A stretch of 64,000 nt of DNA from Chloroflexota bacterium (GTDB taxonomy: Bacteria > Chloroflexota > Dehalococcoidia > Tepidiformales > Tepidiformaceae). Location: positions 1-64,000 of the forward strand of contig JAPOQN010000035.1 in assembly GCA_026710655.1 (NCBI GenBank), in the 5' to 3' direction. A program made the translations under genes and the position numbers. Below are positions 1 through 64,000 of this stretch, one piece after another. How positions within the stretch are numbered: position 1 is the first letter of the stretch; each line of letters begins with the position of its first letter. Below the pieces are notes generated by a model. It searched no databases and was not told the origin of the DNA. It saw nothing but the letters and a program-made list of their open reading frames with translations.

Positions 1-138
1 CGAGGTCGAACGCTTCTTCCGTCGACTCAAGCGCTTCCGGCGTATCGCCACCCGCTACGACAAGCTGGACTGTGTCTTCCTCGCCTTCATCCACCTCGCC
101 CTCATCTACGACGCCCTCCAGCTAACGTGAACAGGCCC
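1..138 (+). mobile_element. Right end of an IS5-like insertion sequence (partial)
   Basis: The left edge of the window carries the 3' end of a transposase gene followed by the short sequence TGAACAGGCCC, which resembles an IS5-type terminal inverted repeat. The next bases are TAG, which read on the minus strand as CTA and form the stop of the neighbouring protease gene. The other end lies outside the window, so the inverted repeat and target duplication cannot be checked. Confidence 0.55.
2..130 (+). CDS. IS5-like DDE transposase, C-terminal end (partial)
   Basis: This open frame enters from the left edge and stops at TGA 128-130. The 42 visible residues contain ERFFRRLKRFRRIATRYDKL followed by a hydrophobic helix. 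This matches the C-terminal part of IS5-family DDE transposases, where the last catalytic glutamate sits in an E-R-x-F/W-x-x-L-K/G-R-F-R-R context. The glutamate at visible residue 3 probably corresponds to that catalytic residue. Only the tail is present, so integrity of the transposase cannot be judged. The gene ends about 8 bases before the stop codon of the convergent M50 protease gene. Confidence 0.7.
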   Translation, partial: EVERFFRRLKRFRRIATRYDKLDCVFLAFIHLALIYDALQLT

Positions 139-1328
139 TAGCGCGAGTCGGGGCCGTCGCTGCCGCTCGTGCGGATGGGCGGAGGCTCGGCCTCGTTGTC
201 GGTCTTGTCCCCCTCGCCGACCTCCTCCGCGATCTGGAGGCGATCGAGGAACTCCCGGCGCGTGATGATCCCGATCATCCGGCCTTCGTCGATGACGGGG
301 ACCTGGTTGAGCCGTCGCTGCGCGAGCAGGGGCGTCACATCCATGGCGGGAGCGTCCGCCGCGATCGTTACGACATCCGCGCGTGGGGTCATGATGCGCT
401 GGGCGGGGGTCGAAGCCCACTGCTCTCGGGGTACGCGCGCCAGGTCGCTCACGGTCAGGATGCCGGCCACGTGGTCACCGTTGGCCACGACCACCGCGCG
501 CTCGCCCTGGCCGATCATGTGCTCATCGACGACCCCCTGGATGGAGGCGCCGGGCGTCACTTTCACGAACGTGCGGTGCATCAGGTCGCGTGCGGTGAGG
601 CGAGTAAGCGCCGTGTCCACGCGGAGGCTGTTCGCTTCTCCGCGGGCGGCGCCCAGCAGGAACCAGCCGATCATGATCGCCCAGATGCCCGGCGCCCACT
701 GCTGCATGAAGAGGAAGACGGCTCCCGTCGCGATTACGCCCCAGCCGAACAGCTCGCCCGTGCCCGCCGCGATGCGCGTCGCCTTGCGGAAACTCTGCGT
801 GCGTTTCCAGGCGATGGAGCGAAGCACGCGCCCGCCGTCGAGGGGGAAGCCGGGCAGGATGTTGAACACGGCGAGGATGACGTTCACGAACGCGAGGTAT
901 TCGAACATCGCACCGAACGGCTCGTTCGACCCGCCCGCCAGGCGCGACACCCCGAAGATGGCGACGGCGATGGCGAGGCTCGCGGCCGGTCCCGCCGCTG
1001 CGATCACGAACTCCTCTCCCGCCGACCGCGGCTGCCGCGCGAGGTGCGAGACGCCCCCGAAAATGAAGAGCGTGATGCGTGGTACCGGCAGACCCCGCCG
1101 GATGGCCACGACCGCGTGCGCCAGCTCGTGGATGAGCACGGTGACAAACACGAGAATCGCCGCCGCCGCGCCCAGCAACCAGTAGGTGGCCACGCTTCCC
1201 TCGTACCGGTTGGGGAAGAACCCGACCGCCAGCAGGTACGTCACGATGCCCACGATCAGGAACCACGAAGGATGTACTTCGATGGCGATGCCGCCGATGG
1301 AGGCGATTCGAATGCCGCGTGTGGGCAT
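138..1328 (-). CDS. Site-2 protease (M50) with two CBS domains
   Basis: Membrane zinc metalloprotease of 396 residues, of the SpoIVFB/S2P type that cuts within transmembrane segments. It has several hydrophobic helices. The zinc motif HELAH is at residues 67-71 and the second motif NILPGFPLDGG at 156-166. A pair of CBS domains follows (roughly 246-300 and 308-365), with a hydrophilic tail after them. CBS domains in this family usually bind adenosine nucleotides and regulate the protease. The chosen ATG sits 6 nt after a TACGGT hexamer; a start 12 codons upstream is possible. The stop codon lies at the junction with the IS5-like end, so the native C-terminus may have been altered by the insertion. 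Substrate unknown. Confidence 0.9.
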   Translation of the reverse strand: MPTRGIRIASIGGIAIEVHPSWFLIVGIVTYLLAVGFFPNRYEGSVATYWLLGAAAAILVFVTVLIHELAHAVVAIRRGLPVPRITLFIFGGVSHLARQPRSAGEEFVIAAAGPAASLAIAVAIFGVSRLAGGSNEPFGAMFEYLAFVNVILAVFNILPGFPLDGGRVLRSIAWKRTQSFRKATRIAAGTGELFGWGVIATGAVFLFMQQWAPGIWAIMIGWFLLGAARGEANSLRVDTALTRLTARDLMHRTFVKVTPGASIQGVVDEHMIGQGERAVVVANGDHVAGILTVSDLARVPREQWASTPAQRIMTPRADVVTIAADAPAMDVTPLLAQRRLNQVPVIDEGRMIGIITRREFLDRLQIAEEVGEGDKTDNEAEPPPIRTSGSDGPDSR

Positions 1329-1334
1329 GCCTCT

Positions 1335-1340
1335 ACCGTA
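1335..1340 (-). promoter_or_regulatory. Putative -10 element of the M50 protease gene
   Basis: TACGGT (minus strand) lies 6 nt before the ATG at 1328, so a transcript would start at or next to the start codon. No clear -35 hexamer is seen. Confidence 0.45.
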
Positions 1341-1409
1341 GGGCACCCAGACAGGCGGCGCCATGACGCCGCGCGCCGACCGCGCTTGCCGCAGCGCCCC
1401 GTGGGCCGG

Positions 1410-1415
1410 TAGCGT
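1410..1415 (+). promoter_or_regulatory. Putative -10 element of lutA
   Basis: TAGCGT lies 6 nt before the ATG at 1422, the same near-leaderless spacing seen at many other genes in this window. It is a weak match on its own. Confidence 0.35.
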
Positions 1416-1421
1416 GAGCGA

Positions 1422-2141
1422 ATGGCCAAGCTCGCACTCTTCGTGCCCTGCTATATGGCGGCGCTGCGCCCCGACGACGGGGGCCACGCGCGACGCGTGC
1501 TTGAGCGCCTCGGCGACGAGGTCGAGACCATCGTGGGGCCGTGCTGTGGCCAGCCCGCTTTCAACAGCGGCTACCGCGCGGAGGCGAAGAGCGTCGGACG
1601 CGTGCTCCTGCGCGCCGCGCGCCGGCACGAGACGATCGTCACTCCCTCGGGCTCCTGCGCGAGCATGGTGAAGCACTACCTGGCCGGTCTCTGGGCCGGT
1701 CCCCGCGGCGCCAGCATCGAGCGCATGGCCCACCGCTTCGTCGAGTTCGGCGCCTACGTGGCCGCCCACCCGAACGTGGCCGCCCTCCCCCTGCGCCTCG
1801 CCGGAGCCGTGACCTACCACGACTCCTGCCACGGCCGCCGCGAGCTGGGCCTGACCGAGGGGGCGGTCGGACTGCTCGAACAGATCGAGGGGCTGGACCT
1901 GCGCCGCCTCGCCTACGAGGACGAGTGCTGCGGCTTCGGCGGCGCCTTCACCGTGAAGGAGCCCGAGGTGTCCGTCGCCATGGCGCGCTCCAAGCTGGCC
2001 GATGTCGCCTCGCGGGGCGTGCGCGTGCTCGTTTCCGGCGACCTCTCCTGCCTCGCCCACCTGGAAGCGACGGCCCGCGCCGACGATCAGCCGCTCGAGA
2101 CCTGGACGCTCGCCGAGCTCCTCGACAGGGCGCTGGCGTGA
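1422..2141 (+). CDS. lutA: LutA-like (Fe-S)-binding oxidoreductase, CCG domain
   Basis: 239-residue cysteine-rich protein of the LutA/YkgE family, one part of the LutABC system that oxidises L-lactate to pyruvate. Two CCG motifs are visible, GPCCGQPAF near residue 40 and DECCGFGGAF near 167, each with an upstream single cysteine (VPCY, DSCH). They are expected to bind an iron-sulfur cluster. The full family length is present. The stop codon overlaps the GTG start of the LutB-LutC fusion (GTGA), so the two are translationally coupled and should work together. No lactate permease or regulator lies beside them. Confidence 0.88.
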   Translation: MAKLALFVPCYMAALRPDDGGHARRVLERLGDEVETIVGPCCGQPAFNSGYRAEAKSVGRVLLRAARRHETIVTPSGSCASMVKHYLAGLWAGPRGASIERMAHRFVEFGAYVAAHPNVAALPLRLAGAVTYHDSCHGRRELGLTEGAVGLLEQIEGLDLRRLAYEDECCGFGGAFTVKEPEVSVAMARSKLADVASRGVRVLVSGDLSCLAHLEATARADDQPLETWTLAELLDRALA

Positions 2142-3880
2142 GCGGCTTCCGCGCGCGTGCGCGAGCCGAGATTGCCGCGGGACCGCCCGCCGCCACCCTC
2201 TCCCCCATCCTGCGCAAGCTGGTCGCCGATACCCGCGCGCAGCTCGGCACGGCCAGCCCCTCCGACGCCCGTGCCCGCGCCCAGGAGGCGCGCGCCTACG
2301 CCGTCGACCACATGGATGAGCTGCACGACCAGCTGCGTGAGTCGTGCGCCCGCAACGGCACCGGCTATCACCGCGCCGCCACCGCCGAGGAGGCGGTCGC
2401 GATCGTTTCGAGGCTCCTCGGCGATGCCCGCCGCATCGCCAAATCGAAGTCGATGGTCGCGGAGGAGGTGGGGCTGACCGGCTCCCTGCGCCTCCAGGGC
2501 CGCGAGGTGCTGGAGACCGACATCGGCGAGTACATCGTCGATATCGAGGGTCGCGGCCCCAGCCACATCACCGCCCCCGCCCTCCATCTGAATCGGGCCC
2601 GCATCCGCGAGCTGCTCGCCGGCGCCGGCGCCGACGTTCCCGACGACGACCCCGTGCGCCTCTCGCGAACTGTCCGCGACGTGGTCGCCGAGTTCTTCGC
2701 CGATGTGGATGCGGGCATCACCGGCGCCAACGCCGTCATCGCCAGCAGCGGCCGCATCGTCATCGTCGAGAACGAGGGCAACGTGTCCCTCGGGGTCAGC
2801 CGTCCCGATGTCCACATCGCCATCACGGGCATGGAGAAGGTGGTCGCAGACGAAGAAGCGGCGCTGGCCGTCCTGCAGGTGCTCGCGCCCAGCGCCACGG
2901 CTCAGCCCCTGACCGCCTACACCCACTTCCTCGGCGGCCCGGAGGAGGGGAAGGAACGTCACCTCGTCATCGTCGACAACGGCCGCTCCGAGATCCTCGC
3001 CGACGAGCGCTACCGCGACGTCCTCCGCTGCATCCGCTGCGGCGCTTGCATGAACGCCTGCCCCGTCTACACGGCGGCGGGCGGCCTCTCCTACGGTTCG
3101 CCCTATATGGGACCGATCGGGGCCGTCGTCTCGCCCCTCCTCTGGCGCGATGGGCGCCACGACGACCTCCCTTCCGCCTCCAGCCTCTGCGGGCGCTGCA
3201 CCGAGGTCTGCCCCGTGGGCATCCCCCTGCACCGCATGCTGCTCGACCTGCGCGCCGGCGACACCGGTAACGGCGGCTCCGCCATCGAGCGCCTTGGCTG
3301 GAAGTCGTGGGTGGCCGCCTTCGCGGGCCCGCAGGGGCGGGCCGCGAGCTGGCTCGCGCGGCTGGGCCTGCGCGCCGGCGGCAACCTCCCCGGGCTGCCC
3401 GGCTCCGAACGGTCCCTGCCGGCGGCGACGCCCACCCGAGACCCGGCCATGCTCATCCCGCTCGACTCGATCGAACCGGAACCCGCACCGGAGCCCCCGG
3501 CCGCGACGCTGCCCGCCGATGTGGTCGCGTTCTTCCGCGAGCGCGCCGCCATAGTCGGCGCCATCGTGACGGACGACGCCGGCTCCGAGGACGGCGACCG
3601 CCGCGTCCGCGCCACCGCCGCCGTCGCGTCCACGGGAAGCGTGCTGCTGACCGGCGAGGACGCCTCGCGAGCCGCCCTCATGGACGCCCGCCGCATCGTC
3701 GTCGAGGTGGACGAGGATGCGATCGTGCGCTTCCCGCAGGACCTTGCGCCGTCACTCGCCGCCGGCGGCGACCCCCTCATCCTCACCGGCGCCAGCCGCA
3801 CCGCCGATATCGAGAAGCGCATCGTGCGCGGCATCCACGGGCCGGAGGCGCTGGTGGTCGTGGTGGGAGGCGGCGCCTGA
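2138..3880 (+). CDS. lutB: LutB-LutC fusion, iron-sulfur lactate utilisation protein
   Basis: 580 residues. Residues 1 to about 400 match LutB: an N-terminal LUD-type domain and two cluster motifs, CIRCGACMNACPVY near 298 and CGRCTEVCPVGIP near 351. A proline/alanine-rich linker follows (about 420-450). The last 130 residues resemble LutC, ending with a recognisable SRTADIEKRIVRGIHGPEAL segment. LutB and LutC are normally separate proteins of about 470 and 240 residues, so the LutC part is fused and shortened. The GTG start overlaps the lutA stop and keeps the LutB N-terminus. Role inferred: electron transfer during oxidation of L-lactate or a similar hydroxyacid, in complex with LutA. Confidence 0.85.
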   Translation: MSGFRARARAEIAAGPPAATLSPILRKLVADTRAQLGTASPSDARARAQEARAYAVDHMDELHDQLRESCARNGTGYHRAATAEEAVAIVSRLLGDARRIAKSKSMVAEEVGLTGSLRLQGREVLETDIGEYIVDIEGRGPSHITAPALHLNRARIRELLAGAGADVPDDDPVRLSRTVRDVVAEFFADVDAGITGANAVIASSGRIVIVENEGNVSLGVSRPDVHIAITGMEKVVADEEAALAVLQVLAPSATAQPLTAYTHFLGGPEEGKERHLVIVDNGRSEILADERYRDVLRCIRCGACMNACPVYTAAGGLSYGSPYMGPIGAVVSPLLWRDGRHDDLPSASSLCGRCTEVCPVGIPLHRMLLDLRAGDTGNGGSAIERLGWKSWVAAFAGPQGRAASWLARLGLRAGGNLPGLPGSERSLPAATPTRDPAMLIPLDSIEPEPAPEPPAATLPADVVAFFRERAAIVGAIVTDDAGSEDGDRRVRATAAVASTGSVLLTGEDASRAALMDARRIVVEVDEDAIVRFPQDLAPSLAAGGDPLILTGASRTADIEKRIVRGIHGPEALVVVVGGGA

Positions 3881-3960
3881 AGGCGCCGTTGGTGGCGGCT
3901 CGCCACGCCACGCTTCACACTGGCGCCTCACCTCACACGAAACGAGCCAGGAGGCACGTT

Positions 3961-4476
3961 ATGGACCAGCGGGAGCTGCTTCGCAGCCAGTACGGATTCG
4001 CGCAGGACAACCTGGAGGCCACCATCGGGCGCTGCTCCCCGGAGCTGCTGACCAAGACCATCGAGGGCTCTATCACGAATCCCATTGGAGCCACCTATGC
4101 CCACACGGTCATTACCCAGGACCTCGTGCTGGTGCGCGGCCTCATGGGACGCCAGCCCGTCTACCACGAGAGCGGCATCGGCGAGCGGGTCGGCTTTGAA
4201 CTGCCCGAGAGCCCCGTTATCTCCCAGGACTACACGAACAGCCTCAGCTTCGAGTTCGAGCCGCTGCGGGAGTACGCCGCCGCCGTGCGCGCGACCGTCG
4301 ACGGCTACCTTGAGTCGGCGGACGAGGACGACCTCCAGTCCGAGATCCCCTTCGGCCCCACGCCACAGCCGAAGCTCTGGGTGTTCGGCACGCTCGGCGT
4401 CTGGCACGTTGCCTCGCACCAGGGCGAGATTGCGGCCCTGATGGGGCTCGAGGGCGTTCAGGGTCAGACGCTCTAG
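3961..4476 (+). CDS. DinB-like four-helix bundle protein
   Basis: 171-residue protein of the DinB/YfiT-like superfamily, metal-binding helical bundles often acting as thiol-dependent transferases or of unknown function. The usual histidine triad is suggested by a histidine in YAHTVIT near residue 45 and by HVASHQGEI near 144-152. The start is fixed by a strong Shine-Dalgarno (AGGAGG) 7 nt upstream. It follows lutBC by 80 nt and converges with the AlkB gene, the two stop codons overlapping by 4 nt. Biochemical role unknown. Confidence 0.8.
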   Translation: MDQRELLRSQYGFAQDNLEATIGRCSPELLTKTIEGSITNPIGATYAHTVITQDLVLVRGLMGRQPVYHESGIGERVGFELPESPVISQDYTNSLSFEFEPLREYAAAVRATVDGYLESADEDDLQSEIPFGPTPQPKLWVFGTLGVWHVASHQGEIAALMGLEGVQGQTL

Positions 4477-5096
4477 AAGCGGACGAAGTCAGCGCTGCTC
4501 CGGAACATCACGCTGATGCGTGGCCCCGCCTGCTGCGCCTTCGGCACGCAGTGCTCCCAGTGCAGCTGGCAGGCGCCGCCCATCACCAGCAGGTCGCCCC
4601 ACCCCGCCGAGAACGTGACCGCCGGCCCGCCCCCGTGCGGCCGTACGAGGAAGCGCCGCGACTCCCCCAGTGAGAGCGTCGCCACCAGCGCCTGCCCCCG
4701 CCGCTCACGCCGCGCCTTGTCCCGGTGCCAGGCGACGCTGTCCTGCCCGTCGCGGTAGAGCGCCAGCGCCACCAGGTCGAAGGTCGCGCCGTAGCGCTCA
4801 CTGAGCGCGTCCGCGATCTCGCGGATGACCGGGTGGCCGGGGCCGTCACGCGGGATGGAGGCGGTCAGGCGGGGCACGTCGACCATGCGGTCGTACATGA
4901 GGCGCCTGTGGCCGTGCCAGCGCGTGTCGTCGCGCAGGGCGTCGAAGACGGTCCGGTGCCCGGCGAGGAATCCCTGCGCCTGGTCGATCCAGGACTCGTA
5001 CCCGAGCTCCCGGCGCTGCATCCCCGCGAACGACGGATCGAACGAAGGCCCCTCGTTCCCGAGGAGCGTGGGCTGAAGGACGGGGTGACCGGACAT
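4473..5096 (-). CDS. AlkB-like 2-oxoglutarate/Fe(II) dioxygenase
   Basis: 207 residues, matching the AlkB family that oxidatively removes alkyl groups from DNA or RNA bases. The iron ligands H124 and D126 (WHRDK) and H182 (WEHCVPK) are visible. So are the 2-oxoglutarate and substrate arginines R193 and R199 in GPRISVMFR. The length fits bacterial AlkB/ALKBH2-like proteins. The ATG lies 6 nt after TACGGT. The gene is divergent from the phosphoesterase and convergent with dinB-like. A repair role is inferred from the family; substrate preference cannot be read from sequence. Confidence 0.9.
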   Translation of the reverse strand: MSGHPVLQPTLLGNEGPSFDPSFAGMQRRELGYESWIDQAQGFLAGHRTVFDALRDDTRWHGHRRLMYDRMVDVPRLTASIPRDGPGHPVIREIADALSERYGATFDLVALALYRDGQDSVAWHRDKARRERRGQALVATLSLGESRRFLVRPHGGGPAVTFSAGWGDLLVMGGACQLHWEHCVPKAQQAGPRISVMFRSSADFVRF

Positions 5097-5102
5097 GCTT
5101 CC

Positions 5103-5108
5103 ACCGTA
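5103..5108 (-). promoter_or_regulatory. Putative -10 element of the AlkB-like gene
   Basis: TACGGT on the minus strand lies 6 nt before the ATG at 5096. The same hexamer at the same distance precedes the M50 protease gene. Confidence 0.45.
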
Positions 5109-5159
5109 TCAGAACGTACGTTCGTATTCAACCAAGAACCCTCATCCCGGCCCTCGCGG

Positions 5160-5165
5160 TAGACT
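5160..5165 (+). promoter_or_regulatory. Putative -10 element of the phosphoesterase gene
   Basis: TAGACT lies exactly 6 nt before the ATG at 5172, and no Shine-Dalgarno fits between them. This is one of the clearest leaderless arrangements in the window. Confidence 0.5.
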
Positions 5166-5171
5166 CCCCCG

Positions 5172-5756
5172 ATGCGCATCGGCCTCATCTCGGACACGCA
5201 CATCCCCGAGTCGCGGGCGGTGCTGTGGCCGCAGGCCTTCGACGCGTTCCGGGGCGTCGACGCCATCCTCCACGCGGGCGACATCCACGAGGTCTGGCTG
5301 CTCGACGAATTGGCGGAAGTCGCGCCCCTCTGGGCCGCTCGCGGCAACGGCGAGGACGGCTCCGGCGGGCGGCCCGTGCAGCCCGAGCACCCCCTCCTCC
5401 AGGAGGCGTGGGCGCTCGAGTTCGAGGGCGTCTCCGTCGGCGTCGTGCACGACATGCCCGTCCCCGAGATGCCGCCCCACCTCACCGTCGAGCGCGCCAT
5501 GGAGCGCTATTTCGGCCGCACCGACCTCGACGTGGTCGTCTACGGCCACTCGCACGTGGAAGCGGTCGACCAGGTTGGCGATGTCCTCTGCGTGAACCCC
5601 GGCTCCCCCACCTACCCCCACAACCTCGAAACGCAGCTCGGCACGATCGGCTTCCTCGACATCGAGGAGGGCCGCGCCGAAGCCACCATCTGGCAGCTCA
5701 CCGAGACCGGCATCGAGCCCTTCGACTGGACCCGCTGGCGGAGACCAAAGAAGTAG
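5172..5756 (+). CDS. YfcE/MJ0936-type metallophosphoesterase
   Basis: 194-residue calcineurin-like phosphoesterase. Metal-binding motifs appear in family order: DTH near residue 8, a GD in HAGDIHE near 38, GNGE near 58 (usually GNCD) and GHSH near 123, with a conserved NPGS near 142. The family hydrolyses phosphodiester or phosphomonoester bonds using two metal ions. The last position of the GNCD motif is E rather than D, a mild deviation. Expressed alone from a leaderless-type promoter; the physiological substrate is unknown. Confidence 0.88.
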   Translation: MRIGLISDTHIPESRAVLWPQAFDAFRGVDAILHAGDIHEVWLLDELAEVAPLWAARGNGEDGSGGRPVQPEHPLLQEAWALEFEGVSVGVVHDMPVPEMPPHLTVERAMERYFGRTDLDVVVYGHSHVEAVDQVGDVLCVNPGSPTYPHNLETQLGTIGFLDIEEGRAEATIWQLTETGIEPFDWTRWRRPKK

Positions 5757-5780
5757 CGTCGCGTGGCATTCGCGATGCGC

Positions 5781-5840
5781 TATACTCCCAGCGGAACTCT
5801 CACCATCTAAGGGTTGGCAGCCAATTGGCAGAATTGGCAG
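5781..5840 (+). promoter_or_regulatory. Upstream region of the DUF454 gene with three TTGGCAG repeats
   Basis: The 128 nt gap contains a TATACT hexamer at 5781-5786. It is followed by three direct copies of TTGGCAG at 5814-5820, 5825-5831 and 5834-5840, the middle one inside a CCAATTGG palindrome. The arrangement could be an operator or coincidental short repeats. No RNA gene is recognised. Confidence 0.35.
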
Positions 5841-5884
5841 GTTCTTCAGAGGCCGTTCGGCCCCCTATCGCGACCTCCGCCCCG

Positions 5885-6250
5885 ATGCGCGCCCTCTTCA
5901 TCGGGCTCGGGACGCTGTTGGTCGCCATCGGCGCGCTGGGCGTCGTCATGCCCCTGCTGCCGCACACGATCTTCTTCCTGCTGGCCGCCGCCTGCTACGC
6001 GCGCGGCTCCGAGCGCGCCCATACCTGGCTCATGACGAACCGCCTCTTCGGGCGCTACCTGCGCAACTACAGCGAGCACCGCGGCGCGACGCCCGGCACC
6101 AAGGCCGTGACCATCGTCATGCTCTGGGTCGGGCTCGCCGTGTCCGCCTGGCTGCTCGCGCCCTCACCCGTATGGCTCAACGCCATCCTCGCCGCCGTCG
6201 GCGTGGGCGTCACGACCTACGTCCTGTGGCTGCGCACCCTGCGCGACTGA
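5885..6250 (+). CDS. DUF454 (YbaN-like) small inner membrane protein
   Basis: 121 residues with an N-terminal hydrophobic segment (MRALFIGLGTLLVAIGALG) and two further helices near the C-terminus. The conserved family core LPHTIFFLLAAACYARGS corresponds to the LPTTPFLLLAAFCFARSS region of YbaN. The C-terminal pair of helices (about 80-115) is also typical. The function of DUF454 is not established. The ATG was chosen because it begins exactly at the conserved first helix; upstream in-frame sequence lacks family similarity. Confidence 0.82.
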   Translation: MRALFIGLGTLLVAIGALGVVMPLLPHTIFFLLAAACYARGSERAHTWLMTNRLFGRYLRNYSEHRGATPGTKAVTIVMLWVGLAVSAWLLAPSPVWLNAILAAVGVGVTTYVLWLRTLRD

Positions 6251-6275
6251 CCAGGATTCCGCCCCGTTCGACCTG

Positions 6276-6707
6276 TCAGGAGCCGGATTCGGCAACCCGG
6301 GTGGCGTTTACGTCGAGCCGCCAGCCGATGGCGCTGAGGGCCGCGTCCATCTGATCCAGCCGCGAGTGGTGCTCCACATCGAGCACGCGGTCGACCTGCG
6401 GCAGGTGCCAGCCCAGCCGGCGAGCCAATTCGGCCTTGCCAATGCCCTGCTCCCGCATCCCCTGGTACAGCAACACCTTGACCGAGGTCAGGGAAGGAAG
6501 CGTCGCGAAAACCTTGCCCTTCGAAGGCTTGGGGACTTCATCGCGAGCGTGGATGCGCGCGGCGATCGCCTCCTCGAGGGCGTCCACGGCCCGGGCCACG
6601 GCTTCCTCGCGATCCTCACCGAATGTGGTCAACTCGGGAAAGTCAGGTGACGTGACAAGCACAGCGCCGTCGTCATCCTCAAGCGCGATCGGGTAGACGA
6701 GCATCAC
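6276..6707 (-). CDS. hicB: HicB-like antitoxin with C-terminal HTH
   Basis: 143-residue antitoxin of the HicB family, expected to bind and inhibit HicA and repress the operon. The N-terminal part carries the partial RNase-H-like fold (YPIALEDDDGAVLVTSPDFP, then an acidic helix near 40-55). The C-terminal part has a Cro/XRE-like helix-turn-helix around IGKAELARRLGWHLPQVDRVL. The GTG start overlaps the hicA stop (GTGA); an ATG follows as the next codon. The gene order hicA-hicB and the fused DNA-binding domain are standard for the family. Confidence 0.9.
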   Translation of the reverse strand: MMLVYPIALEDDDGAVLVTSPDFPELTTFGEDREEAVARAVDALEEAIAARIHARDEVPKPSKGKVFATLPSLTSVKVLLYQGMREQGIGKAELARRLGWHLPQVDRVLDVEHHSRLDQMDAALSAIGWRLDVNATRVAESGS

Positions 6708-6892
6708 TTCAACCCCAGGTCCTTCTTTATCTTGGCGACGAGCCCGCGCCCTAACTCCTTGCGTCCTCCGTGCATCGGCAACTGGCTGGTGCGGTTGCCG
6801 CGCCGGACGGTGAGATGTCCGCTACCACCCTTGTGGGTCTCGAAAGTGCAGCCTTGCTTCCGCAGCCAGCGGCGCAACTCACCTGCGTTCAC
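6704..6892 (-). CDS. hicA: HicA-like mRNA interferase toxin
   Basis: 62-residue dsRNA-binding-fold toxin. The catalytic histidine lies in KGGSGHLTV, followed by the LPMHGGRKELGRG segment that is characteristic of HicA. The GTG at 6892 is preferred over one two codons upstream: it gives the family-like N-terminus MNAGELRRWLRKQGC and lies 8 nt after the TAGGAT -10 box. Its stop overlaps the hicB start. Free HicA cleaves mRNA and halts growth until HicB neutralises it; this is family knowledge, not shown here. Confidence 0.9.
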   Translation of the reverse strand: MNAGELRRWLRKQGCTFETHKGGSGHLTVRRGNRTSQLPMHGGRKELGRGLVAKIKKDLGLK

Positions 6893-6900
6893 CCGCACCC

Positions 6901-6929
6901 ATCCTACACAACAGAAGTGTTGACCTCAA
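6901..6929 (-). promoter_or_regulatory. hicAB promoter, TTGAGG-17-TAGGAT
   Basis: On the minus strand TTGAGG (6924-6929) and TAGGAT (6901-6906) are separated by exactly 17 nt. This is the best -35/-10 pair seen in the window. The transcript would begin at about the GTG of hicA, giving a leaderless mRNA. HicB is expected to bind here. Confidence 0.65.
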
Positions 6930-7002
6930 ATGGCGCAAAGAGTCCGTCTGCGTCTTCCTCGTCGAACCCTGCGCGACTAGCCTTCCAGGCGCGCGACCCT
7001 CG

Positions 7003-8073
7003 CTAATTCCCCTCGGTCGGGCCCGTTGTCGTGGCGGGAATCGTTGACTGCGTTGGCTCGTCATCGTCGACGCTCGCGCCCGATAGCAGCGCTGCCGGGT
7101 CGATGATGATGTTCTGGCCCGATGGGATGAGCGCGATGTCGATGTTCGGCGCGAGCTTGTCGACCGCCAGGTACTGGATGACCTGGGGCGTGAGGGACTC
7201 ATCAAGGAGGACGTTGGCCTGTGCCTGCGCCTCCGCCCTCAGGAGGATCGCCTCCGCGTTACCGCGGGCGCGCTCGATCTCGGCGGCTGCATCACCCTTC
7301 GCTCGCTCCTCGACGGCGCGGGCCTCACCCTTCGCGCGCTCCTCGTTCTGGACCGCCTCGGCCTGCGCCTGGGCAATCCGCTCTCCTTCCCGGAGGGCGT
7401 TCTGGGCCGCAATCTGCTTCTCTTCGATCGAGCGCTTGAAGTCGGCATTGAAGTCGATGTTGTCGATCAGCAGGTCCTCGACCGTGACGGAGAAGTTCTG
7501 AAGGTCGGCTGCCAGCGCATCCTTCACATTCTTGCGGATCGTCTCGCGGTTGGGGGCGATGTCGACGGTGCTGTATTTGACCGTCTCGGCCTTGAAGTAC
7601 TGGTTGATGCGGGGCTCGACGAGGATATCGAACCAGTTGACACCGACCGTTCGGTAGAGGTTCTGGACCGCCGAGGGGTCGACGCGGTAGTTCACCGTGG
7701 CCGTCACGACCACGTCCTGGGTCTCCGAGGAGAAGCCGCTGACGTTCGAGAACTGGCGGCGCTGGACGCGGATGCTCTCCGTGCGGATCTCCTGCCAGGG
7801 GGCGACGAACTGGAGACCCTCACCCTTCTGCCCGATGATCTCGCCGAACTGGTAGACGACGGCGACGTCGCCGGCCTCGACCTGTTTGAGCGCGGAAAGC
7901 GCGGTGTGCGCGCCCACCCAGATCACGAAGACGATGACGGCGAGCACGATGATGATGAGGCCGCGATCGGACTCCGGGCTCCCCGGCTCTGCCTCGCTGC
8001 GCATCGCCCTGCCGAACAGGAAGGCGACGCCGCAAAGGATGATGGCGATGGCGACACTGACAAACCAGACCAT
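7003..8073 (-). CDS. SPFH/prohibitin-family membrane scaffold protein
   Basis: 356 residues with two N-terminal hydrophobic helices (about 3-22 and 38-58) and an SPFH/band-7 domain of about 65-250. A long alanine/glutamate-rich coiled coil follows (about 220-300), then a low-complexity tail rich in acidic, threonine and proline residues. The pattern matches HflK/prohibitin-like proteins that oligomerise at the inner membrane and organise membrane domains or proteases. No hflC partner or NfeD protein lies beside it. A GGGAG ribosome site precedes the ATG. Confidence 0.85.
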   Translation of the reverse strand: MVWFVSVAIAIILCGVAFLFGRAMRSEAEPGSPESDRGLIIIVLAVIVFVIWVGAHTALSALKQVEAGDVAVVYQFGEIIGQKGEGLQFVAPWQEIRTESIRVQRRQFSNVSGFSSETQDVVVTATVNYRVDPSAVQNLYRTVGVNWFDILVEPRINQYFKAETVKYSTVDIAPNRETIRKNVKDALAADLQNFSVTVEDLLIDNIDFNADFKRSIEEKQIAAQNALREGERIAQAQAEAVQNEERAKGEARAVEERAKGDAAAEIERARGNAEAILLRAEAQAQANVLLDESLTPQVIQYLAVDKLAPNIDIALIPSGQNIIIDPAALLSGASVDDDEPTQSTIPATTTGPTEGN

Positions 8074-8167
8074 GACTACTCCCGGGGCGTTGTTGGCGTG
8101 AACTGAGTCTACGTGGGCTGGCGCTTAGGTGTGATCGGTGGTTAGCAGGTTGTGGGGCTGCGGCGCG

Positions 8168-8215
8168 CACCACTAGCCACTAGCCACCAACCACCAGCCA
8201 CTATTCACTACTCAC
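8168..8215. repeat. Short CCACTAG/CCACCA tandem-like repeat
   Basis: The stretch between tsaD and the SPFH gene is made of degenerate copies of CCACTAG and CCACCA-like units. On the minus strand it reads as a purine- and GTG-rich run. It starts within the last codons of tsaD and ends in the tsaD-SPFH spacer. It has no CRISPR-type spacing. It may be a slippage-derived tract. Confidence 0.55.
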
Positions 8216-9198
8216 ACCCGCGCCCAGTCGTTCGTGCTGAAGATGTCCTCGTCGAGGCCGCTGCGCTGCCCGAGCGCGAGCCGGTGCCCGCCGACTGCGC
8301 CGATCATCGCCGCGTTGTCGGTGCACAGCGATGGCGGCGGGATGCGCACCGGCACGGGACTGCGCGACTGCATCTCCTCGCGCAGGCGACCGTTGGCGGC
8401 CACGCCCCCCGCCAGCAGCACCTCCGCCACGTCGAGCTCGCGCGCCAGGCGCGAGACCTTCCCCGTCAGCACATCTACTACAGCCTCCTGGAACTCCCAG
8501 GCGATCTCCGCGGGCGAGGCCCGCTCGTCGCGTACCGCGTGCAGGACCGCCGTCTTCAGCCCGCTGAAGCTGAAGTCGCAGGTGCCCCGCAGCCAGGCTC
8601 GGGGGAGCTGCAGCGCCGAGGCTCCCGCCGTCGCCGCCAGCTTCGCGATCGCGGGGCCGCCCGGGAAGGGCAGCCCGAGGAGCCGTCCGGACTTGTCGAA
8701 CGCCTCCCCCGCGGCGTCGTCGAGGGTGCCGCCGAGGCGCTCGTACTGGCCGTGCTCGCGCATCAGGATCAGGTCCGTGTGCCCCCCCGACACGACCAGG
8801 CAGAGGGCGGGGAAGGTGGGTGGTTCCCCTTCGACGAGCCAGTTCGCGTAGACGTGTCCCTCCAGGTGGTTCACCCCGAGGAAGGGCAGGTCGCGACCAA
8901 ACGCGATCGCCTTGCCCGTGCTGTACCCCACCAGCAGCGCCCCCGCCAGCCCCGGTCCCCGCGTCGCGCAGACGGCGTCGATGTCGTCGAGCGTGCAGTC
9001 CGCCCCCGCCAGCGCCTCGCGCACCACCGGCGTGATCTGGCGCAGGTGCTCGCGGCTCGCCACCTCGGGCACGATGCCGCCGTACTTCGCGTGCAGGTCG
9101 ACCTGGCTCGCGACGATCGAGCTGTGGATCGTCGTGCCTCCCTCGATGAGGGCGGCGGCGGTTTCGTCGCAGGAGGATTCGATGGCGAGAACCAGCAT
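8212..9198 (-). CDS. tsaD: tRNA N6-threonylcarbamoyladenosine transferase TsaD
   Basis: 328 residues, the Kae1/YgjD/Gcp family that transfers the threonylcarbamoyl group to A37 of ANN-decoding tRNAs together with TsaB and TsaE. It opens with MLVLAIESSCDETAAAL and carries the metal motif HLEGH at 111-115. Conserved glycine loops GPGLAGALLVG, SGGHTDL and DDAAGEAFDK follow, with the terminal D-N-A-A-M-I-G motif near 300. The start is the only ATG matching the family N-terminus and lies 9 nt after TACGAT. TsaB and TsaE are not in the window. Essential housekeeping gene. Confidence 0.96.
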   Translation of the reverse strand: MLVLAIESSCDETAAALIEGGTTIHSSIVASQVDLHAKYGGIVPEVASREHLRQITPVVREALAGADCTLDDIDAVCATRGPGLAGALLVGYSTGKAIAFGRDLPFLGVNHLEGHVYANWLVEGEPPTFPALCLVVSGGHTDLILMREHGQYERLGGTLDDAAGEAFDKSGRLLGLPFPGGPAIAKLAATAGASALQLPRAWLRGTCDFSFSGLKTAVLHAVRDERASPAEIAWEFQEAVVDVLTGKVSRLARELDVAEVLLAGGVAANGRLREEMQSRSPVPVRIPPPSLCTDNAAMIGAVGGHRLALGQRSGLDEDIFSTNDWARV

Positions 9199-9207
9199 GG
9201 CCCCGCG

Positions 9208-9213
9208 ATCGTA
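9208..9213 (-). promoter_or_regulatory. Putative -10 element of tsaD
   Basis: TACGAT on the minus strand lies 9 nt before the tsaD ATG, allowing a leader of only two or three nucleotides. Confidence 0.4.
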
Positions 9214-9258
9214 GCCGAACCCCGTGGGCAGCGGCCACGGGCCGCAAGCGGGAGGCCG

Positions 9259-9264
9259 TAGAAT
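9259..9264 (+). promoter_or_regulatory. Putative -10 element of the MoaD/ThiS-like gene
   Basis: TAGAAT is followed by GCGCCC and a GGAGG ribosome site before the ATG at 9283. The string GTAGAATGCGCCC recurs before the LLM oxidoreductase gene near 11956, suggesting a shared promoter core. Confidence 0.45.
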
Positions 9265-9282
9265 GCGCCCGCGGAGGCGCAG

Positions 9283-9522
9283 ATGGCGGTCACGGTGAAG
9301 CTCTTCCCCACGCTCCAGAACCTCTCGAAGTCGAAACTCGAAACGCTCGAGCTCGACTGGCACGAGGGCCTGACGGCAAAGGAGATCCTCGAGGACGAGG
9401 GGTTCAACGAGCGCGATCAGGAAGCCGTGCTGGCCGTCATCAACGACGCCCAGTCCCAGCTCGACACCCCCATCGCCGACGGCGACGCCGTCGAGCTGCG
9501 CATCAACATGCAGGGCGGCTAA
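9283..9522 (+). CDS. MoaD/ThiS-like ubiquitin-fold sulfur carrier
   Basis: 79-residue beta-grasp protein ending in the diagnostic di-glycine (MQGG at the C-terminus). In MoaD and ThiS the tail is adenylated by an E1-like enzyme and then thiocarboxylated. The central DGDAVELRI segment matches the family. No E1 enzyme or molybdopterin gene lies next to it. A JAMM peptidase of the type that processes such carriers is encoded at 45905-46324. The amidase gene begins 4 nt after its stop, so the two share a transcript. The pathway served cannot be decided from sequence. Confidence 0.85.
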   Translation: MAVTVKLFPTLQNLSKSKLETLELDWHEGLTAKEILEDEGFNERDQEAVLAVINDAQSQLDTPIADGDAVELRINMQGG

Positions 9523-9526
9523 CCCG

Positions 9527-10942
9527 ATGCCCGACACCGACCTCGATTTCGCCAGCGCACACGAGCTGGCGGCGCTGGTGCGCGCGGGCGAGCTCTCGCC
9601 CGTGGCCCTCATGGAGCGCTCGCTGGCCCGCATCGACGAACTGAATCCGGCGCTCAACGCCTTCGTCGAGGTCGACGCCGACGGCGCCATGCGCCAGGCG
9701 GAGGCGCTCGCCGAGCGCCTGGCCGCCGGCGAGGAGGCGGGGCCGTTCGCCGGCCTGCCCCTGGGCGTGAAGGACCTTGAGAACGCCGCCGGCTTCGTCA
9801 CGACCAGGGGCTCGCGCCTCTACCGCGACAACCGCGTCGACTTCGACGACGCGCTCGTCGCTCGCCTCAAGGCGGCCGGCGCCATCGTCCTCCGCAAGAC
9901 GAACACGCCCCCAATCCGCCACATCCCCTTCACCGACAACGAGCTCTTCGGGGCCACCCGCAGCCCCTGGAACCTCGAACGCACCCCCGGCGGCTCGAGC
10001 GGAGGCTCGTCAGCCGCCCTCGCCTCGGGCATGGTCCCCCTTGCGACCGCCAGCGATGGCGGCGGCTCGATCCGCATCCCCGCCTGCTACACCGGCCTCT
10101 ACGGCCTCAAGCCCTCCCAGGGGCGCCCCCCCATCGCCCCCCGGGCCATGCCCTCCTGGCTCAGCATCAGCTGCTACGGCCCCCTTACCCGCTGCGTCCG
10201 CGATGCCGCCATCTACCTCGACGTCGTGGCCGGACCCGACCCCCGCGACCCGGAGTCGCTGCCCGCCCCCGACATCTCCTACGCCGAGACGTTGGAGGAG
10301 CCGCTCCCCAAGCTGCGCATCGCCTTCAACGAGACCCTGGGTGTGACCCGCGTCCAGTCCGACGTCCTGCGCGAGGTGCGCGCCGCCGCCGAGACCTTCG
10401 CGGCCATGGGCCACGAAGTCGTGGAGAACCACGACACGATCCCCGAGATGGGTGGCTGGTGGGCGCGCGTCTCCGCCTTCCAGTCGCTGGGGCAGGAGTG
10501 GGACAACTTCTCCACCCGCCACGACGAGTTCACCGCCCGCTACATCCGCCAGCTCGACCGCGCCCTCGAGGTGAGCCCCTCCGACTTCCAGGAGTTCCTG
10601 CGGCGTCGCGGCGAGCTCATCACCTGGACGGCGGGCCTCTTCGAGCAGTACGACCTGCTGCTGACCCCCACCCTGCCCACCGAGCCGTTCGCCCCCGCCG
10701 GCCCCATCCCCCGCGAGATCGAGGGCGAGCCGGGGAACGCCATCGCCTTCACCTACCCGTTCAACTTCACCGGACACCCCGCCGCCTCCGTCCCCGCCGG
10801 CCTCACCGACAACGGCCTCCCCTGCGGCCTCCAGATCGTCGCCCCCCGCCACCGCGACGACCTCGTCCTGCGCGCCTCCTACGCCTACGAGCAGGCCCGC
10901 CCCTTCCCTGAGTTGCCGCGAAAACTGCCGGCTGCTTCCTAA
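9527..10942 (+). CDS. Amidase signature family hydrolase
   Basis: 471 residues, about the normal length for this family, which includes GatA, aryl-acylamidases and nylon hydrolases. The Ser-cisSer-Lys triad is intact: K82 (PLGVKD), the GGSSGGSSAALASG loop near 155-168 and S181 (DGGGSIRIP). Unlike GatA it has no gatB or gatC neighbours and is not GatA-like at the C-terminus, so a catabolic amidase is more likely. It is co-transcribed with the MoaD-like gene. Its stop overlaps the stop of the convergent ccsB-like gene by 4 nt. Confidence 0.9.
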   Translation: MPDTDLDFASAHELAALVRAGELSPVALMERSLARIDELNPALNAFVEVDADGAMRQAEALAERLAAGEEAGPFAGLPLGVKDLENAAGFVTTRGSRLYRDNRVDFDDALVARLKAAGAIVLRKTNTPPIRHIPFTDNELFGATRSPWNLERTPGGSSGGSSAALASGMVPLATASDGGGSIRIPACYTGLYGLKPSQGRPPIAPRAMPSWLSISCYGPLTRCVRDAAIYLDVVAGPDPRDPESLPAPDISYAETLEEPLPKLRIAFNETLGVTRVQSDVLREVRAAAETFAAMGHEVVENHDTIPEMGGWWARVSAFQSLGQEWDNFSTRHDEFTARYIRQLDRALEVSPSDFQEFLRRRGELITWTAGLFEQYDLLLTPTLPTEPFAPAGPIPREIEGEPGNAIAFTYPFNFTGHPAASVPAGLTDNGLPCGLQIVAPRHRDDLVLRASYAYEQARPFPELPRKLPAAS

Positions 10943-11886
10943 ACCCCCGCGTAGCTGTGCAGCCCCGTGATCCAGAGGTTCACGCCGAAGTATGTGAACA
11001 GCATCAGCGCCCACATCGCGACCAGCCACCACATCGGGTCGGGGCGCCAGCTGCGCTGGAACCGCCTCGGCACGATCCAGCGGATGATCGGCGCCCCCGC
11101 CACCGACCCCTCCCCCGCCCGCGCGTGGAAGTAGGCCGCCAGCGCCAGCAGCACCACCAGCGCGCTCGTCTCCTTCGGGTCCCAGCCCCAGTAGCGACCC
11201 CAGGCGCTGTTCGCCCACCACGCCCCCAGCGCGATGCCCAGCGCCAGCAGCGGGAATCCCACCAGCACCGCCCGGTGCGCGAGGTCGCCGGCCGCCTCCC
11301 CGCCGGGCAGCGAGGCGAACCGCCGCCGCCCCTCGCCCCCCTGCGCCAGGTAGATCACCGCCGCGCTGAACGCCACCGTGAGCACCGCGTACGACACCAG
11401 CATCACGCTCACATGCAGCGTCAGCAGGGGGGCGTTCTGGAGGGCGGGAATCAGCGGGATGACCTCGTCCGGGAAGAGCGTCGCGATGCCCAGCGCCGCC
11501 GTCACGATGGGCAGGGCAACGACGCCGAAGCGTCGCGCCCCCGCCGTCCGCTCGAACGCCAGCCAGGCCAGGGAGATGCCCCACGCCAGCGCGACCGTGT
11601 ACTCGTACAGGTTCGAAAGCGGCGTGTGCTCGACCGCGATCCAGCGGGCAATCAGCGAGATTGTGAGGGCCAGGGCCGTCAGCGCTGCGAAGGTCGTGGC
11701 GAGCCGTCCGAGGCCGGCGTTGGGCACGCCCGTCGCCCCCGTAACCGTGACCGTCCCCGCCGAGGTCTGCGCGCTCAGCCGCCGCAGCGAGAAGGATGCG
11801 CTCGCCACGTGCGCCAGGTACGTCGCCGATGCGATTGCGGCGAAGGCAAGGCCCGTCCAGAACAGGTAGCTCGCAAGCTCGACCAT
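10939..11886 (-). CDS. ccsB: Cytochrome c assembly protein CcsB/ResC-like
   Basis: 315-residue polytopic membrane protein with about eight hydrophobic helices. The haem-handling WWD motif WGRYWGWDPKETS near 230 identifies the CcmC/CcsA superfamily. Histidines flanking the motif (VEHTPLSNLYE near 89 and LTLHVSVM near 158) are the expected haem ligands. In system II cytochrome c biogenesis it works with ResB/Ccs1, which is not nearby. TACAAT lies 8 nt before the ATG and a short AGGAG sits in between. Confidence 0.88.
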   Translation of the reverse strand: MVELASYLFWTGLAFAAIASATYLAHVASASFSLRRLSAQTSAGTVTVTGATGVPNAGLGRLATTFAALTALALTISLIARWIAVEHTPLSNLYEYTVALAWGISLAWLAFERTAGARRFGVVALPIVTAALGIATLFPDEVIPLIPALQNAPLLTLHVSVMLVSYAVLTVAFSAAVIYLAQGGEGRRRFASLPGGEAAGDLAHRAVLVGFPLLALGIALGAWWANSAWGRYWGWDPKETSALVVLLALAAYFHARAGEGSVAGAPIIRWIVPRRFQRSWRPDPMWWLVAMWALMLFTYFGVNLWITGLHSYAGV

Positions 11887-11894
11887 CGCTCCTG

Positions 11895-11900
11895 ATTGTA
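11895..11900 (-). promoter_or_regulatory. Putative -10 element of the ccsB-like gene
   Basis: TACAAT on the minus strand, 8 nt before the ATG at 11886. Confidence 0.45.
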
Positions 11901-11956
11901 TCGCTACCCCCCGTGACGTTCCCTGCCGCCGGGGCGGGCTACCGCCGGCCTGCCCG

Positions 11957-11990
11957 TAGAATGCGCCCGTCGCGGCTCCCGCCGCGGGAG
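11957..11990 (+). promoter_or_regulatory. -10 element and leader inverted repeat of the LLM oxidoreductase gene
   Basis: TAGAAT (11957-11962) is followed in the leader by an inverted repeat, CTCCCG (11976-11981) and CGGGAG (11985-11990). The 3' arm overlaps the purine-rich ribosome site, so the hairpin could mask it. This is an inference from base pairing only. Confidence 0.4.
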
Positions 11991-11999
11991 AGAGACACG

Positions 12000-12941
12000 A
12001 TGGCAGCGACCGGCAAGGCCCACTTCGGCGTGAACGTGCCGCAGATCAAGCGCACCTGGGAGGAGGCGAGCGCCGCCGCCCGCGAGTTCGAGGACCTCGG
12101 CTTCGACTCCATCTGGGTGAACGACCACCTCTACGGTCCGCAGTCGCCCCAGATCCCCATCCTTGAGGCGTGGACCGCCGTCGCGGCCCTGGCCGCCACC
12201 ACCAAGCGCGTCGAGATCGGCACGCTCGTGACCCCCGCGGGCATGCGTAACCCCGCCCACCTCGGCAAGGTCATCGCCACCGCCGACGAGATCGCGGGCG
12301 GTCGCATCATTCCCGGCCTGGGTGGCGGCTGGATGGAGCGCGAGTTCACCGACTTCGGTGTGCCCTTCCTCTCCACCCGCGAGCGCCTCCGCCAGCTCGA
12401 GGAGACGGCCGTACTGCTCAAGCGCATGTGGACCGAGGACGAGCCGGTCACCTACGAGGGCAAACACGTCCGCGTCGAGAACCTCGTCTGCGAGCCGAAG
12501 CCGCCCCGCACCCCGCCCCTCCTCATCGGCGGCGCGGGCGAGCGCGTCACCCTGCGCATCGCCGCCCGGCACGCCGATATCTACAACAACCTCGCCGGCC
12601 ACCACTCGAACCTCGCCCGCAAGGTCGAGGTGTTGCGCGAGCACTGCGCCGACATCGGCCGCGACCCGACCGAGATCAGGGTCAGCCAGCAGACCCTCGT
12701 GACCATCGCCCCCGACGAGGCCTCCGCCGGGCCGATGATCGAACGCGCGGAGCGGATCTTCGGGGGCCACCTCGGCGACCCCACCGGTCCCCTCGCCCTC
12801 TCCGGCAGCCCCGAGCGCATCCGCGACCAGGTCGCCGCCAACCGCGAGGTCGGCTGCGACATGTTCGTCATCGAGTTCTTCGGCCGCGATACCCGCGAGC
12901 CCGCACGGCTGTTTGCGGAGCGCGTGCTTCCCTACGTGTAA
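12000..12941 (+). CDS. LLM-class (luciferase-like) flavin/F420 oxidoreductase
   Basis: 313-residue TIM-barrel protein of the bacterial luciferase-like family. The N-terminus FGVNVPQIKRTWEEAS, the DSIWVNDHL segment and RLGLGAGW-like IIPGLGGGWMEREF (near 102-116) are typical of F420-dependent or FMN-dependent members. The RLRQLEETA helix and LLIGGAGERVTLRIAARHAD also match. A missing flavin reductase neighbour and the general Chloroflexota context favour F420, but sequence alone cannot decide. Substrate unknown. It is transcribed alone upstream of tRNA-Sec. Confidence 0.85.
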   Translation: MAATGKAHFGVNVPQIKRTWEEASAAAREFEDLGFDSIWVNDHLYGPQSPQIPILEAWTAVAALAATTKRVEIGTLVTPAGMRNPAHLGKVIATADEIAGGRIIPGLGGGWMEREFTDFGVPFLSTRERLRQLEETAVLLKRMWTEDEPVTYEGKHVRVENLVCEPKPPRTPPLLIGGAGERVTLRIAARHADIYNNLAGHHSNLARKVEVLREHCADIGRDPTEIRVSQQTLVTIAPDEASAGPMIERAERIFGGHLGDPTGPLALSGSPERIRDQVAANREVGCDMFVIEFFGRDTREPARLFAERVLPYV

Positions 12942-13000
12942 GCGGGGCGAGTCACAGCGCTGACGCGGGCCTTGCAGGGCGCGGTAGGATGGCTGTCCGG

Positions 13001-13098
13001 GGGAGTGGATAGGGCCCGGTGGTCCTCGCCGTCTTCAAAACGGTCGCCTCGTCGCCAGCGCGGCGAGGGGTGGGTTCGACTCCCATGCACTCCCGCCA
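13001..13098 (+). tRNA. selC: tRNA-Sec, anticodon TCA
   Basis: 98-nt tRNA with anticodon TCA at 13035-13037 in loop CTTCAAA, reading UGA. It has the hallmarks of bacterial selenocysteine tRNA. The D stem has 6 bp, AGGGCC/GGTCCT, closed by the 4-nt loop CGGT. The anticodon stem has 5 bp and a long variable arm follows (CTCGTCG paired with CGGCGAG). A T loop TTCGACT and an encoded CCA end are also present. The acceptor pairs 7 bp (GGGAGTG/CACTCCC); the expected eighth pair is G opposite G, a mismatch. A TAGGAT hexamer lies 10 nt upstream. No selA, selB or selD is in the window. Confidence 0.93.
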
Positions 13099-13132
13099 GA
13101 ATTGGCCGCGCGTCACCGCGGCGCTCTCCTCG

Positions 13133-15215
<2,083 letters not shown>

Positions 15216-15304
15216 GACCGGGCCTTGCCCAACTGCCGAAACGACAGGATCGATATGCCCGTTTCACCCCTCGAACTGCCCCCGGCGAAAGCCTGATTGC
15301 GCCC

Positions 15305-15769
15305 ATGGGGCTCCTCGATCGCTTCCGCAAGTTCGAGCGTCCGGATCCGCCGGAGCGGGTGACCGTGGAGGCCATCGGCTGGGTCCGGAACGATGTCGGC
15401 AAGCCCCGCCCGCACCGCTGGGAAGAGGTCGAGAGCCGCATCGAGTTGCTCCCCGGGCACGCCGAGCGCCTGCGCGGCCTCGACGACTACAGCCACGTCC
15501 TCGTCGTCTTCCATATGGACCTTGCCGCCGATGCGCCCGAGAAGCCGTCGACCCTCCACGTCGAGGGTGTCGAGACCGGCATCCTCGCCACCCGTAGCCA
15601 GCTGCGCCCGAACCACCTCGGCGTGGCCGCCGTGCCCCTCCTGGGCGTCGATGGAACCGTCCTGCACGTGCGCGGCATCGACGCCATCGATGGCACCCCC
15701 GTGCTCGACCTGAAGCCCTACCTCCCCCGCTACGACTCCCACCCCGACGCCACCATCCCCGGCGAGTAG
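15305..15769 (+). CDS. TrmO/TsaA-like SAM-dependent methyltransferase
   Basis: 154-residue protein of the TsaA/TrmO (YaeB) family, beta-barrel SAM-binding proteins. TrmO methylates the threonylcarbamoyl modification in tRNA-Thr. Family features seen: the N-terminal EAIGWVRND, the LRGLDDYSHVLVVFHMD block, the RSQLRPNHLGVAAVPLL segment (usually R-x-R-P-N-P-I-G) and the LDLKPYLPRYD end. The sequence keeps only the barrel. Its functional partner TsaD is encoded in this window at 8212. Assignment to TrmO itself is an inference; other TsaA proteins act elsewhere. Confidence 0.85.
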   Translation: MGLLDRFRKFERPDPPERVTVEAIGWVRNDVGKPRPHRWEEVESRIELLPGHAERLRGLDDYSHVLVVFHMDLAADAPEKPSTLHVEGVETGILATRSQLRPNHLGVAAVPLLGVDGTVLHVRGIDAIDGTPVLDLKPYLPRYDSHPDATIPGE

Positions 15770-15804
15770 CCACCCGCGTTCACTCGCCGATCACGCCGGC
15801 CCCG

Positions 15805-15810
15805 TACCAT
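15805..15810 (+). promoter_or_regulatory. Putative -10 element of the phosphatase gene
   Basis: TACCAT lies 7 nt before the GTG start at 15818; there is no room for a ribosome site. Confidence 0.45.
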
Positions 15811-15817
15811 CGCCAAT

Positions 15818-16579
15818 GTGACAACTGCAACGATCGAACGAGACACTACAGACCGAAAGATTCACCTCGACATCGCCCACAACGTTCGCCACCTGGCCGG
15901 CTATCCCACCGCCGGCGGCCACGCCACGACCGCTTCCGACCTCATCCGCAGCGGTAGCCTGCACGAACTTACCGAGGCAGGCCTGGCCGCCTTCTGCGAA
16001 CTCGGCGTCAAGGTCGTCGTCGACTTCCGCTCCGGGATGGAGCACGAGATGTACCCGACGCCCGACCTGAGCGCCCAGGACGTGACCATCATTGAGGCGC
16101 CCGTGTTCGAAACGGACGCCTCCCCGGGGGCGCTGGCCCGCCAGGACCGCTACCCGGGCCACGCGGCCATCTACCGGGATTTCCTGTCGGAGGGCGGCGA
16201 GGCCTACCGCACCCTCTTCGAGACCATCGCCATGGCCTCCGGGCCGGTGCTCTTCCACTGCGCTGTCGGCAAGGACCGCACGGGCGTCGCCGCCGCGCTC
16301 CTGCTGGAGCTCGCGGGCGTGCCCGACGAACACATCATCGCCGACTACGCGCTCTCCACCGCCGAGCTCGAGCCGACCCTCGAGGAGCGCATGGAGCGCT
16401 TCGAGGAGTACGGCATCAGCATCGAGACGGGCCGCATGATGATGGCCGCCCCCCCGCGCGACATGGAGCTGACGCTCGACTTCATCCGCACCCGCTGGGG
16501 CTCCGCCGCCGGCTACCTCGGCGCTCTCGGCCTCGCCCCCGCCACCATCGAGGCCGTCCGCTCCCGCATGTCTTCCTAG
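15818..16579 (+). CDS. Tyrosine/serine phosphatase, DSP-PTP superfamily
   Basis: 253-residue cysteine phosphatase. The signature C-x5-R is intact in VLFHCAVGKDRTGVAAALLL (about 145-164). The upstream general acid region and the N-terminal NVRHLAGYPTAGG segment match the Y-phosphatase-3 / protein-tyrosine phosphatase family (MptpB-like), which may act on phosphotyrosine, phosphoserine or phosphoinositides. The GTG start follows TACCAT by 7 nt. The gene ends upstream of a hairpin at 16635. Confidence 0.88.
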   Translation: MTTATIERDTTDRKIHLDIAHNVRHLAGYPTAGGHATTASDLIRSGSLHELTEAGLAAFCELGVKVVVDFRSGMEHEMYPTPDLSAQDVTIIEAPVFETDASPGALARQDRYPGHAAIYRDFLSEGGEAYRTLFETIAMASGPVLFHCAVGKDRTGVAAALLLELAGVPDEHIIADYALSTAELEPTLEERMERFEEYGISIETGRMMMAAPPRDMELTLDFIRTRWGSAAGYLGALGLAPATIEAVRSRMSS

Positions 16580-16634
16580 GCCGGAGGCACACCTTGCCTC
16601 CCCTCCGGTTAACGCCGCGAGGGGTGCATGCACT

Positions 16635-16663
16635 GCCCTCCTCAAGAACGGGGAGGGCGCTTT
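16635..16663 (+). terminator. Likely intrinsic terminator
   Basis: GCCCTCC (16635-16641) pairs perfectly with GGAGGGC (16652-16658) across a 10-nt loop, and a short TTT follows. It would end the phosphatase transcript; in the minus direction no T-run follows. Confidence 0.5.
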
Positions 16664-16695
16664 CGTGCCGGGAAAACTAGTGGGTCAGGAGTGGC

Positions 16696-16783
16696 TGGCG
16701 GAGAGGGGGAGATTCGAACTCCCGGTGCATTGCTGCACACCGCTTTTCGAGAACGGTACCATAAGCCACTCGGACACCTCTCC
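16696..16783 (-). tRNA. tRNA-Ser, anticodon CGA
   Basis: 88-nt class II tRNA. Acceptor GGAGAGG pairs with CCTCTCC. The anticodon CGA (reads UCG) sits in loop CTCGAAA with stem CCGTT/AGCGG. A long variable arm and T loop TTCGAAT follow, and the CCA is encoded. Confidence 0.96.
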
Positions 16784-16809
16784 GGGATCGAGTCTAGCAA
16801 CGTCCCGGA

Positions 16810-18405
16810 ATGCAGGCGAAACCGGGACTGGAGCCGCCCTTGGAACCGTTCACCGTCGCCTGCTGCCAGGTGCGAGCCCTCGAGCTTGAGGACGCGGAGG
16901 AGAACCTCCAGGGTCTCCTGCGAGCCCTCGATGAGGCCGGCGAGGCCGGCGCTCAGCTCGTCGCCCTGCCCGAGTGCGCCTACCCCGCCTACTACGTCCG
17001 CGATGCCGACCCCTACGCCCGCCCCGGCGTCCGCCCCTTCGACGAGGTGGCCGCGCTCTTCGGGGCGAAGGCGCGCCAGTACGGCTACTGGCTCGCCGCC
17101 GGCATGGCCGTCCCCCACGACGACGGCTCCCTGACCAACAGCGGCGTCATCTTCGACCCCACCGGCGAGATGGTCGGGCGCTACGACAAGGGCTTCCTCT
17201 GGCACTTCGATAACTACTGGTTCCGGCGCGGTGACGCCTTCCCCGTCTTCGATGCTGGCTTCGCCCGCTTCGGCGTGCTCATCTGCGCCGATGGCCGCCA
17301 GCCCGAGATCGCCCGCTCCCTCGCCGTCAACGGCGCCGAGATCATCCTCGACCTGACCGCCTGGGTCTCCTGGGCCAGCAGCGTCGAGCAACTCAGCACC
17401 ACCCAGTGCGAATACCTCATGCCCGCCCGCGCCTTCGAGAACGGCGTCTGGGTGGCCGCCGCCGACAAGTGGGGACCGGAGGGGAACACGCTCATCTACG
17501 CCGGGCGCTCCTGCGTCATCGACCCCCACGGGGCGACGCGGGTAGCCGCGCCGAGCACCGGCGATACCGTCCTCACCTACACCATCGACCCGGCCCAGGC
17601 GCAGTCCGAGGCCGTCCCCCGCCGCCCCAGCCTCTACGGTCGCCTCACCCAGCCCTGGGAAGACTCCCCCGCCCGGGCATTCCTCGACGAACCGATGGTC
17701 CCCGACGAGGAGAACCGGCGCATCGCCATCGTTCCCGGTTCGGGCGACCTGTTCGACACGGGCGAGGTGATCGCCCGCTACGAGGCCCTGCGCGAGCAGG
17801 ACTGCGACCTCACCGTGTTCGCGGGCGAAGTCGGCAGCGAGGGCTGGCAGGCGTCCATGCCTGCTGTCGAGAAAGCCGTGCGCGCCAACGGCGGCGCCCT
17901 TGCCTTCGCAGTCGCCACCAGCGGCTGCACCATGGAGCAGACCGCCGTCCTCGTGACCCCCGACGAGACGGTCGAGCACCGCGCCACGCACGGGCGCGGC
18001 ATCGACCTCGGTGAGTCGAGTGCGCCCGTCACGCCGACCGGCGCCGGCAACGTGGGCCTGCTGTGCGGCGATGAGGGACTCGCGCCCGAGGTCGGCCGCT
18101 GCCTCGCGCTCGAAGGGGCGGACGTGCTCGCCTGGCCCACCTTCGGCGACCACGCGATGAACGAGCGAGTCACCCGCGCCCGCAGCGACGAGAACCGCGT
18201 CTACACCGCCGCCGCCTGGACGGGTGGCGGCGTCGTCACCGCCCCCACCGGCGCCCCCCTCACGGCCGTGCCCGCTGGCACCGACATGGCGATGGCGGCG
18301 CAGGTCAACCGCGCCAACGCACGCTGGAAGGACATGGCCCCCGGCACGCACGCTCTCCGCGATCGCGTGCCGTACGCGTACGAAGCGCTCGTCTCGGACC
18401 GTTAG
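16810..18405 (+). CDS. Carbon-nitrogen hydrolase with a second degenerate nitrilase-like domain
   Basis: 531 residues, about twice the normal family length. The first domain (14 to about 270) has the complete nitrilase triad: E55 (LPECAYP), K127 (RYDKGFLW) and C159 (VLICADGRQPE). Nitrilase-superfamily enzymes hydrolyse nitriles, amides or carbamoyl groups. The second half (about 310-515) repeats the fold weakly, with FAGEVG and GLLCGDEG in the E and C positions. The lysine position appears to be histidine (RATHGRGID). A TTG ten codons into the frame, with a nearby GGAG, is an alternative start. The substrate and the role of the second half are unknown. Confidence 0.85.
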   Translation: MQAKPGLEPPLEPFTVACCQVRALELEDAEENLQGLLRALDEAGEAGAQLVALPECAYPAYYVRDADPYARPGVRPFDEVAALFGAKARQYGYWLAAGMAVPHDDGSLTNSGVIFDPTGEMVGRYDKGFLWHFDNYWFRRGDAFPVFDAGFARFGVLICADGRQPEIARSLAVNGAEIILDLTAWVSWASSVEQLSTTQCEYLMPARAFENGVWVAAADKWGPEGNTLIYAGRSCVIDPHGATRVAAPSTGDTVLTYTIDPAQAQSEAVPRRPSLYGRLTQPWEDSPARAFLDEPMVPDEENRRIAIVPGSGDLFDTGEVIARYEALREQDCDLTVFAGEVGSEGWQASMPAVEKAVRANGGALAFAVATSGCTMEQTAVLVTPDETVEHRATHGRGIDLGESSAPVTPTGAGNVGLLCGDEGLAPEVGRCLALEGADVLAWPTFGDHAMNERVTRARSDENRVYTAAAWTGGGVVTAPTGAPLTAVPAGTDMAMAAQVNRANARWKDMAPGTHALRDRVPYAYEALVSDR

Positions 18406-18414
18406 GAGCGGCGG

Positions 18415-19050
18415 CTAGCTGCCGCGCGGCTTCAGCACCTCGACCGTCAGCTCGCTGGGGATGGAGCTTCGCGTCACGCTCAGGCGGGGACGGGGCTCGG
18501 GCGTGGCGCCTGCCTCGCTGAGGAACCGGTCGATCGGATCAAGGTGCGTGCTGTCGAGGTCGGTGCGGTAGTTCATCGGCACCACGATATTCGGGTCGAT
18601 GCGCTGCATCAGGTCCGCCGCCACCGACGCGGAGAGCGAGCCCCCGCCCCCGACGGGCATCAGGAGCACGTCCACGTTCTCGAAGCGCTCAAGGATGGAG
18701 GCGTCGGGGGGCGCGTCCGGGAGACCAAGGTGGACGATGTTGACCCCGTCGATCTCGTACGCGAAGGCCATCGTCCGCTGGCCATCCCCGCGTTCGATGG
18801 GGATGCCAGTCACGAGGATGCCGCGCACCTCGTACTCGCCCGGCGCCTCGAAGACGCGCGGTTCGCCCTGCACGCCGTCGTGGTTGCTGATCGCGGGGTC
18901 GTCGTTGCGGCTGAGGGTGACGACCTCGGCGCTCGTGCGGCCCAGGCTGTAGCCCGTCGAGGCGGCTACGGGGTCGGTTAGCACAGCCCCTTCGCGGCCG
19001 CGAAGGCGGAAGCATGTGCGACCGAGCCAGCTGATCTCCACTGCGGGCAT
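18415..19050 (-). CDS. Metallo-beta-lactamase-fold protein lacking zinc ligands
   Basis: 211 residues aligning with UlaG-like MBL-fold hydrolases. The ISWLGRTCFRLRGREG start, an FEAPGEYEVRGILVTGIP strand pair and VLLMPVGGGGSLSA are shared. The metal motif that normally reads S-H-D-H-P-D/N-H is LSRNDDPAISN here. The later D-x-G-H region is HLGLPDAPP, and the final M-H-Y is MNY. All expected zinc ligands are therefore lost. It follows the ketosynthase-like gene by 39 nt on the same strand. A structural or binding role is more likely than hydrolysis; the partner is unknown. Confidence 0.78.
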   Translation of the reverse strand: MPAVEISWLGRTCFRLRGREGAVLTDPVAASTGYSLGRTSAEVVTLSRNDDPAISNHDGVQGEPRVFEAPGEYEVRGILVTGIPIERGDGQRTMAFAYEIDGVNIVHLGLPDAPPDASILERFENVDVLLMPVGGGGSLSASVAADLMQRIDPNIVVPMNYRTDLDSTHLDPIDRFLSEAGATPEPRPRLSVTRSSIPSELTVEVLKPRGS

Positions 19051-19089
19051 CGTACCGGCGGGCAGGGAAACGCGGAAGGAATCGAGCGG

Positions 19090-20214
19090 CTAGCGCTGCA
19101 GCAGCACGCTCGCGTTTGACCCGCCCAGCCCCAGCGAGGTCACGAGCACGCAGTCAAGGCGCTCGTCGCGGGCCTCTCGCACGACGCTCAGGTCGGAGCG
19201 CTCCGGCGGCTCGCGGAAGCCGGCCGCGGGCGCGACCTGCTGGCGGCGCATCGCCTCCAGCGCGTACACCAGCGCCAGCGGTCCGCTTGCGGCCAATGTC
19301 TCGCCCAGCGCCCCCGCCGGTGCGGTCACGCTCGCGTAGTAGACGTGCCGCCCGAACGTGCGCGTCAGCCCGACCGCGTCGGAGGCGTCCCGGTTGGCGC
19401 GGCCGTCCGCGCAGGAGGACACGTGGTCGACCTGGTTCTGGAGGTAGCCGGCGGCGCCCAGCACCGCCTGCATCGCCCGGCCCGCCTCCGCCGGATCGCT
19501 CGGGTCGAGCGGTTCCGCCAGCGGGTCGAACGTGCGCGTGGCCGCGGCGATGCGCGCATGCACCGTCGCCCCGCGCTCCCGGGCGTGCGTCTCCGCCTCC
19601 ACGACCACGTAGGCGGCGCCCTCGGCGGGCGTGCAGCCGTCGGGGTGGGCGTCGAGGGGGTGTGCGTCCTCGGGGGCTATCAGCCCCTGCTGCTCGAAGT
19701 GCGCGAGCACGGGTGGCTGCAGCGCCTGCGCCGCCCCCGCCACCACCACGTCCGCCTCCCCCCGGGCCACGATGGCCGCTGCCTCGGCGATGGCGGCGAG
19801 CCCGCTCGCCTCCGCCCCTGCAAGCCCCACAACCGCCCCGCGTACTCCCAGCGTTCGCGCGACGAGCTGTCCGTAGGGGACGAACAGGGTCGGCTGTCCG
19901 GGCGCGCGAAACGCGAGGCCGTCGGCCACCGCGAAGCGCCGCGAGTCCGCGATGCCCGCCGTCAGCCCTGCCGCCTCCACCGCCTGCAGGGCGGCATCGA
20001 GGCCCACCATCGAGCCGCGGTCGAGGAAGTGGGCGAGGTTGCGCGGGATGCGCGCGTGCGGGCGGTAGTCGTCCGGGATGGGGGCTGCCCGGAAGGTCTC
20101 GGGACCGTCGTCGGGGGACCAGTCAATCGCTGGCGAACGCCCCTCTGCCAGGGCCTGCCACATCGGCTCGACCCCGCTGCCGTGCGCGGTCACGGCGCCG
20201 TAGCCGGTCACCAC
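19090..20214 (-). CDS. Ketosynthase-like protein without the Cys-His-His triad
   Basis: 374-residue protein with the full FabF/KS-II fold, from VTGYGAVTAHG at the N-terminus to LGLGGSNASVLL at the C-terminus. The nucleophile cysteine (T-A-C-x-S-G in FabF) is E135 in AGAEASG. The first histidine (N-A-H-G-T) aligns with C268 in SSCADGR. The second (T-G-H) aligns with A302 in PAGALGE, and the lysine before it is also lost. Condensation is therefore not expected. Chain-length factors keep a related inactive fold but pair with an active KS, which is not present here. The GTG start lies 57 nt after the small membrane peptide gene in the same operon. Confidence 0.85.
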   Translation of the reverse strand: MVTGYGAVTAHGSGVEPMWQALAEGRSPAIDWSPDDGPETFRAAPIPDDYRPHARIPRNLAHFLDRGSMVGLDAALQAVEAAGLTAGIADSRRFAVADGLAFRAPGQPTLFVPYGQLVARTLGVRGAVVGLAGAEASGLAAIAEAAAIVARGEADVVVAGAAQALQPPVLAHFEQQGLIAPEDAHPLDAHPDGCTPAEGAAYVVVEAETHARERGATVHARIAAATRTFDPLAEPLDPSDPAEAGRAMQAVLGAAGYLQNQVDHVSSCADGRANRDASDAVGLTRTFGRHVYYASVTAPAGALGETLAASGPLALVYALEAMRRQQVAPAAGFREPPERSDLSVVREARDERLDCVLVTSLGLGGSNASVLLQR

Positions 20215-20271
20215 CGGTTCGGCGAGGTGGCCTGGCAGGGGCTCGGTTGGGAACTGTGGCGCGTCGCTCAG

Positions 20272-20382
20272 CTAGTCGAGGTCCTCATCAAGAAAGTCGT
20301 CGACGCCGGCGCTGCGGCGCATCACCACCACTACAGAGGCGGCGACGGCGAGAAGAACGAGGAGGGCGAGAATGCGCTTCAT
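20272..20382 (-). CDS. 36-residue single-pass membrane peptide
   Basis: Short frame: MKRILALLVLLAVAAS, a run of valines, then MRRSAG and an acidic tail VDDFLDEDLD. It has one hydrophobic helix (about 4-21) with positive residues on either side. It begins after a purine-rich AAGGGG and lies 40 nt downstream of a TATACT box. It is the first gene of the operon with the ketosynthase-like and MBL-like proteins and is too short for most annotation pipelines. Function unknown; a small anchor or partner peptide is plausible. Confidence 0.65.
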   Translation of the reverse strand: MKRILALLVLLAVAASVVVVMRRSAGVDDFLDEDLD

Positions 20383-20422
20383 GCGTAAGCAACCCCTTGG
20401 TGAGTCGTAGGGAGCCAGACCG

Positions 20423-20428
20423 AGTATA
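20423..20428 (-). promoter_or_regulatory. Putative -10 element of the KS-like operon
   Basis: TATACT on the minus strand, about 40 nt before the small membrane peptide. No clear -35 is visible. Confidence 0.45.
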
Positions 20429-20506
20429 GCAGCACGGCCCTTCCCGGCATCCGTGCCGTGGGGGCTGGTCAGTTATCTCTGGCTCTGCTCCCTCCGAGCT
20501 CGCACA

Positions 20507-20890
20507 CTAGGCTTCCGAAGGCGGTGGCTCAGCGAACGGCTCTCCCGCTTCAAGAGCTGCTTCCCGCCTCTGGTTCCACTCCACCCAGCGTTGCCGCTCT
20601 TTCTTCTGTCCCTTGCGTTCAAAGCGCGCTTCCAGCTTCTCGGCGATAACCACGATTGCGATCCTCCCGGCTTCGGTGAGTACCATTGCGGCGGCGGCTG
20701 ACGTAATCGCGACGGGGGCGGAACTCTCCCACACAGTGCGTGTCGCGGCAAAAGCCGAGAGACCGCCTACGATGGCGTGATGCGTCTGGAGGGCGACTCC
20801 TCCCAGGAACAGCGTAGCAAACACCACGAAATACAGGTCTCGGGTTTGTTGCTTGACGCTCCAGATCGACTCTCGCGCCGTCTCTGCCAA
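20507..20890 (-). CDS. Uncharacterised two-helix membrane protein
   Basis: 127 residues, not recognised as a named family. Two hydrophobic segments are seen (about 19-37 and 58-85). They are followed by a strongly charged amphipathic tail (KLEARFERKGQKKERQRW onwards) ending in a proline-rich PFAEPPPSEA. A TTG start with GGGAG upstream and a TATGAT hexamer fits. The base composition is less GC-rich than its neighbours, which may indicate recent acquisition. It is transcribed towards the KS-like operon but separated from it. Confidence 0.6.
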   Translation of the reverse strand: MAETARESIWSVKQQTRDLYFVVFATLFLGGVALQTHHAIVGGLSAFAATRTVWESSAPVAITSAAAAMVLTEAGRIAIVVIAEKLEARFERKGQKKERQRWVEWNQRREAALEAGEPFAEPPPSEA

Positions 20891-20968
20891 TGGACTGCTC
20901 CCGTTCCTGAACCGCCATCATACAACTCATTGTCACAAAAGTAACAAGAAGCATTGATGTTTCCGGCC

Positions 20969-21793
20969 CTATACTTGGGAGGCCCCTGCCCCGCGTACAT
21001 CGCCGAGGAAGGCGCCCAGCGCCCCCTCGAAGGCGCGAGGCGCCACGAAGGGCGCCCCCTGTCCGCAGCCTTCGAGCGTGACCAGCCGCCCGTTCGGGAG
21101 CGTGTCCGCCAGCAGACGCGCCGCAGGCAGGAGCGGGTCGTACTCACCCGCCACCACGAGCGCCGGAACGGCTAGCGACGCCAGCCGCGGCAGAAGCGCC
21201 TCGCGCCCCGCCCGCGCCTGGTGCGCGTCCGCGAACGCCTCCGCGTCGATGCCCCGGTAGTGTTCGCGCACCGAGGCCCGCAGGTACTCGCCCGTATGCC
21301 CCTCTGCTGCGTTCACCCCGACGCGTCCCATCCCGAAGCGCCCCGCCAGCCGCCCTCGCTCGCCGAGCCGTGCCTGGTGGCCCCGCAGATCCTCGTCGTA
21401 GGAGGGGTGTTCGTCGACCGGGATCGCTCCGCTGAGAACGAGCAGGTCGACTCGCCCGGGTGAGTCGAGCGCCAGTTCGAGCGCCACCTCCGCGCCGAAG
21501 CCCGCGCCGATGACGGCGCAGGCGCCCACGCCCTCGGCATCGAGCAGCGCGGCAAGGTCGGCGGTGTAGTCGCGCATCGCCGGCGGCGCTCCGCCGTCGA
21601 CCGGCCGCGCGCTCTCCCCGAAGCCGCGCAGGTCCGGTGCGATCGTGCGGAACTCATCGACCATGTCCGTGGCGAGCGCGCGCCACACGCGACGGTCGTC
21701 GGGGATGTCGTGCAGGAGCAGGGCGGCGGGAGCTTCAGGCGCTCCCGCCACGTCGTAGGCGAGTGTCCAGGCTCCGCGATCGATCTCGGGCAC
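20969..21793 (-). CDS. Alpha/beta-hydrolase-fold protein lacking nucleophile and histidine
   Basis: 274-residue alpha/beta-hydrolase-like protein. The oxyanion/HG-type loop (LLLHDIPDDRRVW), the DLRGFGESARP strand and the acid region VVAGEYDPLLP are present. The nucleophile elbow, normally G-x-S-x-G, is GAGFG, with glycine (G98) instead of serine. The terminal histidine region is EGCGQGAPFV with no histidine. It is unlikely to be a working esterase. The GTG start overlaps the 3' end of the PAP2 gene by 59 nt; a TTG further upstream is possible. Cofactor-less dioxygenases use a similar fold but keep the histidine, so they are not a good match. Confidence 0.78.
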   Translation of the reverse strand: MPEIDRGAWTLAYDVAGAPEAPAALLLHDIPDDRRVWRALATDMVDEFRTIAPDLRGFGESARPVDGGAPPAMRDYTADLAALLDAEGVGACAVIGAGFGAEVALELALDSPGRVDLLVLSGAIPVDEHPSYDEDLRGHQARLGERGRLAGRFGMGRVGVNAAEGHTGEYLRASVREHYRGIDAEAFADAHQARAGREALLPRLASLAVPALVVAGEYDPLLPAARLLADTLPNGRLVTLEGCGQGAPFVAPRAFEGALGAFLGDVRGAGASQV

Positions 21794-22682
21794 GGGCGGG
21801 AGCGTACGCCACCGCGTTAGCGAGGTGCGAGCGCAACCGGCCAACCCTGGAGCGCACGAACGCTGTCAGCGGTGGCAGTAAGCGGGCGGCGCCGGCACGC
21901 ACCATCTCGGTCAGTCGTGCGCTCACCCCGATCCGGTCCAGGTACGCCACCGCCACCCAGCACACCGCCACGACAAGGCCGCCCGCCACCATGTCGAAGA
22001 AGAAGTGGTTCCCCGTCACCACGATCGCCCACCACATCACCACCGACATGGCCACGGCGAGGGCGCGCAGGAACGGATTGCTCGTGTTCACCCAGATGGC
22101 GGCCGAGGCCAGCGCGATCCAGCCGAAGTGGAAGCTCGGCAGTGCGGCAAAGTCGTTCACAAAGGGCGCCGGCTGCATGTAGACCACGTCCGCGCTCCCG
22201 TGAACCGTGTCGACGAAGCCGAAGTCGATGCCCGAGAGGTGGATGAGGCGGGGCGGGGCCGTCGGCAGCAGCCAGTAGGCGGCGATGCCCACCAGGCCCG
22301 AGAGCAGCATCACGTTGCGCACGAAGCGGAAGCGCGAGGGGTTCTTGATCGCCAGCCACGTGCCAATCGCCGCCAGCACCGGGTAGTGCCCCCACGCATA
22401 GACCTGGTTGGCGATGGCCATCAGCAGGTCGTACTGGAGGAAGACCTCCTGCCAGTGCACCTCGGTGAAGATGCCCAGCCGCTTCTCGAAATCGATGATC
22501 TGGAGGCCGCGGGTCAGTGACGACTCGATGTCATCGGGCCGCCCGCCGCGCACAAAAAAGTAGACAAACAGCGCCGCGATCGTCCCGAGCATCTCCACGG
22601 TGGCGATGCCCAGTCGGTTGACATCGAGATACCAGGGACGGGGCCGATCGGCCTTGCGAGAAAGAAACTGCAGACGCTGCAT
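21735..22682 (-). CDS. PAP2/AUR1-like membrane phosphatase or phosphotransferase
   Basis: 315-residue membrane protein with about six helices. The PAP2_3 motifs are LPSFHFGWIAL (H185) and TGNHFFFDMVAGG (H226, D230), which form the catalytic triad. The family includes inositol-phosphoceramide synthase-like phosphotransferases and lipid phosphatases. A basic C-terminal tail follows the last helix. A GGAGG ribosome site precedes the ATG. The 3' end overlaps the start of the hydrolase-like gene, suggesting coupling. The lipid substrate is unknown. Confidence 0.85.
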   Translation of the reverse strand: MQRLQFLSRKADRPRPWYLDVNRLGIATVEMLGTIAALFVYFFVRGGRPDDIESSLTRGLQIIDFEKRLGIFTEVHWQEVFLQYDLLMAIANQVYAWGHYPVLAAIGTWLAIKNPSRFRFVRNVMLLSGLVGIAAYWLLPTAPPRLIHLSGIDFGFVDTVHGSADVVYMQPAPFVNDFAALPSFHFGWIALASAAIWVNTSNPFLRALAVAMSVVMWWAIVVTGNHFFFDMVAGGLVVAVCWVAVAYLDRIGVSARLTEMVRAGAARLLPPLTAFVRSRVGRLRSHLANAVAYAPARARDRSRSLDTRLRRGGSA

Positions 22683-22821
22683 CGCCTCCCTCCAAGGCTT
22701 GCTGCGCGGATGGGTGGAGCCCTACGAGGCTACCAGCCCCGGCCAGCCTCTTCAAGAATGCGTACAGATTGAGATGCGATTGCTTGCGGTCGCTCCGCGA
22801 AGCGTTAGCATGGTTGGTGCG

Positions 22822-23094
22822 ATGGCTGATACATCTGGCCCCGACGCCCTTCCGGCCCCGGCCTTCGGACCCGACAGCGAGGAGATGCTCCGCTGCATTC
22901 GCTGCGAGCTCCGCTACGTGCCCTCGAAGTCGACCAGCGCCCTGCGTCTCACCTACTGCAGCTTCCTCTGCGAGCTGGGTGACCTCGGCTTCAGTATCAC
23001 CGGCCTGGAGCACATGGAGCCCCAGCCCAAGGCGATCGAGCCCCCCGCCGTCGAACTGGACCCCCAGCCCGGCGAACCCGCCATCGTCGAGTAG
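22822..23094 (+). CDS. Small zinc-ribbon protein
   Basis: About 90 residues with CIRCELRYVPSKSTS and a following YCSFLCELG, giving C-x2-C and C-x3-C pairs that probably bind zinc. The C-terminus is proline- and glutamate-rich. Not recognised further. An ATG at 22810 in the same frame is an alternative. TAGCAT at 22806-22811 lies 10 nt before the chosen ATG. It is convergent with the GyrI-like gene, 16 nt apart. Confidence 0.65.
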   Translation: MADTSGPDALPAPAFGPDSEEMLRCIRCELRYVPSKSTSALRLTYCSFLCELGDLGFSITGLEHMEPQPKAIEPPAVELDPQPGEPAIVE

Positions 23095-23110
23095 CCTGCT
23101 TCCCCCCGCC

Positions 23111-23572
23111 CTACGACCCGAGCGGCATCACCAGTTCCGTGCGGCACTCCGCAGGGTCCGTTACTACTGCCGGGTCGGTCACGTAGAGCTCCCACGCCGC
23201 CCCTCCGGGAATCTTCCCCTCTTGCTTCACCCAGCGGTCCAGCGCATCCCACGACTGCCCCAGCGTCTCGTATGGACCCACATGCATGGTTGAGAGCACG
23301 GCCCCGCCCGGAAGCTCAGCCGCCTCGACGCGCCCCTCGCCGGCCACCGGCTCGGTGACAGCCATGCCGCACTCGATCTCCCACTCCTCGCTCCCCATCG
23401 AGAGGTAGCGGCAGAACGGGGGGCCCGCGGGCTGCGCTCCGCTCGCCTGGATGAACGCGAGGACTGCCGGAAACAGCTCGTCCATCACCGGTCCAAGGTC
23501 CGGCTGGCGCGCCTTCGTCCGGATGACGGCCGCGGGCTGCGCGTCGATACGCTTCTCTGTCACTTCCAGCAT
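23111..23572 (-). CDS. GyrI-like/AraC effector-binding domain protein
   Basis: 153 residues matching the SOUL/GyrI-like small-molecule-binding fold. It has the N-terminal VTEKRIDAQPAAVIRTKA, the FCRYLSMGSEEWEIECG strand block and the GGAVLSTMHVGPYETLGQSW motif with the conserved H-x-G-P-Y. The protein is the stand-alone effector domain without a DNA-binding part. A GGAGGG ribosome site precedes the ATG. It is divergent from asd with overlapping -10 boxes. Ligand unknown. Confidence 0.85.
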   Translation of the reverse strand: MLEVTEKRIDAQPAAVIRTKARQPDLGPVMDELFPAVLAFIQASGAQPAGPPFCRYLSMGSEEWEIECGMAVTEPVAGEGRVEAAELPGGAVLSTMHVGPYETLGQSWDALDRWVKQEGKIPGGAAWELYVTDPAVVTDPAECRTELVMPLGS

Positions 23573-23603
23573 GGGTTCCCTCCGTGGGTTGGTACGAGGC
23601 CGT

Positions 23604-23613
23604 ACGCTACCAT
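23604..23613. promoter_or_regulatory. Overlapping divergent -10 elements of asd and the GyrI-like gene
   Basis: TACCAT (plus, 23608-23613) lies 7 nt before the asd ATG. TAGCGT (minus, 23604-23609) faces the GyrI-like gene. The two hexamers overlap, so polymerases would compete. Confidence 0.45.
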
Positions 23614-23620
23614 TCCAATC

Positions 23621-24652
23621 ATGAAGCCCTACGCCATCACGGTCGTCGGCGGCGCCGGAATCGTGGGCCGCGAGTTCCTCAAGATCCTCGATGAGCGCGA
23701 GGTTCCCGTCGGGCGCCTGCGCCTCCTCGCGACGAAGCGTTCCGCCGGCTCGACCGTCGAGTTCCGCGGCTCGACCATCACGATCGAGGAGACCTCCCCC
23801 GAGTCCTTCGCCGGAGACGACGACGTTGTGTTCCTCTCCGCCTCCGGCGACGCCTCCCGCCAGTACGCCCCCCTTGCCCGCGACCGTGGCGCCCTGGTCA
23901 TCGACGACTCCAGCGCCTTCCGCATGGACCCCTCCGTGCCCCTCGTCATCCCCGAGGTGAACGCCGAGGCCCTCGCCTGGCATAACGGCATAGTCAGCCA
24001 GCCCAACTGCACCACCACCCCCATGGTCATGGCCCTCTACCCCATCCACCGCGACAACCCCCTGCGGCGCATTGTCGTCAGCACCTACCAGGCCGTCGCC
24101 GGCGCGGGCGCCGCCGCCGTCGAGGGTCTGCGTACGGAGACCACCGCCGCCCTCGCCGGCCGCCACGAGCCCTCCGGCACGCAGAAGCGCGAGATCGCCT
24201 TCAACGCCGTGCCCCAGGTCGATGTCTTCACCGAGGACGCCTCCACGAAGGAGGAGACCAAGATGGTGAACGAGACGCGCAAGATCCTCGATGCGCCCGA
24301 CCTGCTCGCGAGCGCGACCTGCGTGCGTGTCCCCACCTTCTTCGGCCACGCCATGGCCATCTGGGCCGAGTTCGAACGCCCCGTCGACCCCGCCGAAGCG
24401 CGCGAGGCGATCGCCACGATGCCCGGCGTCCGTGTCGTCGATGAGCCCGGCGGCGAGCGCTACCCCACCCCCGTCGACGCTGCCGGCAACGACGACGTGC
24501 TCGTGGGCCGCATCCGCGCCGACAGCTCCTGCCCCGGCGCCATCGCCCTCTGGGCCGTGACCGACAGCATCCGCAAGGGCGCCGCCACCAACGTCGTCCA
24601 GATCATCGAGGAGGCCGACCGCCGCGGGCTGGTCGGGCCCTCCGCGCGATAG
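23621..24652 (+). CDS. asd: Aspartate-semialdehyde dehydrogenase
   Basis: 343 residues. It catalyses NADPH-dependent reduction of aspartyl phosphate to aspartate semialdehyde, the branch point to lysine, threonine and methionine. The N-terminal nucleotide loop VVGGAGIVGREFLKIL (usually G-A-T-G-A-V-G), the SASGDASRQYAPLA segment and the active cysteine in SQPNCTTTPMVM (about 128) are visible. STYQAVAGAGAAAVEGL and the RVPTFFGHAMAIWAEF block are also present. thrB of the same pathway is at 46932. Confidence 0.95.
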   Translation: MKPYAITVVGGAGIVGREFLKILDEREVPVGRLRLLATKRSAGSTVEFRGSTITIEETSPESFAGDDDVVFLSASGDASRQYAPLARDRGALVIDDSSAFRMDPSVPLVIPEVNAEALAWHNGIVSQPNCTTTPMVMALYPIHRDNPLRRIVVSTYQAVAGAGAAAVEGLRTETTAALAGRHEPSGTQKREIAFNAVPQVDVFTEDASTKEETKMVNETRKILDAPDLLASATCVRVPTFFGHAMAIWAEFERPVDPAEAREAIATMPGVRVVDEPGGERYPTPVDAAGNDDVLVGRIRADSSCPGAIALWAVTDSIRKGAATNVVQIIEEADRRGLVGPSAR

Positions 24653-24687
24653 CCAATAGGCAGCGGCCCCGCTAGGCTAGCGCCGTC

Positions 24688-25494
24688 ATGCCGCACACAC
24701 AGCTTCGGGACATCGTCGCCTACTACGAAGAGGCGGGTTCGGGCTCGCCCCTGCTGCTGATCGCGGGACTGGGCGGACACTCGGGACTGTGGTCGCTGCA
24801 GCTCCGCGCCCTCTCCCTCGGACGCCGCGCTATCGCCTTCGACAACCGCGGGTCGGGCCGCACCAGCGCCCCCGATAAGCCCTACTCCATCGCCGGCATG
24901 GCCGACGATGCCCGCCAGCTCCTCGACCGCCTCGAGGTCGAGCGGGCGAGCGTGGCCGGCTACGGCATGGGCGGCGCCATCGCCCTCGAGCTCGCCGCCG
25001 AGCACGCCGACCGCGTCGAGAACCTCGTGCTCATCGGGACCAGCGCCTCCCCCGGCGGCCGCCAGCGCCTCGTGACCGAGGGCTGGGCCGACGCCCGCCG
25101 CTCGAACCTCAGCCGCGAGCAGGCGTTCTCCCTCACCGCCCCCTGGCTCTACACCTCCGAGTTCCTCGCCGACAACCAGCGTCGCGCGCAGGCCGTCGAG
25201 AGCGGCGCCAACGACCCGCACCCCGCCCAGGACCACGCCTACGCGCGCCAGGCGCAGGCCTTCCTCGCCTACGACGCCACCTCGAAGCTGGCCGCGATCG
25301 AGCAGCCCGCCCTCGTGCTCGCCGGCGAGGAGGACATCCTCGTCGACCCGGCGGACGCCGCCGCTCTCGCCGAGGCGCTCCCCAACGGGTCGCTACAGCA
25401 GCTCCCCGGCGCCCACGCTGGCCTGGTCGAGCACCCGCAGGCCTACGCCGCCGCCCTCCTGGAGTTCCTCGCCGCCCCCGTCCCCGCAGGCTAG
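24688..25494 (+). CDS. Alpha/beta-hydrolase-fold protein with Ser-to-Gly nucleophile change
   Basis: 268-residue alpha/beta hydrolase resembling 3-oxoadipate enol-lactonase-type enzymes (LLLIAGLGGHSGLW, FDNRGSGRTSAPDKPYS). The elbow reads G-Y-G-M-G-G at 91-96 where G-x-S-x-G is expected, so residue 93 is glycine (codon GGC instead of AGC). The acid (AGEEDILVD) and histidine (LPGAHAGLVEHP) remain. A single-base change explains the loss of the serine. TAGGCT lies 9 nt before the ATG. The restriction nuclease gene starts 5 nt after its stop. Confidence 0.82.
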   Translation: MPHTQLRDIVAYYEEAGSGSPLLLIAGLGGHSGLWSLQLRALSLGRRAIAFDNRGSGRTSAPDKPYSIAGMADDARQLLDRLEVERASVAGYGMGGAIALELAAEHADRVENLVLIGTSASPGGRQRLVTEGWADARRSNLSREQAFSLTAPWLYTSEFLADNQRRAQAVESGANDPHPAQDHAYARQAQAFLAYDATSKLAAIEQPALVLAGEEDILVDPADAAALAEALPNGSLQQLPGAHAGLVEHPQAYAAALLEFLAAPVPAG

Positions 25495-25499
25495 AGACC

Positions 25500-25901
25500 A
25501 TGGCTGGGAAGGCCCAAGCTCCCCTGAACGGAGACCAATTCCGCGATCAGGTTGCAGATCTCGCGGGAGCGCTCGACCTCCTCGTTGACAAGGAGGTTGA
25601 GGTTGGCCGGAGGCTTTGGGGGGCGAAGCGTCAGATTGACATCGTATTGACCGACCCCAGGAGCCGACGGCGGCTTGGCATCGAGTGCAAGTGGCAGGGC
25701 AGCCGTGGGTCTGTTGAAGAGAAGATTCCCGCTACGATTTCGGACATCTCAAGCTGGCCAATCGACGGGATCGTGGCCTACTACGGCGAGGGCTTCTCCC
25801 GGAACATGCGCGCCTACCTCGACTCCACCGGCAAGGCGATAGAGTTTCCGCACCTTGAAGCGTGGCTCAGGCTCTACTTCGGGCTGGAGTTGAACGGCTA
25901 G
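25500..25901 (+). CDS. PD-(D/E)XK nuclease, probable restriction endonuclease
   Basis: 133-residue protein with a PD-(D/E)XK core: D47 in AKRQIDIVL, then E62 and K64 in LGIECKWQG. The rest (SVEEKIPATISDI, GIVAYYGEGFSRNMRAYLD, HLEAWLRLYFG) completes a minimal nuclease fold. It lies tail-to-tail with a Dam-type adenine methylase and overlaps it by 35 nt, so a type II restriction-modification pair is the natural reading. Its recognition site is inferred to match the methylase but cannot be read from sequence. The base composition is less GC-rich than the upstream hydrolase. Confidence 0.75.
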   Translation: MAGKAQAPLNGDQFRDQVADLAGALDLLVDKEVEVGRRLWGAKRQIDIVLTDPRSRRRLGIECKWQGSRGSVEEKIPATISDISSWPIDGIVAYYGEGFSRNMRAYLDSTGKAIEFPHLEAWLRLYFGLELNG

Positions 25902-26751
25902 AGGCCTTCTCGACTCGTGAGAGATTGCTGACCAGCAACTCGTCGATCGGCGCCCGCCCCCGCCCGTTCGAGTTGATCGCTCGCCCCATGGGAACGCGGT
26001 CTATTTCGTACTCCCGGTAGAGCTCCTCGATGTCGGGGTGCGACGAGTTCGACAGGAGCGCCGGGACGCCCCGCGCCGTCAGGTCGTCGAACGCGTCGCG
26101 CAGCCGTTGCTGGTCGGCAAACCCGAAGTCGGCGCCCGTGTACTTGGTGAACGCTGAGGTGGCGCTCAGCGGCTGGTAGGGCGGGTCGAGATAGACGAAG
26201 TCCCCGGGCTGCGCGCGGGCACAGGCTGTGGCGAAGTCCTCCGCCCGCAACTCCGCGCCCGCCAGGCTTGCCGACGCCTCGCGAAGCCGCTCGCTGTCGA
26301 GGATCGTCGGGCGCACGTAGCGCCCGTGCGGCACGTTGAAGTGCCCCTTGCTGTTGACCCGGTAGAGCCCGTTGTAGCAGGTCTTGTTCAGGAAGAGCAG
26401 ACGCGCGGCTTTCCTGTCGGGGCGGCGCAGGCGCCGTTGGTTTCGGACCTCGTAGTAGTACAGACCGCGCTGCGAGGACTCCCGCGACAGGTATTCCTCT
26501 GATAGCTCCCCGAGCGCCGCGATCACGCCCCCGACATCGTCCCGGACGGCCGTGTAGGTCGCCATCAGGTCCGCGTTGCTGTCGGCGAGGGAGGCCTCGC
26601 CGACGAGGCCGGCCTCCTGTAACGAGAAGAACACCGCTCCGCCGCCGAGGAATGGCTCGTGGTAGCGCGCGATTCGCTTCGGGGCGCGCTCGATGATGAG
26701 CGGGGCAAGCTTCCCCTTGCCCCCGGCCCACTTCAGGAACGGCTTCGCCAC
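25867..26751 (-). CDS. Dam/DpnM-type DNA adenine-N6 methyltransferase
   Basis: 294-residue D12-class methyltransferase. The SAM-binding motifs AKPFLKWAGGKGK and EPFLGGGAVFF (33-42) and the catalytic DPPY at 189-192 are intact, with the NKTCYNGLYRVNSKGHFNVP region typical of Dam and M.DpnII. GATC methylation is the most likely specificity by family, not proven. The GTG at 26751 was chosen because it lies exactly 6 nt after TACAAT; a TTG sits one codon upstream. It overlaps the nuclease gene at its 3' end. Confidence 0.92.
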   Translation of the reverse strand: MAKPFLKWAGGKGKLAPLIIERAPKRIARYHEPFLGGGAVFFSLQEAGLVGEASLADSNADLMATYTAVRDDVGGVIAALGELSEEYLSRESSQRGLYYYEVRNQRRLRRPDRKAARLLFLNKTCYNGLYRVNSKGHFNVPHGRYVRPTILDSERLREASASLAGAELRAEDFATACARAQPGDFVYLDPPYQPLSATSAFTKYTGADFGFADQQRLRDAFDDLTARGVPALLSNSSHPDIEELYREYEIDRVPMGRAINSNGRGRAPIDELLVSNLSRVEKASSRSTPARSRA

Positions 26752-26757
26752 CAAGTC

Positions 26758-26763
26758 ATTGTA
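26758..26763 (-). promoter_or_regulatory. Putative -10 element of the methylase gene
   Basis: TACAAT on the minus strand lies 6 nt before the GTG at 26751, implying a leaderless methylase mRNA. Confidence 0.5.
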
Positions 26764-26790
26764 CGCAGCGCTGCCGGAGGGCCGGGACCG

Positions 26791-27462
26791 TCAGGTGGAC
26801 GGTTGCTCCTGGCTCAGCCCCGCGGCGCGCTTGATCATGAAATAGCATGCCAGGAAGAACGCCAGACTGATCGGTGACGTCACGCGACTCACGATCACGT
26901 ACTCGTTCGCCGAGAACTCCCCCAGCAGGAAGATGCGGAAGATTCCCGTGCCGATGTTGTAGGTCATGAACACCAGCGTGAGAATCACGAACACCCGGTG
27001 CCGTGGGTCCATCAGCGTGCGCAGCGCGGGGATGCTCTCCCGCGCCACCGCCCCCACCAGCGGCTTGCCCATGGCCACGCTGGCCAGGCAGACGGCGGCC
27101 ACGAGGAAGTCGCTGTAGATGTTCTGGGCGGCGAACGCCTTGGCGCTGTCCGCTACCAGCCCCACGACTGCCGACCCCGCTACCACCACGAATCCGAGCA
27201 CGGTGATGAAGCGAATCACGCCGCTGTCGCGGTTGATTGCGAAGACCCAGGTCGACGCCGCGAAGGAGGCCACGATCGCGACCTGCGTGCGCCACAGGTC
27301 CTCCGGCCAGAACGAGTTCAGCACAAGGAACACGACGAGCGGCAGCAGGCTCCAGAAGATGCGCCAGTCGACGGCGCTGAAGTCGCCCTGGGCGAGCTTT
27401 CGGAAGTCGGGCAGGTTGGGGGTGTCGGGTGCGGCCTCGGGAGGCTCGTCCGGCCGGTTCAT
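26791..27462 (-). CDS. Multi-pass membrane protein, DUF3159/septation protein A-like
   Basis: 223 residues with about six hydrophobic helices after a hydrophilic 30-residue N-terminus (PDFRKLAQGDFSAVDWRIFW). The WPEDLWRTQVAIVASF, FLVAAVCLASVAMGKPLV and SRVTSPISLAFFLACYF segments resemble the intracellular septation protein A / DUF3159 group. No function is assigned. A GGAGCAG precedes the ATG. It is divergent from the CoA-transferase gene. The family match is by general pattern and is moderate. Confidence 0.65.
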   Translation of the reverse strand: MNRPDEPPEAAPDTPNLPDFRKLAQGDFSAVDWRIFWSLLPLVVFLVLNSFWPEDLWRTQVAIVASFAASTWVFAINRDSGVIRFITVLGFVVVAGSAVVGLVADSAKAFAAQNIYSDFLVAAVCLASVAMGKPLVGAVARESIPALRTLMDPRHRVFVILTLVFMTYNIGTGIFRIFLLGEFSANEYVIVSRVTSPISLAFFLACYFMIKRAAGLSQEQPST

Positions 27463-27542
27463 CGCTGCTCCAGAGCCCACGCCGCCAGCATACGGTACGT
27501 GTCGCGAACGCTCCGTATCCGTCCGCCCGCGGGTCAAGGGGG

Positions 27543-27563
27543 TATCATCGGGCGACTCGCCCG
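27543..27563 (+). promoter_or_regulatory. -10 element and palindrome upstream of the CoA-transferase gene
   Basis: TATCAT (27543-27548) is immediately followed by the palindrome CGGGCGA-C-TCGCCCG (27549-27563), which would span the transcription start. The one-base centre makes a DNA operator more likely than an RNA hairpin. A GGGAGGGG ribosome site follows. Confidence 0.45.
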
Positions 27564-27575
27564 GGAGGGGAACCG

Positions 27576-28751
27576 ATGCCCGCCCTTGATGGCATGCGCG
27601 TGCTCGATATGACCCAGTACGAGGCGGGCACCTCGTGCACGCAGCTCCTCGCCTGGCTCGGCGCCGACGTCGTCAAGATCGAGTCGCCCCGCGGCGACCC
27701 CGGACGTGGCGTAGCCGGGTCGGGCATGCCCCAGTACTTCCTCAACTACAACAGCAACAAGCGCAGCATCGTCATCGACCTCGCCTCCGAGGAGGGGCGC
27801 GCACTGCTCCTGAGCATGGCCCCGAAGTTCGACGTCTTCGTCGAGAACTACGGCCCCGGCGTCATCGAGAAGCTGGACCTGACCTACGAGGTCATGAAGC
27901 AGGCGAACCCCGCCATCATCTACGCGCGCCTGAAGGGATTCGGACTAAGCGGTCCCTACTCGGGCTTCCCCTCCTACGACTGGGTGGCGCAGGCGTCGGC
28001 GGGCACCTTCTCCGTGACCGGGCAGGCCGGCGGCCCGCCCACCCGTCCCGGCCCCACCATCGGCGACTCCGGCACCGGCGCCCAGCTCGCCCTCTCCATC
28101 ACCGCTGCCTACGTGCAGAAGCAGCGCACCGGCGAGGGGCAGTTCATCGAGATATCCATGCAGGAAGCGGTCACCCTCTTCATGCGCACGCTCGGGCTGC
28201 GTACCTGGGGCGAGGCGCCCCAGTCGCGCACCGGCAACAGCCGCGGACCCGGCACCGATGTCTACCCCTGCAAGGGCGGCGGCGAGAACGACTACCTGTT
28301 CGTGATGATCGTGACGCTCCAGCAGTGGGACGCGTTCTGCACGACCATCGGCCACCCCGAACTGCTCGCCGACCCGCGCTTCGAGACGCAGATGGGGCGC
28401 TTCCAGTACGCGGACGAGTTCTTCGAGCTCGTGACCGGGTGGACCTCGCAGCGCACCAAGTACGAGGCCATGGAGGAGCTCGGCGCCGCGGGCGTACCCT
28501 GCTCGGCCACGCTCGACACCTACGAGCTCTTCACCAACCCGCACCTGACTGAGCGTGGCCTCATCCAGGAGCTGGAGCACCCCGAGGTGGGCCCGGTGAA
28601 GCTGATGCGTATGCCCGCCCTCCTCTCCGGCTCCGATGTGCCCCTCGAGGTCGCCCCCACGCTCGGCGAGCACACCCGCGAAGTCCTCGGCGAGCTCGAC
28701 TTCAGCGAGGACGAGATCGGTACGCTCTTCGACCGCGGCGTCATCGGCTAG
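27576..28751 (+). CDS. Class III CoA-transferase (CaiB/BaiF, formyl-CoA transferase family)
   Basis: 391 residues. Family III enzymes move CoA between carboxylic acids through an aspartyl-CoA thioester. The catalytic aspartate is D164 in PTIGDSGTGAQ. The N-terminal MRVLDMTQYEAGTSCTQLLA and GADVVKIESPRGDPGR segments match. So do RSIVIDLASEEGRALL and NYGPGVIEKLDL. The C-terminal EVGPVKLMRMPALLSG block is also typical. The acid substrate is unknown. It is followed by a ThuA-like gene with its own promoter, and the nearby Rieske oxygenase and SDR suggest a catabolic neighbourhood. Confidence 0.93.
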   Translation: MPALDGMRVLDMTQYEAGTSCTQLLAWLGADVVKIESPRGDPGRGVAGSGMPQYFLNYNSNKRSIVIDLASEEGRALLLSMAPKFDVFVENYGPGVIEKLDLTYEVMKQANPAIIYARLKGFGLSGPYSGFPSYDWVAQASAGTFSVTGQAGGPPTRPGPTIGDSGTGAQLALSITAAYVQKQRTGEGQFIEISMQEAVTLFMRTLGLRTWGEAPQSRTGNSRGPGTDVYPCKGGGENDYLFVMIVTLQQWDAFCTTIGHPELLADPRFETQMGRFQYADEFFELVTGWTSQRTKYEAMEELGAAGVPCSATLDTYELFTNPHLTERGLIQELEHPEVGPVKLMRMPALLSGSDVPLEVAPTLGEHTREVLGELDFSEDEIGTLFDRGVIG

Positions 28752-28781
28752 AACCTCCCCGGATACGCGCCCATGGCGGCG

Positions 28782-28787
28782 TATCAT
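28782..28787 (+). promoter_or_regulatory. Putative -10 element of the ThuA-like gene
   Basis: TATCAT lies 7 nt before the ATG at 28795. Confidence 0.45.
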
Positions 28788-28794
28788 CGCGGCC

Positions 28795-29541
28795 ATGCCT
28801 CGAATCGATGTCTACCTCGTCGTCAACGCCCGCTTCCACGACACTAACTTCGCTCGCCTCGAGCTGCTGAAGCTGCTCGCCGAAGACGGCGACGTCTGGG
28901 TCCGCGTCGGCGAGTCGTTCGCCGACACGGAAGCCATCCGCGCCTCCGACGTGCTCGTCACCTATACCTGCGACCTGCGCCCCGAGCCCGAAGAGGAGGA
29001 GGCCCTGCGCGCCTTCGTCGAGGGCGGTGGACGCTGGCTGGCGCTGCACGCCACCAACGCCCTCCTCGACTTCGGCCCCGAGGGCATCATCGCCCCGCGT
29101 ATCTGCGACACCTTCATGGAGACGATGGGCAGCCGCTTCATCTCCCACCCGCCCATCCAGCCCTTCCAGGTGACCGTCTCCGCCCCCGACCACCCCCTCG
29201 TGGCCGGCATCGAGCCCTTCGAGGCCTCCGACGAGATCTACCTGTGCGAGTACTCGGAGGGCCTCACGCCCCTCCTGGAGACGCGTTTCAGCGGCAAGTT
29301 CGAGGCGGGCTACGTCGAGAACGACTGGCCCGACGACGACCCCCGCCTTATCGCCTACCTGCGCGAACTGGGCGAGGGCGCCGTCTTCTACCTGACCCTC
29401 GGCCACTCCTGCGGCAAGTACGACATGGCGCCCCTCGTCGAGGAGGCCCCCATCGTGCGCGGCTCCTGGGACCTCCCCGTCTTCTACGAGCTCCTCCGCC
29501 GCGGCCTCGCCTGGGCCAAGGAGCCCGCGCAGGCGGGCTAG
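28795..29541 (+). CDS. ThuA-like (trehalose utilisation) glutamine-amidotransferase-fold protein
   Basis: 248 residues of the ThuA family, class I glutamine-amidotransferase-like proteins found with sugar or aromatic catabolism. Recognisable pieces: SDVLVTYTCDLRPEPEEEEA, an ALRAFVEGGGRWLALHATNA strand-helix, HPPIQPFQVTVSAPDHPLVA and the late LTLGHSCGKYD. These correspond to the G-G-G-x-x-G-L-H and D-H-P-I motifs of the family. The exact chemistry of the family is unsettled. The start is placed at the ATG after TATCAT. Confidence 0.85.
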   Translation: MPRIDVYLVVNARFHDTNFARLELLKLLAEDGDVWVRVGESFADTEAIRASDVLVTYTCDLRPEPEEEEALRAFVEGGGRWLALHATNALLDFGPEGIIAPRICDTFMETMGSRFISHPPIQPFQVTVSAPDHPLVAGIEPFEASDEIYLCEYSEGLTPLLETRFSGKFEAGYVENDWPDDDPRLIAYLRELGEGAVFYLTLGHSCGKYDMAPLVEEAPIVRGSWDLPVFYELLRRGLAWAKEPAQAG

Positions 29542-29607
29542 GCGACTCCGGATGTGCATCCCCACACGTATCATCCAGACCATATTCAAGTTATGAGGAA
29601 GACGGGC

Positions 29608-30657
29608 ATGAACTCCCTTGACGCCGCCTTTGAAGTGCTGCTCGCCGCAGGGCCACGAGGTCTGAACTGTCGCGCAAAGAACCATGAACTGACAGACCTC
29701 ATGATCTCGCAGGACTTTTGGCAGACCCGTGGCAAGACTCCGTGGGCGACCGTCGCCAAGGACATCCAGGCGGACATCCGGCAGTACAGCGAGGCATCCC
29801 GCTTCCGCCAGCTTGCTCCGGGCGTCTTCGCAGCCGAGGCAGGTCATAGGGAGTCCCTGCCGGAGGTGCCCGGCCGACATGCAGAGGCAGGACGCACAGC
29901 TGCGGCTACCCGGGCCGCAGGCTCAATGTCCTTTGCCGATGCTGCCGAACAGGTTCTGCGACAGTCCAGTTCCAAGGAGCCGATGCACTACGAGGACATA
30001 ACCGGCAAGGCCATCAAACAGGAGTTGATTCAGCCAGAAGGCAAGACTCCTGCGATTTCGCTCAATGCAATCATCGGCACGGAGATACGGCGTCGCGAGG
30101 CGAGGGGAGAACCACCACGCTTTGTTCGTCATGGGCGTGGACTGATAGGTCTTGCAGAAGCCTTGCCGCCGGGGGTTGCGGCCCAGGTCGAGATGCACAA
30201 CAACGAGGTGCGGGCGGCCCTCCTCGAACGAGCGATTAAGGGAACATCCAGAGAATTCGAAAAACTCCTTGCGACTCTACTGGCCGAGATGGGATTTGAC
30301 GACGTTGAGGTAACACCTTCCACAAGGGACGGGGGATTCGACGTACACGGTACTTTGGTGGTGGACAACCTTGCACGAGTTAAGATGGCAGGAGAAGCCA
30401 AGCGCTGGACCACGCAGAAGGTTTCCGTGAACGTGGTTCGTGAACTGCGTGGAACTCTCGTAAAACGCAAAGTTGGGCATGGCCTCATCGTTGCGACCAG
30501 TGACTTCACCGATAGCGCGAAAAAAGAGGCACCCAATGAGACCTACCCGATCGAGCTCGTGAATGGCGAAGAGTTTGCCAACCTGCTAGCCGAGTACGGC
30601 ATCGGCGTAGAGAGGGAGGAGACCACTCTGCTACGCCTTGAAGAACCTATCCAGTAG
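29608..30657 (+). CDS. Mrr-type restriction endonuclease with two HARE-HTH domains
   Basis: 349 residues. Two winged HARE-HTH (HB1/ASXL) domains are seen: about 2-75 (SLDAAFEVLLAAGPRGLNCR to FRQLAPGVF) and about 108-185 (SFADAAEQVLRQSSSKEPMH to GRGLIGLAEAL). An Mrr catalytic domain follows (about 212-335) with STRDGGFDVHG (D241, D245) and GEAKRW (E263, K265). Mrr enzymes cut modified foreign DNA (type IV restriction). The composition is less GC-rich than its neighbours, suggesting transfer. The ATG at 29608 has GAGGAA upstream; in-frame ATGs at 29554 and 29593 are alternatives. TATCAT is at 29569. Confidence 0.88.
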   Translation: MNSLDAAFEVLLAAGPRGLNCRAKNHELTDLMISQDFWQTRGKTPWATVAKDIQADIRQYSEASRFRQLAPGVFAAEAGHRESLPEVPGRHAEAGRTAAATRAAGSMSFADAAEQVLRQSSSKEPMHYEDITGKAIKQELIQPEGKTPAISLNAIIGTEIRRREARGEPPRFVRHGRGLIGLAEALPPGVAAQVEMHNNEVRAALLERAIKGTSREFEKLLATLLAEMGFDDVEVTPSTRDGGFDVHGTLVVDNLARVKMAGEAKRWTTQKVSVNVVRELRGTLVKRKVGHGLIVATSDFTDSAKKEAPNETYPIELVNGEEFANLLAEYGIGVEREETTLLRLEEPIQ

Positions 30658-30707
30658 AGGGTTCGAGCCCGAGCCTCCAAGCAAGGTCATCATCACGAGT
30701 TGCTACT

Positions 30708-30917
30708 TCAGTCGCAGAGCGACTCGGAGATGGAGTCGACGAAGGACTGGTCTTCCTCTGCGTGCGGGCTGCGTGCTACCAGCAGGGACTGTCGACGGGC
30801 CTCGGCGGCGAAGTTCGGCGAAGAGGTGTCGGGCACCCCAATCTGGATCGCGTGAAGGCGATCACCGTAGGGGCCGCCCCGATCGCGAGGAGACTGCGGG
30901 TTTAGCACCCCCGACAT
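30708..30917 (-). pseudogene. MazE-like (DUF3018) antitoxin, orphan and probably truncated
   Basis: 69 codons. The C-terminal 50 residues (AIQIGVPDTSSPNFAAEARR, then SLLVARSPHAEEDQSFVDSI) match the DUF3018 antitoxins that pair with MazF/PemK toxins. The usual N-terminal helix with R-x-R-x-R-L-R-A-x-G-L-R-P is replaced by an unrelated glycine/proline-rich stretch. No toxin gene follows; the sequence beyond the stop is the 3' end of the Mrr gene. The ATG overlaps the SDR stop (TGATG), so it may still be translated. Best read as a remnant of a toxin-antitoxin module. Confidence 0.65.
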
Positions 30918-31696
30918 CAGGCCATCATCGCCCCGTCGACCGGTAGCCAGACGCCGCTTATGTACGACGCCTCGTCCGAGACGAGGAACGTGACCGCACT
31001 CGCGATCTCGTCCGGCGAACCGAGACGGCCGCCGTCGAGCGTGGGGCCCACGCCGCCGCCGCGAGCGGCCGGCGGATCGTCGTCTCCGCGCATCTCCGCC
31101 GCCTCGGCCGCGGCCGTGTGCAGCATGGGCGTGTCGATCGTGCCCGGGCAGATCGCGTTCACGCGCACACCCTGCGGACCGTAGGCCCGCGCCAGCGACC
31201 GCGTCAGGTTGATGACGCCCGCCTTCGTCGAGCCGTACAGCCCCTGCAGCGGCACGCCGTGCAGCGCCGAGACCGAGGACGTGTTCACGATCGCGCCGCC
31301 CCCCGCCGTGATCATGTGGCGGATGGCGTAGCGGCAGCCGAGGAGCACGCCCCGCAGGTTCACGTCCATCATCTGGTCCCACTTCTCCATCGGATCTTCA
31401 AGGGAGTCGAACCAGAAGTGGATGGCGGCGTTGTTGTGGAGCACGTGGAGCCCGCCCAGCTCGTTGATGGCGTAGGCGCTGACGGCCCGCCAGTCGTCCT
31501 CGCTGGAGCTGTCGGCGTGGATGTAGTGCGCGTCGCCGCCTGCAGCCGTAATCGCTTCGATGGCCGCGTGGCCGGCCTCGTCGTTCACGTCCGTGCCGAT
31601 GACCCTCGCCCCCTCGCGCGCCCAGCGTCTCGCGACGGCTTCCCCCATACCCATCCCCACGCCCGTGACGATCCCGACCTTGCCTTCGAGGAGCAT
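30917..31696 (-). CDS. Short-chain dehydrogenase/reductase (classical SDR)
   Basis: 259 residues with the cofactor motif TGVGMGMG (11-18), the NNAAI strand (usually N-N-A-G), NTSSVSAL (Ser) and the YGSTK catalytic Y-x3-K near 160. An aspartate in GTDVNDEAG near the second strand favours NAD(H). An insertion rich in glycine and proline (about 205-228) precedes the GRLGSPDEIASAVTFL block. A GGAGGGAG ribosome site precedes the ATG. It is divergent from the Rieske oxygenase gene; a shared degradative pathway is an inference. Confidence 0.9.
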   Translation of the reverse strand: MLLEGKVGIVTGVGMGMGEAVARRWAREGARVIGTDVNDEAGHAAIEAITAAGGDAHYIHADSSSEDDWRAVSAYAINELGGLHVLHNNAAIHFWFDSLEDPMEKWDQMMDVNLRGVLLGCRYAIRHMITAGGGAIVNTSSVSALHGVPLQGLYGSTKAGVINLTRSLARAYGPQGVRVNAICPGTIDTPMLHTAAAEAAEMRGDDDPPAARGGGVGPTLDGGRLGSPDEIASAVTFLVSDEASYISGVWLPVDGAMMA

Positions 31697-31805
31697 CGTG
31701 CTCCCTCCTTCTCTTCGTGCGTCGCGGCCAACCGGGGCCGCGTGCGCGCCAGCCTACCCCATGCGGCAGGCGGCGCGGGAACCCCCAAGTATGCCCGCGC
31801 TCTGC

Positions 31806-31811
31806 TACGAT
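31806..31811 (+). promoter_or_regulatory. Putative -10 element of the Rieske oxygenase gene
   Basis: TACGAT, about 51 nt upstream of the ATG at 31863. The leader is unusually long for this window. Confidence 0.35.
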
Positions 31812-31862
31812 CCCGCCCGAAACCGCAGACCCTATGACGGTCTCGAATCGAGGGCCCTTGCC

Positions 31863-33506
31863 ATGACCGAAACCCTGACCGGCACCGACCGCTCCGCGGG
31901 CGTCGCCTACACCCAGCTCCTCGCCGAGGATAGCCACCCTGTACCCGAGTACCTGCTGCGCGACTCCCCGCTGGAGCAGGGCGACCCCACCCTCGTGCCC
32001 GTCGCGCGCTACACCTCGCGCGAGTGGCACGACATCGAGATCGAGAAGCTCTGGAAGCGCGTCTGGCAGATGGCCTGCCACGAAGACGACATTCCCGACG
32101 TGGGCGACTATCTCGTTTACGACCTCGCCGACCTCTCCTACCTGGTTGTGCGCACCGCCGAGGAGGAGTTCAAGGCCTACTACAATGCCTGCCTCCACCG
32201 TGGCCGCCTCCTCCGCCAGGAAGATGGCAAGCGCGCCCGCGACCTGCGCTGCGCCTTCCATGGCTGGACCTGGAACCTCGACGGCACGCTCAAGGAGATC
32301 CCCTGCCAGTGGGACTTCCCCTACGTGAACCCGGACGAGCAGTCGCTGCCCGAGGTCAAGGTCGCCCGCTGGGGCGGCTTCATCTTCATCAACCCCGATC
32401 CCGACGCCGAACCGTTCGAGGACTTCGTCGGTGACCTGGAGAGCCACTTCACCCTCCTGCCCTACGAGAAGCGCTATAAGGAGGCGCACGTCGCCAAGGT
32501 GCTGCGCTGCAACTGGAAGGTGGCGCAGGAGGCCTTCATGGAGGCCTACCACGTCGTCGCCACCCACCCCCAGATCCTGGCGGGTATCTGCGACGCCAAC
32601 TCCAAGTACGACGTGTTCGGCAACTACGCCCGCGCAATCACGCCGAACGGCGTCCCCAGCCCCCACCTCTCCAACGTCCCTGAGGAGGAGCCCCTCCCCG
32701 ATGCGAGTCCCTTCAAGATGCGCCACCCGCTTACGGGCGCCATCTACGACACGCAGGAGGACAGCACCGTACTCGTGACCGCCAGGGATGGGCGCACCGG
32801 GCTCTTCACCGAAGGCGGCACCTGGATCAGCGGCGACCTCGGCGAGGCCGACCCGCACATGTGCCAGTGGCTCGCCGGCAAGCAGCTCGAGGCCGACGAC
32901 GAACTCTGGCGGAAGCGCCGCGGCAACATCCTTCCCGATGGCGACAACGGCGACAGCGAGACGGTCGAGGCAGAGAGCGCTGCGGAAGAGCTGGACAAGC
33001 GCATGGAGCAGATGACGGCCGCGCCCTCCAACGGCGCCTCCGTTCGCGAGATCGGCGCCGCCGCCATCCGCGAGGGCCTGCGCCCCGTGCTCGGGGACGT
33101 GATGGACAACGTCCCCGATGCGGAGTTGAACGACAGCATCTACTTCACGCTGTTCCCCAACTTCCATCCGTGGGGTTCGTTCAACCGCATCGTCTACCGC
33201 TTCCGCCCGAACGGGAACAATCCCGACGAGAGCATCATGGAGTGCATCTACCTGGCGCCCTACCCCCAGGACGGCGAGCGCCCACCCGCCGCTCCCATCC
33301 ACTGGATCGGCGTCGACGACGACTGGACGGAGGCGCCCGAGCTGGGAATGCTCGCCCGCGTCTTCAACCAGGACACCTACAACCTGCCCCGCGTGCAGCT
33401 CGGTCTGCACGCGACGCAGAAGGAGTTCGTGCAGTTCGGGAACTACGGCGAGACGAAGATCCGCCACTTCCACGCGCTGCTCGAGAACTGGGTCGCGACC
33501 GAGTAG
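31863..33506 (+). CDS. Rieske non-haem iron ring-hydroxylating oxygenase, alpha subunit
   Basis: 547 residues. The Rieske [2Fe-2S] ligands are C110-x-H112 and C130-x2-H133 (ACLHRG, CAFHGW). The mononuclear iron site has H230 and H235 in MEAYHVVATHP; its carboxylate ligand lies further on and was not assigned. An acidic inserted segment (about 340-400) with low similarity makes it longer than the usual 430-460 residues. These enzymes hydroxylate aromatic rings or demethylate with electrons from a separate ferredoxin/reductase, which is not in the window. A strong terminator follows. Confidence 0.93.
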   Translation: MTETLTGTDRSAGVAYTQLLAEDSHPVPEYLLRDSPLEQGDPTLVPVARYTSREWHDIEIEKLWKRVWQMACHEDDIPDVGDYLVYDLADLSYLVVRTAEEEFKAYYNACLHRGRLLRQEDGKRARDLRCAFHGWTWNLDGTLKEIPCQWDFPYVNPDEQSLPEVKVARWGGFIFINPDPDAEPFEDFVGDLESHFTLLPYEKRYKEAHVAKVLRCNWKVAQEAFMEAYHVVATHPQILAGICDANSKYDVFGNYARAITPNGVPSPHLSNVPEEEPLPDASPFKMRHPLTGAIYDTQEDSTVLVTARDGRTGLFTEGGTWISGDLGEADPHMCQWLAGKQLEADDELWRKRRGNILPDGDNGDSETVEAESAAEELDKRMEQMTAAPSNGASVREIGAAAIREGLRPVLGDVMDNVPDAELNDSIYFTLFPNFHPWGSFNRIVYRFRPNGNNPDESIMECIYLAPYPQDGERPPAAPIHWIGVDDDWTEAPELGMLARVFNQDTYNLPRVQLGLHATQKEFVQFGNYGETKIRHFHALLENWVATE

Positions 33507-33531
33507 CGCCCGGCCCGTAGCGATTCCGACC

Positions 33532-33556
33532 GGAGGGGCGGCCTGGCCGCCCCTCC
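33532..33556 (+). terminator. Intrinsic terminator after the Rieske gene
   Basis: GGAGGGGCGGC (33532-33542) pairs perfectly with GCCGCCCCTCC (33546-33556) around a 3-nt loop, followed by a T-rich TCTGTGT. It is the strongest hairpin in the window apart from the T-box terminator. Confidence 0.7.
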
Positions 33557-33606
33557 TCTGTGTCCGCTGGCTAGAAAGTTCCTTGGCGAAGCGGCATCAT
33601 GGAACC

Positions 33607-33756
33607 ATGAGCAGGAATGATGGGCGGAACAGCGAGCCAAAGGGCACGGCCGACCGCGAGCCGACGCGAGTGCCAAGGCCCGCCAACATTCCGCCCCCGT
33701 CGGATCGGCCACCGCACATTTTGACTAAGGGCTACCCGCCGCCTCGTCGCGACTAG
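33607..33756 (+). CDS. Small proline-rich protein of 49 residues
   Basis: Short frame MSRNDGRNSEPKGTADREP, with a C-terminal half rich in proline and arginine (RPANIPPPSDRPPHILTKGY, then PPPRRD). It is hydrophilic, with no membrane segment and no cysteine. It lies between the terminator and the convergent membrane-protein gene, overlapping that gene's stop by 4 nt. No family recognised. It could be a real small protein or a chance frame; the compact convergent fit gives modest support. Confidence 0.4.
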   Translation: MSRNDGRNSEPKGTADREPTRVPRPANIPPPSDRPPHILTKGYPPPRRD

Positions 33757-34289
33757 GCCAACAGCGCAGCAATGAGCGTTCCCCCAAGAACGCCTATTTC
33801 CACCAGGAAGAGCACAAGCTGCCGGTCGACGAGTCGAGCGATCTTGTCAACGGTCTCTTCTGCGGCGGGGGTGACGGCGTCAATGAACTCCAGAGCCGTC
33901 CAGAGTGCCAACTGGTCATTGCTCCACTGATGCTCCTCGTCACCCACGAGCGCAGCCAGAGATGCGGCACTTGGCGCATCTGGAAGGCGCGTCGCCCGTT
34001 CCGCCCGCACCGCGTAGACAGCCGACAGGCCGAAGAGCAGCAGTGCCAACGATGCCCCAGCGATGACGCCGTTGCGGAACGCTGGCTCAGCCTCAGCGAC
34101 CGTGGCCGGAACGGTAAGGAAAGCGACCCCTGCAGCAACTGCCAGCGCGCCGACGCTCAGGTAGGCTCGCGACTTCTGCTGCAAATGGTCGACCGAGACC
34201 AATACGTTGTCGTTGAGCCGCACCATCTGCTCCAGGAGCAGATGTGCGCCCGGAATCGAGTTGGCTTCGCTCGTCTGTGCCGTTGTCAC
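33753..34289 (-). CDS. Uncharacterised membrane protein, TM-TM-cytosolic-TM layout
   Basis: 178 residues. A hydrophilic N-terminus with a helix (about 15-40) leads into two adjacent hydrophobic helices (about 43-66 and 72-95). A charged middle region follows (about 96-150), then a final helix (about 157-177). The layout is reminiscent of SLATT-like or other effector membrane proteins, but no motif supports a firm assignment. The GTG start lies 7 nt after TATTGT. Its base composition is less GC-rich than the hopanoid operon that follows. It sits beside other accessory genes. Confidence 0.55.
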   Translation of the reverse strand: MTTAQTSEANSIPGAHLLLEQMVRLNDNVLVSVDHLQQKSRAYLSVGALAVAAGVAFLTVPATVAEAEPAFRNGVIAGASLALLLFGLSAVYAVRAERATRLPDAPSAASLAALVGDEEHQWSNDQLALWTALEFIDAVTPAAEETVDKIARLVDRQLVLFLVEIGVLGGTLIAALLA

Positions 34290-34296
34290 CGGAGTA

Positions 34297-34302
34297 ACAA
34301 TA
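34297..34302 (-). promoter_or_regulatory. Putative -10 element of the membrane-protein gene
   Basis: TATTGT on the minus strand lies 7 nt before the GTG at 34289. Confidence 0.4.
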
Positions 34303-34361
34303 CAAACTTTGCGGACCCCTATCAGGAGGAGCGAAGAGAGGTCGCGTGGTCGCCGGGCCGG

Positions 34362-35156
34362 TTATCGCTGGAGCCAGCGGTAGTGGAGCTCGCTCGCCCA
34401 GGCCGTCAGCCCCGGGAACACGTCCCCGAGGACGTGGGCGATCCGCATCAACGGCTGCATGTGGACCTCGGGCGAGGGGCGCTGCACGGATCGCACGATC
34501 GCGCGCGCCACCTGCCCAGGCGTCTGCACCGGCCCCAGGGGGGCGGGGACGTACTCGGGCGAGTAGGTGGGCGCGTTTGCGAAGAACTCCGTGTCTGTGC
34601 TTGCCGGCAGCACCAGCGATACCGTTACTCCCGACCCCGCCAGCTCTCCCCGCAGCGCCTGCGTCAGGCCCGTCAGCGCGAACTTGCTGGCCGCGTAGGC
34701 CCCGTGATACGGCCAGCTCCGTTTCCCCACGACCGAGCCCACGTTCACGATGTGCCCCGAGCCCTGCCGTCGCATGTGCGGGAGCACTGCGCGGATGGCC
34801 TGGTGCGTGCCCAGCACGTTCGTCTCCAGCAGGTCGCGGAACGCCCCCTCGGGCGTGTCCTCGACGCGGCCGTAGAGCCCGAACCCGGCGTTGTTCACCA
34901 GCACGTCGATGCGACCGAACCTCGCGATCGCCGTCTCGACGAGCGCGTCGAGGTCCTCGTGCTCGCGCACGTCGCACTGTGCGACCAGCGTCTCCACGCT
35001 GAAGCGTTCCTCGAGGCGCTCGGCGAGCCGTTCGAGCCGTTCCTGCGAGCGCGCCGCCAGCACGACGTTGGCGCCCTCGCGTGCGAACCGCACCGCTGTC
35101 GCCCGCCCGATACCGGCGCTCGCGCCGGTGATGACCACGACGGGCCGGTCGCTCAT
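34362..35156 (-). CDS. SDR oxidoreductase at the end of the hopanoid operon
   Basis: 264-residue classical SDR with the cofactor motif TGASAGIG, VLVNNAGFGLYG, the NVGSVVG serine and the YAASK catalytic pair near 155. An arginine in AARSQERL after the second strand favours NADP(H). The C-terminus is a hydrophobic, aromatic-rich helix that may touch the membrane. The ATG overlaps the hpnG stop (TAATG), so it belongs to the hopanoid operon. The step after HpnG is a reduction of the open-chain sugar aldehyde to bacteriohopanetetrol. This protein is a candidate for that step by position only. Confidence 0.88.
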   Translation of the reverse strand: MSDRPVVVITGASAGIGRATAVRFAREGANVVLAARSQERLERLAERLEERFSVETLVAQCDVREHEDLDALVETAIARFGRIDVLVNNAGFGLYGRVEDTPEGAFRDLLETNVLGTHQAIRAVLPHMRRQGSGHIVNVGSVVGKRSWPYHGAYAASKFALTGLTQALRGELAGSGVTVSLVLPASTDTEFFANAPTYSPEYVPAPLGPVQTPGQVARAIVRSVQRPSPEVHMQPLMRIAHVLGDVFPGLTAWASELHYRWLQR

Positions 35157-35839
35157 TACGCCAGAAGGTCGTCGCCCAGGGGGACGGTGTCGCGGGTCAC
35201 GCGCGCGACGATCGGCGTGCCCGCCCGCAGGGCGCGCGAGGCCGCTCGCAGCGCCACCGCCAGCCGTCCGCCCGCGAGCCAGTCGGTCGGCCGCAGGGCC
35301 ATGCGCAGCCCGATCGCGAGCTCGCTGGCCTGGCCGTTCCAGCCGTGGAGCGAGCCCGGCAGCGCCATCGCCGCCGGGTCGATCACCGCGCGCAGGGCCA
35401 TCCAGTCGGCGCCGTGCTCCGTTGCGATGCGGGCGAAGGCGGCCGTTTCCATGTCGACGCCCGCGGCGCCGTGCTCGTTCCACAGGTCACGCTTGGCGTC
35501 GGGGGTCGCCACCGGCTTGCCCACGGTCACGAGCCTCGAGCAGACGAATCTCGGTCCCTCGTTCCGCAGCGCGCGCCGGGCGTTCGTGACCGTCATCGCG
35601 GGAGGCTGCAGGCCCTCCCCTTTCTCGTCCATGACCTCGCGCGCGAGGATCAGGTGGCCGGGGCCGAGGGACGGGTCGAGTCCACCGCAAAGCCCGGCAA
35701 TGAGCACGCTGTCGGGCTTCTGCTCGCGCAGCAGGGCCGCCAGGGCCTGCTCGCCCGCCTCACCCGTGCCCGTGACCTGGCACCCGGAGCCGATCGCGCG
35801 CGCTTCGCGCGTCGTGGGCGCCACGATGAGCAGACTCAC
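35156..35839 (-). CDS. hpnG: HpnG, adenosylhopane nucleosidase/phosphorylase
   Basis: 227-residue PNP/UDP-phosphorylase-fold protein. HpnG removes adenine from adenosylhopane to give ribosyl- or phosphoribosylhopane. Family features: MSLLIVAPTTREARAI, the LIAGLCGGLDPSLGPGHLIL strand, VTVGKPVATPDAKRDLW and the GAAGVDMETAAFARIA segment (VDMET is the nucleoside-binding motif). It overlaps hpnH upstream (4 nt) and the SDR downstream (1 nt). The role follows from the family and its neighbours. Confidence 0.9.
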   Translation of the reverse strand: MSLLIVAPTTREARAIGSGCQVTGTGEAGEQALAALLREQKPDSVLIAGLCGGLDPSLGPGHLILAREVMDEKGEGLQPPAMTVTNARRALRNEGPRFVCSRLVTVGKPVATPDAKRDLWNEHGAAGVDMETAAFARIATEHGADWMALRAVIDPAAMALPGSLHGWNGQASELAIGLRMALRPTDWLAGGRLAVALRAASRALRAGTPIVARVTRDTVPLGDDLLA

Positions 35840-36861
35840 GAACTACCGCGGCCGCCTAGCGTGCCGAGCGCCGCGCGGACGCCTTCCAGCGGGCTCGCCA
35901 TGGTCGCGCCCACGGCCGTTGCCTCGTAGCCGCAGTGGGCCATGCAGTTCGTGCAGCGCGCATCCCGGCCGTAGCCGTAGCGCTCCCACTCCGTCTCCTC
36001 GATCAGCTCGACGAAGTTGCTCGCGTAGCTCTCGTTCATCAGGTAGCAGGGACGCTGCCAGCCGAGCACGCTGCGCGTGGGGTTGCCCCAGGCCGTGCAC
36101 TGCATCGCCCGCTTCCCCTGGAGGAAGTCCAGGAACACCGGGGTGTGGAAGAAGCGCCAGCGCCGCCGGTCGGGCGAGTCGAGGATCGACTTGAACGTCG
36201 AGATCATCTCCGGCCGCTTCAGGAAGACGCTCTGGTTGGGGGCCTTCGGGTAGTCGTACCCCGGTGAGACCATCATCCCGTCTACGTCGAGGTCGTCTAT
36301 CAGGAAGTTGAACAGGTCGGCCATCTCCTTGGGCGAGCTGTCGTTGAAGACCGTCGTATTCGTGCTGACGCGGTAACCCAGTTCCTTGGCCTTGCGGATG
36401 TTGGCCACTGCCTTGTCGAACACGCCCTCACGATCCACGGACTTGTCGTGCTGCTCACGCAGGCCGTCCATGTGCACGCTGATCGTGAGGTAGGGGGAGG
36501 GCGCGATCTTTGGCAGCCAGCGCTCGAGCAGGATGGCGTTCGTGCAGAGGTAGACAAACTTCTTGCGCTCGATCAGCCCCTCCACGATCTCGTCGATCTG
36601 CGGGTGAATCAGCGGTTCTCCGCCGGCGATGGAGACGACGGGGGCCCCGCACTCGTCGGCGGCTTCCCAGCAATCCTCCGGGGAGAGGTAGGTGTTCAGG
36701 ATCTCCTCCGGGTGCTGGATCTTGCCGCAGCCCTCGCATTCGAGGTTGCAGCGGTAGAGCGGCTCCAGCATGAGCACCAGCGGATAACGCTCCTTGCGAA
36801 GCAGCTTCTGTTTCAGCAGGTAGCGGCTGACGGCGAACGCCTGCCGAAGGGGAATGCCCAT
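35836..36861 (-). CDS. hpnH: HpnH, radical SAM adenosylhopane synthase
   Basis: 341 residues. HpnH adds a 5'-deoxyadenosyl group to diploptene, giving adenosylhopane. The radical-SAM cluster motif C38-x3-C42-x2-C45 (YRCNLECEGCGK) and the GGEPLIHPQI loop are intact. A C-terminal auxiliary cysteine set is seen in DARCTNCMAHCGYEA. The N-terminus MGIPLRQAFAVSRYLLKQKL is typical. A GGAGGAAG ribosome site and a possible internal -10 (TATGCT at 36888-36893) lie in the 52-nt gap after hpnE. Confidence 0.95.
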   Translation of the reverse strand: MGIPLRQAFAVSRYLLKQKLLRKERYPLVLMLEPLYRCNLECEGCGKIQHPEEILNTYLSPEDCWEAADECGAPVVSIAGGEPLIHPQIDEIVEGLIERKKFVYLCTNAILLERWLPKIAPSPYLTISVHMDGLREQHDKSVDREGVFDKAVANIRKAKELGYRVSTNTTVFNDSSPKEMADLFNFLIDDLDVDGMMVSPGYDYPKAPNQSVFLKRPEMISTFKSILDSPDRRRWRFFHTPVFLDFLQGKRAMQCTAWGNPTRSVLGWQRPCYLMNESYASNFVELIEETEWERYGYGRDARCTNCMAHCGYEATAVGATMASPLEGVRAALGTLGGRGSS

Positions 36862-36913
36862 CGTTCTTCCTCCGGGGGTGGCGGCACAGCATACGGAGCC
36901 ATTGCCCCGCAGG

Positions 36914-38251
36914 CTACGTGCCTCGGTCGTTGACGACTCTCGCGGCGGTGAGGCCGCTGCGGACGGCGGATTCCATGGTCGCGGGCCACCCCGTGTTCGT
37001 GTACGAGCCCGCCAGGAAAAGGTTCGGGAGCGGGGTCCGCGGCCCCGGCCGTTCCAGCCCCGGCGCGGGCACGAACGTCGCCTCCGGCTCCTTCAGTACG
37101 CGGTACTGCACAAGCTGTGCCTCGCGGGCGGCGGGGAGCGCCTCCCGCAGCTGCGGCAGGATGCGCGCGCACACCTCCTCCCGCGGGATCGGGAAGAGGT
37201 CGTCGGCGGGCGCGCTGATGGAGATCACGAGGTGCTGGCGCCCCTCTCGGTCCTCCCCGCCCACGTGGCTGCGGTTGAACGCCCACTGCACCTCCGAGCG
37301 GATGAAGGCTGCGAAGGCGAAGTCGGCTACCGGCCGGTCGAACCAGAGGTGGAGGTTGAGGATGGGAGCGGGCTGGAACCGGGCGAGTCCAGCGAAGGGC
37401 TCCACCGCGCGCACTTCTTTGGGCAGGAGGGGCAGGAGCCGCCACGGGGGCAGCGCGCTCACGCAGGCGTCGAAGCAGCGCTGTTCGCCACCACGCACGG
37501 TCAGACCCGCCACCCGCCCGTCCTCGACCTCGATGCCCTCGATCTTCGTGCGCAGGGACACCGTGCCGCCTCGTTTCTCGATGGCCCGGATGGCGGGCTC
37601 GACGTGGAGCGTCGAGAGTCCGACGGCGGGCACGGCGAGCGCTGCCGCCCGGGCGTCCTTCTGGAAGCCTTCCTCCAGCACGAAGATCGCCTGGCTGGCG
37701 CTCGTCTCGCCGGCGCGGCAGTTCAGCGTCGGGATCACGAGGAAGTCCCAGAACTCGCGGATCGTGTCGGTCGATTGTTTCCGCTCGCGAAGCCACTCCT
37801 CGAACGTGATGTCCTCCAGGCGGCCCCGCTGGTGGACCTGGAGGAAGCGCAGCGCCAGGAACGCGCGCACGATCTGCGCCTTCTGCCGCCACGAGAGGTG
37901 CCGGTAGCGAAGGATTGCGGGCGCGAGGTGCAGGCCCAGGGGCAGATTCGAGGACCACAGGTCGGAACGCCGCCCGTCCCGGTCGAAAACCGGAACGTGC
38001 AGTCGCTCCTGGCGGTAGGTCAGGTGCAGCGTGCCCAGCCGTTCGAGGAAGGCCCGGTAAGCCGTGGTGCACTCCATGAAGAGATGCTGGCCGTTGTCGA
38101 CCTCGTCGTCCGTCTCGTCGTCCCGGAAGGAGTAGGTGGCGCCCCCCGCACGGGGGCGGCGTTCGAGCACTTCCACCTCATGGCCGTTCTCGGCGAGCTC
38201 CAGCCCCGCGGCCAAGCCGGCGAGCCCCGCGCCGATAATCCCGACCTTCAC
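36914..38251 (-). CDS. hpnE: HpnE, FAD-dependent hydroxysqualene dehydroxylase
   Basis: 445-residue amine-oxidase-fold flavoprotein. HpnE reduces hydroxysqualene to squalene. The FAD motif VGIIGAGLAGLAAGLELAE (residues 3-21), the RRPRAGGATYSF loop and the C-terminal FLAGSYTNTGWPATMESAV are family signatures. The GTG start was chosen because it begins 2 residues before the Rossmann motif; it lies 13 nt after the hpnD stop. It acts after HpnD and HpnC encoded just upstream. Confidence 0.93.
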   Translation of the reverse strand: MKVGIIGAGLAGLAAGLELAENGHEVEVLERRPRAGGATYSFRDDETDDEVDNGQHLFMECTTAYRAFLERLGTLHLTYRQERLHVPVFDRDGRRSDLWSSNLPLGLHLAPAILRYRHLSWRQKAQIVRAFLALRFLQVHQRGRLEDITFEEWLRERKQSTDTIREFWDFLVIPTLNCRAGETSASQAIFVLEEGFQKDARAAALAVPAVGLSTLHVEPAIRAIEKRGGTVSLRTKIEGIEVEDGRVAGLTVRGGEQRCFDACVSALPPWRLLPLLPKEVRAVEPFAGLARFQPAPILNLHLWFDRPVADFAFAAFIRSEVQWAFNRSHVGGEDREGRQHLVISISAPADDLFPIPREEVCARILPQLREALPAAREAQLVQYRVLKEPEATFVPAPGLERPGPRTPLPNLFLAGSYTNTGWPATMESAVRSGLTAARVVNDRGT

Positions 38252-38264
38252 GGGCGCGCTCTCG

Positions 38265-39185
38265 TCAGCCTGATCGCGCCGGCCCCAGCAGGGCGGCGGA
38301 GCCCCAGAGGCGCGCAATCGCCGAGGCCTTCTCGCGACCGTTCAGCCGCACGCGCTCGGACAGCACGTCGTAGTCGCGCGCTTCGATTCGCTGAAGCAGC
38401 TCGAAGTAGACGCCCTGGAGCACGTTCACGCACATGCGCGAACGCACATCGAGCAGCGGCAGCAGGTGGCGTCCGCGACGGAAATAGCGGTGAGCACGTT
38501 CGCCCTGCGCCTCCATCATGGCGATGAAGCGCTCGTCGTAGGTGCAGGCCAGGATGTCGTCCGGAGTCAGGTTGTGCGCGCTCAGCTCCTCCGTGGGGAA
38601 GTAGACGCGCCCGCGCTCGGCGTCCTCTTTCACGTCCCGCATGATGTTCACGATCTGCAGGCCGATGCCCATGCTCGTGGCGAACTCCTCCGATCGCGGG
38701 TGGGGCTTTGCCCCGAAGATCGAGACGCAGATGTGCCCCACCATCGAGGCCACCCGGTAGCAGTACTGCCGCAGGTCGGGCCAGGTCTCGTAGCGGTTGA
38801 TGGTGAAGTCCATCTCCACCCCGTTCACCAGCTCCTCGAAGTGCGTCTGGGGCATGGCGAATTGGTCCACCGCGTCGCCGAGGGCGACGAACAGCGGTCC
38901 CTGGCGCGAGCCCGAGTAGCACCCTTCCAGCCGCTCGCGGGCGAGCGCGATCTCCTCCTCCTGCCGCGACCGATCCGTCAACTCGTCGGCGATGTCGTCC
39001 ACGTAGCCGCTGAAGGCGTAGGCCGCGTAGATGGCGTTCCGCTTCTCCGCCGGGAGGATGGTGAAGGCGTAGTAGAAGTTGGACGCGCGGTCCTTCGTGT
39101 AGGCCTTGCACCAGGCGTAGGCCTCCTCCGGTGTAAAGCGCTCATCGGCGTGAGCGTCCAGCTCCGCCAGCACATCGAACGCCAT
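38265..39185 (-). CDS. hpnD: HpnD, presqualene diphosphate synthase
   Basis: 306-residue squalene/phytoene-synthase family protein. HpnD joins two farnesyl diphosphates into presqualene diphosphate. The first aspartate-rich motif DDIAD (63-67) and the second region IVNIMRDVKEDAERGRVYFP are intact, with QYCYRVASMVG between them. It is distinguished from HpnC by the N-terminal FTPEEAYAWCKAYTKDRASN and its place in the operon. The ATG lies 20 nt after the hpnC stop. Confidence 0.92.
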   Translation of the reverse strand: MAFDVLAELDAHADERFTPEEAYAWCKAYTKDRASNFYYAFTILPAEKRNAIYAAYAFSGYVDDIADELTDRSRQEEEIALARERLEGCYSGSRQGPLFVALGDAVDQFAMPQTHFEELVNGVEMDFTINRYETWPDLRQYCYRVASMVGHICVSIFGAKPHPRSEEFATSMGIGLQIVNIMRDVKEDAERGRVYFPTEELSAHNLTPDDILACTYDERFIAMMEAQGERAHRYFRRGRHLLPLLDVRSRMCVNVLQGVYFELLQRIEARDYDVLSERVRLNGREKASAIARLWGSAALLGPARSG

Positions 39186-39205
39186 GTCGTCCCCCTTCCC
39201 CTCTA

Positions 39206-40105
39206 TCAGAGTCCCAGCGCAACGCGGGCGCCGTTTGTAAGCGCAAGCCGCGCTTTCACCGCCTTGGTGACGCGCGGACGGGCGCTGAGCGTGTCGTAGC
39301 CGGCCCCCTCGATGGCGTCGAGGATGGCCTCGCCCCCGAGCCTGAAGAGCCGTATATCGGTGCGTACCGATCGCGAGACGCGCCTCTCCAGCTTCTTGCC
39401 CTCGGCGAAGCAGGCGCGCGCCCGCTCCACCTCGAACTGCAGCAGCGCCCGGTAGCGCTCGTCGAAGCGCCGCTCGATGATCTGCTCCTCGCTGACGCCG
39501 AAGCGCTTCAGGTCTTCCTGCGGCAGGTAGATGCGCCCCTTCTTGATGTCCACGGAGACGTCCTGCCAGAAGTTCGCGAGCTGCAGCCCGATGCAGGTCT
39601 GGTCCGAGAGCGCGACCCGCTCCTCGTCCCGGTAGCCCAGCACCGCCAGCACCATCTGGCCCACGGGGGTGGCCGAGTAGCTGCAGTAGGTGAGCACGTC
39701 CTCGTAGGTGGCGAAGCGCGAGACGCGCTGGTCCATGCGGTTCGCCTCGATCAGTCGCAGGAACGGGTCGAGCGGGATCTCGCAGCGCTCGATCGTGCGT
39801 GCGAGCGCGATCAGCAGCGGCCGCCGCGGATTCCCCGCGACCGCGTCGAGCAGGTCCCGCTCCCACGCGTCGAGCAGCGCCAGCCGGTCCCCCTCCGCCT
39901 CGTCCCCGAGGTCGTCGGTGTAGCGGCAGAAGGAGTAGACCGCGAAAAAGTGCCGGCGCAGCTTCTTCGGCAGCAGGAACGAGACGACGGTGAAGTTCTC
40001 GTCGTGGCGGCGGGCGTAGCGCTCACACCAGCGATAGGCCTCGCGGGGGGTTGTGGGTCGCTCGATCGGCCATCGCCGAAGGCTGTCGCCGGTTTCGGCG
40101 GTCAT
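39206..40105 (-). CDS. hpnC: HpnC, hydroxysqualene synthase
   Basis: 299-residue squalene/phytoene-synthase family protein. HpnC converts presqualene diphosphate to hydroxysqualene. The first motif DDLGDE (64-69) and the second region LQLANFWQDVSVDIKKGRIY are visible, along with the N-terminal ENFTVVSFLLPKKLRRHFFA typical of HpnC. The ATG overlaps the shc stop by 4 nt (ATGA). Confidence 0.92.
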   Translation of the reverse strand: MTAETGDSLRRWPIERPTTPREAYRWCERYARRHDENFTVVSFLLPKKLRRHFFAVYSFCRYTDDLGDEAEGDRLALLDAWERDLLDAVAGNPRRPLLIALARTIERCEIPLDPFLRLIEANRMDQRVSRFATYEDVLTYCSYSATPVGQMVLAVLGYRDEERVALSDQTCIGLQLANFWQDVSVDIKKGRIYLPQEDLKRFGVSEEQIIERRFDERYRALLQFEVERARACFAEGKKLERRVSRSVRTDIRLFRLGGEAILDAIEGAGYDTLSARPRVTKAVKARLALTNGARVALGL

Positions 40106-42075
40106 CCCAACGGGTCCGTGTCGGGCAGGTGGATGGGGTTCCCTTCGCGCAGGCGCCGGTAGCGTCCCAGCGCCCAGAGGGGCCAGTAGTTGCAGTACAG
40201 GTGGTACTTGAGCATGAAGTCCCGCGGGAACCCCGTCCCCGTGAAGTGTGGCTCGATCCACTCGCCGTCGGCTGTCTGCGTGCGCACCAGGTAATCGATG
40301 CCGCGCACCGTGGCGGGATGGTCGGGCGGCTCCAGCGCCAGCAGGGCGAGCAGCGCCCAGGCCGTCTGCGAGGCCGTGCTCGGTCCCTGGCCCCGCAGCG
40401 AGGGATCCTCGTAGGTGGCGCAGCTCTCGCCCCAGCCACCGTCGGGCTGCTGGTGGTGTTCGAGCCAGCGCACGGCTCGCCGCAGGCGCGGGTCCGCGGG
40501 GTCGACCCCCGCGGTGATGAGCGCCGGGACGGCCGCCCCGAGCCCGTACAGGTAGTTCACCCCCCAGCGGCCCCACCAGGAGCCGTCCGGTTCCTGCGTG
40601 TCCCACAGGTAGTCGAGCGCGCGCTGGATCATCTCGTCGTCGGCGGGCGTGCCGTCGAGCGCGAACGCCTCCACGATGTGCGCCGTCACGTCCTCGGTGG
40701 GAGGGTCGAAAGTCGCCCCGAAGTCGGCGAAGGGAATGCGCGAGACGAACTCGTCGTTGTTGTCGCGGTCGAAGGCGCCCCAGCCCCCGTTCGTCGACTG
40801 CATCGCTCGCAGCCAGACCTTCGAGCGGTGGAAGGGGCCGTCCTTCCCCCGCAGGTCGAGCAGGCGCAGGGCGATGAGCACCTCCGCCGTGTCGTCCGTG
40901 TCCGGGTAGAGCTCGTTCGAGAACTCGAAGGGGAAGCCCCCGGGCTCGATGCCGGGCACCGTCAGGGCCCAGTCGCCCAGGCTCTGGACCTCGTGCGCGA
41001 GCATCCAGCGGCCTCCTTGCACCAGCGCTTCGTCGTCGGCGGGCACGCCTGCCTCGCGCAGGCCCGTGATCGCCAGCGCCGTATCCCACACGGGCGAGAG
41101 GCAGGGCTGCACGGAGAACGTGTCGCCCCGCCGCAGGGCGAAGTCGCCGAGGAAGCCGTTGAGCCCCTTCTTCATGACGGGGTCGTCCATCGAGTAGCCG
41201 TGCGCCTTGAGTGCGATGAGCGAGTAGACCGACGGCGGCTGGATGACGCCCCACGTCCCGTCCGCCTCCTGGTGCTCGATGATCCAGCGCTCGCACTCCT
41301 GCAGCGCGAACTTCCGCAGCGGCTTCCATGGCAGGCGCTCGTGCGCGTGCAGCACCTTGTCGACCGCGAGGAAGGCGTTGCGCCAGGTAAACGGCCAGCG
41401 GTCCCGCTTGAGCGGGATGGAGCGCCGGTCGGCGGGATCGAGATAGAGCTCATCGACGTGGGCGTAGGCGGGGATGGAGACGACGGGGCGGTAGGCCCAC
41501 ACCACCAGGATGGCCACGATCGTGGCCCGCGCCCATGAGGCGAACATGTAGATGTTCAGCGGCGAGGAGATTGGCATCAGGATCGACTCCGGCGGCATTG
41601 CCGGCAGCGCCGACCACTCGAACTGGCCGAAGAGCGAGAGCCACAGTTTCGTGAAGATGCGCGTCGCCGCCACGCCACCCTTGGAGCGGATGAATTCGCG
41701 CGCCCGCTTCATCTCCTCGCGCTCGGGGTCGACGCCCGCGAGCTTCAGGGCGAAGTACGCCTCGGTGCTGATGCTGACATCGCCGGGACCGCCCCAGTAG
41801 ACCGGCCACGAGCCGTCTTCGCACTGGAGCCCCAGCAGGTAGCGGACGATGCCGCCCTCCCGTTCCGGCTCGGTCGTGCCCAGGAAGCGCTCGAGCAGCA
41901 GGTGCTCGGCCGCCATCGTCGCGTTCGACTCCAGCTCGGCCCACCAGTAGCCGTCCTCCGCCTGCAGCGAGAGGAGGTGCTTGACGCTGCGGTCGATGCA
42001 GCCGTCGAGGCTGGCGCCGCCGCTGTTGGCGGTGCTGGTCGCGGCGTCCCGCTGGGTGGAGCTCGGAGCCGTCAC
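40102..42075 (-). CDS. shc: Squalene-hopene cyclase
   Basis: 657 residues, normal for bacterial SHC, a membrane-associated class II cyclase turning squalene into hopene/hopanol. The protonating DXDD motif is D392-T-D394-D395. Several QW repeats are visible (for example EDGYWWAELESN, EDGSWPVYWGG, TNGGWGAFDRD, PDGSWWGRWG, PDGGWGESCATY). The GTG start overlaps the ispH stop (GTGA). The stop overlaps hpnC. Confidence 0.97.
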   Translation of the reverse strand: MTAPSSTQRDAATSTANSGGASLDGCIDRSVKHLLSLQAEDGYWWAELESNATMAAEHLLLERFLGTTEPEREGGIVRYLLGLQCEDGSWPVYWGGPGDVSISTEAYFALKLAGVDPEREEMKRAREFIRSKGGVAATRIFTKLWLSLFGQFEWSALPAMPPESILMPISSPLNIYMFASWARATIVAILVVWAYRPVVSIPAYAHVDELYLDPADRRSIPLKRDRWPFTWRNAFLAVDKVLHAHERLPWKPLRKFALQECERWIIEHQEADGTWGVIQPPSVYSLIALKAHGYSMDDPVMKKGLNGFLGDFALRRGDTFSVQPCLSPVWDTALAITGLREAGVPADDEALVQGGRWMLAHEVQSLGDWALTVPGIEPGGFPFEFSNELYPDTDDTAEVLIALRLLDLRGKDGPFHRSKVWLRAMQSTNGGWGAFDRDNNDEFVSRIPFADFGATFDPPTEDVTAHIVEAFALDGTPADDEMIQRALDYLWDTQEPDGSWWGRWGVNYLYGLGAAVPALITAGVDPADPRLRRAVRWLEHHQQPDGGWGESCATYEDPSLRGQGPSTASQTAWALLALLALEPPDHPATVRGIDYLVRTQTADGEWIEPHFTGTGFPRDFMLKYHLYCNYWPLWALGRYRRLREGNPIHLPDTDPLG

Positions 42076-43004
42076 GCAGCCCCCACCAGCGCCACGAGTT
42101 GCTCCTCCACCTCGTCGATCGAGCGGTCGGGCGTGGAGGCGCCGGCCGTCAGCCCGATGCGATCGGCGCCTTCGAACCACGCGAGCTCCAGCTCGTGCGC
42201 GCTTTCGACGTGGTAGGTCCGGGCGCCCTCGTTTTCGCACACCTGGCGCAGGTGGCGCGTGTTGGCGCTCTTCTTTCCGCCCACGACCACCATCACGTCG
42301 ACCTGGTGGGCCAGTTCGGCCGCAGCCGCCTGCTGGCCGGTGGTGGCGTGGCAGAGGGTGTTCACCACGTGCATCTCGAAGTTCGCTTCGCGCTGCAGCA
42401 GCATCAGGTTGCCGACGAACTGGGCGAAGTCATCGATCTTGTGCGTCGTCTGCGCCATCACCCCGATCTTGTTGGGGAAGCCGCCCGGGAAGGTGTCGAT
42501 CACCTCGCGCAGGTGCTCGATGTCGGCGTGCTCGACGACGGTCACGCCGGAGCGCCCCTCCTCGTCGACCGCCCAGCCGATGATGCCCCGCACCTCCTTG
42601 TGGCCGGGGTCGCCGAAGATGAGGGCGTGCCAGTTGTCGCGCACGAATTTCTGCGCGTAGCGCTGCGCCCGCGTCACCACGGGGCAGGTCGTGTCGATGA
42701 TGTTGAGCCCTGCGTCTTCGAGGTCGTGCAACACGCGCTCGCCGACGCCGTGAGCGGTGATGGCGATGCGGCCCTGCCCCACCCGGTCCGCCGTGATCGC
42801 GCCGAAGTCGCCGTCCACGTCGTCCGGACCGGGGAGCTGGTGCACGCCCGTCCGCTCGAGCTGCTCGACGACGTGCGGGTTGTGCACGATCTCGCCGGCG
42901 CTCGCGATGGGATTCTCCGGCGTCGCTTCGTCCTCCATGATCTGGACGGCGCGCCGCACTCCCATGCAAAAGCCCATTTCGCTCGCTCGGATGATCTCGG
43001 TCAT
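42072..43004 (-). CDS. ispH: IspH, 4-hydroxy-3-methylbut-2-enyl diphosphate reductase
   Basis: 310-residue [4Fe-4S] enzyme, last step of the MEP pathway, making IPP and DMAPP. The three cluster cysteines are C13 (GFCMGVRRAV), C107 (TTCPVV) and C218 (TLCHATT). The AHGVGER, NTRHLRQVCE and GLTAGASTPD motifs are intact. It is the first gene of the hopanoid operon, with GGAGG upstream of the ATG. Its place couples isoprenoid precursor supply to squalene and hopanoid production. Confidence 0.96.
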   Translation of the reverse strand: MTEIIRASEMGFCMGVRRAVQIMEDEATPENPIASAGEIVHNPHVVEQLERTGVHQLPGPDDVDGDFGAITADRVGQGRIAITAHGVGERVLHDLEDAGLNIIDTTCPVVTRAQRYAQKFVRDNWHALIFGDPGHKEVRGIIGWAVDEEGRSGVTVVEHADIEHLREVIDTFPGGFPNKIGVMAQTTHKIDDFAQFVGNLMLLQREANFEMHVVNTLCHATTGQQAAAAELAHQVDVMVVVGGKKSANTRHLRQVCENEGARTYHVESAHELELAWFEGADRIGLTAGASTPDRSIDEVEEQLVALVGAA

Positions 43005-43034
43005 CCCTGACCTCCCTCGACCGGGTGTGCGAAA

Positions 43035-43053
43035 GTAAAGTACCGGTAAAGTA
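43035..43053 (-). promoter_or_regulatory. Promoter region of the hopanoid operon with a direct repeat
   Basis: On the plus strand GTAAAGTA occurs twice (43035-43042 and 43046-43053), 11 nt apart, one helical turn. On the minus strand the two copies read TACTTTAC and include TATACT, a good -10. The repeat may be a regulator site or just a duplicated -10 region. Confidence 0.5.
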
Positions 43054-43081
43054 TAAGGCAACCCCCTTGGTCGTGAGGCGG

Positions 43082-43396
43082 CTACCGGAGCTTCACTGCC
43101 GTGCCGTAGACCAGTATCTCCGCCGCTCCCTGCATCACCTCGGCCGTGGACAGCCGCAACGCCACGATCGCGTCCGCTCCCACCGCCTCAGCTTCGGCTT
43201 CGATCTGCGCCAGCGCCTGCTCGCGAGACTCGATCAGGAGCTGCCGGTAGGCGCCGATCTCCCCGCCCGTGATGTTCTTCAATCCCGCGAGGATGTCCCG
43301 CCCGATGTTTCGCGCCCGCACCGAATTCGCCGTCACGAGCCCAAGCGTCTCCGCGATCTCGCGCCCGGGCACGGAGTCCGACGTCGTCATCAGCAT
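43082..43396 (-). CDS. YbjQ/UPF0145 family protein
   Basis: 104 residues matching the YbjQ (DUF74) family, pentameric beta-rich proteins of unknown function. Seen: SVPGREIAETLGLVTANSVR, the NIGRDILAGLKNITGGEIGA block, and a C-terminal AIVALRLSTAEVMQGAAEIL strand pair ending in a VYGTAV strand. The start is preceded by GGGAGG and a TATCAT about 46 nt upstream. An ATG two codons in is equally possible. Confidence 0.88.
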   Translation of the reverse strand: MLMTTSDSVPGREIAETLGLVTANSVRARNIGRDILAGLKNITGGEIGAYRQLLIESREQALAQIEAEAEAVGADAIVALRLSTAEVMQGAAEILVYGTAVKLR

Positions 43397-43469
43397 GTGC
43401 GCCTCCCGGCGGCCTGCGCCGCCGCCACACCGATGATACGGGAGCGGCGATTCCCGGCTGCGCGCCCGC

Positions 43470-44021
43470 TCACCTGCCGGACCCAACTTCGTCTAACTCG
43501 ATGTCATCCAGCAGGTCGACGCTCTCCCTAAACAGGTCGACCGCGTCGTGGAACTGGTCGGGAAGGATCGCGAGGACGACCGGGGCCCCGTCGAGCAGCC
43601 CTGTCGCGATGGGGGAGTCGTCGATGTGTGTGCGCATGTCCGGCTCCGGGAAATTGACGAGCGCGACCAGCAGCACCTGGCAGAGCAGGGCCCCCTGCAG
43701 GAAGCCGAAGGCCGCCCCCGCGACCCGGTCTGCGCCCCCGAGGTTGAGCACGTCGACGCTCCGTCGCAGCAGGTACCCGATCAGCTGCCCCGCCACGATC
43801 ACGCCGATGAGGATGGCCAGGAACGAGACCAGCGCCGAGGCCAGGCTGTTGTCGATGATGGGCTCGACCTTGGGGACCATGTCGTCGTAGAAGACGCCCG
43901 CCACGGGCACGGCCAGGATCAGCGCCGCCAGCCCCACCAGCTCCCGCAGGAATCCGCTGCGGAAGGCCCGCCACGTGAGCAGCGCCACGATCACGATGAT
44001 GACCAGGGAGACCCAGTTCAC
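43470..44021 (-). CDS. CvpA-like membrane protein
   Basis: 183 residues. Four hydrophobic helices are visible (about 3-20, 28-48, 63-85, 100-122), with the RSGFLRELVGLAALILAV segment and a conserved G-x-x-x-G-x-x-x-G loop region (LNLGGADRVAGAAFGFLQG) typical of CvpA/colicin V production proteins. An acidic tail follows. The family is linked to envelope homeostasis but its activity is unknown. The GTG start lies 8 nt after TAGCAT. Confidence 0.85.
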   Translation of the reverse strand: MNWVSLVIIVIVALLTWRAFRSGFLRELVGLAALILAVPVAGVFYDDMVPKVEPIIDNSLASALVSFLAILIGVIVAGQLIGYLLRRSVDVLNLGGADRVAGAAFGFLQGALLCQVLLVALVNFPEPDMRTHIDDSPIATGLLDGAPVVLAILPDQFHDAVDLFRESVDLLDDIELDEVGSGR

Positions 44022-44029
44022 GTAAATCC

Positions 44030-44035
44030 ATGCTA
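44030..44035 (-). promoter_or_regulatory. Putative -10 element of cvpA
   Basis: TAGCAT on the minus strand lies 8 nt before the GTG at 44021. Confidence 0.4.
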
Positions 44036-44083
44036 CGGCAGGCCCATCTACTGAGAATGGAAGGTTCCTTACCCGGCCCTTCG

Positions 44084-44089
44084 TACAAT
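44084..44089 (+). promoter_or_regulatory. Putative -10 element of the Trm112-like gene
   Basis: TACAAT lies 6 nt before the ATG at 44096. The intervening bases are GGGGGC, too close to act as a ribosome site. Confidence 0.5.
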
Positions 44090-44095
44090 GGGGGC

Positions 44096-44281
44096 ATGCG
44101 CCCCGACCTGATGGACCTGCTCGCGTGCCCGCTCTGCAAGGGTGAGCTCACCCTGACCGTGGTGGATGAGGATGGCGGCGAAATCCAGAGCGGCGCGCTC
44201 GATTGCGCCGCCTGCGACGAGACTTACCCCATCGAAGAGGGCATCCCCAACCTCCTGCCCCCGGAGCTGCGCGAGGCATGA
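44096..44281 (+). CDS. Trm112-like zinc-binding protein
   Basis: 61 residues. LLACPLCKGELTL and LDCAACDETYPIEEGIPNLL give the two C-x2-C pairs and the ending of the Trm112/YcaR family, which often activates methyltransferases. Full length for the family. Its stop overlaps the start of the small membrane protein gene (ATGA). Confidence 0.9.
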   Translation: MRPDLMDLLACPLCKGELTLTVVDEDGGEIQSGALDCAACDETYPIEEGIPNLLPPELREA

Positions 44282-44520
44282 ACGCCGCCGAACCCCCGCC
44301 CCCGTCCTCGGAGGGCCTCCACTGGACGCACGTCGTGAACGGCGGCGGGCTCGTGCTGCTGGCGGCCCTGGCCGTCGCGGCAGCGCGCGCCACCCTGCGT
44401 GCGAGCTGGCTGCTGGCGCCCGTCGCCCTCGTCTTCCTCGCGATCGCCGCCCTGGCCGGGTGGGGCGCCGCCGTCCAGCTCTCGGGCGGCGTCGAGATGG
44501 ACGACCACCCCTGGGTCTGA
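44278..44520 (+). CDS. Small two-helix membrane protein
   Basis: 80 residues with two hydrophobic helices (about 21-41 and 44-66), an N-terminal proline/serine region (NAAEPPPPSSEG) and an acidic end (EMDDHPWV). Not a recognised family. Translationally coupled to the Trm112-like gene. It ends 13 nt before the convergent folK stop. Confidence 0.65.
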   Translation: MNAAEPPPPSSEGLHWTHVVNGGGLVLLAALAVAAARATLRASWLLAPVALVFLAIAALAGWGAAVQLSGGVEMDDHPWV

Positions 44521-44533
44521 TGCCTCCCGCCCG

Positions 44534-45028
44534 CTAGCTGCCGGGCCGCAGACGCACGCCCAGCCGCTCGTGCCCGCTCGTGTCGAGGCCCGCGAGGAGT
44601 TCGGCCGCGCTCCGCCCCAGGACCGGCAGCGGCCCCTCCGTAACTTCGCTCAGGGGGAGCAGCACGAACGCGCGCTCCGCGATCCGCGGATGGGGAACCG
44701 TCAGCGTTTCGGTCGCGACCTTCTGCTCGCCACAGAACAGCACGTCGATGTCGATGGGGCGGGGTCGCCAGTGGCCCGTGGGGCGCCGCCCCAGCAGGCG
44801 CTCGACCTCCTTCGCCGCCGCCAGCACCTCCTCCGGAGACAGCCCCGTCTCGACCGCGACCGCCGCGTTCAGGTAGCGGGGCTGGTCGGCCGGCACGGGC
44901 GGTGTCTCCCACACCGACGACACGCGCGTGACCGCGGCTCCCCGCTCGCCGAGCAGGTCGAGCGCCGCCCGCAGGTTTGCGATGCGGTCGCCGAGGTTCG
45001 AGCCGAGCGCCAGGATCGCTTCGCTCAC
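44534..45028 (-). CDS. folK: FolK, HPPK (6-hydroxymethyl-dihydropterin pyrophosphokinase)
   Basis: 164 residues. It transfers pyrophosphate from ATP to 6-hydroxymethyl-dihydropterin in folate synthesis. Family motifs: EAILALGSNLGDRIANLR, SSVWETPPVPADQPRYLNA, GHWRPRPIDIDVLF and VPHPRIAERAFVLLPL. The GTG at 45028 was chosen because it overlaps the folP stop (GTGA) and starts directly before the conserved block. Confidence 0.95.
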   Translation of the reverse strand: MSEAILALGSNLGDRIANLRAALDLLGERGAAVTRVSSVWETPPVPADQPRYLNAAVAVETGLSPEEVLAAAKEVERLLGRRPTGHWRPRPIDIDVLFCGEQKVATETLTVPHPRIAERAFVLLPLSEVTEGPLPVLGRSAAELLAGLDTSGHERLGVRLRPGS

Positions 45029-45840
45029 GGCGCCCGCCACCCGCCCCGGCTGATGGCGTCGGCCACCGCCGCCACTCTCCGCATCTCCTCCACGTCGTGA
45101 ACCCGCACGATGTCGACCCCCTTCGCGATCGCGATGGCGACGGATGCCGCCGTCCCTTCGAGCCGCTCCTCCACGGGCGCATCCAGCACCAGTCCAAGCG
45201 TCGACTTCCGCGAGGGCCCGAGGAGCAGGGGCTGCCCCGCTGCCGCCAGCTCATCCAGCCGCTGCACCAACTGTAGGTTCTCCTCCGGGGTCCAGCCGAA
45301 CCCGAAACCGGGGTCGAGGATGATGCGCTCGCGGGGGATGCCCGCCGTCTTGGCCAGGCGCAGGCTCTCCTGCCACCCCCCTAGGACGTTCGCGACAACG
45401 TCGCCGGATGGCCGCCCCCGCTGGTTGTGCATGGCGACCAGCGCTGCCCCCCGCGCGGCCACCACCCCCGCCATGCGCGCGTCCCACCGCAGCCCCTGGA
45501 TGTCGTTGACCATGTCGGCGCCCTCCTCGAGCGCCACGTCGGCCACCTCCGCGTGCTGTGTGTCGATCGAGATGGGAAGTTCGGTGGCGGCGCGGATGGC
45601 GGCGATGGCGGGCAGCGCCCTCGCTGCCTCCTCCGCCGGCGTCACCGGGACCGCATCCGGCCGCGTCGACTCCGCCCCCACATCGATGATGTCCGCGCCC
45701 GCCTCCGCGAACCCGCGCGCGAGCGCGGCCGCTGCCCGGGCGTCCGTCCCCAGCCCATCCCCGCTAAAGGAGTCGGGGGTGACGTTCACGATCGCCATCA
45801 GGTAGGTGCGGGCGCCCCACTCGAAGGTCCGCCCCCGCAC
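45025..45840 (-). CDS. folP: FolP, dihydropteroate synthase
   Basis: 271-residue TIM-barrel enzyme that joins p-aminobenzoate to the pterin diphosphate. Signature motifs: MAIVNVTPDSFS, IIDVGAESTRP, SIDTQHAEVA, NDIQG, ILDPGFGFGWTPEENL, LLLGPSRKS and RVHDVEEM. GTG start. FolK follows with an overlap, so both folate enzymes are made together. Confidence 0.95.
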   Translation of the reverse strand: MRGRTFEWGARTYLMAIVNVTPDSFSGDGLGTDARAAAALARGFAEAGADIIDVGAESTRPDAVPVTPAEEAARALPAIAAIRAATELPISIDTQHAEVADVALEEGADMVNDIQGLRWDARMAGVVAARGAALVAMHNQRGRPSGDVVANVLGGWQESLRLAKTAGIPRERIILDPGFGFGWTPEENLQLVQRLDELAAAGQPLLLGPSRKSTLGLVLDAPVEERLEGTAASVAIAIAKGVDIVRVHDVEEMRRVAAVADAISRGGWRAP

Positions 45841-45904
45841 CGTGAGCGCGGGCGCCGGGTAGGAGCGGCCAGTGGGGTGGGTGGAGGTGGGGATGGGGGC
45901 CCTC

Positions 45905-46324
45905 CTACGGCTCGAGCGTGTACTCCTGCTCCGTGGCCGCCTCGCCCTCGATGTGGAAGACGCGCACGTCCGGGCGCTCGCGGTTCGCGATGCTCACGAC
46001 GATGTGCACGTAGGGCGGCCCGAAGAAGGTGCTCATCATGCGGATGTCCGTTGGGCTGGGGCGGGCGGGACTGCCCGTGTGCGAGTGGTAGAACCCCGCC
46101 AGCGAGTCGCCCGCCGCGTCCAGCGCCTCCTCGATGCGGCGCTGCTCACGGAAGTCGATGCTGAAGCGGTAGGGGCTCGCCTCCGCGTTCTCCGCCCGGT
46201 GAAGCGTCGTCGCCTTGCCCTCGCTCGCCCCGATGATGCCGCAGCATTCGTTCGGCGCATCTTCGAGCGCGTGCGCGATCATCTGGTCGAGGTGTTCCTG
46301 GCGAAGCGTGATGACGGGAGCCAT
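45905..46324 (-). CDS. JAMM/M67 metallopeptidase
   Basis: 139-residue JAB/MPN-type isopeptidase. The zinc site is complete: E26 (NECCGIIG) and H80-x-H82-x7-S90-x2-D93 (HSHTGSPARPSPTD). Bacterial members of this size process MoaD/ThiS-like sulfur carriers, removing residues after the di-glycine. A candidate carrier is at 9283, 36 kb away, already ending in GG. The ATG lies 6 nt after TAGACT. It is transcribed towards folP. Confidence 0.92.
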   Translation of the reverse strand: MAPVITLRQEHLDQMIAHALEDAPNECCGIIGASEGKATTLHRAENAEASPYRFSIDFREQRRIEEALDAAGDSLAGFYHSHTGSPARPSPTDIRMMSTFFGPPYVHIVVSIANRERPDVRVFHIEGEAATEQEYTLEP

Positions 46325-46330
46325 TGCTTC

Positions 46331-46336
46331 AGTCTA
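46331..46336 (-). promoter_or_regulatory. Putative -10 element of the JAMM peptidase gene
   Basis: TAGACT on the minus strand lies exactly 6 nt before the ATG at 46324, the same hexamer and spacing as the phosphoesterase gene at 5172. Confidence 0.5.
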
Positions 46337-46362
46337 CCGCCGCCCGCCGTTCGCTCCCGCCG

Positions 46363-46848
46363 CTACTGCCCGTACCCCTCCGCCCGCAGCCGCCGCCACA
46401 CCTCCCCGCTGGCCGAGTACCGCTCCATCAGGTACGGGTAGACCGCCTTCACCCGGAACAGCGTCTCCATGCACTCCTGGGCGAGGTGCCGGTCGAGCAC
46501 CGTCGGGTGTGCGTCCGGCTCAACCACGTCGATCGCGAGCCCCTCCTCGTAGCCGCCCGGCGCGGCTGGCGCCCCCGCCGGCTGGTCCGCCAGGATGCCC
46601 GCCTCCGAGAGGGCGCCGATTGCCTCGCGCAGCCGCTCCCGGAACGCGACCGTGACCCGCTCCCCGGCCAGGTGGCGCTCGGCCTCGTCCTCCAGCAGGC
46701 CCAGCACGCGCGCCGTCACGTAATCGACGCGAAAGGCGTCGCTGCCGGCGGCACGGGCTGGGGGAAGCCCCACGCAGAGCACGCCCAGCAGTGCCCGCTC
46801 GATGTCGGCGAGGCTCTCGGGCGCGACCGTGGGGCGGGGTTCCGTCAT
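46363..46848 (-). CDS. Uncharacterised acidic protein
   Basis: 161 residues, mostly alpha-helical by composition, with no membrane segment and no recognised motif. Conserved-looking stretches are DIERALLGVLCVGLPPARA and LAQECMETLFRVKAVYPYLM. It is divergent from thrB and upstream of the JAMM peptidase on the same strand (38 nt apart), so co-transcription with that gene is possible. The ATG lies 8 nt after TACGAT. Confidence 0.6.
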   Translation of the reverse strand: MTEPRPTVAPESLADIERALLGVLCVGLPPARAAGSDAFRVDYVTARVLGLLEDEAERHLAGERVTVAFRERLREAIGALSEAGILADQPAGAPAAPGGYEEGLAIDVVEPDAHPTVLDRHLAQECMETLFRVKAVYPYLMERYSASGEVWRRLRAEGYGQ

Positions 46849-46856
46849 GCGCGGCG

Positions 46857-46862
46857 ATCGTA
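46857..46862 (-). promoter_or_regulatory. Putative -10 element of the acidic protein gene
   Basis: TACGAT on the minus strand lies 8 nt before the ATG at 46848. The divergent thrB has the same hexamer at 46898-46903 on the plus strand. Confidence 0.4.
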
Positions 46863-46897
46863 GCGCCCGGTCGGGTCGCGCGCTCGGAGGCAGGTGC

Positions 46898-46903
46898 TAC
46901 GAT
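46898..46903 (+). promoter_or_regulatory. Putative -10 element of thrB
   Basis: TACGAT, 28 nt before the ATG at 46932, with a GGAGGCGCAG ribosome site between. Confidence 0.4.
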
Positions 46904-46931
46904 CGATCGCCCTCGCGGAGGCGCAGCGCCC

Positions 46932-47837
46932 ATGGAAGGCACAGCTGTCACGGTTCGCGTACCCGCCACCAGCGCCAACATCGGCACTGGCTTCGACTGC
47001 CTTGGCCTCGCGCTCGACCTTTTCGCCTCCGTCACCGTGACCTTCAGCGAGGCCGAGCAGCTCCCCACGAACGATGTCGGCGAGAAGATGGTGCTCTCCG
47101 CCGCGCGCGCCGCTTACGAACGCATTGGACGCGCCAGCCCGGCCGGATTGACCGCGCGCTACACCGTCGCCATCCCCCTCGGCCGGGGCCTCGGCGCGAG
47201 CGCCGTCGCCCGCGTCGCCGGCGTCCTCGCCGTCAACGAGCGCGAGGGGCATCCCCTCGACGAGGACGCCTGCCTCGCCCTCGCCGCCGACCTTGAGGGC
47301 CATGTCGACAACGCCTGCCCGGCGCTCTTCGGGGGCGTGCAGGCCTGCGTCGCCACTGCCGACGGCTTCGCCCGCGTGCGCTGCCGCTACCCCAGCGACC
47401 AGCACATCGCCCTCCTCATCCCCGACCACTCGATGCCCACCAAGGAGGCCCGCCGCCTCCTCCCCGACAGCTACAGCCGCCAGGACGCCATCCACACGAG
47501 TAGCCGCCTCGGCCTCCTCGTCGCGGCCCTCGCCGCGGGCCGCACCGACTTGCTCGACGAGGCCACCCAGGACCGCTTCCACCAACGCCAGCGCTCCGTC
47601 CTCTTCCCCCCGCTCTACGATGTGTTCGAAGCGGCGAAGGGCGCCGGCGCGCACGCCGCCTGGCTCAGCGGGGCGGGCAGCAGCGTCGCCGCCTTCGCCC
47701 CCGAGGAGTCCAGCCGCGACATCGCCCGGGCCATGCTCGATACCCTCGAGGCAGCGGGTATGTCCGGCCGCACGCTCGTGACGCGCATCGCCCCGACCGG
47801 CGCCGAGGTGTCCCGCGTCGAAGTAGTCGAGGTCTAA
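46932..47837 (+). CDS. thrB: ThrB, homoserine kinase (GHMP family)
   Basis: 301 residues. It phosphorylates homoserine in threonine synthesis. The N-terminal VTVRVPATSANIGTGFDCLG, the ATP loop IPLGRGLGASAVARVAG (GHMP motif 2) and the C-terminal GAGAHAAWLSGAGSSVAAFA are intact. A GGAGG precedes the start. The upstream enzyme Asd is encoded at 23621; thrC is not in the window. Confidence 0.95.
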   Translation: MEGTAVTVRVPATSANIGTGFDCLGLALDLFASVTVTFSEAEQLPTNDVGEKMVLSAARAAYERIGRASPAGLTARYTVAIPLGRGLGASAVARVAGVLAVNEREGHPLDEDACLALAADLEGHVDNACPALFGGVQACVATADGFARVRCRYPSDQHIALLIPDHSMPTKEARRLLPDSYSRQDAIHTSSRLGLLVAALAAGRTDLLDEATQDRFHQRQRSVLFPPLYDVFEAAKGAGAHAAWLSGAGSSVAAFAPEESSRDIARAMLDTLEAAGMSGRTLVTRIAPTGAEVSRVEVVEV

Positions 47838-47851
47838 CGCCGGCTCCCGGA

Positions 47852-48520
47852 CTAGTCGAGGCGGAAGGGCGGGTAGGCGTCATGCACGAGCAGCAGGTAC
47901 GCCTCCACCCGTAGCGAATACCGCACCACGCTCGCGCTGAAGTCGTACAGCCGCTGCGGGTACCTTCCGAACAGGACGGTCGTGAGCCATCCGAGAATGC
48001 TCGCGACCGTGAGGGCGGCGTTGAGCACCGCCAGCGCGGGGATGTGGGGCAGGAGCAGCGGTAGCCGGAACACCACGCTGAAACGGTCACGGGCGAGGGG
48101 GGCAGGGGGAAGCGTGAGGGTCGCCGGGTATTCGCCGAAGCCGAACGGCGGAAACTCGTCCCGCAGCAGGGTCGCGTAGGCGACCGTCTTTGCGCGCCAA
48201 CTCAGGTAGAAGACGGCGACCTCCCGCAGGTCGCGCGGTTGGCGCCCCGTGATGGCGATGGCAAGCCACGACGCGACCGTCGCCAGCGCCGCGACCACGC
48301 CGATTGCGCCCACGGTGAGCGGCACCGTCAGGGGCGCGATCCCGGCCAGGATCAGCAGCGGCGCGACGACCATCCCCAGCAGGGAGGGACCGCCCGCGAA
48401 CAGGAGGTGCGGCACCGCGAGAACGAGCCGCAGCGCGCCCGAGAGCCGCCGCCGTCCCTCGTACGCCGGCTCGACCTCGAATGAGACCGGATGCGCCGCG
48501 CCATCCCCGCCGCCGAACAC
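47852..48520 (-). CDS. DUF4389 membrane protein
   Basis: 222 residues with hydrophobic helices near 28-50, 55-90 and 155-180. The family markers are RLVLAVPHLL, FYLSWRAKTVAYATLLRDEF and RYSLRVEAYLLLVHDAYPPF (the Y-P-P-F repeat typical of DUF4389). Function unknown. The GTG start lies 6 nt after TAGGAT. Confidence 0.85.
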   Translation of the reverse strand: MFGGGDGAAHPVSFEVEPAYEGRRRLSGALRLVLAVPHLLFAGGPSLLGMVVAPLLILAGIAPLTVPLTVGAIGVVAALATVASWLAIAITGRQPRDLREVAVFYLSWRAKTVAYATLLRDEFPPFGFGEYPATLTLPPAPLARDRFSVVFRLPLLLPHIPALAVLNAALTVASILGWLTTVLFGRYPQRLYDFSASVVRYSLRVEAYLLLVHDAYPPFRLD

Positions 48521-48526
48521 GCCGCC

Positions 48527-48532
48527 ATCCTA
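48527..48532 (-). promoter_or_regulatory. Putative -10 element of the DUF4389 gene
   Basis: TAGGAT on the minus strand lies 6 nt before the GTG at 48520. Confidence 0.45.
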
Positions 48533-48587
48533 GCAATGCGACACGAACCCCTCGGAGATCGCCGGGCGGGACTACAGCCTCCTCCCC

Positions 48588-50567
48588 ATGAGGCCCCTCT
48601 CCGCCACCCTCCGAGCCCACCAGCGCGGCCCCGACCGCCTCCCCTACGTCCGCGTCACCGTGCGCGCCGAACGCTGGGGCGTTCCCCTCCTCCCCTGGGA
48701 ACGCCTCTACCGCGGGGACGAAGCCGACTGCCCCCACGCCCTCGCCGTCACCGGCGACGGCGCCCTCGTCCGCGCCCGCAACGAGTCTGGTGCGCTCTCC
48801 GTCTCGCGTGTCGCCAACCCCGGCCCCGACTCCGGCTGGGCTACCTGGACCGCGCTCGGCGTTGCGGAGGAAGAGACCGGCGTCGCCCTCGCCGCTCGCG
48901 GCAACGAGGTGCTGCTCGCCTCCGTCGAGCGCGGTGGCCGCGCCCTCGTGCTGCGCCGCAGCAGCGACGGCGGCGCAACCTGGCAAGCGGCACGGACGCT
49001 CGTCCGGGAGAGCACGGCCATCTCCTGGGTGGCCCTCGCCATCAGCGCCTCCGACGGCGACGCCTGCGCCTTCTACACGCAGGGCGCCGGCGTCCTGAAG
49101 CGCCTCCGGCGCCGCGCCGGCACGTGGAGTCCTGCCCTTGCCTGGAACCGCGGCGGAGGCGTTTCCGCCCTCACGGGCGTCGCCGCCGTACACGATGGCT
49201 TCGACTACCGCCTCATCGTGAGCGGCCGCGCCCACCCGTCGGGCGCGAAACACGTCTGGTCCGCGTTCCTCGGCGATGGCGGCTTCCCCGAGGACTTCTG
49301 GTCCGGCCTCAACGCCATCGCCGAATCGGACGCCTCCTCGGTGCGGGAGTTCGGCGGTCCCGGCGTCTTCCGCCCCGGCGGCGCCGATCAGCGTGCCTGC
49401 TTCGCCGCCCGCGACTCCGGCGGGGAGCCCGGCAGCCGCGTCTACACGAGCCATCCGCCCGCCCTGATGGGTGGCAATCCCGATGGCTGGTCCGAACCCG
49501 AGCCGCATGAGGCCGCCTCCGCTTACGGCCTCGCGGTCGCGACCCAGGGCGCGACGACCGTCTGGGGTTCCACCCCCAACGGCGTCTGGCGCGCCCGCCT
49601 CGCGCCCGGCCGCGACCTGACCGACCGTCTCGTCGAGGCGTCATGGCGGCTTGAGCCCTTCGCCACCCGCGCCCGCGTCGCCCTCGACGACTCCGGCGGC
49701 GCCCTCCCCGACCTCTCCCCCGGCAGCACCGTCGAGATCGCGCCCGGCTACCGCTCCGGCGATGGCTCCGCCGCCGAGTTCGGCCTCTCCGTCCACGCCG
49801 TCACCGACCGGGTCATCCGCGAGAGCGCCGCCGGACGGGCGCGCGTCGTGCTGGAGTGCTCGGGCCCCTGGGAGCGGCTCGCCGCCTGGCGTGCCTCCCA
49901 GGTCTGGCAGTCGCCCGCGGGCGAGCGCTCGCGTGAGCAGATTTTCCGGCGCTTGTGCGCGCGGGCGGGCATCCGCGCGAGCGGCGGGGGCGGGCAGGAC
50001 TGGTCCGGCAGCTATCCGGCCTTCGCCATCCGGCCCGGCGAGTCCGGCCTTTCGGCCGCGCGCCGCCTGCTCGGAACGAGCCGCGTCGCCATCTCCTCCA
50101 GCGGCCAGAGCCTGGCCGTCTCCGCGCCCCCCGGGGAGGTCGCGGAGCGCTTCGGCCCCGGCGCCCACCCCGTCGAGACCGTCGGCCTGGGCGATGGCGC
50201 GCCCCCCAGCAACTGGGTGCGCGCCCAGGGCCCGGCGAACGACGCCGACGCCCACGACTTCGCCAGCATCTATCGCGACGGCCAGCGGCTGCGCCTCGTG
50301 CGCAGCCTCGATGCCGGCAGCGGCGTGCAGGCGCTCGACCGCGCGGCTGCCTCCCTCGAACGGGATCGGCGCGAGCAACGCGCGGGCCGGCTCGTCGCCC
50401 CCTTCCACCCCGGAATCGAGCTGTTCGACCCCATTGCCGTCACCGACGCGCGCCTCGGCCTGCGCGAGCGTCCCTACCGCGTCGTCGAGCTGGGCATGGA
50501 ATACAGCCGCCGCCCCGGCGGGCGGCCTCGCTACGACTCCGTCGTCGGCCTCGGGGAGATGGCTTGA
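48588..50567 (+). CDS. Phage-tail-like structural protein
   Basis: 659 residues. The N-terminal part (RLPYVRVTVRAERWGVPLLP, then a region with S-x-D-G-G-A-T-W) has sialidase/BNR-like beta-propeller repeats (about 60-330). The C-terminal half contains ERSREQIFRRLCARAGIRAS and GLSAARRLLGT-type segments like phage tail-hub or baseplate proteins. It ends with an ELFDPIAVTDARLGLRERPY block. No signal peptide. Its stop overlaps the next small gene (TGATG). Together they look like a two-gene remnant or domesticated piece of a tail module, since no capsid, terminase or integrase is near. Function unproven. Confidence 0.6.
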   Translation: MRPLSATLRAHQRGPDRLPYVRVTVRAERWGVPLLPWERLYRGDEADCPHALAVTGDGALVRARNESGALSVSRVANPGPDSGWATWTALGVAEEETGVALAARGNEVLLASVERGGRALVLRRSSDGGATWQAARTLVRESTAISWVALAISASDGDACAFYTQGAGVLKRLRRRAGTWSPALAWNRGGGVSALTGVAAVHDGFDYRLIVSGRAHPSGAKHVWSAFLGDGGFPEDFWSGLNAIAESDASSVREFGGPGVFRPGGADQRACFAARDSGGEPGSRVYTSHPPALMGGNPDGWSEPEPHEAASAYGLAVATQGATTVWGSTPNGVWRARLAPGRDLTDRLVEASWRLEPFATRARVALDDSGGALPDLSPGSTVEIAPGYRSGDGSAAEFGLSVHAVTDRVIRESAAGRARVVLECSGPWERLAAWRASQVWQSPAGERSREQIFRRLCARAGIRASGGGGQDWSGSYPAFAIRPGESGLSAARRLLGTSRVAISSSGQSLAVSAPPGEVAERFGPGAHPVETVGLGDGAPPSNWVRAQGPANDADAHDFASIYRDGQRLRLVRSLDAGSGVQALDRAAASLERDRREQRAGRLVAPFHPGIELFDPIAVTDARLGLRERPYRVVELGMEYSRRPGGRPRYDSVVGLGEMA

Positions 50568-50779
50568 TGGCGGCCCTGCGAGGGAGGCTGGTGCGTTTCG
50601 ACGGCAGTTCGTGGCGGGCCGTCGTGCGTCTCGATGGCTCCGCCTCGATGGAGATGACCGGCGTCGCCGTCAGCCGCGCCCTTCCCGCCGCTGAGCTGGT
50701 CGCCGGCCGTGTTGTCCTCGTCGAGACGGGCGATGACGGCGACCCCGCTGAGGCCATCCTCACCGCCGTCGTCGCGTGA
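50567..50779 (+). CDS. Small beta-barrel protein coupled to the tail-like gene
   Basis: 70 residues: GRLVRFDGSSWRAVVRLDGS, then a hydrophobic core and a GRVVLVETGDDGDPAEAILT end. The pattern suggests a small OB-like barrel as found in phage tail or spike-adaptor proteins. Its ATG overlaps the previous stop, so the two are made together. Not recognised as a named family. Confidence 0.55.
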   Translation: MAALRGRLVRFDGSSWRAVVRLDGSASMEMTGVAVSRALPAAELVAGRVVLVETGDDGDPAEAILTAVVA

Positions 50780-50802
50780 ATGGTGCGCTCGGGCGGCGCG
50801 TG

Positions 50803-50879
50803 TACACTCAATTTCCATGCCCTCGCCCCTGCTGCCCGAGCAGCCGGGCGGCGACCCCGGACGGGGCGCCATCCGGTGA
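50803..50879 (+). promoter_or_regulatory. Promoter and 20-residue leader frame upstream of the MFS gene
   Basis: TACACT (50803-50808) lies 8 nt before an ATG at 50817 that opens a 20-codon frame (MPSPLLPEQPGGDPGRGAIR). Its TGA (50877-50879) overlaps the GTG start of the transporter. The frame may couple transporter translation to its own. It contains no run of a single amino acid that would suggest classical attenuation. Confidence 0.45.
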
Positions 50880-52363
50880 TTCGTAGCCACGCCACTGCCA
50901 CCTATGGTCCCGGCAACGCCGTGCAGCGAACCCTCTCCTCCCTGCAGGAGCGCGAGTTCGCCTGGTACTTCGCCGGCAACACCGCCTTCTTCATGGCCAT
51001 GCAGATGCAGTTCGTGCTGCGCGCCCAGCTCGCCTACGACCTCTCCGATGTGGGATCGAAGGCCACCGGTCTCGGGCTGGTCACCCTCGGGGCGGCCATC
51101 CCCATGATCTTCGTGGCGCCCGTCGGGGGCCTCATTGCCGACCGCGTCAACAAGCGCACGCTGCTTATGGTCACGCAGTCGGCGGCGGCCATCGTCAGCC
51201 TCGTCACGACCATCCTCATCCTTACCGACCTGATGGAGTACTGGTACCTCTTCCTGCTCGCGTTCTCGGCGGGAACCATCTTCTCGCTCAACATGCCCGC
51301 GCGGCAGGCGCTGGTGCCCCAGCTCGTGCCCCAGCACAAGCTGATGAACGCGATCTCCCTGCAGATGAGCGGGATGAACCTGACCCGCATCATCGCCCCC
51401 GCCCTGGCCGGCATCCTGATCGCCCCCCTCGGGGTCATCGGTGTCGGCGAGAGCGGAGGTCTTGGCTGGGTCTATCTGCTGACGTTCGTGCTCTTCGTGG
51501 TCGCCGTCGCCTCGGAGTTCCGCCTGCCCGTCCACGGAATGCAGGCCGAGTCGGAGGAGGAGAGCTTCTTGGATGGGCTTCGCAGCGGCTTCCGCTACGC
51601 CGTCTCCACCCCCGTGATCCTCATGCTCCTGGTCGCCGGCATGCTCATGCCCTTCTTCGCCTTCCCCGTGCAGGTCATGCTCCCCCTCTTCGCCGAGGAG
51701 GTCTTCAACCGCCCGGGAGGCATGGGCTTCGGTCTGCTGATGGGAGCGGGAGGCGTCGGTGGTCTCATCGGCACGATCGTCTCCGCCAACTTCGATGGCG
51801 TCCCCAACAAGGGACACATCATGTTCGTTGGCGCCATCATCATGGGGGGATTCCTGGCAGCCTTCGGGGCGATTGGCATCTTCGGCCTTGCGCTCGTGTT
51901 CATCGCCGCCAGCAACATCGGCCAGATGCTGTTCATGTCTTCCAACAACACCGCCGTCCAGACTATCGCCCCCGAGGAGCTGCGGGGACGCGTCATGTCG
52001 ATCATGATGATGTCCTTCGGAGTCATGCCCATCGGCGTGCTCCCCATCGCCTACGCCGCCGACCGGTTCGGCGCGCAGGAGACCGTTGTCGTCGTTTCGC
52101 TGGTGCTGCTTGCCTTGCTCGCGGTCGTGTTCGTGGCCGTGCCCGCATTCCGCAACCTCCGCATCGATGTCCTGGCGAAGGCGGAGCTTTCGCCCGTGCA
52201 GGCCGCTACGCTGGTCGCCGAAGGCAAGCTCACCAGGGCCGAAGCCGACCGCCTCACCGGCAGAGCGAGACGGACGCCCCTGCCCGAGGGCACCCGCCGC
52301 AAGCGGTCGCCCGAGGAACGCATCGACATCCCCGAGGGGGCCACGCCCGCACCGCCGCCATGA
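50876..52363 (+). CDS. MFS transporter (ENTS/MFS_3-like)
   Basis: 495 residues with about 12 hydrophobic helices and the loop motif GGLIADRVNKRTLLM between helices 2 and 3. The type resembles EntS-like exporters. A hydrophilic C-terminus contains LSPVQAATLVAEGKLTRAEA and a basic tail. The GTG at 50876 was chosen because it overlaps the leader frame stop. Substrate unknown. The LLM oxidoreductase gene overlaps its stop (ATGA), suggesting a shared operon. Confidence 0.85.
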   Translation: MIRSHATATYGPGNAVQRTLSSLQEREFAWYFAGNTAFFMAMQMQFVLRAQLAYDLSDVGSKATGLGLVTLGAAIPMIFVAPVGGLIADRVNKRTLLMVTQSAAAIVSLVTTILILTDLMEYWYLFLLAFSAGTIFSLNMPARQALVPQLVPQHKLMNAISLQMSGMNLTRIIAPALAGILIAPLGVIGVGESGGLGWVYLLTFVLFVVAVASEFRLPVHGMQAESEEESFLDGLRSGFRYAVSTPVILMLLVAGMLMPFFAFPVQVMLPLFAEEVFNRPGGMGFGLLMGAGGVGGLIGTIVSANFDGVPNKGHIMFVGAIIMGGFLAAFGAIGIFGLALVFIAASNIGQMLFMSSNNTAVQTIAPEELRGRVMSIMMMSFGVMPIGVLPIAYAADRFGAQETVVVVSLVLLALLAVVFVAVPAFRNLRIDVLAKAELSPVQAATLVAEGKLTRAEADRLTGRARRTPLPEGTRRKRSPEERIDIPEGATPAPPP

Positions 52364-53370
52364 CCACGCTCAGTGTCCTCGATCAGTCACCCATCCGGCG
52401 AGGGGGCACCCCCGCCGAGGCGCTCGCCGAGACCGTGCGCCTCGCGCAGCTCGCCGACCGCCTCGGCTACGAGCGCTACTGGGTCGCCGAGCACCACAAC
52501 ACCTCCGCCCTCGCCTCCACCGCCCCCGAGGTGCTCATCGGCCAGATCGCGACCCATACGGAGGACATCCGCGTGGGCTCCGGCGGCGTCATGCTCCCCC
52601 ACTACAGCGCCCTCAAGGTGGCCGAGAACTTCCGCCTGCTGGAGACGCTCCACCCCGGGCGCATCGACCTCGGCATCGGGCGCGCCCCCGGCAGCGACGC
52701 CCGCACCGCCCGCGCCCTCGCCCCCAGCGGCGTCCCTATGGACCTGCGCGACTTCCCCAACCAGTTGCTCGACCTCTACGGCTTCCTCGCCGACGACTTC
52801 CCGCCCGACCACGAGTACCACGGCATCGCCGCCATGCCCCGGCCCCAGGCCATGCCCGGCCTCTGGCTGCTCGGCTCGAGCGATGTCAGCGCGGGCTACG
52901 CCGCCGAGCTCGGCTGGCCCTTCTGCTACGCCCACTTCATCAACTCCCATCGCGCCGATACCGCCCTCGACGCCTACAAGAAGCTCTTCTCGCCATCTCC
53001 CGTCGCGCCCGAACCCCGAGCCTCGATGGCCGTCTCCGCGCTCGTGGCGGAGACGGAGGAGGAGGCGGAACGCCTCAGCTGGAGTCGCTGGGGCTGGCGC
53101 ATGATGGGAACCGAGGGCCGTGGTGGCATTCCACCGCCCGAGGACGCCCTCGCCTTCAACTACACCGAGGCCGAACGGGAGTACCTGGAGGTGCTCAAGC
53201 GCCGCTCCATCTACGGCGACCCCCGGCAGGTGCGCGAGCGCCTGCTCGCCATGGGCGAGCGCTACGGCGTCGACGACTTCGTAGTCGTCACCATCACCTA
53301 CGACTACGGGGCGAGGCTGCGCTCGTACGAACTGCTGGCGGAGGCCTTCGCGCTGGAGCCGCGCGGCTAG
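52360..53370 (+). CDS. LLM-class flavin-dependent oxidoreductase (second paralog)
   Basis: 336 residues, luciferase-like family of the MsnO8 subtype. The N-terminal LSVLDQSPIRRGGTPAEALA, YERYWVAEHHNTSALASTAP and IRVGSGGVMLPHYSALKVAE segments are characteristic. The RIDLGIGRAPGSD and LWLLGSSDVSAGYAAELG segments also match. This subtype is usually FMN-dependent. It is translated with the MFS transporter, so a link between transport and oxidation of one compound is possible. The convergent YCII gene overlaps by 4 nt. Confidence 0.92.
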   Translation: MTTLSVLDQSPIRRGGTPAEALAETVRLAQLADRLGYERYWVAEHHNTSALASTAPEVLIGQIATHTEDIRVGSGGVMLPHYSALKVAENFRLLETLHPGRIDLGIGRAPGSDARTARALAPSGVPMDLRDFPNQLLDLYGFLADDFPPDHEYHGIAAMPRPQAMPGLWLLGSSDVSAGYAAELGWPFCYAHFINSHRADTALDAYKKLFSPSPVAPEPRASMAVSALVAETEEEAERLSWSRWGWRMMGTEGRGGIPPPEDALAFNYTEAEREYLEVLKRRSIYGDPRQVRERLLAMGERYGVDDFVVVTITYDYGARLRSYELLAEAFALEPRG

Positions 53371-53654
53371 TCCCCGCCGACCACCACCGTCCACTGCTTG
53401 ATGCGCCACGACGTCACCAGCCCGTTCGCCACGTACGGGTCGGCGGCTACGAACGCCTGGACCCGCGCCCGGTCCTCCACGGTGAAGACGAAGGCAGCGC
53501 CGTCGACCGGGTCGGCGAAGGCTCCCGCCATCTCGATATCCCCCCGCTCCACGTACTCGTTCGCGAGGGCGAGGTGGCCGGCGCGGAAGGGCGCGCGTTT
53601 TTCGACCACGTTTTCGACATAGTCGTACAGCAGGACGTACCGGGTGGTGGCCAT
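53367..53654 (-). CDS. YCII-related protein
   Basis: 95-residue dimeric alpha-beta barrel protein (YciI family). Features: YVLLYDYVENVVEKRAPFRA, HLALANEYVERGDIEMAGAF, then a VFTVEDRARVQAFVAADPYV helix and WRIKQWTVVVG. The histidine in the second segment and the aspartate of DPYV are the family's proposed active-site pair. Starts 2 nt after the TPR gene stop, so it is the last gene of that operon. Confidence 0.9.
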   Translation of the reverse strand: MATTRYVLLYDYVENVVEKRAPFRAGHLALANEYVERGDIEMAGAFADPVDGAAFVFTVEDRARVQAFVAADPYVANGLVTSWRIKQWTVVVGGD

Positions 53655-53656
53655 CG

Positions 53657-54415
53657 CTACTCCTCCCCCGCCTGGCGCAGCAGCTTCATGAACTCCTCGT
53701 CGCCGTCCAGCAGCGCGAGCTTCGTATCGCCCGCGGCCTCGGCCGCGAGCGCCGGCTGGCGCTCGAGCGCGTCCTGCAGGTGGCGAAGCGCGTCCGTGCG
53801 CTTCCCCAGCCCGGCCGCGGCCTGCGCCGCCCCGTAGTGCGCGGAGGCGTCCTCCGGCGCAAGCGTCGCCGCCTCCTCGAAGCTCGCCAGCGCGTCCTCA
53901 TGCGCTTCCGTCTCCAACTGCGCGAGGCCGCGGTTCACGATCACCGTCGGGTCCTCCGGGGTGAGCGCCAGCGCCCCTTCGAAGTCGGCCAGCGCTTCCG
54001 CCGGTTCGGAGCGGTACAGCCGCAGCATCCCCCGGTTGTTGAGGGCGTCGGCGTCCAGGGGAGTCAGCTCGATCGTGGCGTCGTAGTCCGCCAGCGCGTC
54101 GTCGAGCTGGCCCAGGCGGGTGTGCGCCGATGCGCGATTGAAGTGCGCCGCCGGAATGCCCGGCGTCTCCTCCAGCGCGCGCGTGTACCGCTCGATGGCC
54201 AGCTCGTACTGGCCCACGTTGAAGTAGACGTTCCCCTCGTCCAGGTAGCTCGCGGCCGTACGCAGGCGCGTTTCGCCGATGACCTCCTCCACTTCCAGCT
54301 CCCGCGCCTCCCCGCTCAGGGCGTGGCGCTCCGGACGTCCGAAGAGGCGCCACGCGACCGTGGCCGCCGCTCCCAGCGCGGCCAGCACCAGGATCCCCTT
54401 CAGCAGGCCTCTCAC
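53657..54415 (-). CDS. TPR-repeat protein with N-terminal membrane anchor
   Basis: 252 residues. One hydrophobic helix (about 6-24) is followed by about five tetratricopeptide repeats (about 55-225; for example GNVYFNVGQYELAIERYTRA, AHFNRASAHTRLGQLDDALA, DALNNRGMLRLYRSEPAEAL). The repeats are probably exposed outside the membrane and bind partners. The GTG start overlaps the upstream gene's stop (GTGA). Partner unknown. Confidence 0.85.
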   Translation of the reverse strand: MRGLLKGILVLAALGAAATVAWRLFGRPERHALSGEARELEVEEVIGETRLRTAASYLDEGNVYFNVGQYELAIERYTRALEETPGIPAAHFNRASAHTRLGQLDDALADYDATIELTPLDADALNNRGMLRLYRSEPAEALADFEGALALTPEDPTVIVNRGLAQLETEAHEDALASFEEAATLAPEDASAHYGAAQAAAGLGKRTDALRHLQDALERQPALAAEAAGDTKLALLDGDEEFMKLLRQAGEE

Positions 54416-54831
54416 GAGCCCTCCTCCTCGTCCGCCGCGCGCTCCATCAGCGCTTCCGTGATCGCCATGAGCCCGCTGTAGGCGTACACCACGTAGTCCC
54501 GCGGGTGCAGGTCGAGCTTGCGCGACTCCTCCTTGCGCGCCGTCACCGGGTCCCACGAGCCGGTGATCTCGACTGCCTCGTGGTCCACGCCGAACTCGAG
54601 CTCGTACAGGTCGCCGTCCTCCCCCACCACCACGCAGCCCCGCTCGGGGTCGCCCGCCGGTCCGGGGTCGCACTCGATCGCGTTCGTGAAGAAGGCGTTG
54701 GGGAAGGAGGGGAAGGGACGCAGCGCCGCACTCGCCTCCTTCAGCAGGATTTCCAGCTCGGAGGCCGCGCGTTCCAGCACGCGGTCTGCCCGCGACTTGC
54801 GCGCCAGGCTCTCCTGTTCGTCCTCGTTCAT
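54412..54831 (-). CDS. Uncharacterised soluble protein coupled to the TPR gene
   Basis: 139 residues, acidic, no membrane segment. A coiled-coil-like start (SLARKSRADRVLERAASELE) is followed by a beta-rich part (GCVVVGEDGDLYELEFGVDH) and a final helix. No family recognised. It is the first gene of an operon with the TPR and YCII genes; a purine-rich ribosome site and a TAGCAT about 30 nt upstream are present. Confidence 0.65.
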   Translation of the reverse strand: MNEDEQESLARKSRADRVLERAASELEILLKEASAALRPFPSFPNAFFTNAIECDPGPAGDPERGCVVVGEDGDLYELEFGVDHEAVEITGSWDPVTARKEESRKLDLHPRDYVVYAYSGLMAITEALMERAADEEEGS

Positions 54832-54939
54832 CGTGTGCTCCGCGCTCCCGCTCTCCGCTTCATGCTACGGCCCCCGGGCGTTCACGGACCAGAACCGGTA
54901 TCCGCGCGCCTGCTTACGTCCTTGCTCCGTGGTCCCTTG

Positions 54940-54945
54940 TAGACT
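54940..54945 (+). promoter_or_regulatory. Putative -10 element of the thioesterase gene
   Basis: TAGACT, 17 nt before the ATG at 54963, with GGGAGC between. Confidence 0.4.
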
Positions 54946-54962
54946 GGGGCGGGAGCTTCCGT

Positions 54963-55439
54963 ATGGCGTCTCGCCGCCTGACGCGTGACGATCTCGCTGT
55001 CGATACCTGCTGCTTCGTCTGCGACCCGGCTAACGAGAACGGCCTGCACGTCGCGTTCTTCCTGGACGAAGAGGCAGGCCGCGTGCTCGCCGACTACATC
55101 CCCTCGACCGCACACGAAGGCGCGCCCCACGTCATCCACGGCGGCGTCATCGGCGCCATCCTCGACGACGCCATGGCCTGGGCCGTGAACGTGCTCAGCG
55201 GCTCCTTCGGGCTCACCCGGCGCGGCGAGATCGAGTACTCGCGCATCGTCCGCCCGGACGAGTCCTACTCGATCACCGCCTGGATCTCGGAAATCGGGGC
55301 GAAGCGCGCCGCCACGGTTGCCGAACTGCGCGATTCCGAAGACCGCCTCTGTTGCACGACCCGGGCCCAGTTCTCCCTCATCTCGCACGAGGAAGCGACC
55401 CGCGCATTCGAGCGCCGCAGTGACGCTGGAGGCGACTGA
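54963..55439 (+). CDS. PaaI-like hotdog-fold thioesterase
   Basis: 158 residues. The hotdog core includes HEGAPHVIHGGVIGAILDDA with a histidine and aspartate at the active site (HGG ... LDDAM), and RRGEIEYSRIVRPDESY. The N-terminal CCFVCDPANENGLHVAFFLD is typical of the family. It probably hydrolyses an acyl-CoA. The stop overlaps the alpha/beta-hydrolase start (TGATG). Confidence 0.88.
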   Translation: MASRRLTRDDLAVDTCCFVCDPANENGLHVAFFLDEEAGRVLADYIPSTAHEGAPHVIHGGVIGAILDDAMAWAVNVLSGSFGLTRRGEIEYSRIVRPDESYSITAWISEIGAKRAATVAELRDSEDRLCCTTRAQFSLISHEEATRAFERRSDAGGD

Positions 55440-56242
55440 TGCCCCCGCGCCTGCTCCTTCTCCACGGCTACGTCTCGAACCCGGAGGCCTGGGCGCCCCT
55501 CCAGCAGGAGCTGGCTGGCGAGGTCGAGACGTTCGCCCCCCTCCTGCCTGGCTACGGGCGCGAACCAGACCCCGGGGACTACACCCTGGAAGGCGTCGCC
55601 GAGGCCCTCGACGAGGTGGTGGACCGGGTGCAGCCGGATTACGTGCTCGGCCACTCGATGGGCGCCCTCGTAGCCCTGCAGGTGGCGAACCGCCACCCCG
55701 GGCGCTTCAAGCGCGTGGGCCTGGCCGGCCTGCCGGTCTACGACACGGTCGAGGAGGGGCTCCGGTTCATCGGTTCCAGGAGTTCCACGCGCTCGAGCTA
55801 CATGCGCAACCCCGGCAAGGGGCACGCCTTCTGCCGCCCGGTCAACGCCCTGCGCCACCTGTGGGCGCCTGTCGCTTCCCTGCTGCTCCCCTCCTACCCC
55901 CTGCCCATGGTCCGGGGGATGTTCGACCACAGCGAGGCCGCCCACCGCGGCGGCATGGTCGATATCGTCTTCGGCGGCCACGTCCCCCGCCTCGCCGCCG
56001 CGCTGGAGACGCCCGTCACGTTGATCCACGGCACGGCCGACCGCGTCACCCGCCTTGACCCCGTCATCGACCTTGCCCGCGAGCGTGGCTGGCCCCTCCG
56101 CATCGCCCACGACGCCGGCCACGAGCTGATATTCGCCCAGCCCCGGGGGACCGCTCGCTGGGTGCGCGAGCGCCTTCTCGCCCCTGCCGCGGAAGCCGCC
56201 CCACCCCGGGTGGAGGACGCAGAGGCTGCTGGCTCCGCCTGA
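55439..56242 (+). CDS. Alpha/beta hydrolase (intact triad)
   Basis: 267 residues. The family motifs LLLLHGYVSNPEAW and VLGHSMGALVALQVAN, with the nucleophile serine in G-H-S-M-G, are normal here, unlike two other hydrolase-like proteins in the window. The acid (LIHGTADRVTRL) and histidine (HDAGHELIFAQP) follow. Coupled to the thioesterase. Substrate unknown. Confidence 0.9.
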   Translation: MPPRLLLLHGYVSNPEAWAPLQQELAGEVETFAPLLPGYGREPDPGDYTLEGVAEALDEVVDRVQPDYVLGHSMGALVALQVANRHPGRFKRVGLAGLPVYDTVEEGLRFIGSRSSTRSSYMRNPGKGHAFCRPVNALRHLWAPVASLLLPSYPLPMVRGMFDHSEAAHRGGMVDIVFGGHVPRLAAALETPVTLIHGTADRVTRLDPVIDLARERGWPLRIAHDAGHELIFAQPRGTARWVRERLLAPAAEAAPPRVEDAEAAGSA

Positions 56243-56320
56243 TCCGCCGTCCTCGACCGTTGCTCCCCGCGGGGAGCGCGCCTAAGCTCGAAACTCGAAC
56301 CACCCCGAGGAGGCGCGCCC

Positions 56321-56860
56321 GTGGAGAACTTCCTGCATATCGCCGCCGTCTGGCTGCACGTGCTCGGCATCGCCCTGTTCGTGGGCCCGCAGTTCTTCCT
56401 TGCCTTCGCCTGGGTCCCCGCCTCCCGCCAGATCGAGGACATGCAGACCCGTGTCGCCGCCATGCGCACCATCACCACCCGCTTCGGCTGGATCGGCGGC
56501 ATCGGCCTCCTGCTCATCCTCATCGGTGGCACCTACCTGATCATGACCTGGCGCGACTACCACAACATCGTCGAAGGCACGGCCTTCTTCGACCTGCGCT
56601 ACGGCGTCGTTTTCGTCATCAAGATGGTCATCCTCGTGGTCATGATCGTGCTGGTCGGCCTCCACATGTTCGTCGTCGGACCCAGCCAGGTCGACGCCAT
56701 GGAGGAACGCGCCCGCGGCGAGGACGTGCCCGACGTGCGCATGCGCCAAATCCGCATCACCTCCCTGGTGCTCAGCATCACGGGCCTCATCCTCGCCCTC
56801 GTCATCATGGGCTTCGGCGTGAGCCTCGGCGCCACCGAGTACTCCCTCAAGAATTTCTAG
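56321..56860 (+). CDS. CopD/DUF4149-like membrane protein
   Basis: 179 residues with four hydrophobic helices (about 8-33, 53-75, 92-116, 146-168). The histidines in NFLHIAAVWLHVLGIALFVG and in LVGLHMFVVGPSQ, together with FGWIGGIGLLLILIGGTYL, match the copper resistance D / DUF4149 group, where such histidines may bind haem or copper. GTG start after GAGGAGG. The PLP enzyme gene begins 3 nt after its stop. Confidence 0.78.
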   Translation: MENFLHIAAVWLHVLGIALFVGPQFFLAFAWVPASRQIEDMQTRVAAMRTITTRFGWIGGIGLLLILIGGTYLIMTWRDYHNIVEGTAFFDLRYGVVFVIKMVILVVMIVLVGLHMFVVGPSQVDAMEERARGEDVPDVRMRQIRITSLVLSITGLILALVIMGFGVSLGATEYSLKNF

Positions 56861-56863
56861 GCG

Positions 56864-57847
56864 TTGTCGGTGGACTCACGGCCACTCGCCCCGCCCACGC
56901 TTGAGGAGATTCGCCGCGCGCACGAGGTCGTCAAGCGGAATCTATCACTGCCCACGCCCCTGGTTCACAGCCCTGGCCTCTCCGAGCTGCTGGATGCGCA
57001 CGTCTCGATCAAGCTGGAGACGGCGACCCCGACATCGGCATTCACGGTGCGAGGCGGCATCTATCTCGCCTCCTTGCTCGACGAAGATGCGCGGGAGCGC
57101 GGTGTCGTCACCGCCTCGACCGGCAATCACGGTCAGTCAATCGCCTACGGGGCGGCCAGCGCCGGCGTCGACGCGACCATCTTCATGCCTGCGGGCGCTA
57201 ATCCCGACAAGGTCGCCGCCATCGAGCGGTTCGGGGGCCGGGTGAAGCTCGTTGGAGAGCGGGTGGATGAGTGCTTTGCCGCTGCCGCCGACTACGCGCA
57301 CGAACGAGACGCGCTGTACGTGGAACCGGGCAACAACCCCCGGCTGGTCGCGGGCGTCGCCACTGCCGCGCTGGAAGTGCTGGAGACGCAGCAACCCGAC
57401 ACCGACCTTGTGATCGTCCCGCTCGGGGCAGGCACCGCGGCATCGGGTTGGGTCGCGGTGCGGGACGAACTCAAGCACCCGGCCCAGGTCTGGGCCGCGC
57501 AGTCGTCACTGTCGCCCGCAGCGCACGATGCCTGGCGCTCCGGGAAGATGGAGCCGCGCCAGGACCGAACGCTCGCGGAGGGCATCGCGATCGGCCTCGC
57601 CTTCGAGTTGCCGATGGGCATCCTCCGCGAGTCGCTCAACGACTTCATCCTGGTCGACGACGACCAGATTCTCGCCGCCGTTCGACTCCTCTGGGATAGG
57701 CAGCATGTCATGGCCGAACCAGCCGGCGCCGTTGGCCTCGCCGCGGCCGAGCAGGAGCGGGAACGCCTTGCCGGCAAGCGGGTCGTCCTCGTGATCAGCG
57801 GCGCCAACGCGACGCGCAGCCAACTCGTCAACTGGTTGGCGGACTGA
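56864..57847 (+). CDS. Threonine/serine dehydratase-like PLP protein lacking the PLP lysine
   Basis: 327-residue fold-type II PLP protein. The usual S-F-K-x-R-G-A motif reads SAFTVRGG, so residue 61 is threonine (codon ACG; lysine would be AAG). The other family parts are intact: the TASTGNHGQSIAYGA loop, PLGAGTAASGWVAV phosphate cradle (usually G-G-G-G-x), AEPAGAVG and the final VISGANATRSQL. Without the lysine the standard Schiff base cannot form. TTG at 56864 is used; a GTG two codons on is possible. It overlaps no other gene and is co-directional with the CopD-like gene. Confidence 0.85.
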   Translation: MSVDSRPLAPPTLEEIRRAHEVVKRNLSLPTPLVHSPGLSELLDAHVSIKLETATPTSAFTVRGGIYLASLLDEDARERGVVTASTGNHGQSIAYGAASAGVDATIFMPAGANPDKVAAIERFGGRVKLVGERVDECFAAAADYAHERDALYVEPGNNPRLVAGVATAALEVLETQQPDTDLVIVPLGAGTAASGWVAVRDELKHPAQVWAAQSSLSPAAHDAWRSGKMEPRQDRTLAEGIAIGLAFELPMGILRESLNDFILVDDDQILAAVRLLWDRQHVMAEPAGAVGLAAAEQERERLAGKRVVLVISGANATRSQLVNWLAD

Positions 57848-57913
57848 GCACGATCGAACCTGCGGCGCCCCTTTGGGAGACTCGTCCGCTATAACCCCCG
57901 CCCCGCGCCCCGT

Positions 57914-57942
57914 TTGACCCGTTCGTGACCCGCTGGTTCACT
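57914..57942 (+). promoter_or_regulatory. Putative ileS promoter, TTGACC-17-TTCACT
   Basis: TTGACC (57914-57919) and TTCACT (57937-57942) are 17 nt apart, just upstream of the T-box leader. The -35 is good and the -10 weak. Confidence 0.5.
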
Positions 57943-57954
57943 GGCCCCAGAGGC

Positions 57955-58227
57955 ATTGACGGAGACGAGTAGCGTCCCGTTCCTGCGCTCAGCGAGCCCC
58001 GTTTGGTGTGAGGGGGCGCTGCAGGCGGACGCGAACATCCCTCCCGAGCTTCCGGCCGAACGCCGGCCCCGCCGGCCAGTAGACCCGGACGGAACGCCCG
58101 CAGGCGCGGGTCGCCCACCGTTAGCGAGGGCGGGAGCGTGATGGCGCTCCGCAGAGGGCCCGCCTCGTGCGGGAACCAGGGTGGTACCGCGGGCATCGCG
58201 CCCGTCCCTGATCGGGGCGGGCGTTTT
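57955..58227 (+). promoter_or_regulatory. T-box riboswitch, isoleucine-specific
   Basis: This 418-nt gap between genes holds a T-box leader. The conserved T-box AGGGTGGTACCGCGG is at 58178-58192. A GC-rich terminator (CGCCCGTCCC paired with GGGGCGGGCG, one G-T pair) lies at 58199-58222, followed by TTTT. In stem I an AGTAG element (57969-57973) faces GAAC-ATC, and ATC at 58037-58039 is the isoleucine specifier. Uncharged tRNA-Ile would pair with both sites, stabilise the antiterminator and turn on ileS. Confidence 0.88.
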
Positions 58228-58265
58228 CGTACCCGTCCCGGCAACCCTCGCCGAGGAGGCCGGAC

Positions 58266-61200
58266 GTGTCCCAGCTCTTCAGACCCGTCGACCCGAGCGT
58301 CAACTTCCCCGATCTCGAGACCGGCATTCTCGACTTCTGGCGCGACAACGACATCTTCAAGCGCAGCATCGAGGAACGCCCCGAGGACAACCTCTTCGTC
58401 TTCTACGAAGGGCCGCCTACCGCCAACGGCCGCCCCGGCGTCCACCACATCATGCCCCGCGTCATCAAGGACCTCTTCGCCCGCTACAAGACGATGCGCG
58501 GCTACCGCGTGCCCCGCAAGGCCGGCTGGGACACGCACGGCCTGCCCGTCGAGATCGAGGTCGAGAAGGAGCTGGGCCTCAGCTCCAAGCCCGAGATCGA
58601 GGAGTTCGGCATCGCCGAGTTCAACGCCCAGTGCCGCGAGAGCGTCGGCCGCTACGTGCGCGACTTCGAGGAGCTGACCGAGCGCATCGCCTTCTGGGCC
58701 GACATGGACAACCCCTACGTCACCTACGACAACGACTACATCGAGAGCGGCTGGTGGATCTTCAAGCAGCTCTGGGACCACGGCCTCGTCTACCAGGACT
58801 ACCGCAGCACCCCCCACTGCCCCCGCTGCGAGACCAGCCTGAGCGACCACGAGCTCTCCCAGGGCTACCGCGACGACGTCCCCGACCCCAGCGTCTACAT
58901 CAAGTTCCGGCTGCCGCCGGAGGCGCGCGAGCGCATCGGCCTCGCGGACGGCCCGGCCGCCAGCATCGTCGCCTGGACCACCACCCCCTGGACCCTCCCC
59001 GGCAACACCGCCCTCGCCGTCATGGACGACGCCACCTACGGCCTCTACGAGCACGAAGGCGAGCACCTGGTGCTTGCGGAGGCGCTCGCCGAGAGCGTAC
59101 TCGGCGAAGAGCGGGAGGCGCTCCGCACGTTCCGCGGCTCCGAGCTCGTCGGACTCGCCTACGAGCCTCTGTACCGCCCCGAGATGCTGGAGGGCACCGT
59201 CCGACGCTTCGGCGCCGACGGCCACCTGCGCCCGCTGGAGCCCGGCGAGGAGACCGAGGGACTGCGCCGCGTCCTCGTCGCCGACCACGTCTCCCTCGAA
59301 GACGGCACCGGCATCGTCCACATCGCCCCCGCCTTCGGTGGCGAGGACTTCGAGGACGGCAAGCAGCACGGACTCCTCTTCGCCCAGCCGATCGATACGC
59401 ACGGCACGATGGCCGAGGGCCTGCCCGGCGGCGGCACCTTCGCCAAGGACGCCGACCGCGACGTCATCAGCGACCTCGACGAGCGCGGACTCCTCCTCCG
59501 CAGCGAACGCATCAAGCACACCTACCCGTTCTGCTGGCGCTGCGATTCGCCTCTGCTCTACTACGCCAAGCCCAGCTGGTACATCCGCACGACCGCCCAG
59601 CGCGACCGCCTCCTCGCCGGCAACGCGCGCATCAACTGGCAACCCGACCACATCAAGCGCGGCCGCTTCGGCAACTGGCTGGAAAACAACATCGACTGGG
59701 CCGTCAGCCGCGAGCGCTACTGGGGCACCCCACTCCCCTTCTGGGTCTGCGGCGACTGCGCCACCGTGAGCGTCATCGGCTCGCGCGCGGAGCTGGCCGA
59801 CCGCGCCCTCGACCGCGCCGCCGCCGAGGCCATGGACGACCTCCACCGCCCCTACATCGACGACATCGTCCTGCACTGCGACGCCGAGGGCTGCGACGGC
59901 GAGATGCGCCGCGTGCCCGAAGTCGCCGACGCCTGGTTCGACAGCGGCGCCATGCCCTACGCCCAGTGGCACTACCCCTTCGAGAACCAGGACGAGTTCG
60001 ACCGCCAGTTCCCCGCCGACTTCATCTGTGAGGCCATCGACCAGACGCGCGGCTGGTTCTACACCCTGCACGCCGAGGCGGCCCTGCTGAACGCCGCCGA
60101 GGCCACGCCCGAGGAGATCAGCTACCGCAACGTCATCTGCCACGGCCACATCCTCGACGAGCAGGGCAACAAGATGTCGAAGAGCCGTGGCAACGTCCTC
60201 GAACCCTTCGACGTGCTCGACGAGCTCGGCGCCGACGCCGTGCGCTGGTACATCTATGCCTCCGCCCCCGTCGGCTCATCCCGCCGCTTCAGCGTGCGCC
60301 TCATGAACGAGAGCCTGCGCCGCTTCCAGCTCACCCTCTGGAACGTCTACAGCTTCTTCGTCAGCTACGCGAACATCGACGGCCTCGACCCCCGCGAGCG
60401 CCCCGCCGGCGAGCCGCCCGAGCTGGACCGCTGGCTCCTGAGCGAGCTGAACGCCCTCACCGAGCGCGTCACCGCCGGCCTCGACGACTACGACCCGACC
60501 GTCGCCGCGCGCGCCATCGAGTCGTTCGTCGACGACCTTTCGAACTGGTACGTGCGCCGCTCCCGCCGCCGCTTCTGGCGTGGCGTCTCCGGCGACGACG
60601 CGGACAAGCGCAGCGCCTACTTCACGCTCCACACGGCCCTGACCACGCTTGCGAGGCTGCTCGCGCCCTTCACCCCCTTCCTCGCCGAGGAGCTCTGGGC
60701 GAACCTCGCCCGCTCCATCGACGGCGACGCCCCCGAGAGCGTGCACCTCGCCGACTGGCCCGACCTGGTGTCGCTCAGGCCTGAACCGAGCGGTGGTCAC
60801 GTAGATCTCAAGGCAAGTGGCACAGCAGGAGGGGGGCTCACTGGGTCGGCCAGGTTGAAAGTGATCGACGAGTCGCTGAACGCCGAGACGCAGCTCGTGA
60901 AGCGCGTCGCCTCGATGGGCCGGGCCGCCCGCGCGAAGGCGTCGCTCAAGGTGCGCCAGCCCCTCACAGAGGTGCTCGTGCGTCCCCGCGACGCCGGCGA
61001 GGCTGCCGTCCTCACCCGTAACGAAGCGCTCCTGCTGGAGGAGCTGAACGTGAAAGCCCTCGCGACCCTTGAGGACGAGGCGGGGGTGGTCACCTTCGAC
61101 GTGAAGCCGAACCTGCCCGTGCTCGGACCCCGCCTCGGCCGCGAGGTCGGCGCCGTGCGCTCCGCCCTCGCCGCGCTCGACGCGGGCGAGGTCGCCGCCG

Positions 61201-61616
61201 CCGTGCGTGCCGGCCAGAACGTGGCCGTTGCCGGCCACGACCTCGCACCCGGCGACTTCCTTGTCGAGATGCGCGAGAGCGAGGGCTACGCCGTCGCCAG
61301 CGAGGCCGGCTACACCGTCGCCATCGCTACCACGGTCACCCCCGAGCTGGCGGACGAAGGGGTCGCGCGCGAACTCGTGCGCCACATCCAGGACCTCCGC
61401 CGCGAGGCGGACTTCGAGTTGAGCGACCGCATCACTACCTGGTGCGCCGGCGACGAGACCGTCGCCCGCGTCCTCGACGCCCACGGCGACTACGTGCAGG
61501 GCGAGACGCTCTCCGTCGAGCTCCTCACGGAGCCGCCGCCCGCGGACGCGCAGCAGACGGCGTTCACGCTGGACGGCGTCGAGGTGGTCGTGGGCGTGCG
61601 TCGGAGGGACGCATGA
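58266..61616 (+). CDS. ileS: Isoleucyl-tRNA synthetase
   Basis: 1116 residues, a long-form class I synthetase of the type carrying a C-terminal anticodon-binding extension. The HIGH-equivalent is GVHH in TANGRPGVHHIMPR and the KMSKS loop is NKMSKSRGN. The editing CP1 domain has AWTTTPWTLPGNTALAV. An unusual 30-residue glycine/serine-rich insert (about 836-865, nt 60771-60860) lies between the DWPD segment and the IDESL helix; it is less GC-rich. GTG start with GAGGAGG upstream. Controlled by the T-box. The HAD gene overlaps its stop. Confidence 0.96.
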   Translation: MSQLFRPVDPSVNFPDLETGILDFWRDNDIFKRSIEERPEDNLFVFYEGPPTANGRPGVHHIMPRVIKDLFARYKTMRGYRVPRKAGWDTHGLPVEIEVEKELGLSSKPEIEEFGIAEFNAQCRESVGRYVRDFEELTERIAFWADMDNPYVTYDNDYIESGWWIFKQLWDHGLVYQDYRSTPHCPRCETSLSDHELSQGYRDDVPDPSVYIKFRLPPEARERIGLADGPAASIVAWTTTPWTLPGNTALAVMDDATYGLYEHEGEHLVLAEALAESVLGEEREALRTFRGSELVGLAYEPLYRPEMLEGTVRRFGADGHLRPLEPGEETEGLRRVLVADHVSLEDGTGIVHIAPAFGGEDFEDGKQHGLLFAQPIDTHGTMAEGLPGGGTFAKDADRDVISDLDERGLLLRSERIKHTYPFCWRCDSPLLYYAKPSWYIRTTAQRDRLLAGNARINWQPDHIKRGRFGNWLENNIDWAVSRERYWGTPLPFWVCGDCATVSVIGSRAELADRALDRAAAEAMDDLHRPYIDDIVLHCDAEGCDGEMRRVPEVADAWFDSGAMPYAQWHYPFENQDEFDRQFPADFICEAIDQTRGWFYTLHAEAALLNAAEATPEEISYRNVICHGHILDEQGNKMSKSRGNVLEPFDVLDELGADAVRWYIYASAPVGSSRRFSVRLMNESLRRFQLTLWNVYSFFVSYANIDGLDPRERPAGEPPELDRWLLSELNALTERVTAGLDDYDPTVAARAIESFVDDLSNWYVRRSRRRFWRGVSGDDADKRSAYFTLHTALTTLARLLAPFTPFLAEELWANLARSIDGDAPESVHLADWPDLVSLRPEPSGGHVDLKASGTAGGGLTGSARLKVIDESLNAETQLVKRVASMGRAARAKASLKVRQPLTEVLVRPRDAGEAAVLTRNEALLLEELNVKALATLEDEAGVVTFDVKPNLPVLGPRLGREVGAVRSALAALDAGEVAAAVRAGQNVAVAGHDLAPGDFLVEMRESEGYAVASEAGYTVAIATTVTPELADEGVARELVRHIQDLRREADFELSDRITTWCAGDETVARVLDAHGDYVQGETLSVELLTEPPPADAQQTAFTLDGVEVVVGVRRRDA

Positions 61617-62338
61617 CCGCGCCGAAAGCCATCCTCCTCGACCTCGACGACACCCTGCTCGACATGTACAGCGCCATGCACAGCTCCTGGCAGGAGATCT
61701 GCGCCGAGGTGGCCCCACCCCTGGGCGGCGATGCCGCCAGCCTGCGCGAGACCATCCGGCGCGAGAGCGCCATCTTCTGGGCCGACGAGGAAACGGTCGC
61801 CGAATACCGCGTGCGGCCGCTCGATTCACGCACGCACATCGTGCGCCTCTCCCTCCTCGCCGAGGGTCTCGATGACTCCGATGCCGAGGAGATCGCCGCA
61901 CGCTCGCTGCGGGGCTACCTGGACCGCCTCGCCCCCTTCGACGACTCCATCGCGACCCTGGAGACGCTGCGCTCGCAGGGCTACCGCCTCGGTATGGTCA
62001 CGAACGGCTCCTCCGATACCCAGCGCGAGAAGATCGAGCGCTGGAACCTGGAGCCCTACTTCGACGAGATCGTGATCGAGAGCGAGTTCGGTCGCGGCAA
62101 GCCCGATCCCGGTGTGTTTGCGAAAGCGCTCGCCGGTACCGGAGCTGCGCCCAACGAGGCCTGGATGGTGGGCGACAACCTCTACGCCGACATCGGCGGG
62201 GCGCGTGGCGCGGGCATCCACAGCGTCTGGATTCACCGTGGGCGCCTCGAGTTCCCCGACGACCCGCCCGCCCACCCCCACCGCCGCATCGGCCACTTCG
62301 ACGAGCTGCACGCTGCCCTCGATGCTGCCGCCGAGTAA
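61613..62338 (+). CDS. HAD-family phosphatase
   Basis: 241 residues. The nucleophile motif LLDLDDTLLD (D10, D12), the VTNGSSDTQREKI threonine/asparagine loop, a lysine in GRGKPDPGVFAKAL and the MVGDNLYADIGGARGAG motif are all intact. The family removes phosphate from small metabolites. It is translated from an ATG overlapping the ileS stop, so it shares the T-box control. Substrate unknown. Confidence 0.92.
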   Translation: MTAPKAILLDLDDTLLDMYSAMHSSWQEICAEVAPPLGGDAASLRETIRRESAIFWADEETVAEYRVRPLDSRTHIVRLSLLAEGLDDSDAEEIAARSLRGYLDRLAPFDDSIATLETLRSQGYRLGMVTNGSSDTQREKIERWNLEPYFDEIVIESEFGRGKPDPGVFAKALAGTGAAPNEAWMVGDNLYADIGGARGAGIHSVWIHRGRLEFPDDPPAHPHRRIGHFDELHAALDAAAE

Positions 62339-62434
62339 GGCGCCGCTTCCCCGGGAAGCGCGCTCACTCCGCTGTGCTGAAACACTGCGATACGGTATCA
62401 AACCACCATCGGTCGCTCCCTGAGGTAGTCGTAG

Positions 62435-64000
62435 ATGTCACACCTGAAACAGAACGTCCTTGCCGGTCTTGTCCTCGTTGGCGTCGGACTCGCCGCCGCC
62501 GCCCTCGTCGTGGGGCTTCTCGCCCTCACCCAGAGCGACGACCGCGACGAGCCGTCCGCCCCCTCACCCTCCGACCCCGCCGAGTACGCGGTCTGGCTGG
62601 TGGAGCAGGCGATCGAGTACTACGAGGCCGAGGGGATCGAGGCCACGCTCGCGCACTACAACGCCCCCGAGCGCGTCGATGGCCCCTGGTACGTCTTCGT
62701 CCTCGAGGAGCGCGACGACGGCATCTACACGATTGCCAATGCTGCCCGCCCCGAGCTCGTGGGCACCACCCGCGTGCGCATCGATACGCGCGGCTTCGAT
62801 TACGGCGCCGCCTTCGCCCAGACCACCGAGGCCGGGCACTGGGTCACCTACGCCTTCATCAACCCCCAGACGGACGGGGAGGAGCTGAAGCACACCTGGG
62901 CTGTCCGGCGTGGCGACTACCTCTTCGGCTCCGGCTGGTACGAGGCCACCGCGATCACGCCTGAGCGGGAATCCGAACCCGCAACCGCTCCCGCCCCCAC
63001 CAAGGCCGAGCCTGGCGCCTACACGAAGGCGTTCGTCCAGCAGGCCATCGACCGCTACGAGGCCGAGGGCATCGGCGCAGCCCTCGACTTCTACAACTCC
63101 GCCGAGAGCGTCGACGGCCAGTGGTACGTCTTCATTGTCGACGCGGACGGGATCATCGTCGGTCACTTCAACGATGCCATCCGCGGAGAGCCCCTCGATG
63201 GCCCCATCGGTACCGACATCACCGGTTACGAGTTCGCACAGGACATGCTCGCGGCGGGCGAGGAGGGGCGCTGGGTCACCTACGTCTTCGTCAACCCCGA
63301 AACCAACCAGCATGAACTCAAGCACACCTGGATCGTCCGGCGCGGCGACTACCTCATTGCCTCCGGTTGGTACGAGCTGGCCTCCAACCTTCCCGCTACG
63401 GACCCGGAGCCGGTTACGAAGGCCCAGCCCAACGCCTATACGAAAGCGTTCGTGCAGCAGGCCCTCGACCGCTTCGAGGCGGAAGGCCGCGAGGCGACCC
63501 TCGCCTTCTACAGCTCCGCCGAGAGCGTCGATGGCGACTGGTACGTCTTCATCCTGGAGGACCGCCCCGACGGCCTCTACAACATCTCGAACGCCACCCG
63601 CCCGGACCTGCTGGGAACCGCCCCGACCCGCATCGACCGCCGCGGCGTCGACTACGGATCCGAGTTCCTCGCCACGACGGACGCGGGGCAGTGGGTGGAC
63701 TACGTCCTCCTTAACCCGGCGACCTGCGAGGAGCGCCTCAAGCACAGTTGGGTCGTGCGCCGGGGCGACCTTGTCTTCGGCTCAGGCTGGTACGAGGACC
63801 GTGTTGCCGAACACCCCCTGCTCCCCACCAAGTGCGAACCCGCCGCCTACACGGCCGCCCACGTCGAGGCTGCCATCGCGCGCTACGAGGCCGAGGGGCG
63901 CGAGGCCGCCATCGCCTGGCACAGCGACCCGGCCAACAACGACGGCCGCTGGTACACGTTCATCATCGACCCCGCCGCCGGCCGCATCCTTGCCCACCCC
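62435..64000 (+). CDS. Surface protein with four tandem Cache-like repeats (partial)
   Basis: Open frame of at least 522 residues, running off the window. An N-terminal hydrophobic helix (about 8-33) is a signal-anchor. At least four repeats of a Cache-like domain follow: about 50-170, 195-313, 334-454 and from 470 onwards. Each repeat has A-x-x-A-I/L-D/E-R-Y/F-E-A-E-G, then W-Y-V-F-I/V, a G-x-D-Y/F segment, W-V-T-Y-V-F-x-N-P, L-K-H-T/S-W-x-V-R-R-G-D and GSGWYE. Cache domains sense small ligands outside the cell. No signalling output domain is seen in the visible part. Starts 96 nt after the HAD stop. Confidence 0.85.
   Translation, partial: MSHLKQNVLAGLVLVGVGLAAAALVVGLLALTQSDDRDEPSAPSPSDPAEYAVWLVEQAIEYYEAEGIEATLAHYNAPERVDGPWYVFVLEERDDGIYTIANAARPELVGTTRVRIDTRGFDYGAAFAQTTEAGHWVTYAFINPQTDGEELKHTWAVRRGDYLFGSGWYEATAITPERESEPATAPAPTKAEPGAYTKAFVQQAIDRYEAEGIGAALDFYNSAESVDGQWYVFIVDADGIIVGHFNDAIRGEPLDGPIGTDITGYEFAQDMLAAGEEGRWVTYVFVNPETNQHELKHTWIVRRGDYLIASGWYELASNLPATDPEPVTKAQPNAYTKAFVQQALDRFEAEGREATLAFYSSAESVDGDWYVFILEDRPDGLYNISNATRPDLLGTAPTRIDRRGVDYGSEFLATTDAGQWVDYVLLNPATCEERLKHSWVVRRGDLVFGSGWYEDRVAEHPLLPTKCEPAAYTAAHVEAAIARYEAEGREAAIAWHSDPANNDGRWYTFIIDPAAGRILAHP

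Follow-up and report, generated by a model that had tools for sequence, protein, structure and literature searches.

A conserved gene unit of the Tepidiformaceae encoding a membrane peptide, a ketosynthase-like pseudoenzyme and a metal-less MBL-fold protein

Gene layout

The window analysed here comprises positions 1-64000 of one contig in a 3.14 Mb genome belonging to the family Tepidiformaceae, class Dehalococcoidia. The first-pass annotation described three minus-strand genes as one unit, and this was borne out: the open reading frames lie where it had placed them, and the Pfam domains of the KS-like and MBL-like proteins score well above cut-off (Table 1). It must be corrected by the addition of a fourth gene, which codes for an alpha/beta-hydrolase upstream of the membrane peptide.

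Table 1. Features of the gene unit, with positions in the window.
Feature	Position	Strand	Evidence
alpha/beta-hydrolase pseudoenzyme	20969..21844	minus	PF00561 E=5e-17; orthologue alignment; dN/dS ~0.19 in genus
127-aa ORF	20507..20890	minus	no Pfam match; between hydrolase and peptide
36-aa single-pass membrane peptide, acidic tail	20272..20382	minus	orthologues in 32/38 family genomes
probable CTG start of KS-like gene	20269..20271	minus	directly after peptide stop TAG
KS-like (FabF fold) pseudoenzyme	19090..20271	minus	PF00109/PF02801; alignment; AlphaFold model
MBL-fold protein, TM0207 / Lactamase_B_3 type, metal ligands all replaced	18415..19050	minus	PF13483; alignment; AlphaFold model

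The absence of an active ketosynthase (KS) or acyl carrier protein (ACP) nearby also held, no other KS or ACP being found within the window. Elsewhere in the genome, KS matches that pass the Pfam cut-off lie on contigs C7, C13, C16, C33 and C68, and ACP domains on contigs C33 and C63. An anti-phage defence function was rejected after PADLOC gave no match to any model for four proteins. Among open-licence papers on TM0207, pseudoenzyme ketosynthases and the Dehalococcoidia ketosynthase/MBL pair, nothing was found on the unit.

The KS-like protein

The KS-like protein matches the Pfam models ketoacyl-synt (72.6 bits) and Ketoacyl-synt_C (41.6 bits). Its AlphaFold model (pLDDT 87.9) has FabF as best match in Foldseek (TM ~0.87), which is a thiolase-type KS fold. 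In the alignment with FabF, Cys163 is replaced by Glu154, His303 by Cys287, Thr305 by Asp289, Thr307 by Arg291, Lys335 by Ala319 and His340 by Glu324. The catalytic triad had been reported as replaced by Glu135, Cys268 and Ala302. The first two replacements are real, and become Glu154 and Cys287 once the frame is counted from the CTG at 20271, but Ala302 does not correspond to the second catalytic His: it aligns with FabF Ala338.

Among the Tepidiformaceae orthologues, the Cys163 column contains Glu in 26 of 27 and Phe in one, Cys being found in none. The Thr307 column is Arg in all 26 sequences, the Thr305 column Asp in 25/26, the Lys335 column Ala in 23/26 and the His303 column Cys in 22/26, with Gly or Ser in the other four; the His340 column is variable (Gln 14, Phe 4, His 4, Glu 2, Asn 2; n=26). 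The family orthologues therefore do not carry the Cys-His-His triad plus Lys of FabF / KAS II. For ~25 residues of FabF (110-150 region) there is no counterpart, their place being taken by an invariant RxPGQ motif (122-126). Having lost its nucleophile and one of the catalytic His, and with Asp and Arg in place of the two threonines that contact phosphopantetheine in KS-ACP complexes, the protein should not condense acyl groups.

The KS-like frame extends back to a CTG which abuts the stop codon of the peptide gene. The GTG at 20214, previously given as the start, is GTC in most relatives and is located inside the first core strand. A CTG at or beside the peptide stop and in the KS frame occurs in 21 of 26 distinct sequences, and about 16 of the 26 contain no ATG, GTG or TTG before the first core beta-strand. 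Initiation at CTG with translational coupling is the simplest reading.

The MBL-fold protein

The MBL-like protein matches Lactamase_B_3 (PF13483) with 103.8 bits against a cut-off of 24, and the best fold match of its AlphaFold model (pLDDT 91.8) is TM0207 (1vjn; TM ~0.81-0.9). That all metal ligands are lost, as the first-pass annotation claimed, is confirmed by alignment for the window protein: H116 is replaced by R48, H118 by D51, D120 by A53, H121 by I54, the Asp of HLGD by L110 and the His of PMHY by N160. None of 30 family sequences keeps any of the three His of HxHxDH or the Asp of HLGD; one still has Asp in the D120 column, and eight retain the last His.

The upstream hydrolase and the 127-aa ORF

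In the window's hydrolase the nucleophile Ser is changed to Gly (IGAGFGA) and the catalytic His to Gln (CGQGAP), so that both of these triad residues of the PF00561 fold are lost. No sampled member of the window's genus has the Ser, and only G008 retains the His. In the orthologues aligned from other Tepidiformaceae genera the Ser is kept (CSFGG or SSFGG), and the His is kept in nearly all (GHG or DHG). The hydrolase is thus, by its predicted active site, a third pseudoenzyme of the unit, in the window's genus only and new to the description of the locus. In a close relative (G001, locus L010) it lies within ~0.1 kb of the peptide gene, a much shorter spacing than in the window. It is doubtful whether the 127-aa ORF is a member of the unit.

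The membrane peptide

The family consensus of the peptide is roughly MKKxLGIxALLGAxxxAxxFWRRRxDDDEFLDEELE, in which one hydrophobic helix leads into FWRRR and then DDDEFLDEELE. The version in the window's genus departs from it (MKRILALLVLLAVAASVVVVMRRSAGVDDFLDEDLD) and is identical in most species of that genus. All 22 near-complete family genomes are among those in which the peptide was found, and it precedes the KS-like gene in every KS-bearing family locus with that end visible. Where the KS-like gene is missing in G013 and G027, peptide and MBL genes are neighbours; in G023, G025 and G030 the peptide is kept away from the MBL gene.

A search of 197 genomes of the class with the peptide only gave 13 matches outside the family, which are independent in that the MBL protein was not used as bait. 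Of these 13, 12 immediately precede an MBL homologue. Peptide and MBL thus make up the broader unit, between whose two members the Tepidiformaceae carry the KS-like gene. When the region ahead of the MBL gene was scanned for small membrane ORFs across Chloroflexota, the peptide turned up in certain Dehalococcoidia families and in no other group.

Selection and linkage within Tepidiformaceae

Among 38 family genomes, orthologues were found for the KS-like protein in 27, the MBL-like protein in 34 and the peptide in 32. Some of the 11 genomes in which the KS-like gene was not found are incomplete, and several near-complete ones have kept peptide and MBL genes in its absence. The KS-like and MBL genes are directly adjacent in 21 of the 27 KS-bearing genomes; 0.55 kb separate them in G004 and 2.4-2.9 kb in G015 and G033, and three genomes (G011, G012 and G024) have them unlinked. 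Apart from the upstream hydrolase, few neighbours recur around the family loci, most flanking genes being different, and the KS-MBL linkage is therefore not mere synteny.

Median dN/dS values in the window's genus are 0.095 for the KS-like gene (219 codons), 0.093 for the MBL gene (210 codons) and 0.19 for the hydrolase gene (272 codons). With Cys absent throughout the family and purifying selection strong, the replaced residues are conserved rather than decayed. Neither intact triads nor a loss of linkage was found in close relatives as a group; the gene order is linked across genomes, but, given the exceptions above, not absolute.

Distribution outside the family

Adjacent KS-like and MBL genes were located in two further families. 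In f21 (L078, L079 and L086, together with the closely related L135 and L151) they lie beside hrcA. In f66 they follow an intact fabH, giving the order fabH - Cys-less KS - MBL in L104 (3477-6651; genome G167) and L232 (7365-10417; genome G235); in L104 a gene of the acetyl-CoA hydrolase/transferase family comes after the pair. None of the MBL-linked KS-like proteins examined in f21 and f66 has the Cys, and outside Tepidiformaceae the KS active-site columns carry G, Y, A, P or S. The MBL gene itself was found in 107 of 119 searched relatives, mostly with no adjoining KS.

The MBL homologues of many other Chloroflexota are partly eroded at the ligand positions. In f66, L232 has one ligand changed, and the site of L104 is fully intact (HDHPDH, HLGD, PMHY). 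Because every MBL-linked KS examined is without the Cys, yet the linked MBL site is intact in G167/L104, the active-site losses in the two folds are separate and stepwise events. The side-by-side loss described by the first-pass annotation thus stands as regards the conservation of the losses, but these did not come together.

Family f17 contains another Cys-less KS, with Pro or Ala at the Cys position, which lies apart from the MBL gene of that family (L080, 7715-9319; L082, 7491-8684).

In many other Dehalococcoidia, an MBL unit, either KS-MBL or peptide-MBL, runs divergently to hrcA-grpE-dnaK-dnaJ, and a CIRCE element, perfect or nearly so, lies close by next to hrcA (L078, L079, L086, L087, L122, L126, L135, L151, L199 and L201). 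The part of the window that was scanned contained no CIRCE element, and none was found in most Tepidiformaceae loci; heat-shock control is therefore not claimed for the window.

Proposed function

Our preferred, though tentative, reading is that the unit encodes a membrane-linked, acyl-binding, non-catalytic module of pseudoenzymes which is conserved and selected, and not a decaying locus. The folds, the loss of catalytic residues, the conservation, the purifying selection and the linkage are described above; from these we infer a physical complex, its ligand and its recruitment to the membrane. The KS-like protein, in which the FabF fold is retained and which presumably forms a dimer, would most likely be a non-catalytic partner or sensor binding an acyl-thioester or a carrier protein. 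The analogy is with chain-length or cyclization factors, which are catalytically dead partners of KS enzymes. The MBL-fold protein, devoid of metal ligands, would accompany it as a binding subunit, and the peptide, with its one helix and acidic tail, would recruit either or both of them to the membrane. The binding or scaffold role suggested by the first-pass annotation is plausible, as the losses are conserved under selection, although that role is itself conjectural.

In favour of this module we count the near-invariant KS replacements, dN/dS of ~0.09, the KS-MBL adjacency in three families and the placement of the peptide. A precedent is AmcG, the motif-less partner of a KS described below. 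A link to acyl groups is suggested by the intact fabH directly upstream in f66 and the acetyl-CoA hydrolase/transferase family gene of L104. Against it, the fabH link comes from two genomes of one family, and within the window the unit has neither an ACP nor an active KS nearby. The changes of Thr to Asp and Arg are just as compatible with a loss of pantetheine binding. A complex that strictly requires all three parts is unlikely, because the KS-like and MBL genes are unlinked in three genomes (G011, G012 and G024) and near-complete genomes without the KS-like gene keep the other two.

Perhaps the three genes share an operon for expression, and their products have separate jobs with no contact between them. 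The frequency of the MBL gene in relatives with no KS beside it, and the persistence of the peptide apart from it in three genomes (G023, G025 and G030), would fit this. However, KS-MBL adjacency recurs in three families with different surroundings, and peptide-MBL adjacency in several more, which makes mere co-transcription rather unlikely.

We also think it unlikely that Glu154, Cys287, Asp289 and Arg291 form a new active site catalysing a different reaction. These four positions are near-invariant in the family and occupy the old active-site columns, with Cys287 kept in most orthologues. Against this, the residues found outside the family mean that no one constellation is common to the linked lineages, and even within it Cys287 is replaced by G or S in four members.

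Read-through of an in-frame stop, by which peptide and KS-like protein would in part be produced as one membrane-anchored product, appears improbable. The KS frame does continue the peptide frame past the stop in ~22 of 26 sequences, but a CTG right after the stop imposes the same frame anyway. Furthermore, the frames differ in G015, G033 and G019, the two genes are ~50 nt apart in G016, and G015 and G033 retain the CTG in the KS frame; the frame change in these last two argues against obligate read-through.

Although catalytic residues are gone in three neighbouring folds, simple decay, with the genes as pseudogenes shedding their active sites, is scarcely credible, because dN/dS is low for all three genes and the replacement residues are near-invariant. 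In addition, the frames are open in the family members examined, and most species of the genus share one identical peptide.

Returning to the non-catalytic module, a more specific form of it would be a Cys-less Chloroflexota KS lineage, apart from the chain-length factors (CLFs), whose members join the micro-peptide and the MBL-fold protein without metal in a membrane-tethered complex that senses acyl chains; in one genus the hydrolase, as a third fold, would have become non-catalytic along with them. This we regard as speculative and, taken whole, unlikely.

The locus is unusual: within one conserved operon, two unrelated enzyme folds, joined locally by a third, have been stripped of their active sites by separate steps, yet are held by selection. 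The natural series from a dead KS with an intact MBL up to all three dead allows the loss of catalysis and the gain of binding to be tested, and the close relationship to cultured Tepidiforma opens the module to testing.

Comparison with known systems

Degenerate forms of the MBL fold exist, and in polyketide synthesis dead ketosynthases are known to pair with active ones. TM0207 (PDB 1vjn) is the closest solved relative of the MBL-like protein in sequence (E=1.4e-23) as well as in fold; it keeps SHQHFDH, HLGD and PMHY, all of which are replaced in the window protein. The DLW-39 family of small proteins (NF038356) was rejected as an identity for the peptide, with 13.9 bits against a cut-off of 24 (E=0.037), the weak match being confined to a short hydrophobic stretch.

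The KS-like protein has the whole-chain fold and the C-terminal GxGGxN-type loop in common with FabF / KAS II, which possesses the Cys nucleophile, His303 and Lys335; the KS-like protein is without all three, and its His340 column is variable. Decarboxylating KS-Q domains have Gln in place of Cys and keep both catalytic His. This reading was rejected, the KS-like protein having Glu rather than Gln, with His303 lost and the second His mostly lost.

Chain-length factors (KS-beta) are likewise dead KS, with the Cys replaced by Gln, or by Glu in the plasmid-borne chain-length factor of Streptomyces fungicidicus (L218, 1946-3190); Glu at this position is, on alignment, not unique to the KS-like family. 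They are encoded beside a KS-alpha and an ACP, neither of which adjoins the KS-like gene in the window. In the best tree, the Tepidiformaceae, f21, f17 and f66 proteins fall on one side of a branch (support 94/92, not starred), opposite FabF, KS-alpha and CLF, and a clade of CLF and Tepidiformaceae is not rejected (AU p=0.138). Simple CLF membership is unsupported by gene context.

The cispentacin cyclization factor AmcG is a KS partner without functional motifs that forms a heterodimer with the KS AmcF (PMC10698177). AmcG is encoded with AmcF and an ACP (PMC10698177), whereas the KS-like gene is without such a partner in the window, and the KS-like protein scores 127.5 bits with the AmcF model, far below its cut-off of 325. 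Like the KS-like protein, AmcG is devoid of functional motifs and of some secondary structure, a likeness by description only (PMC10698177).
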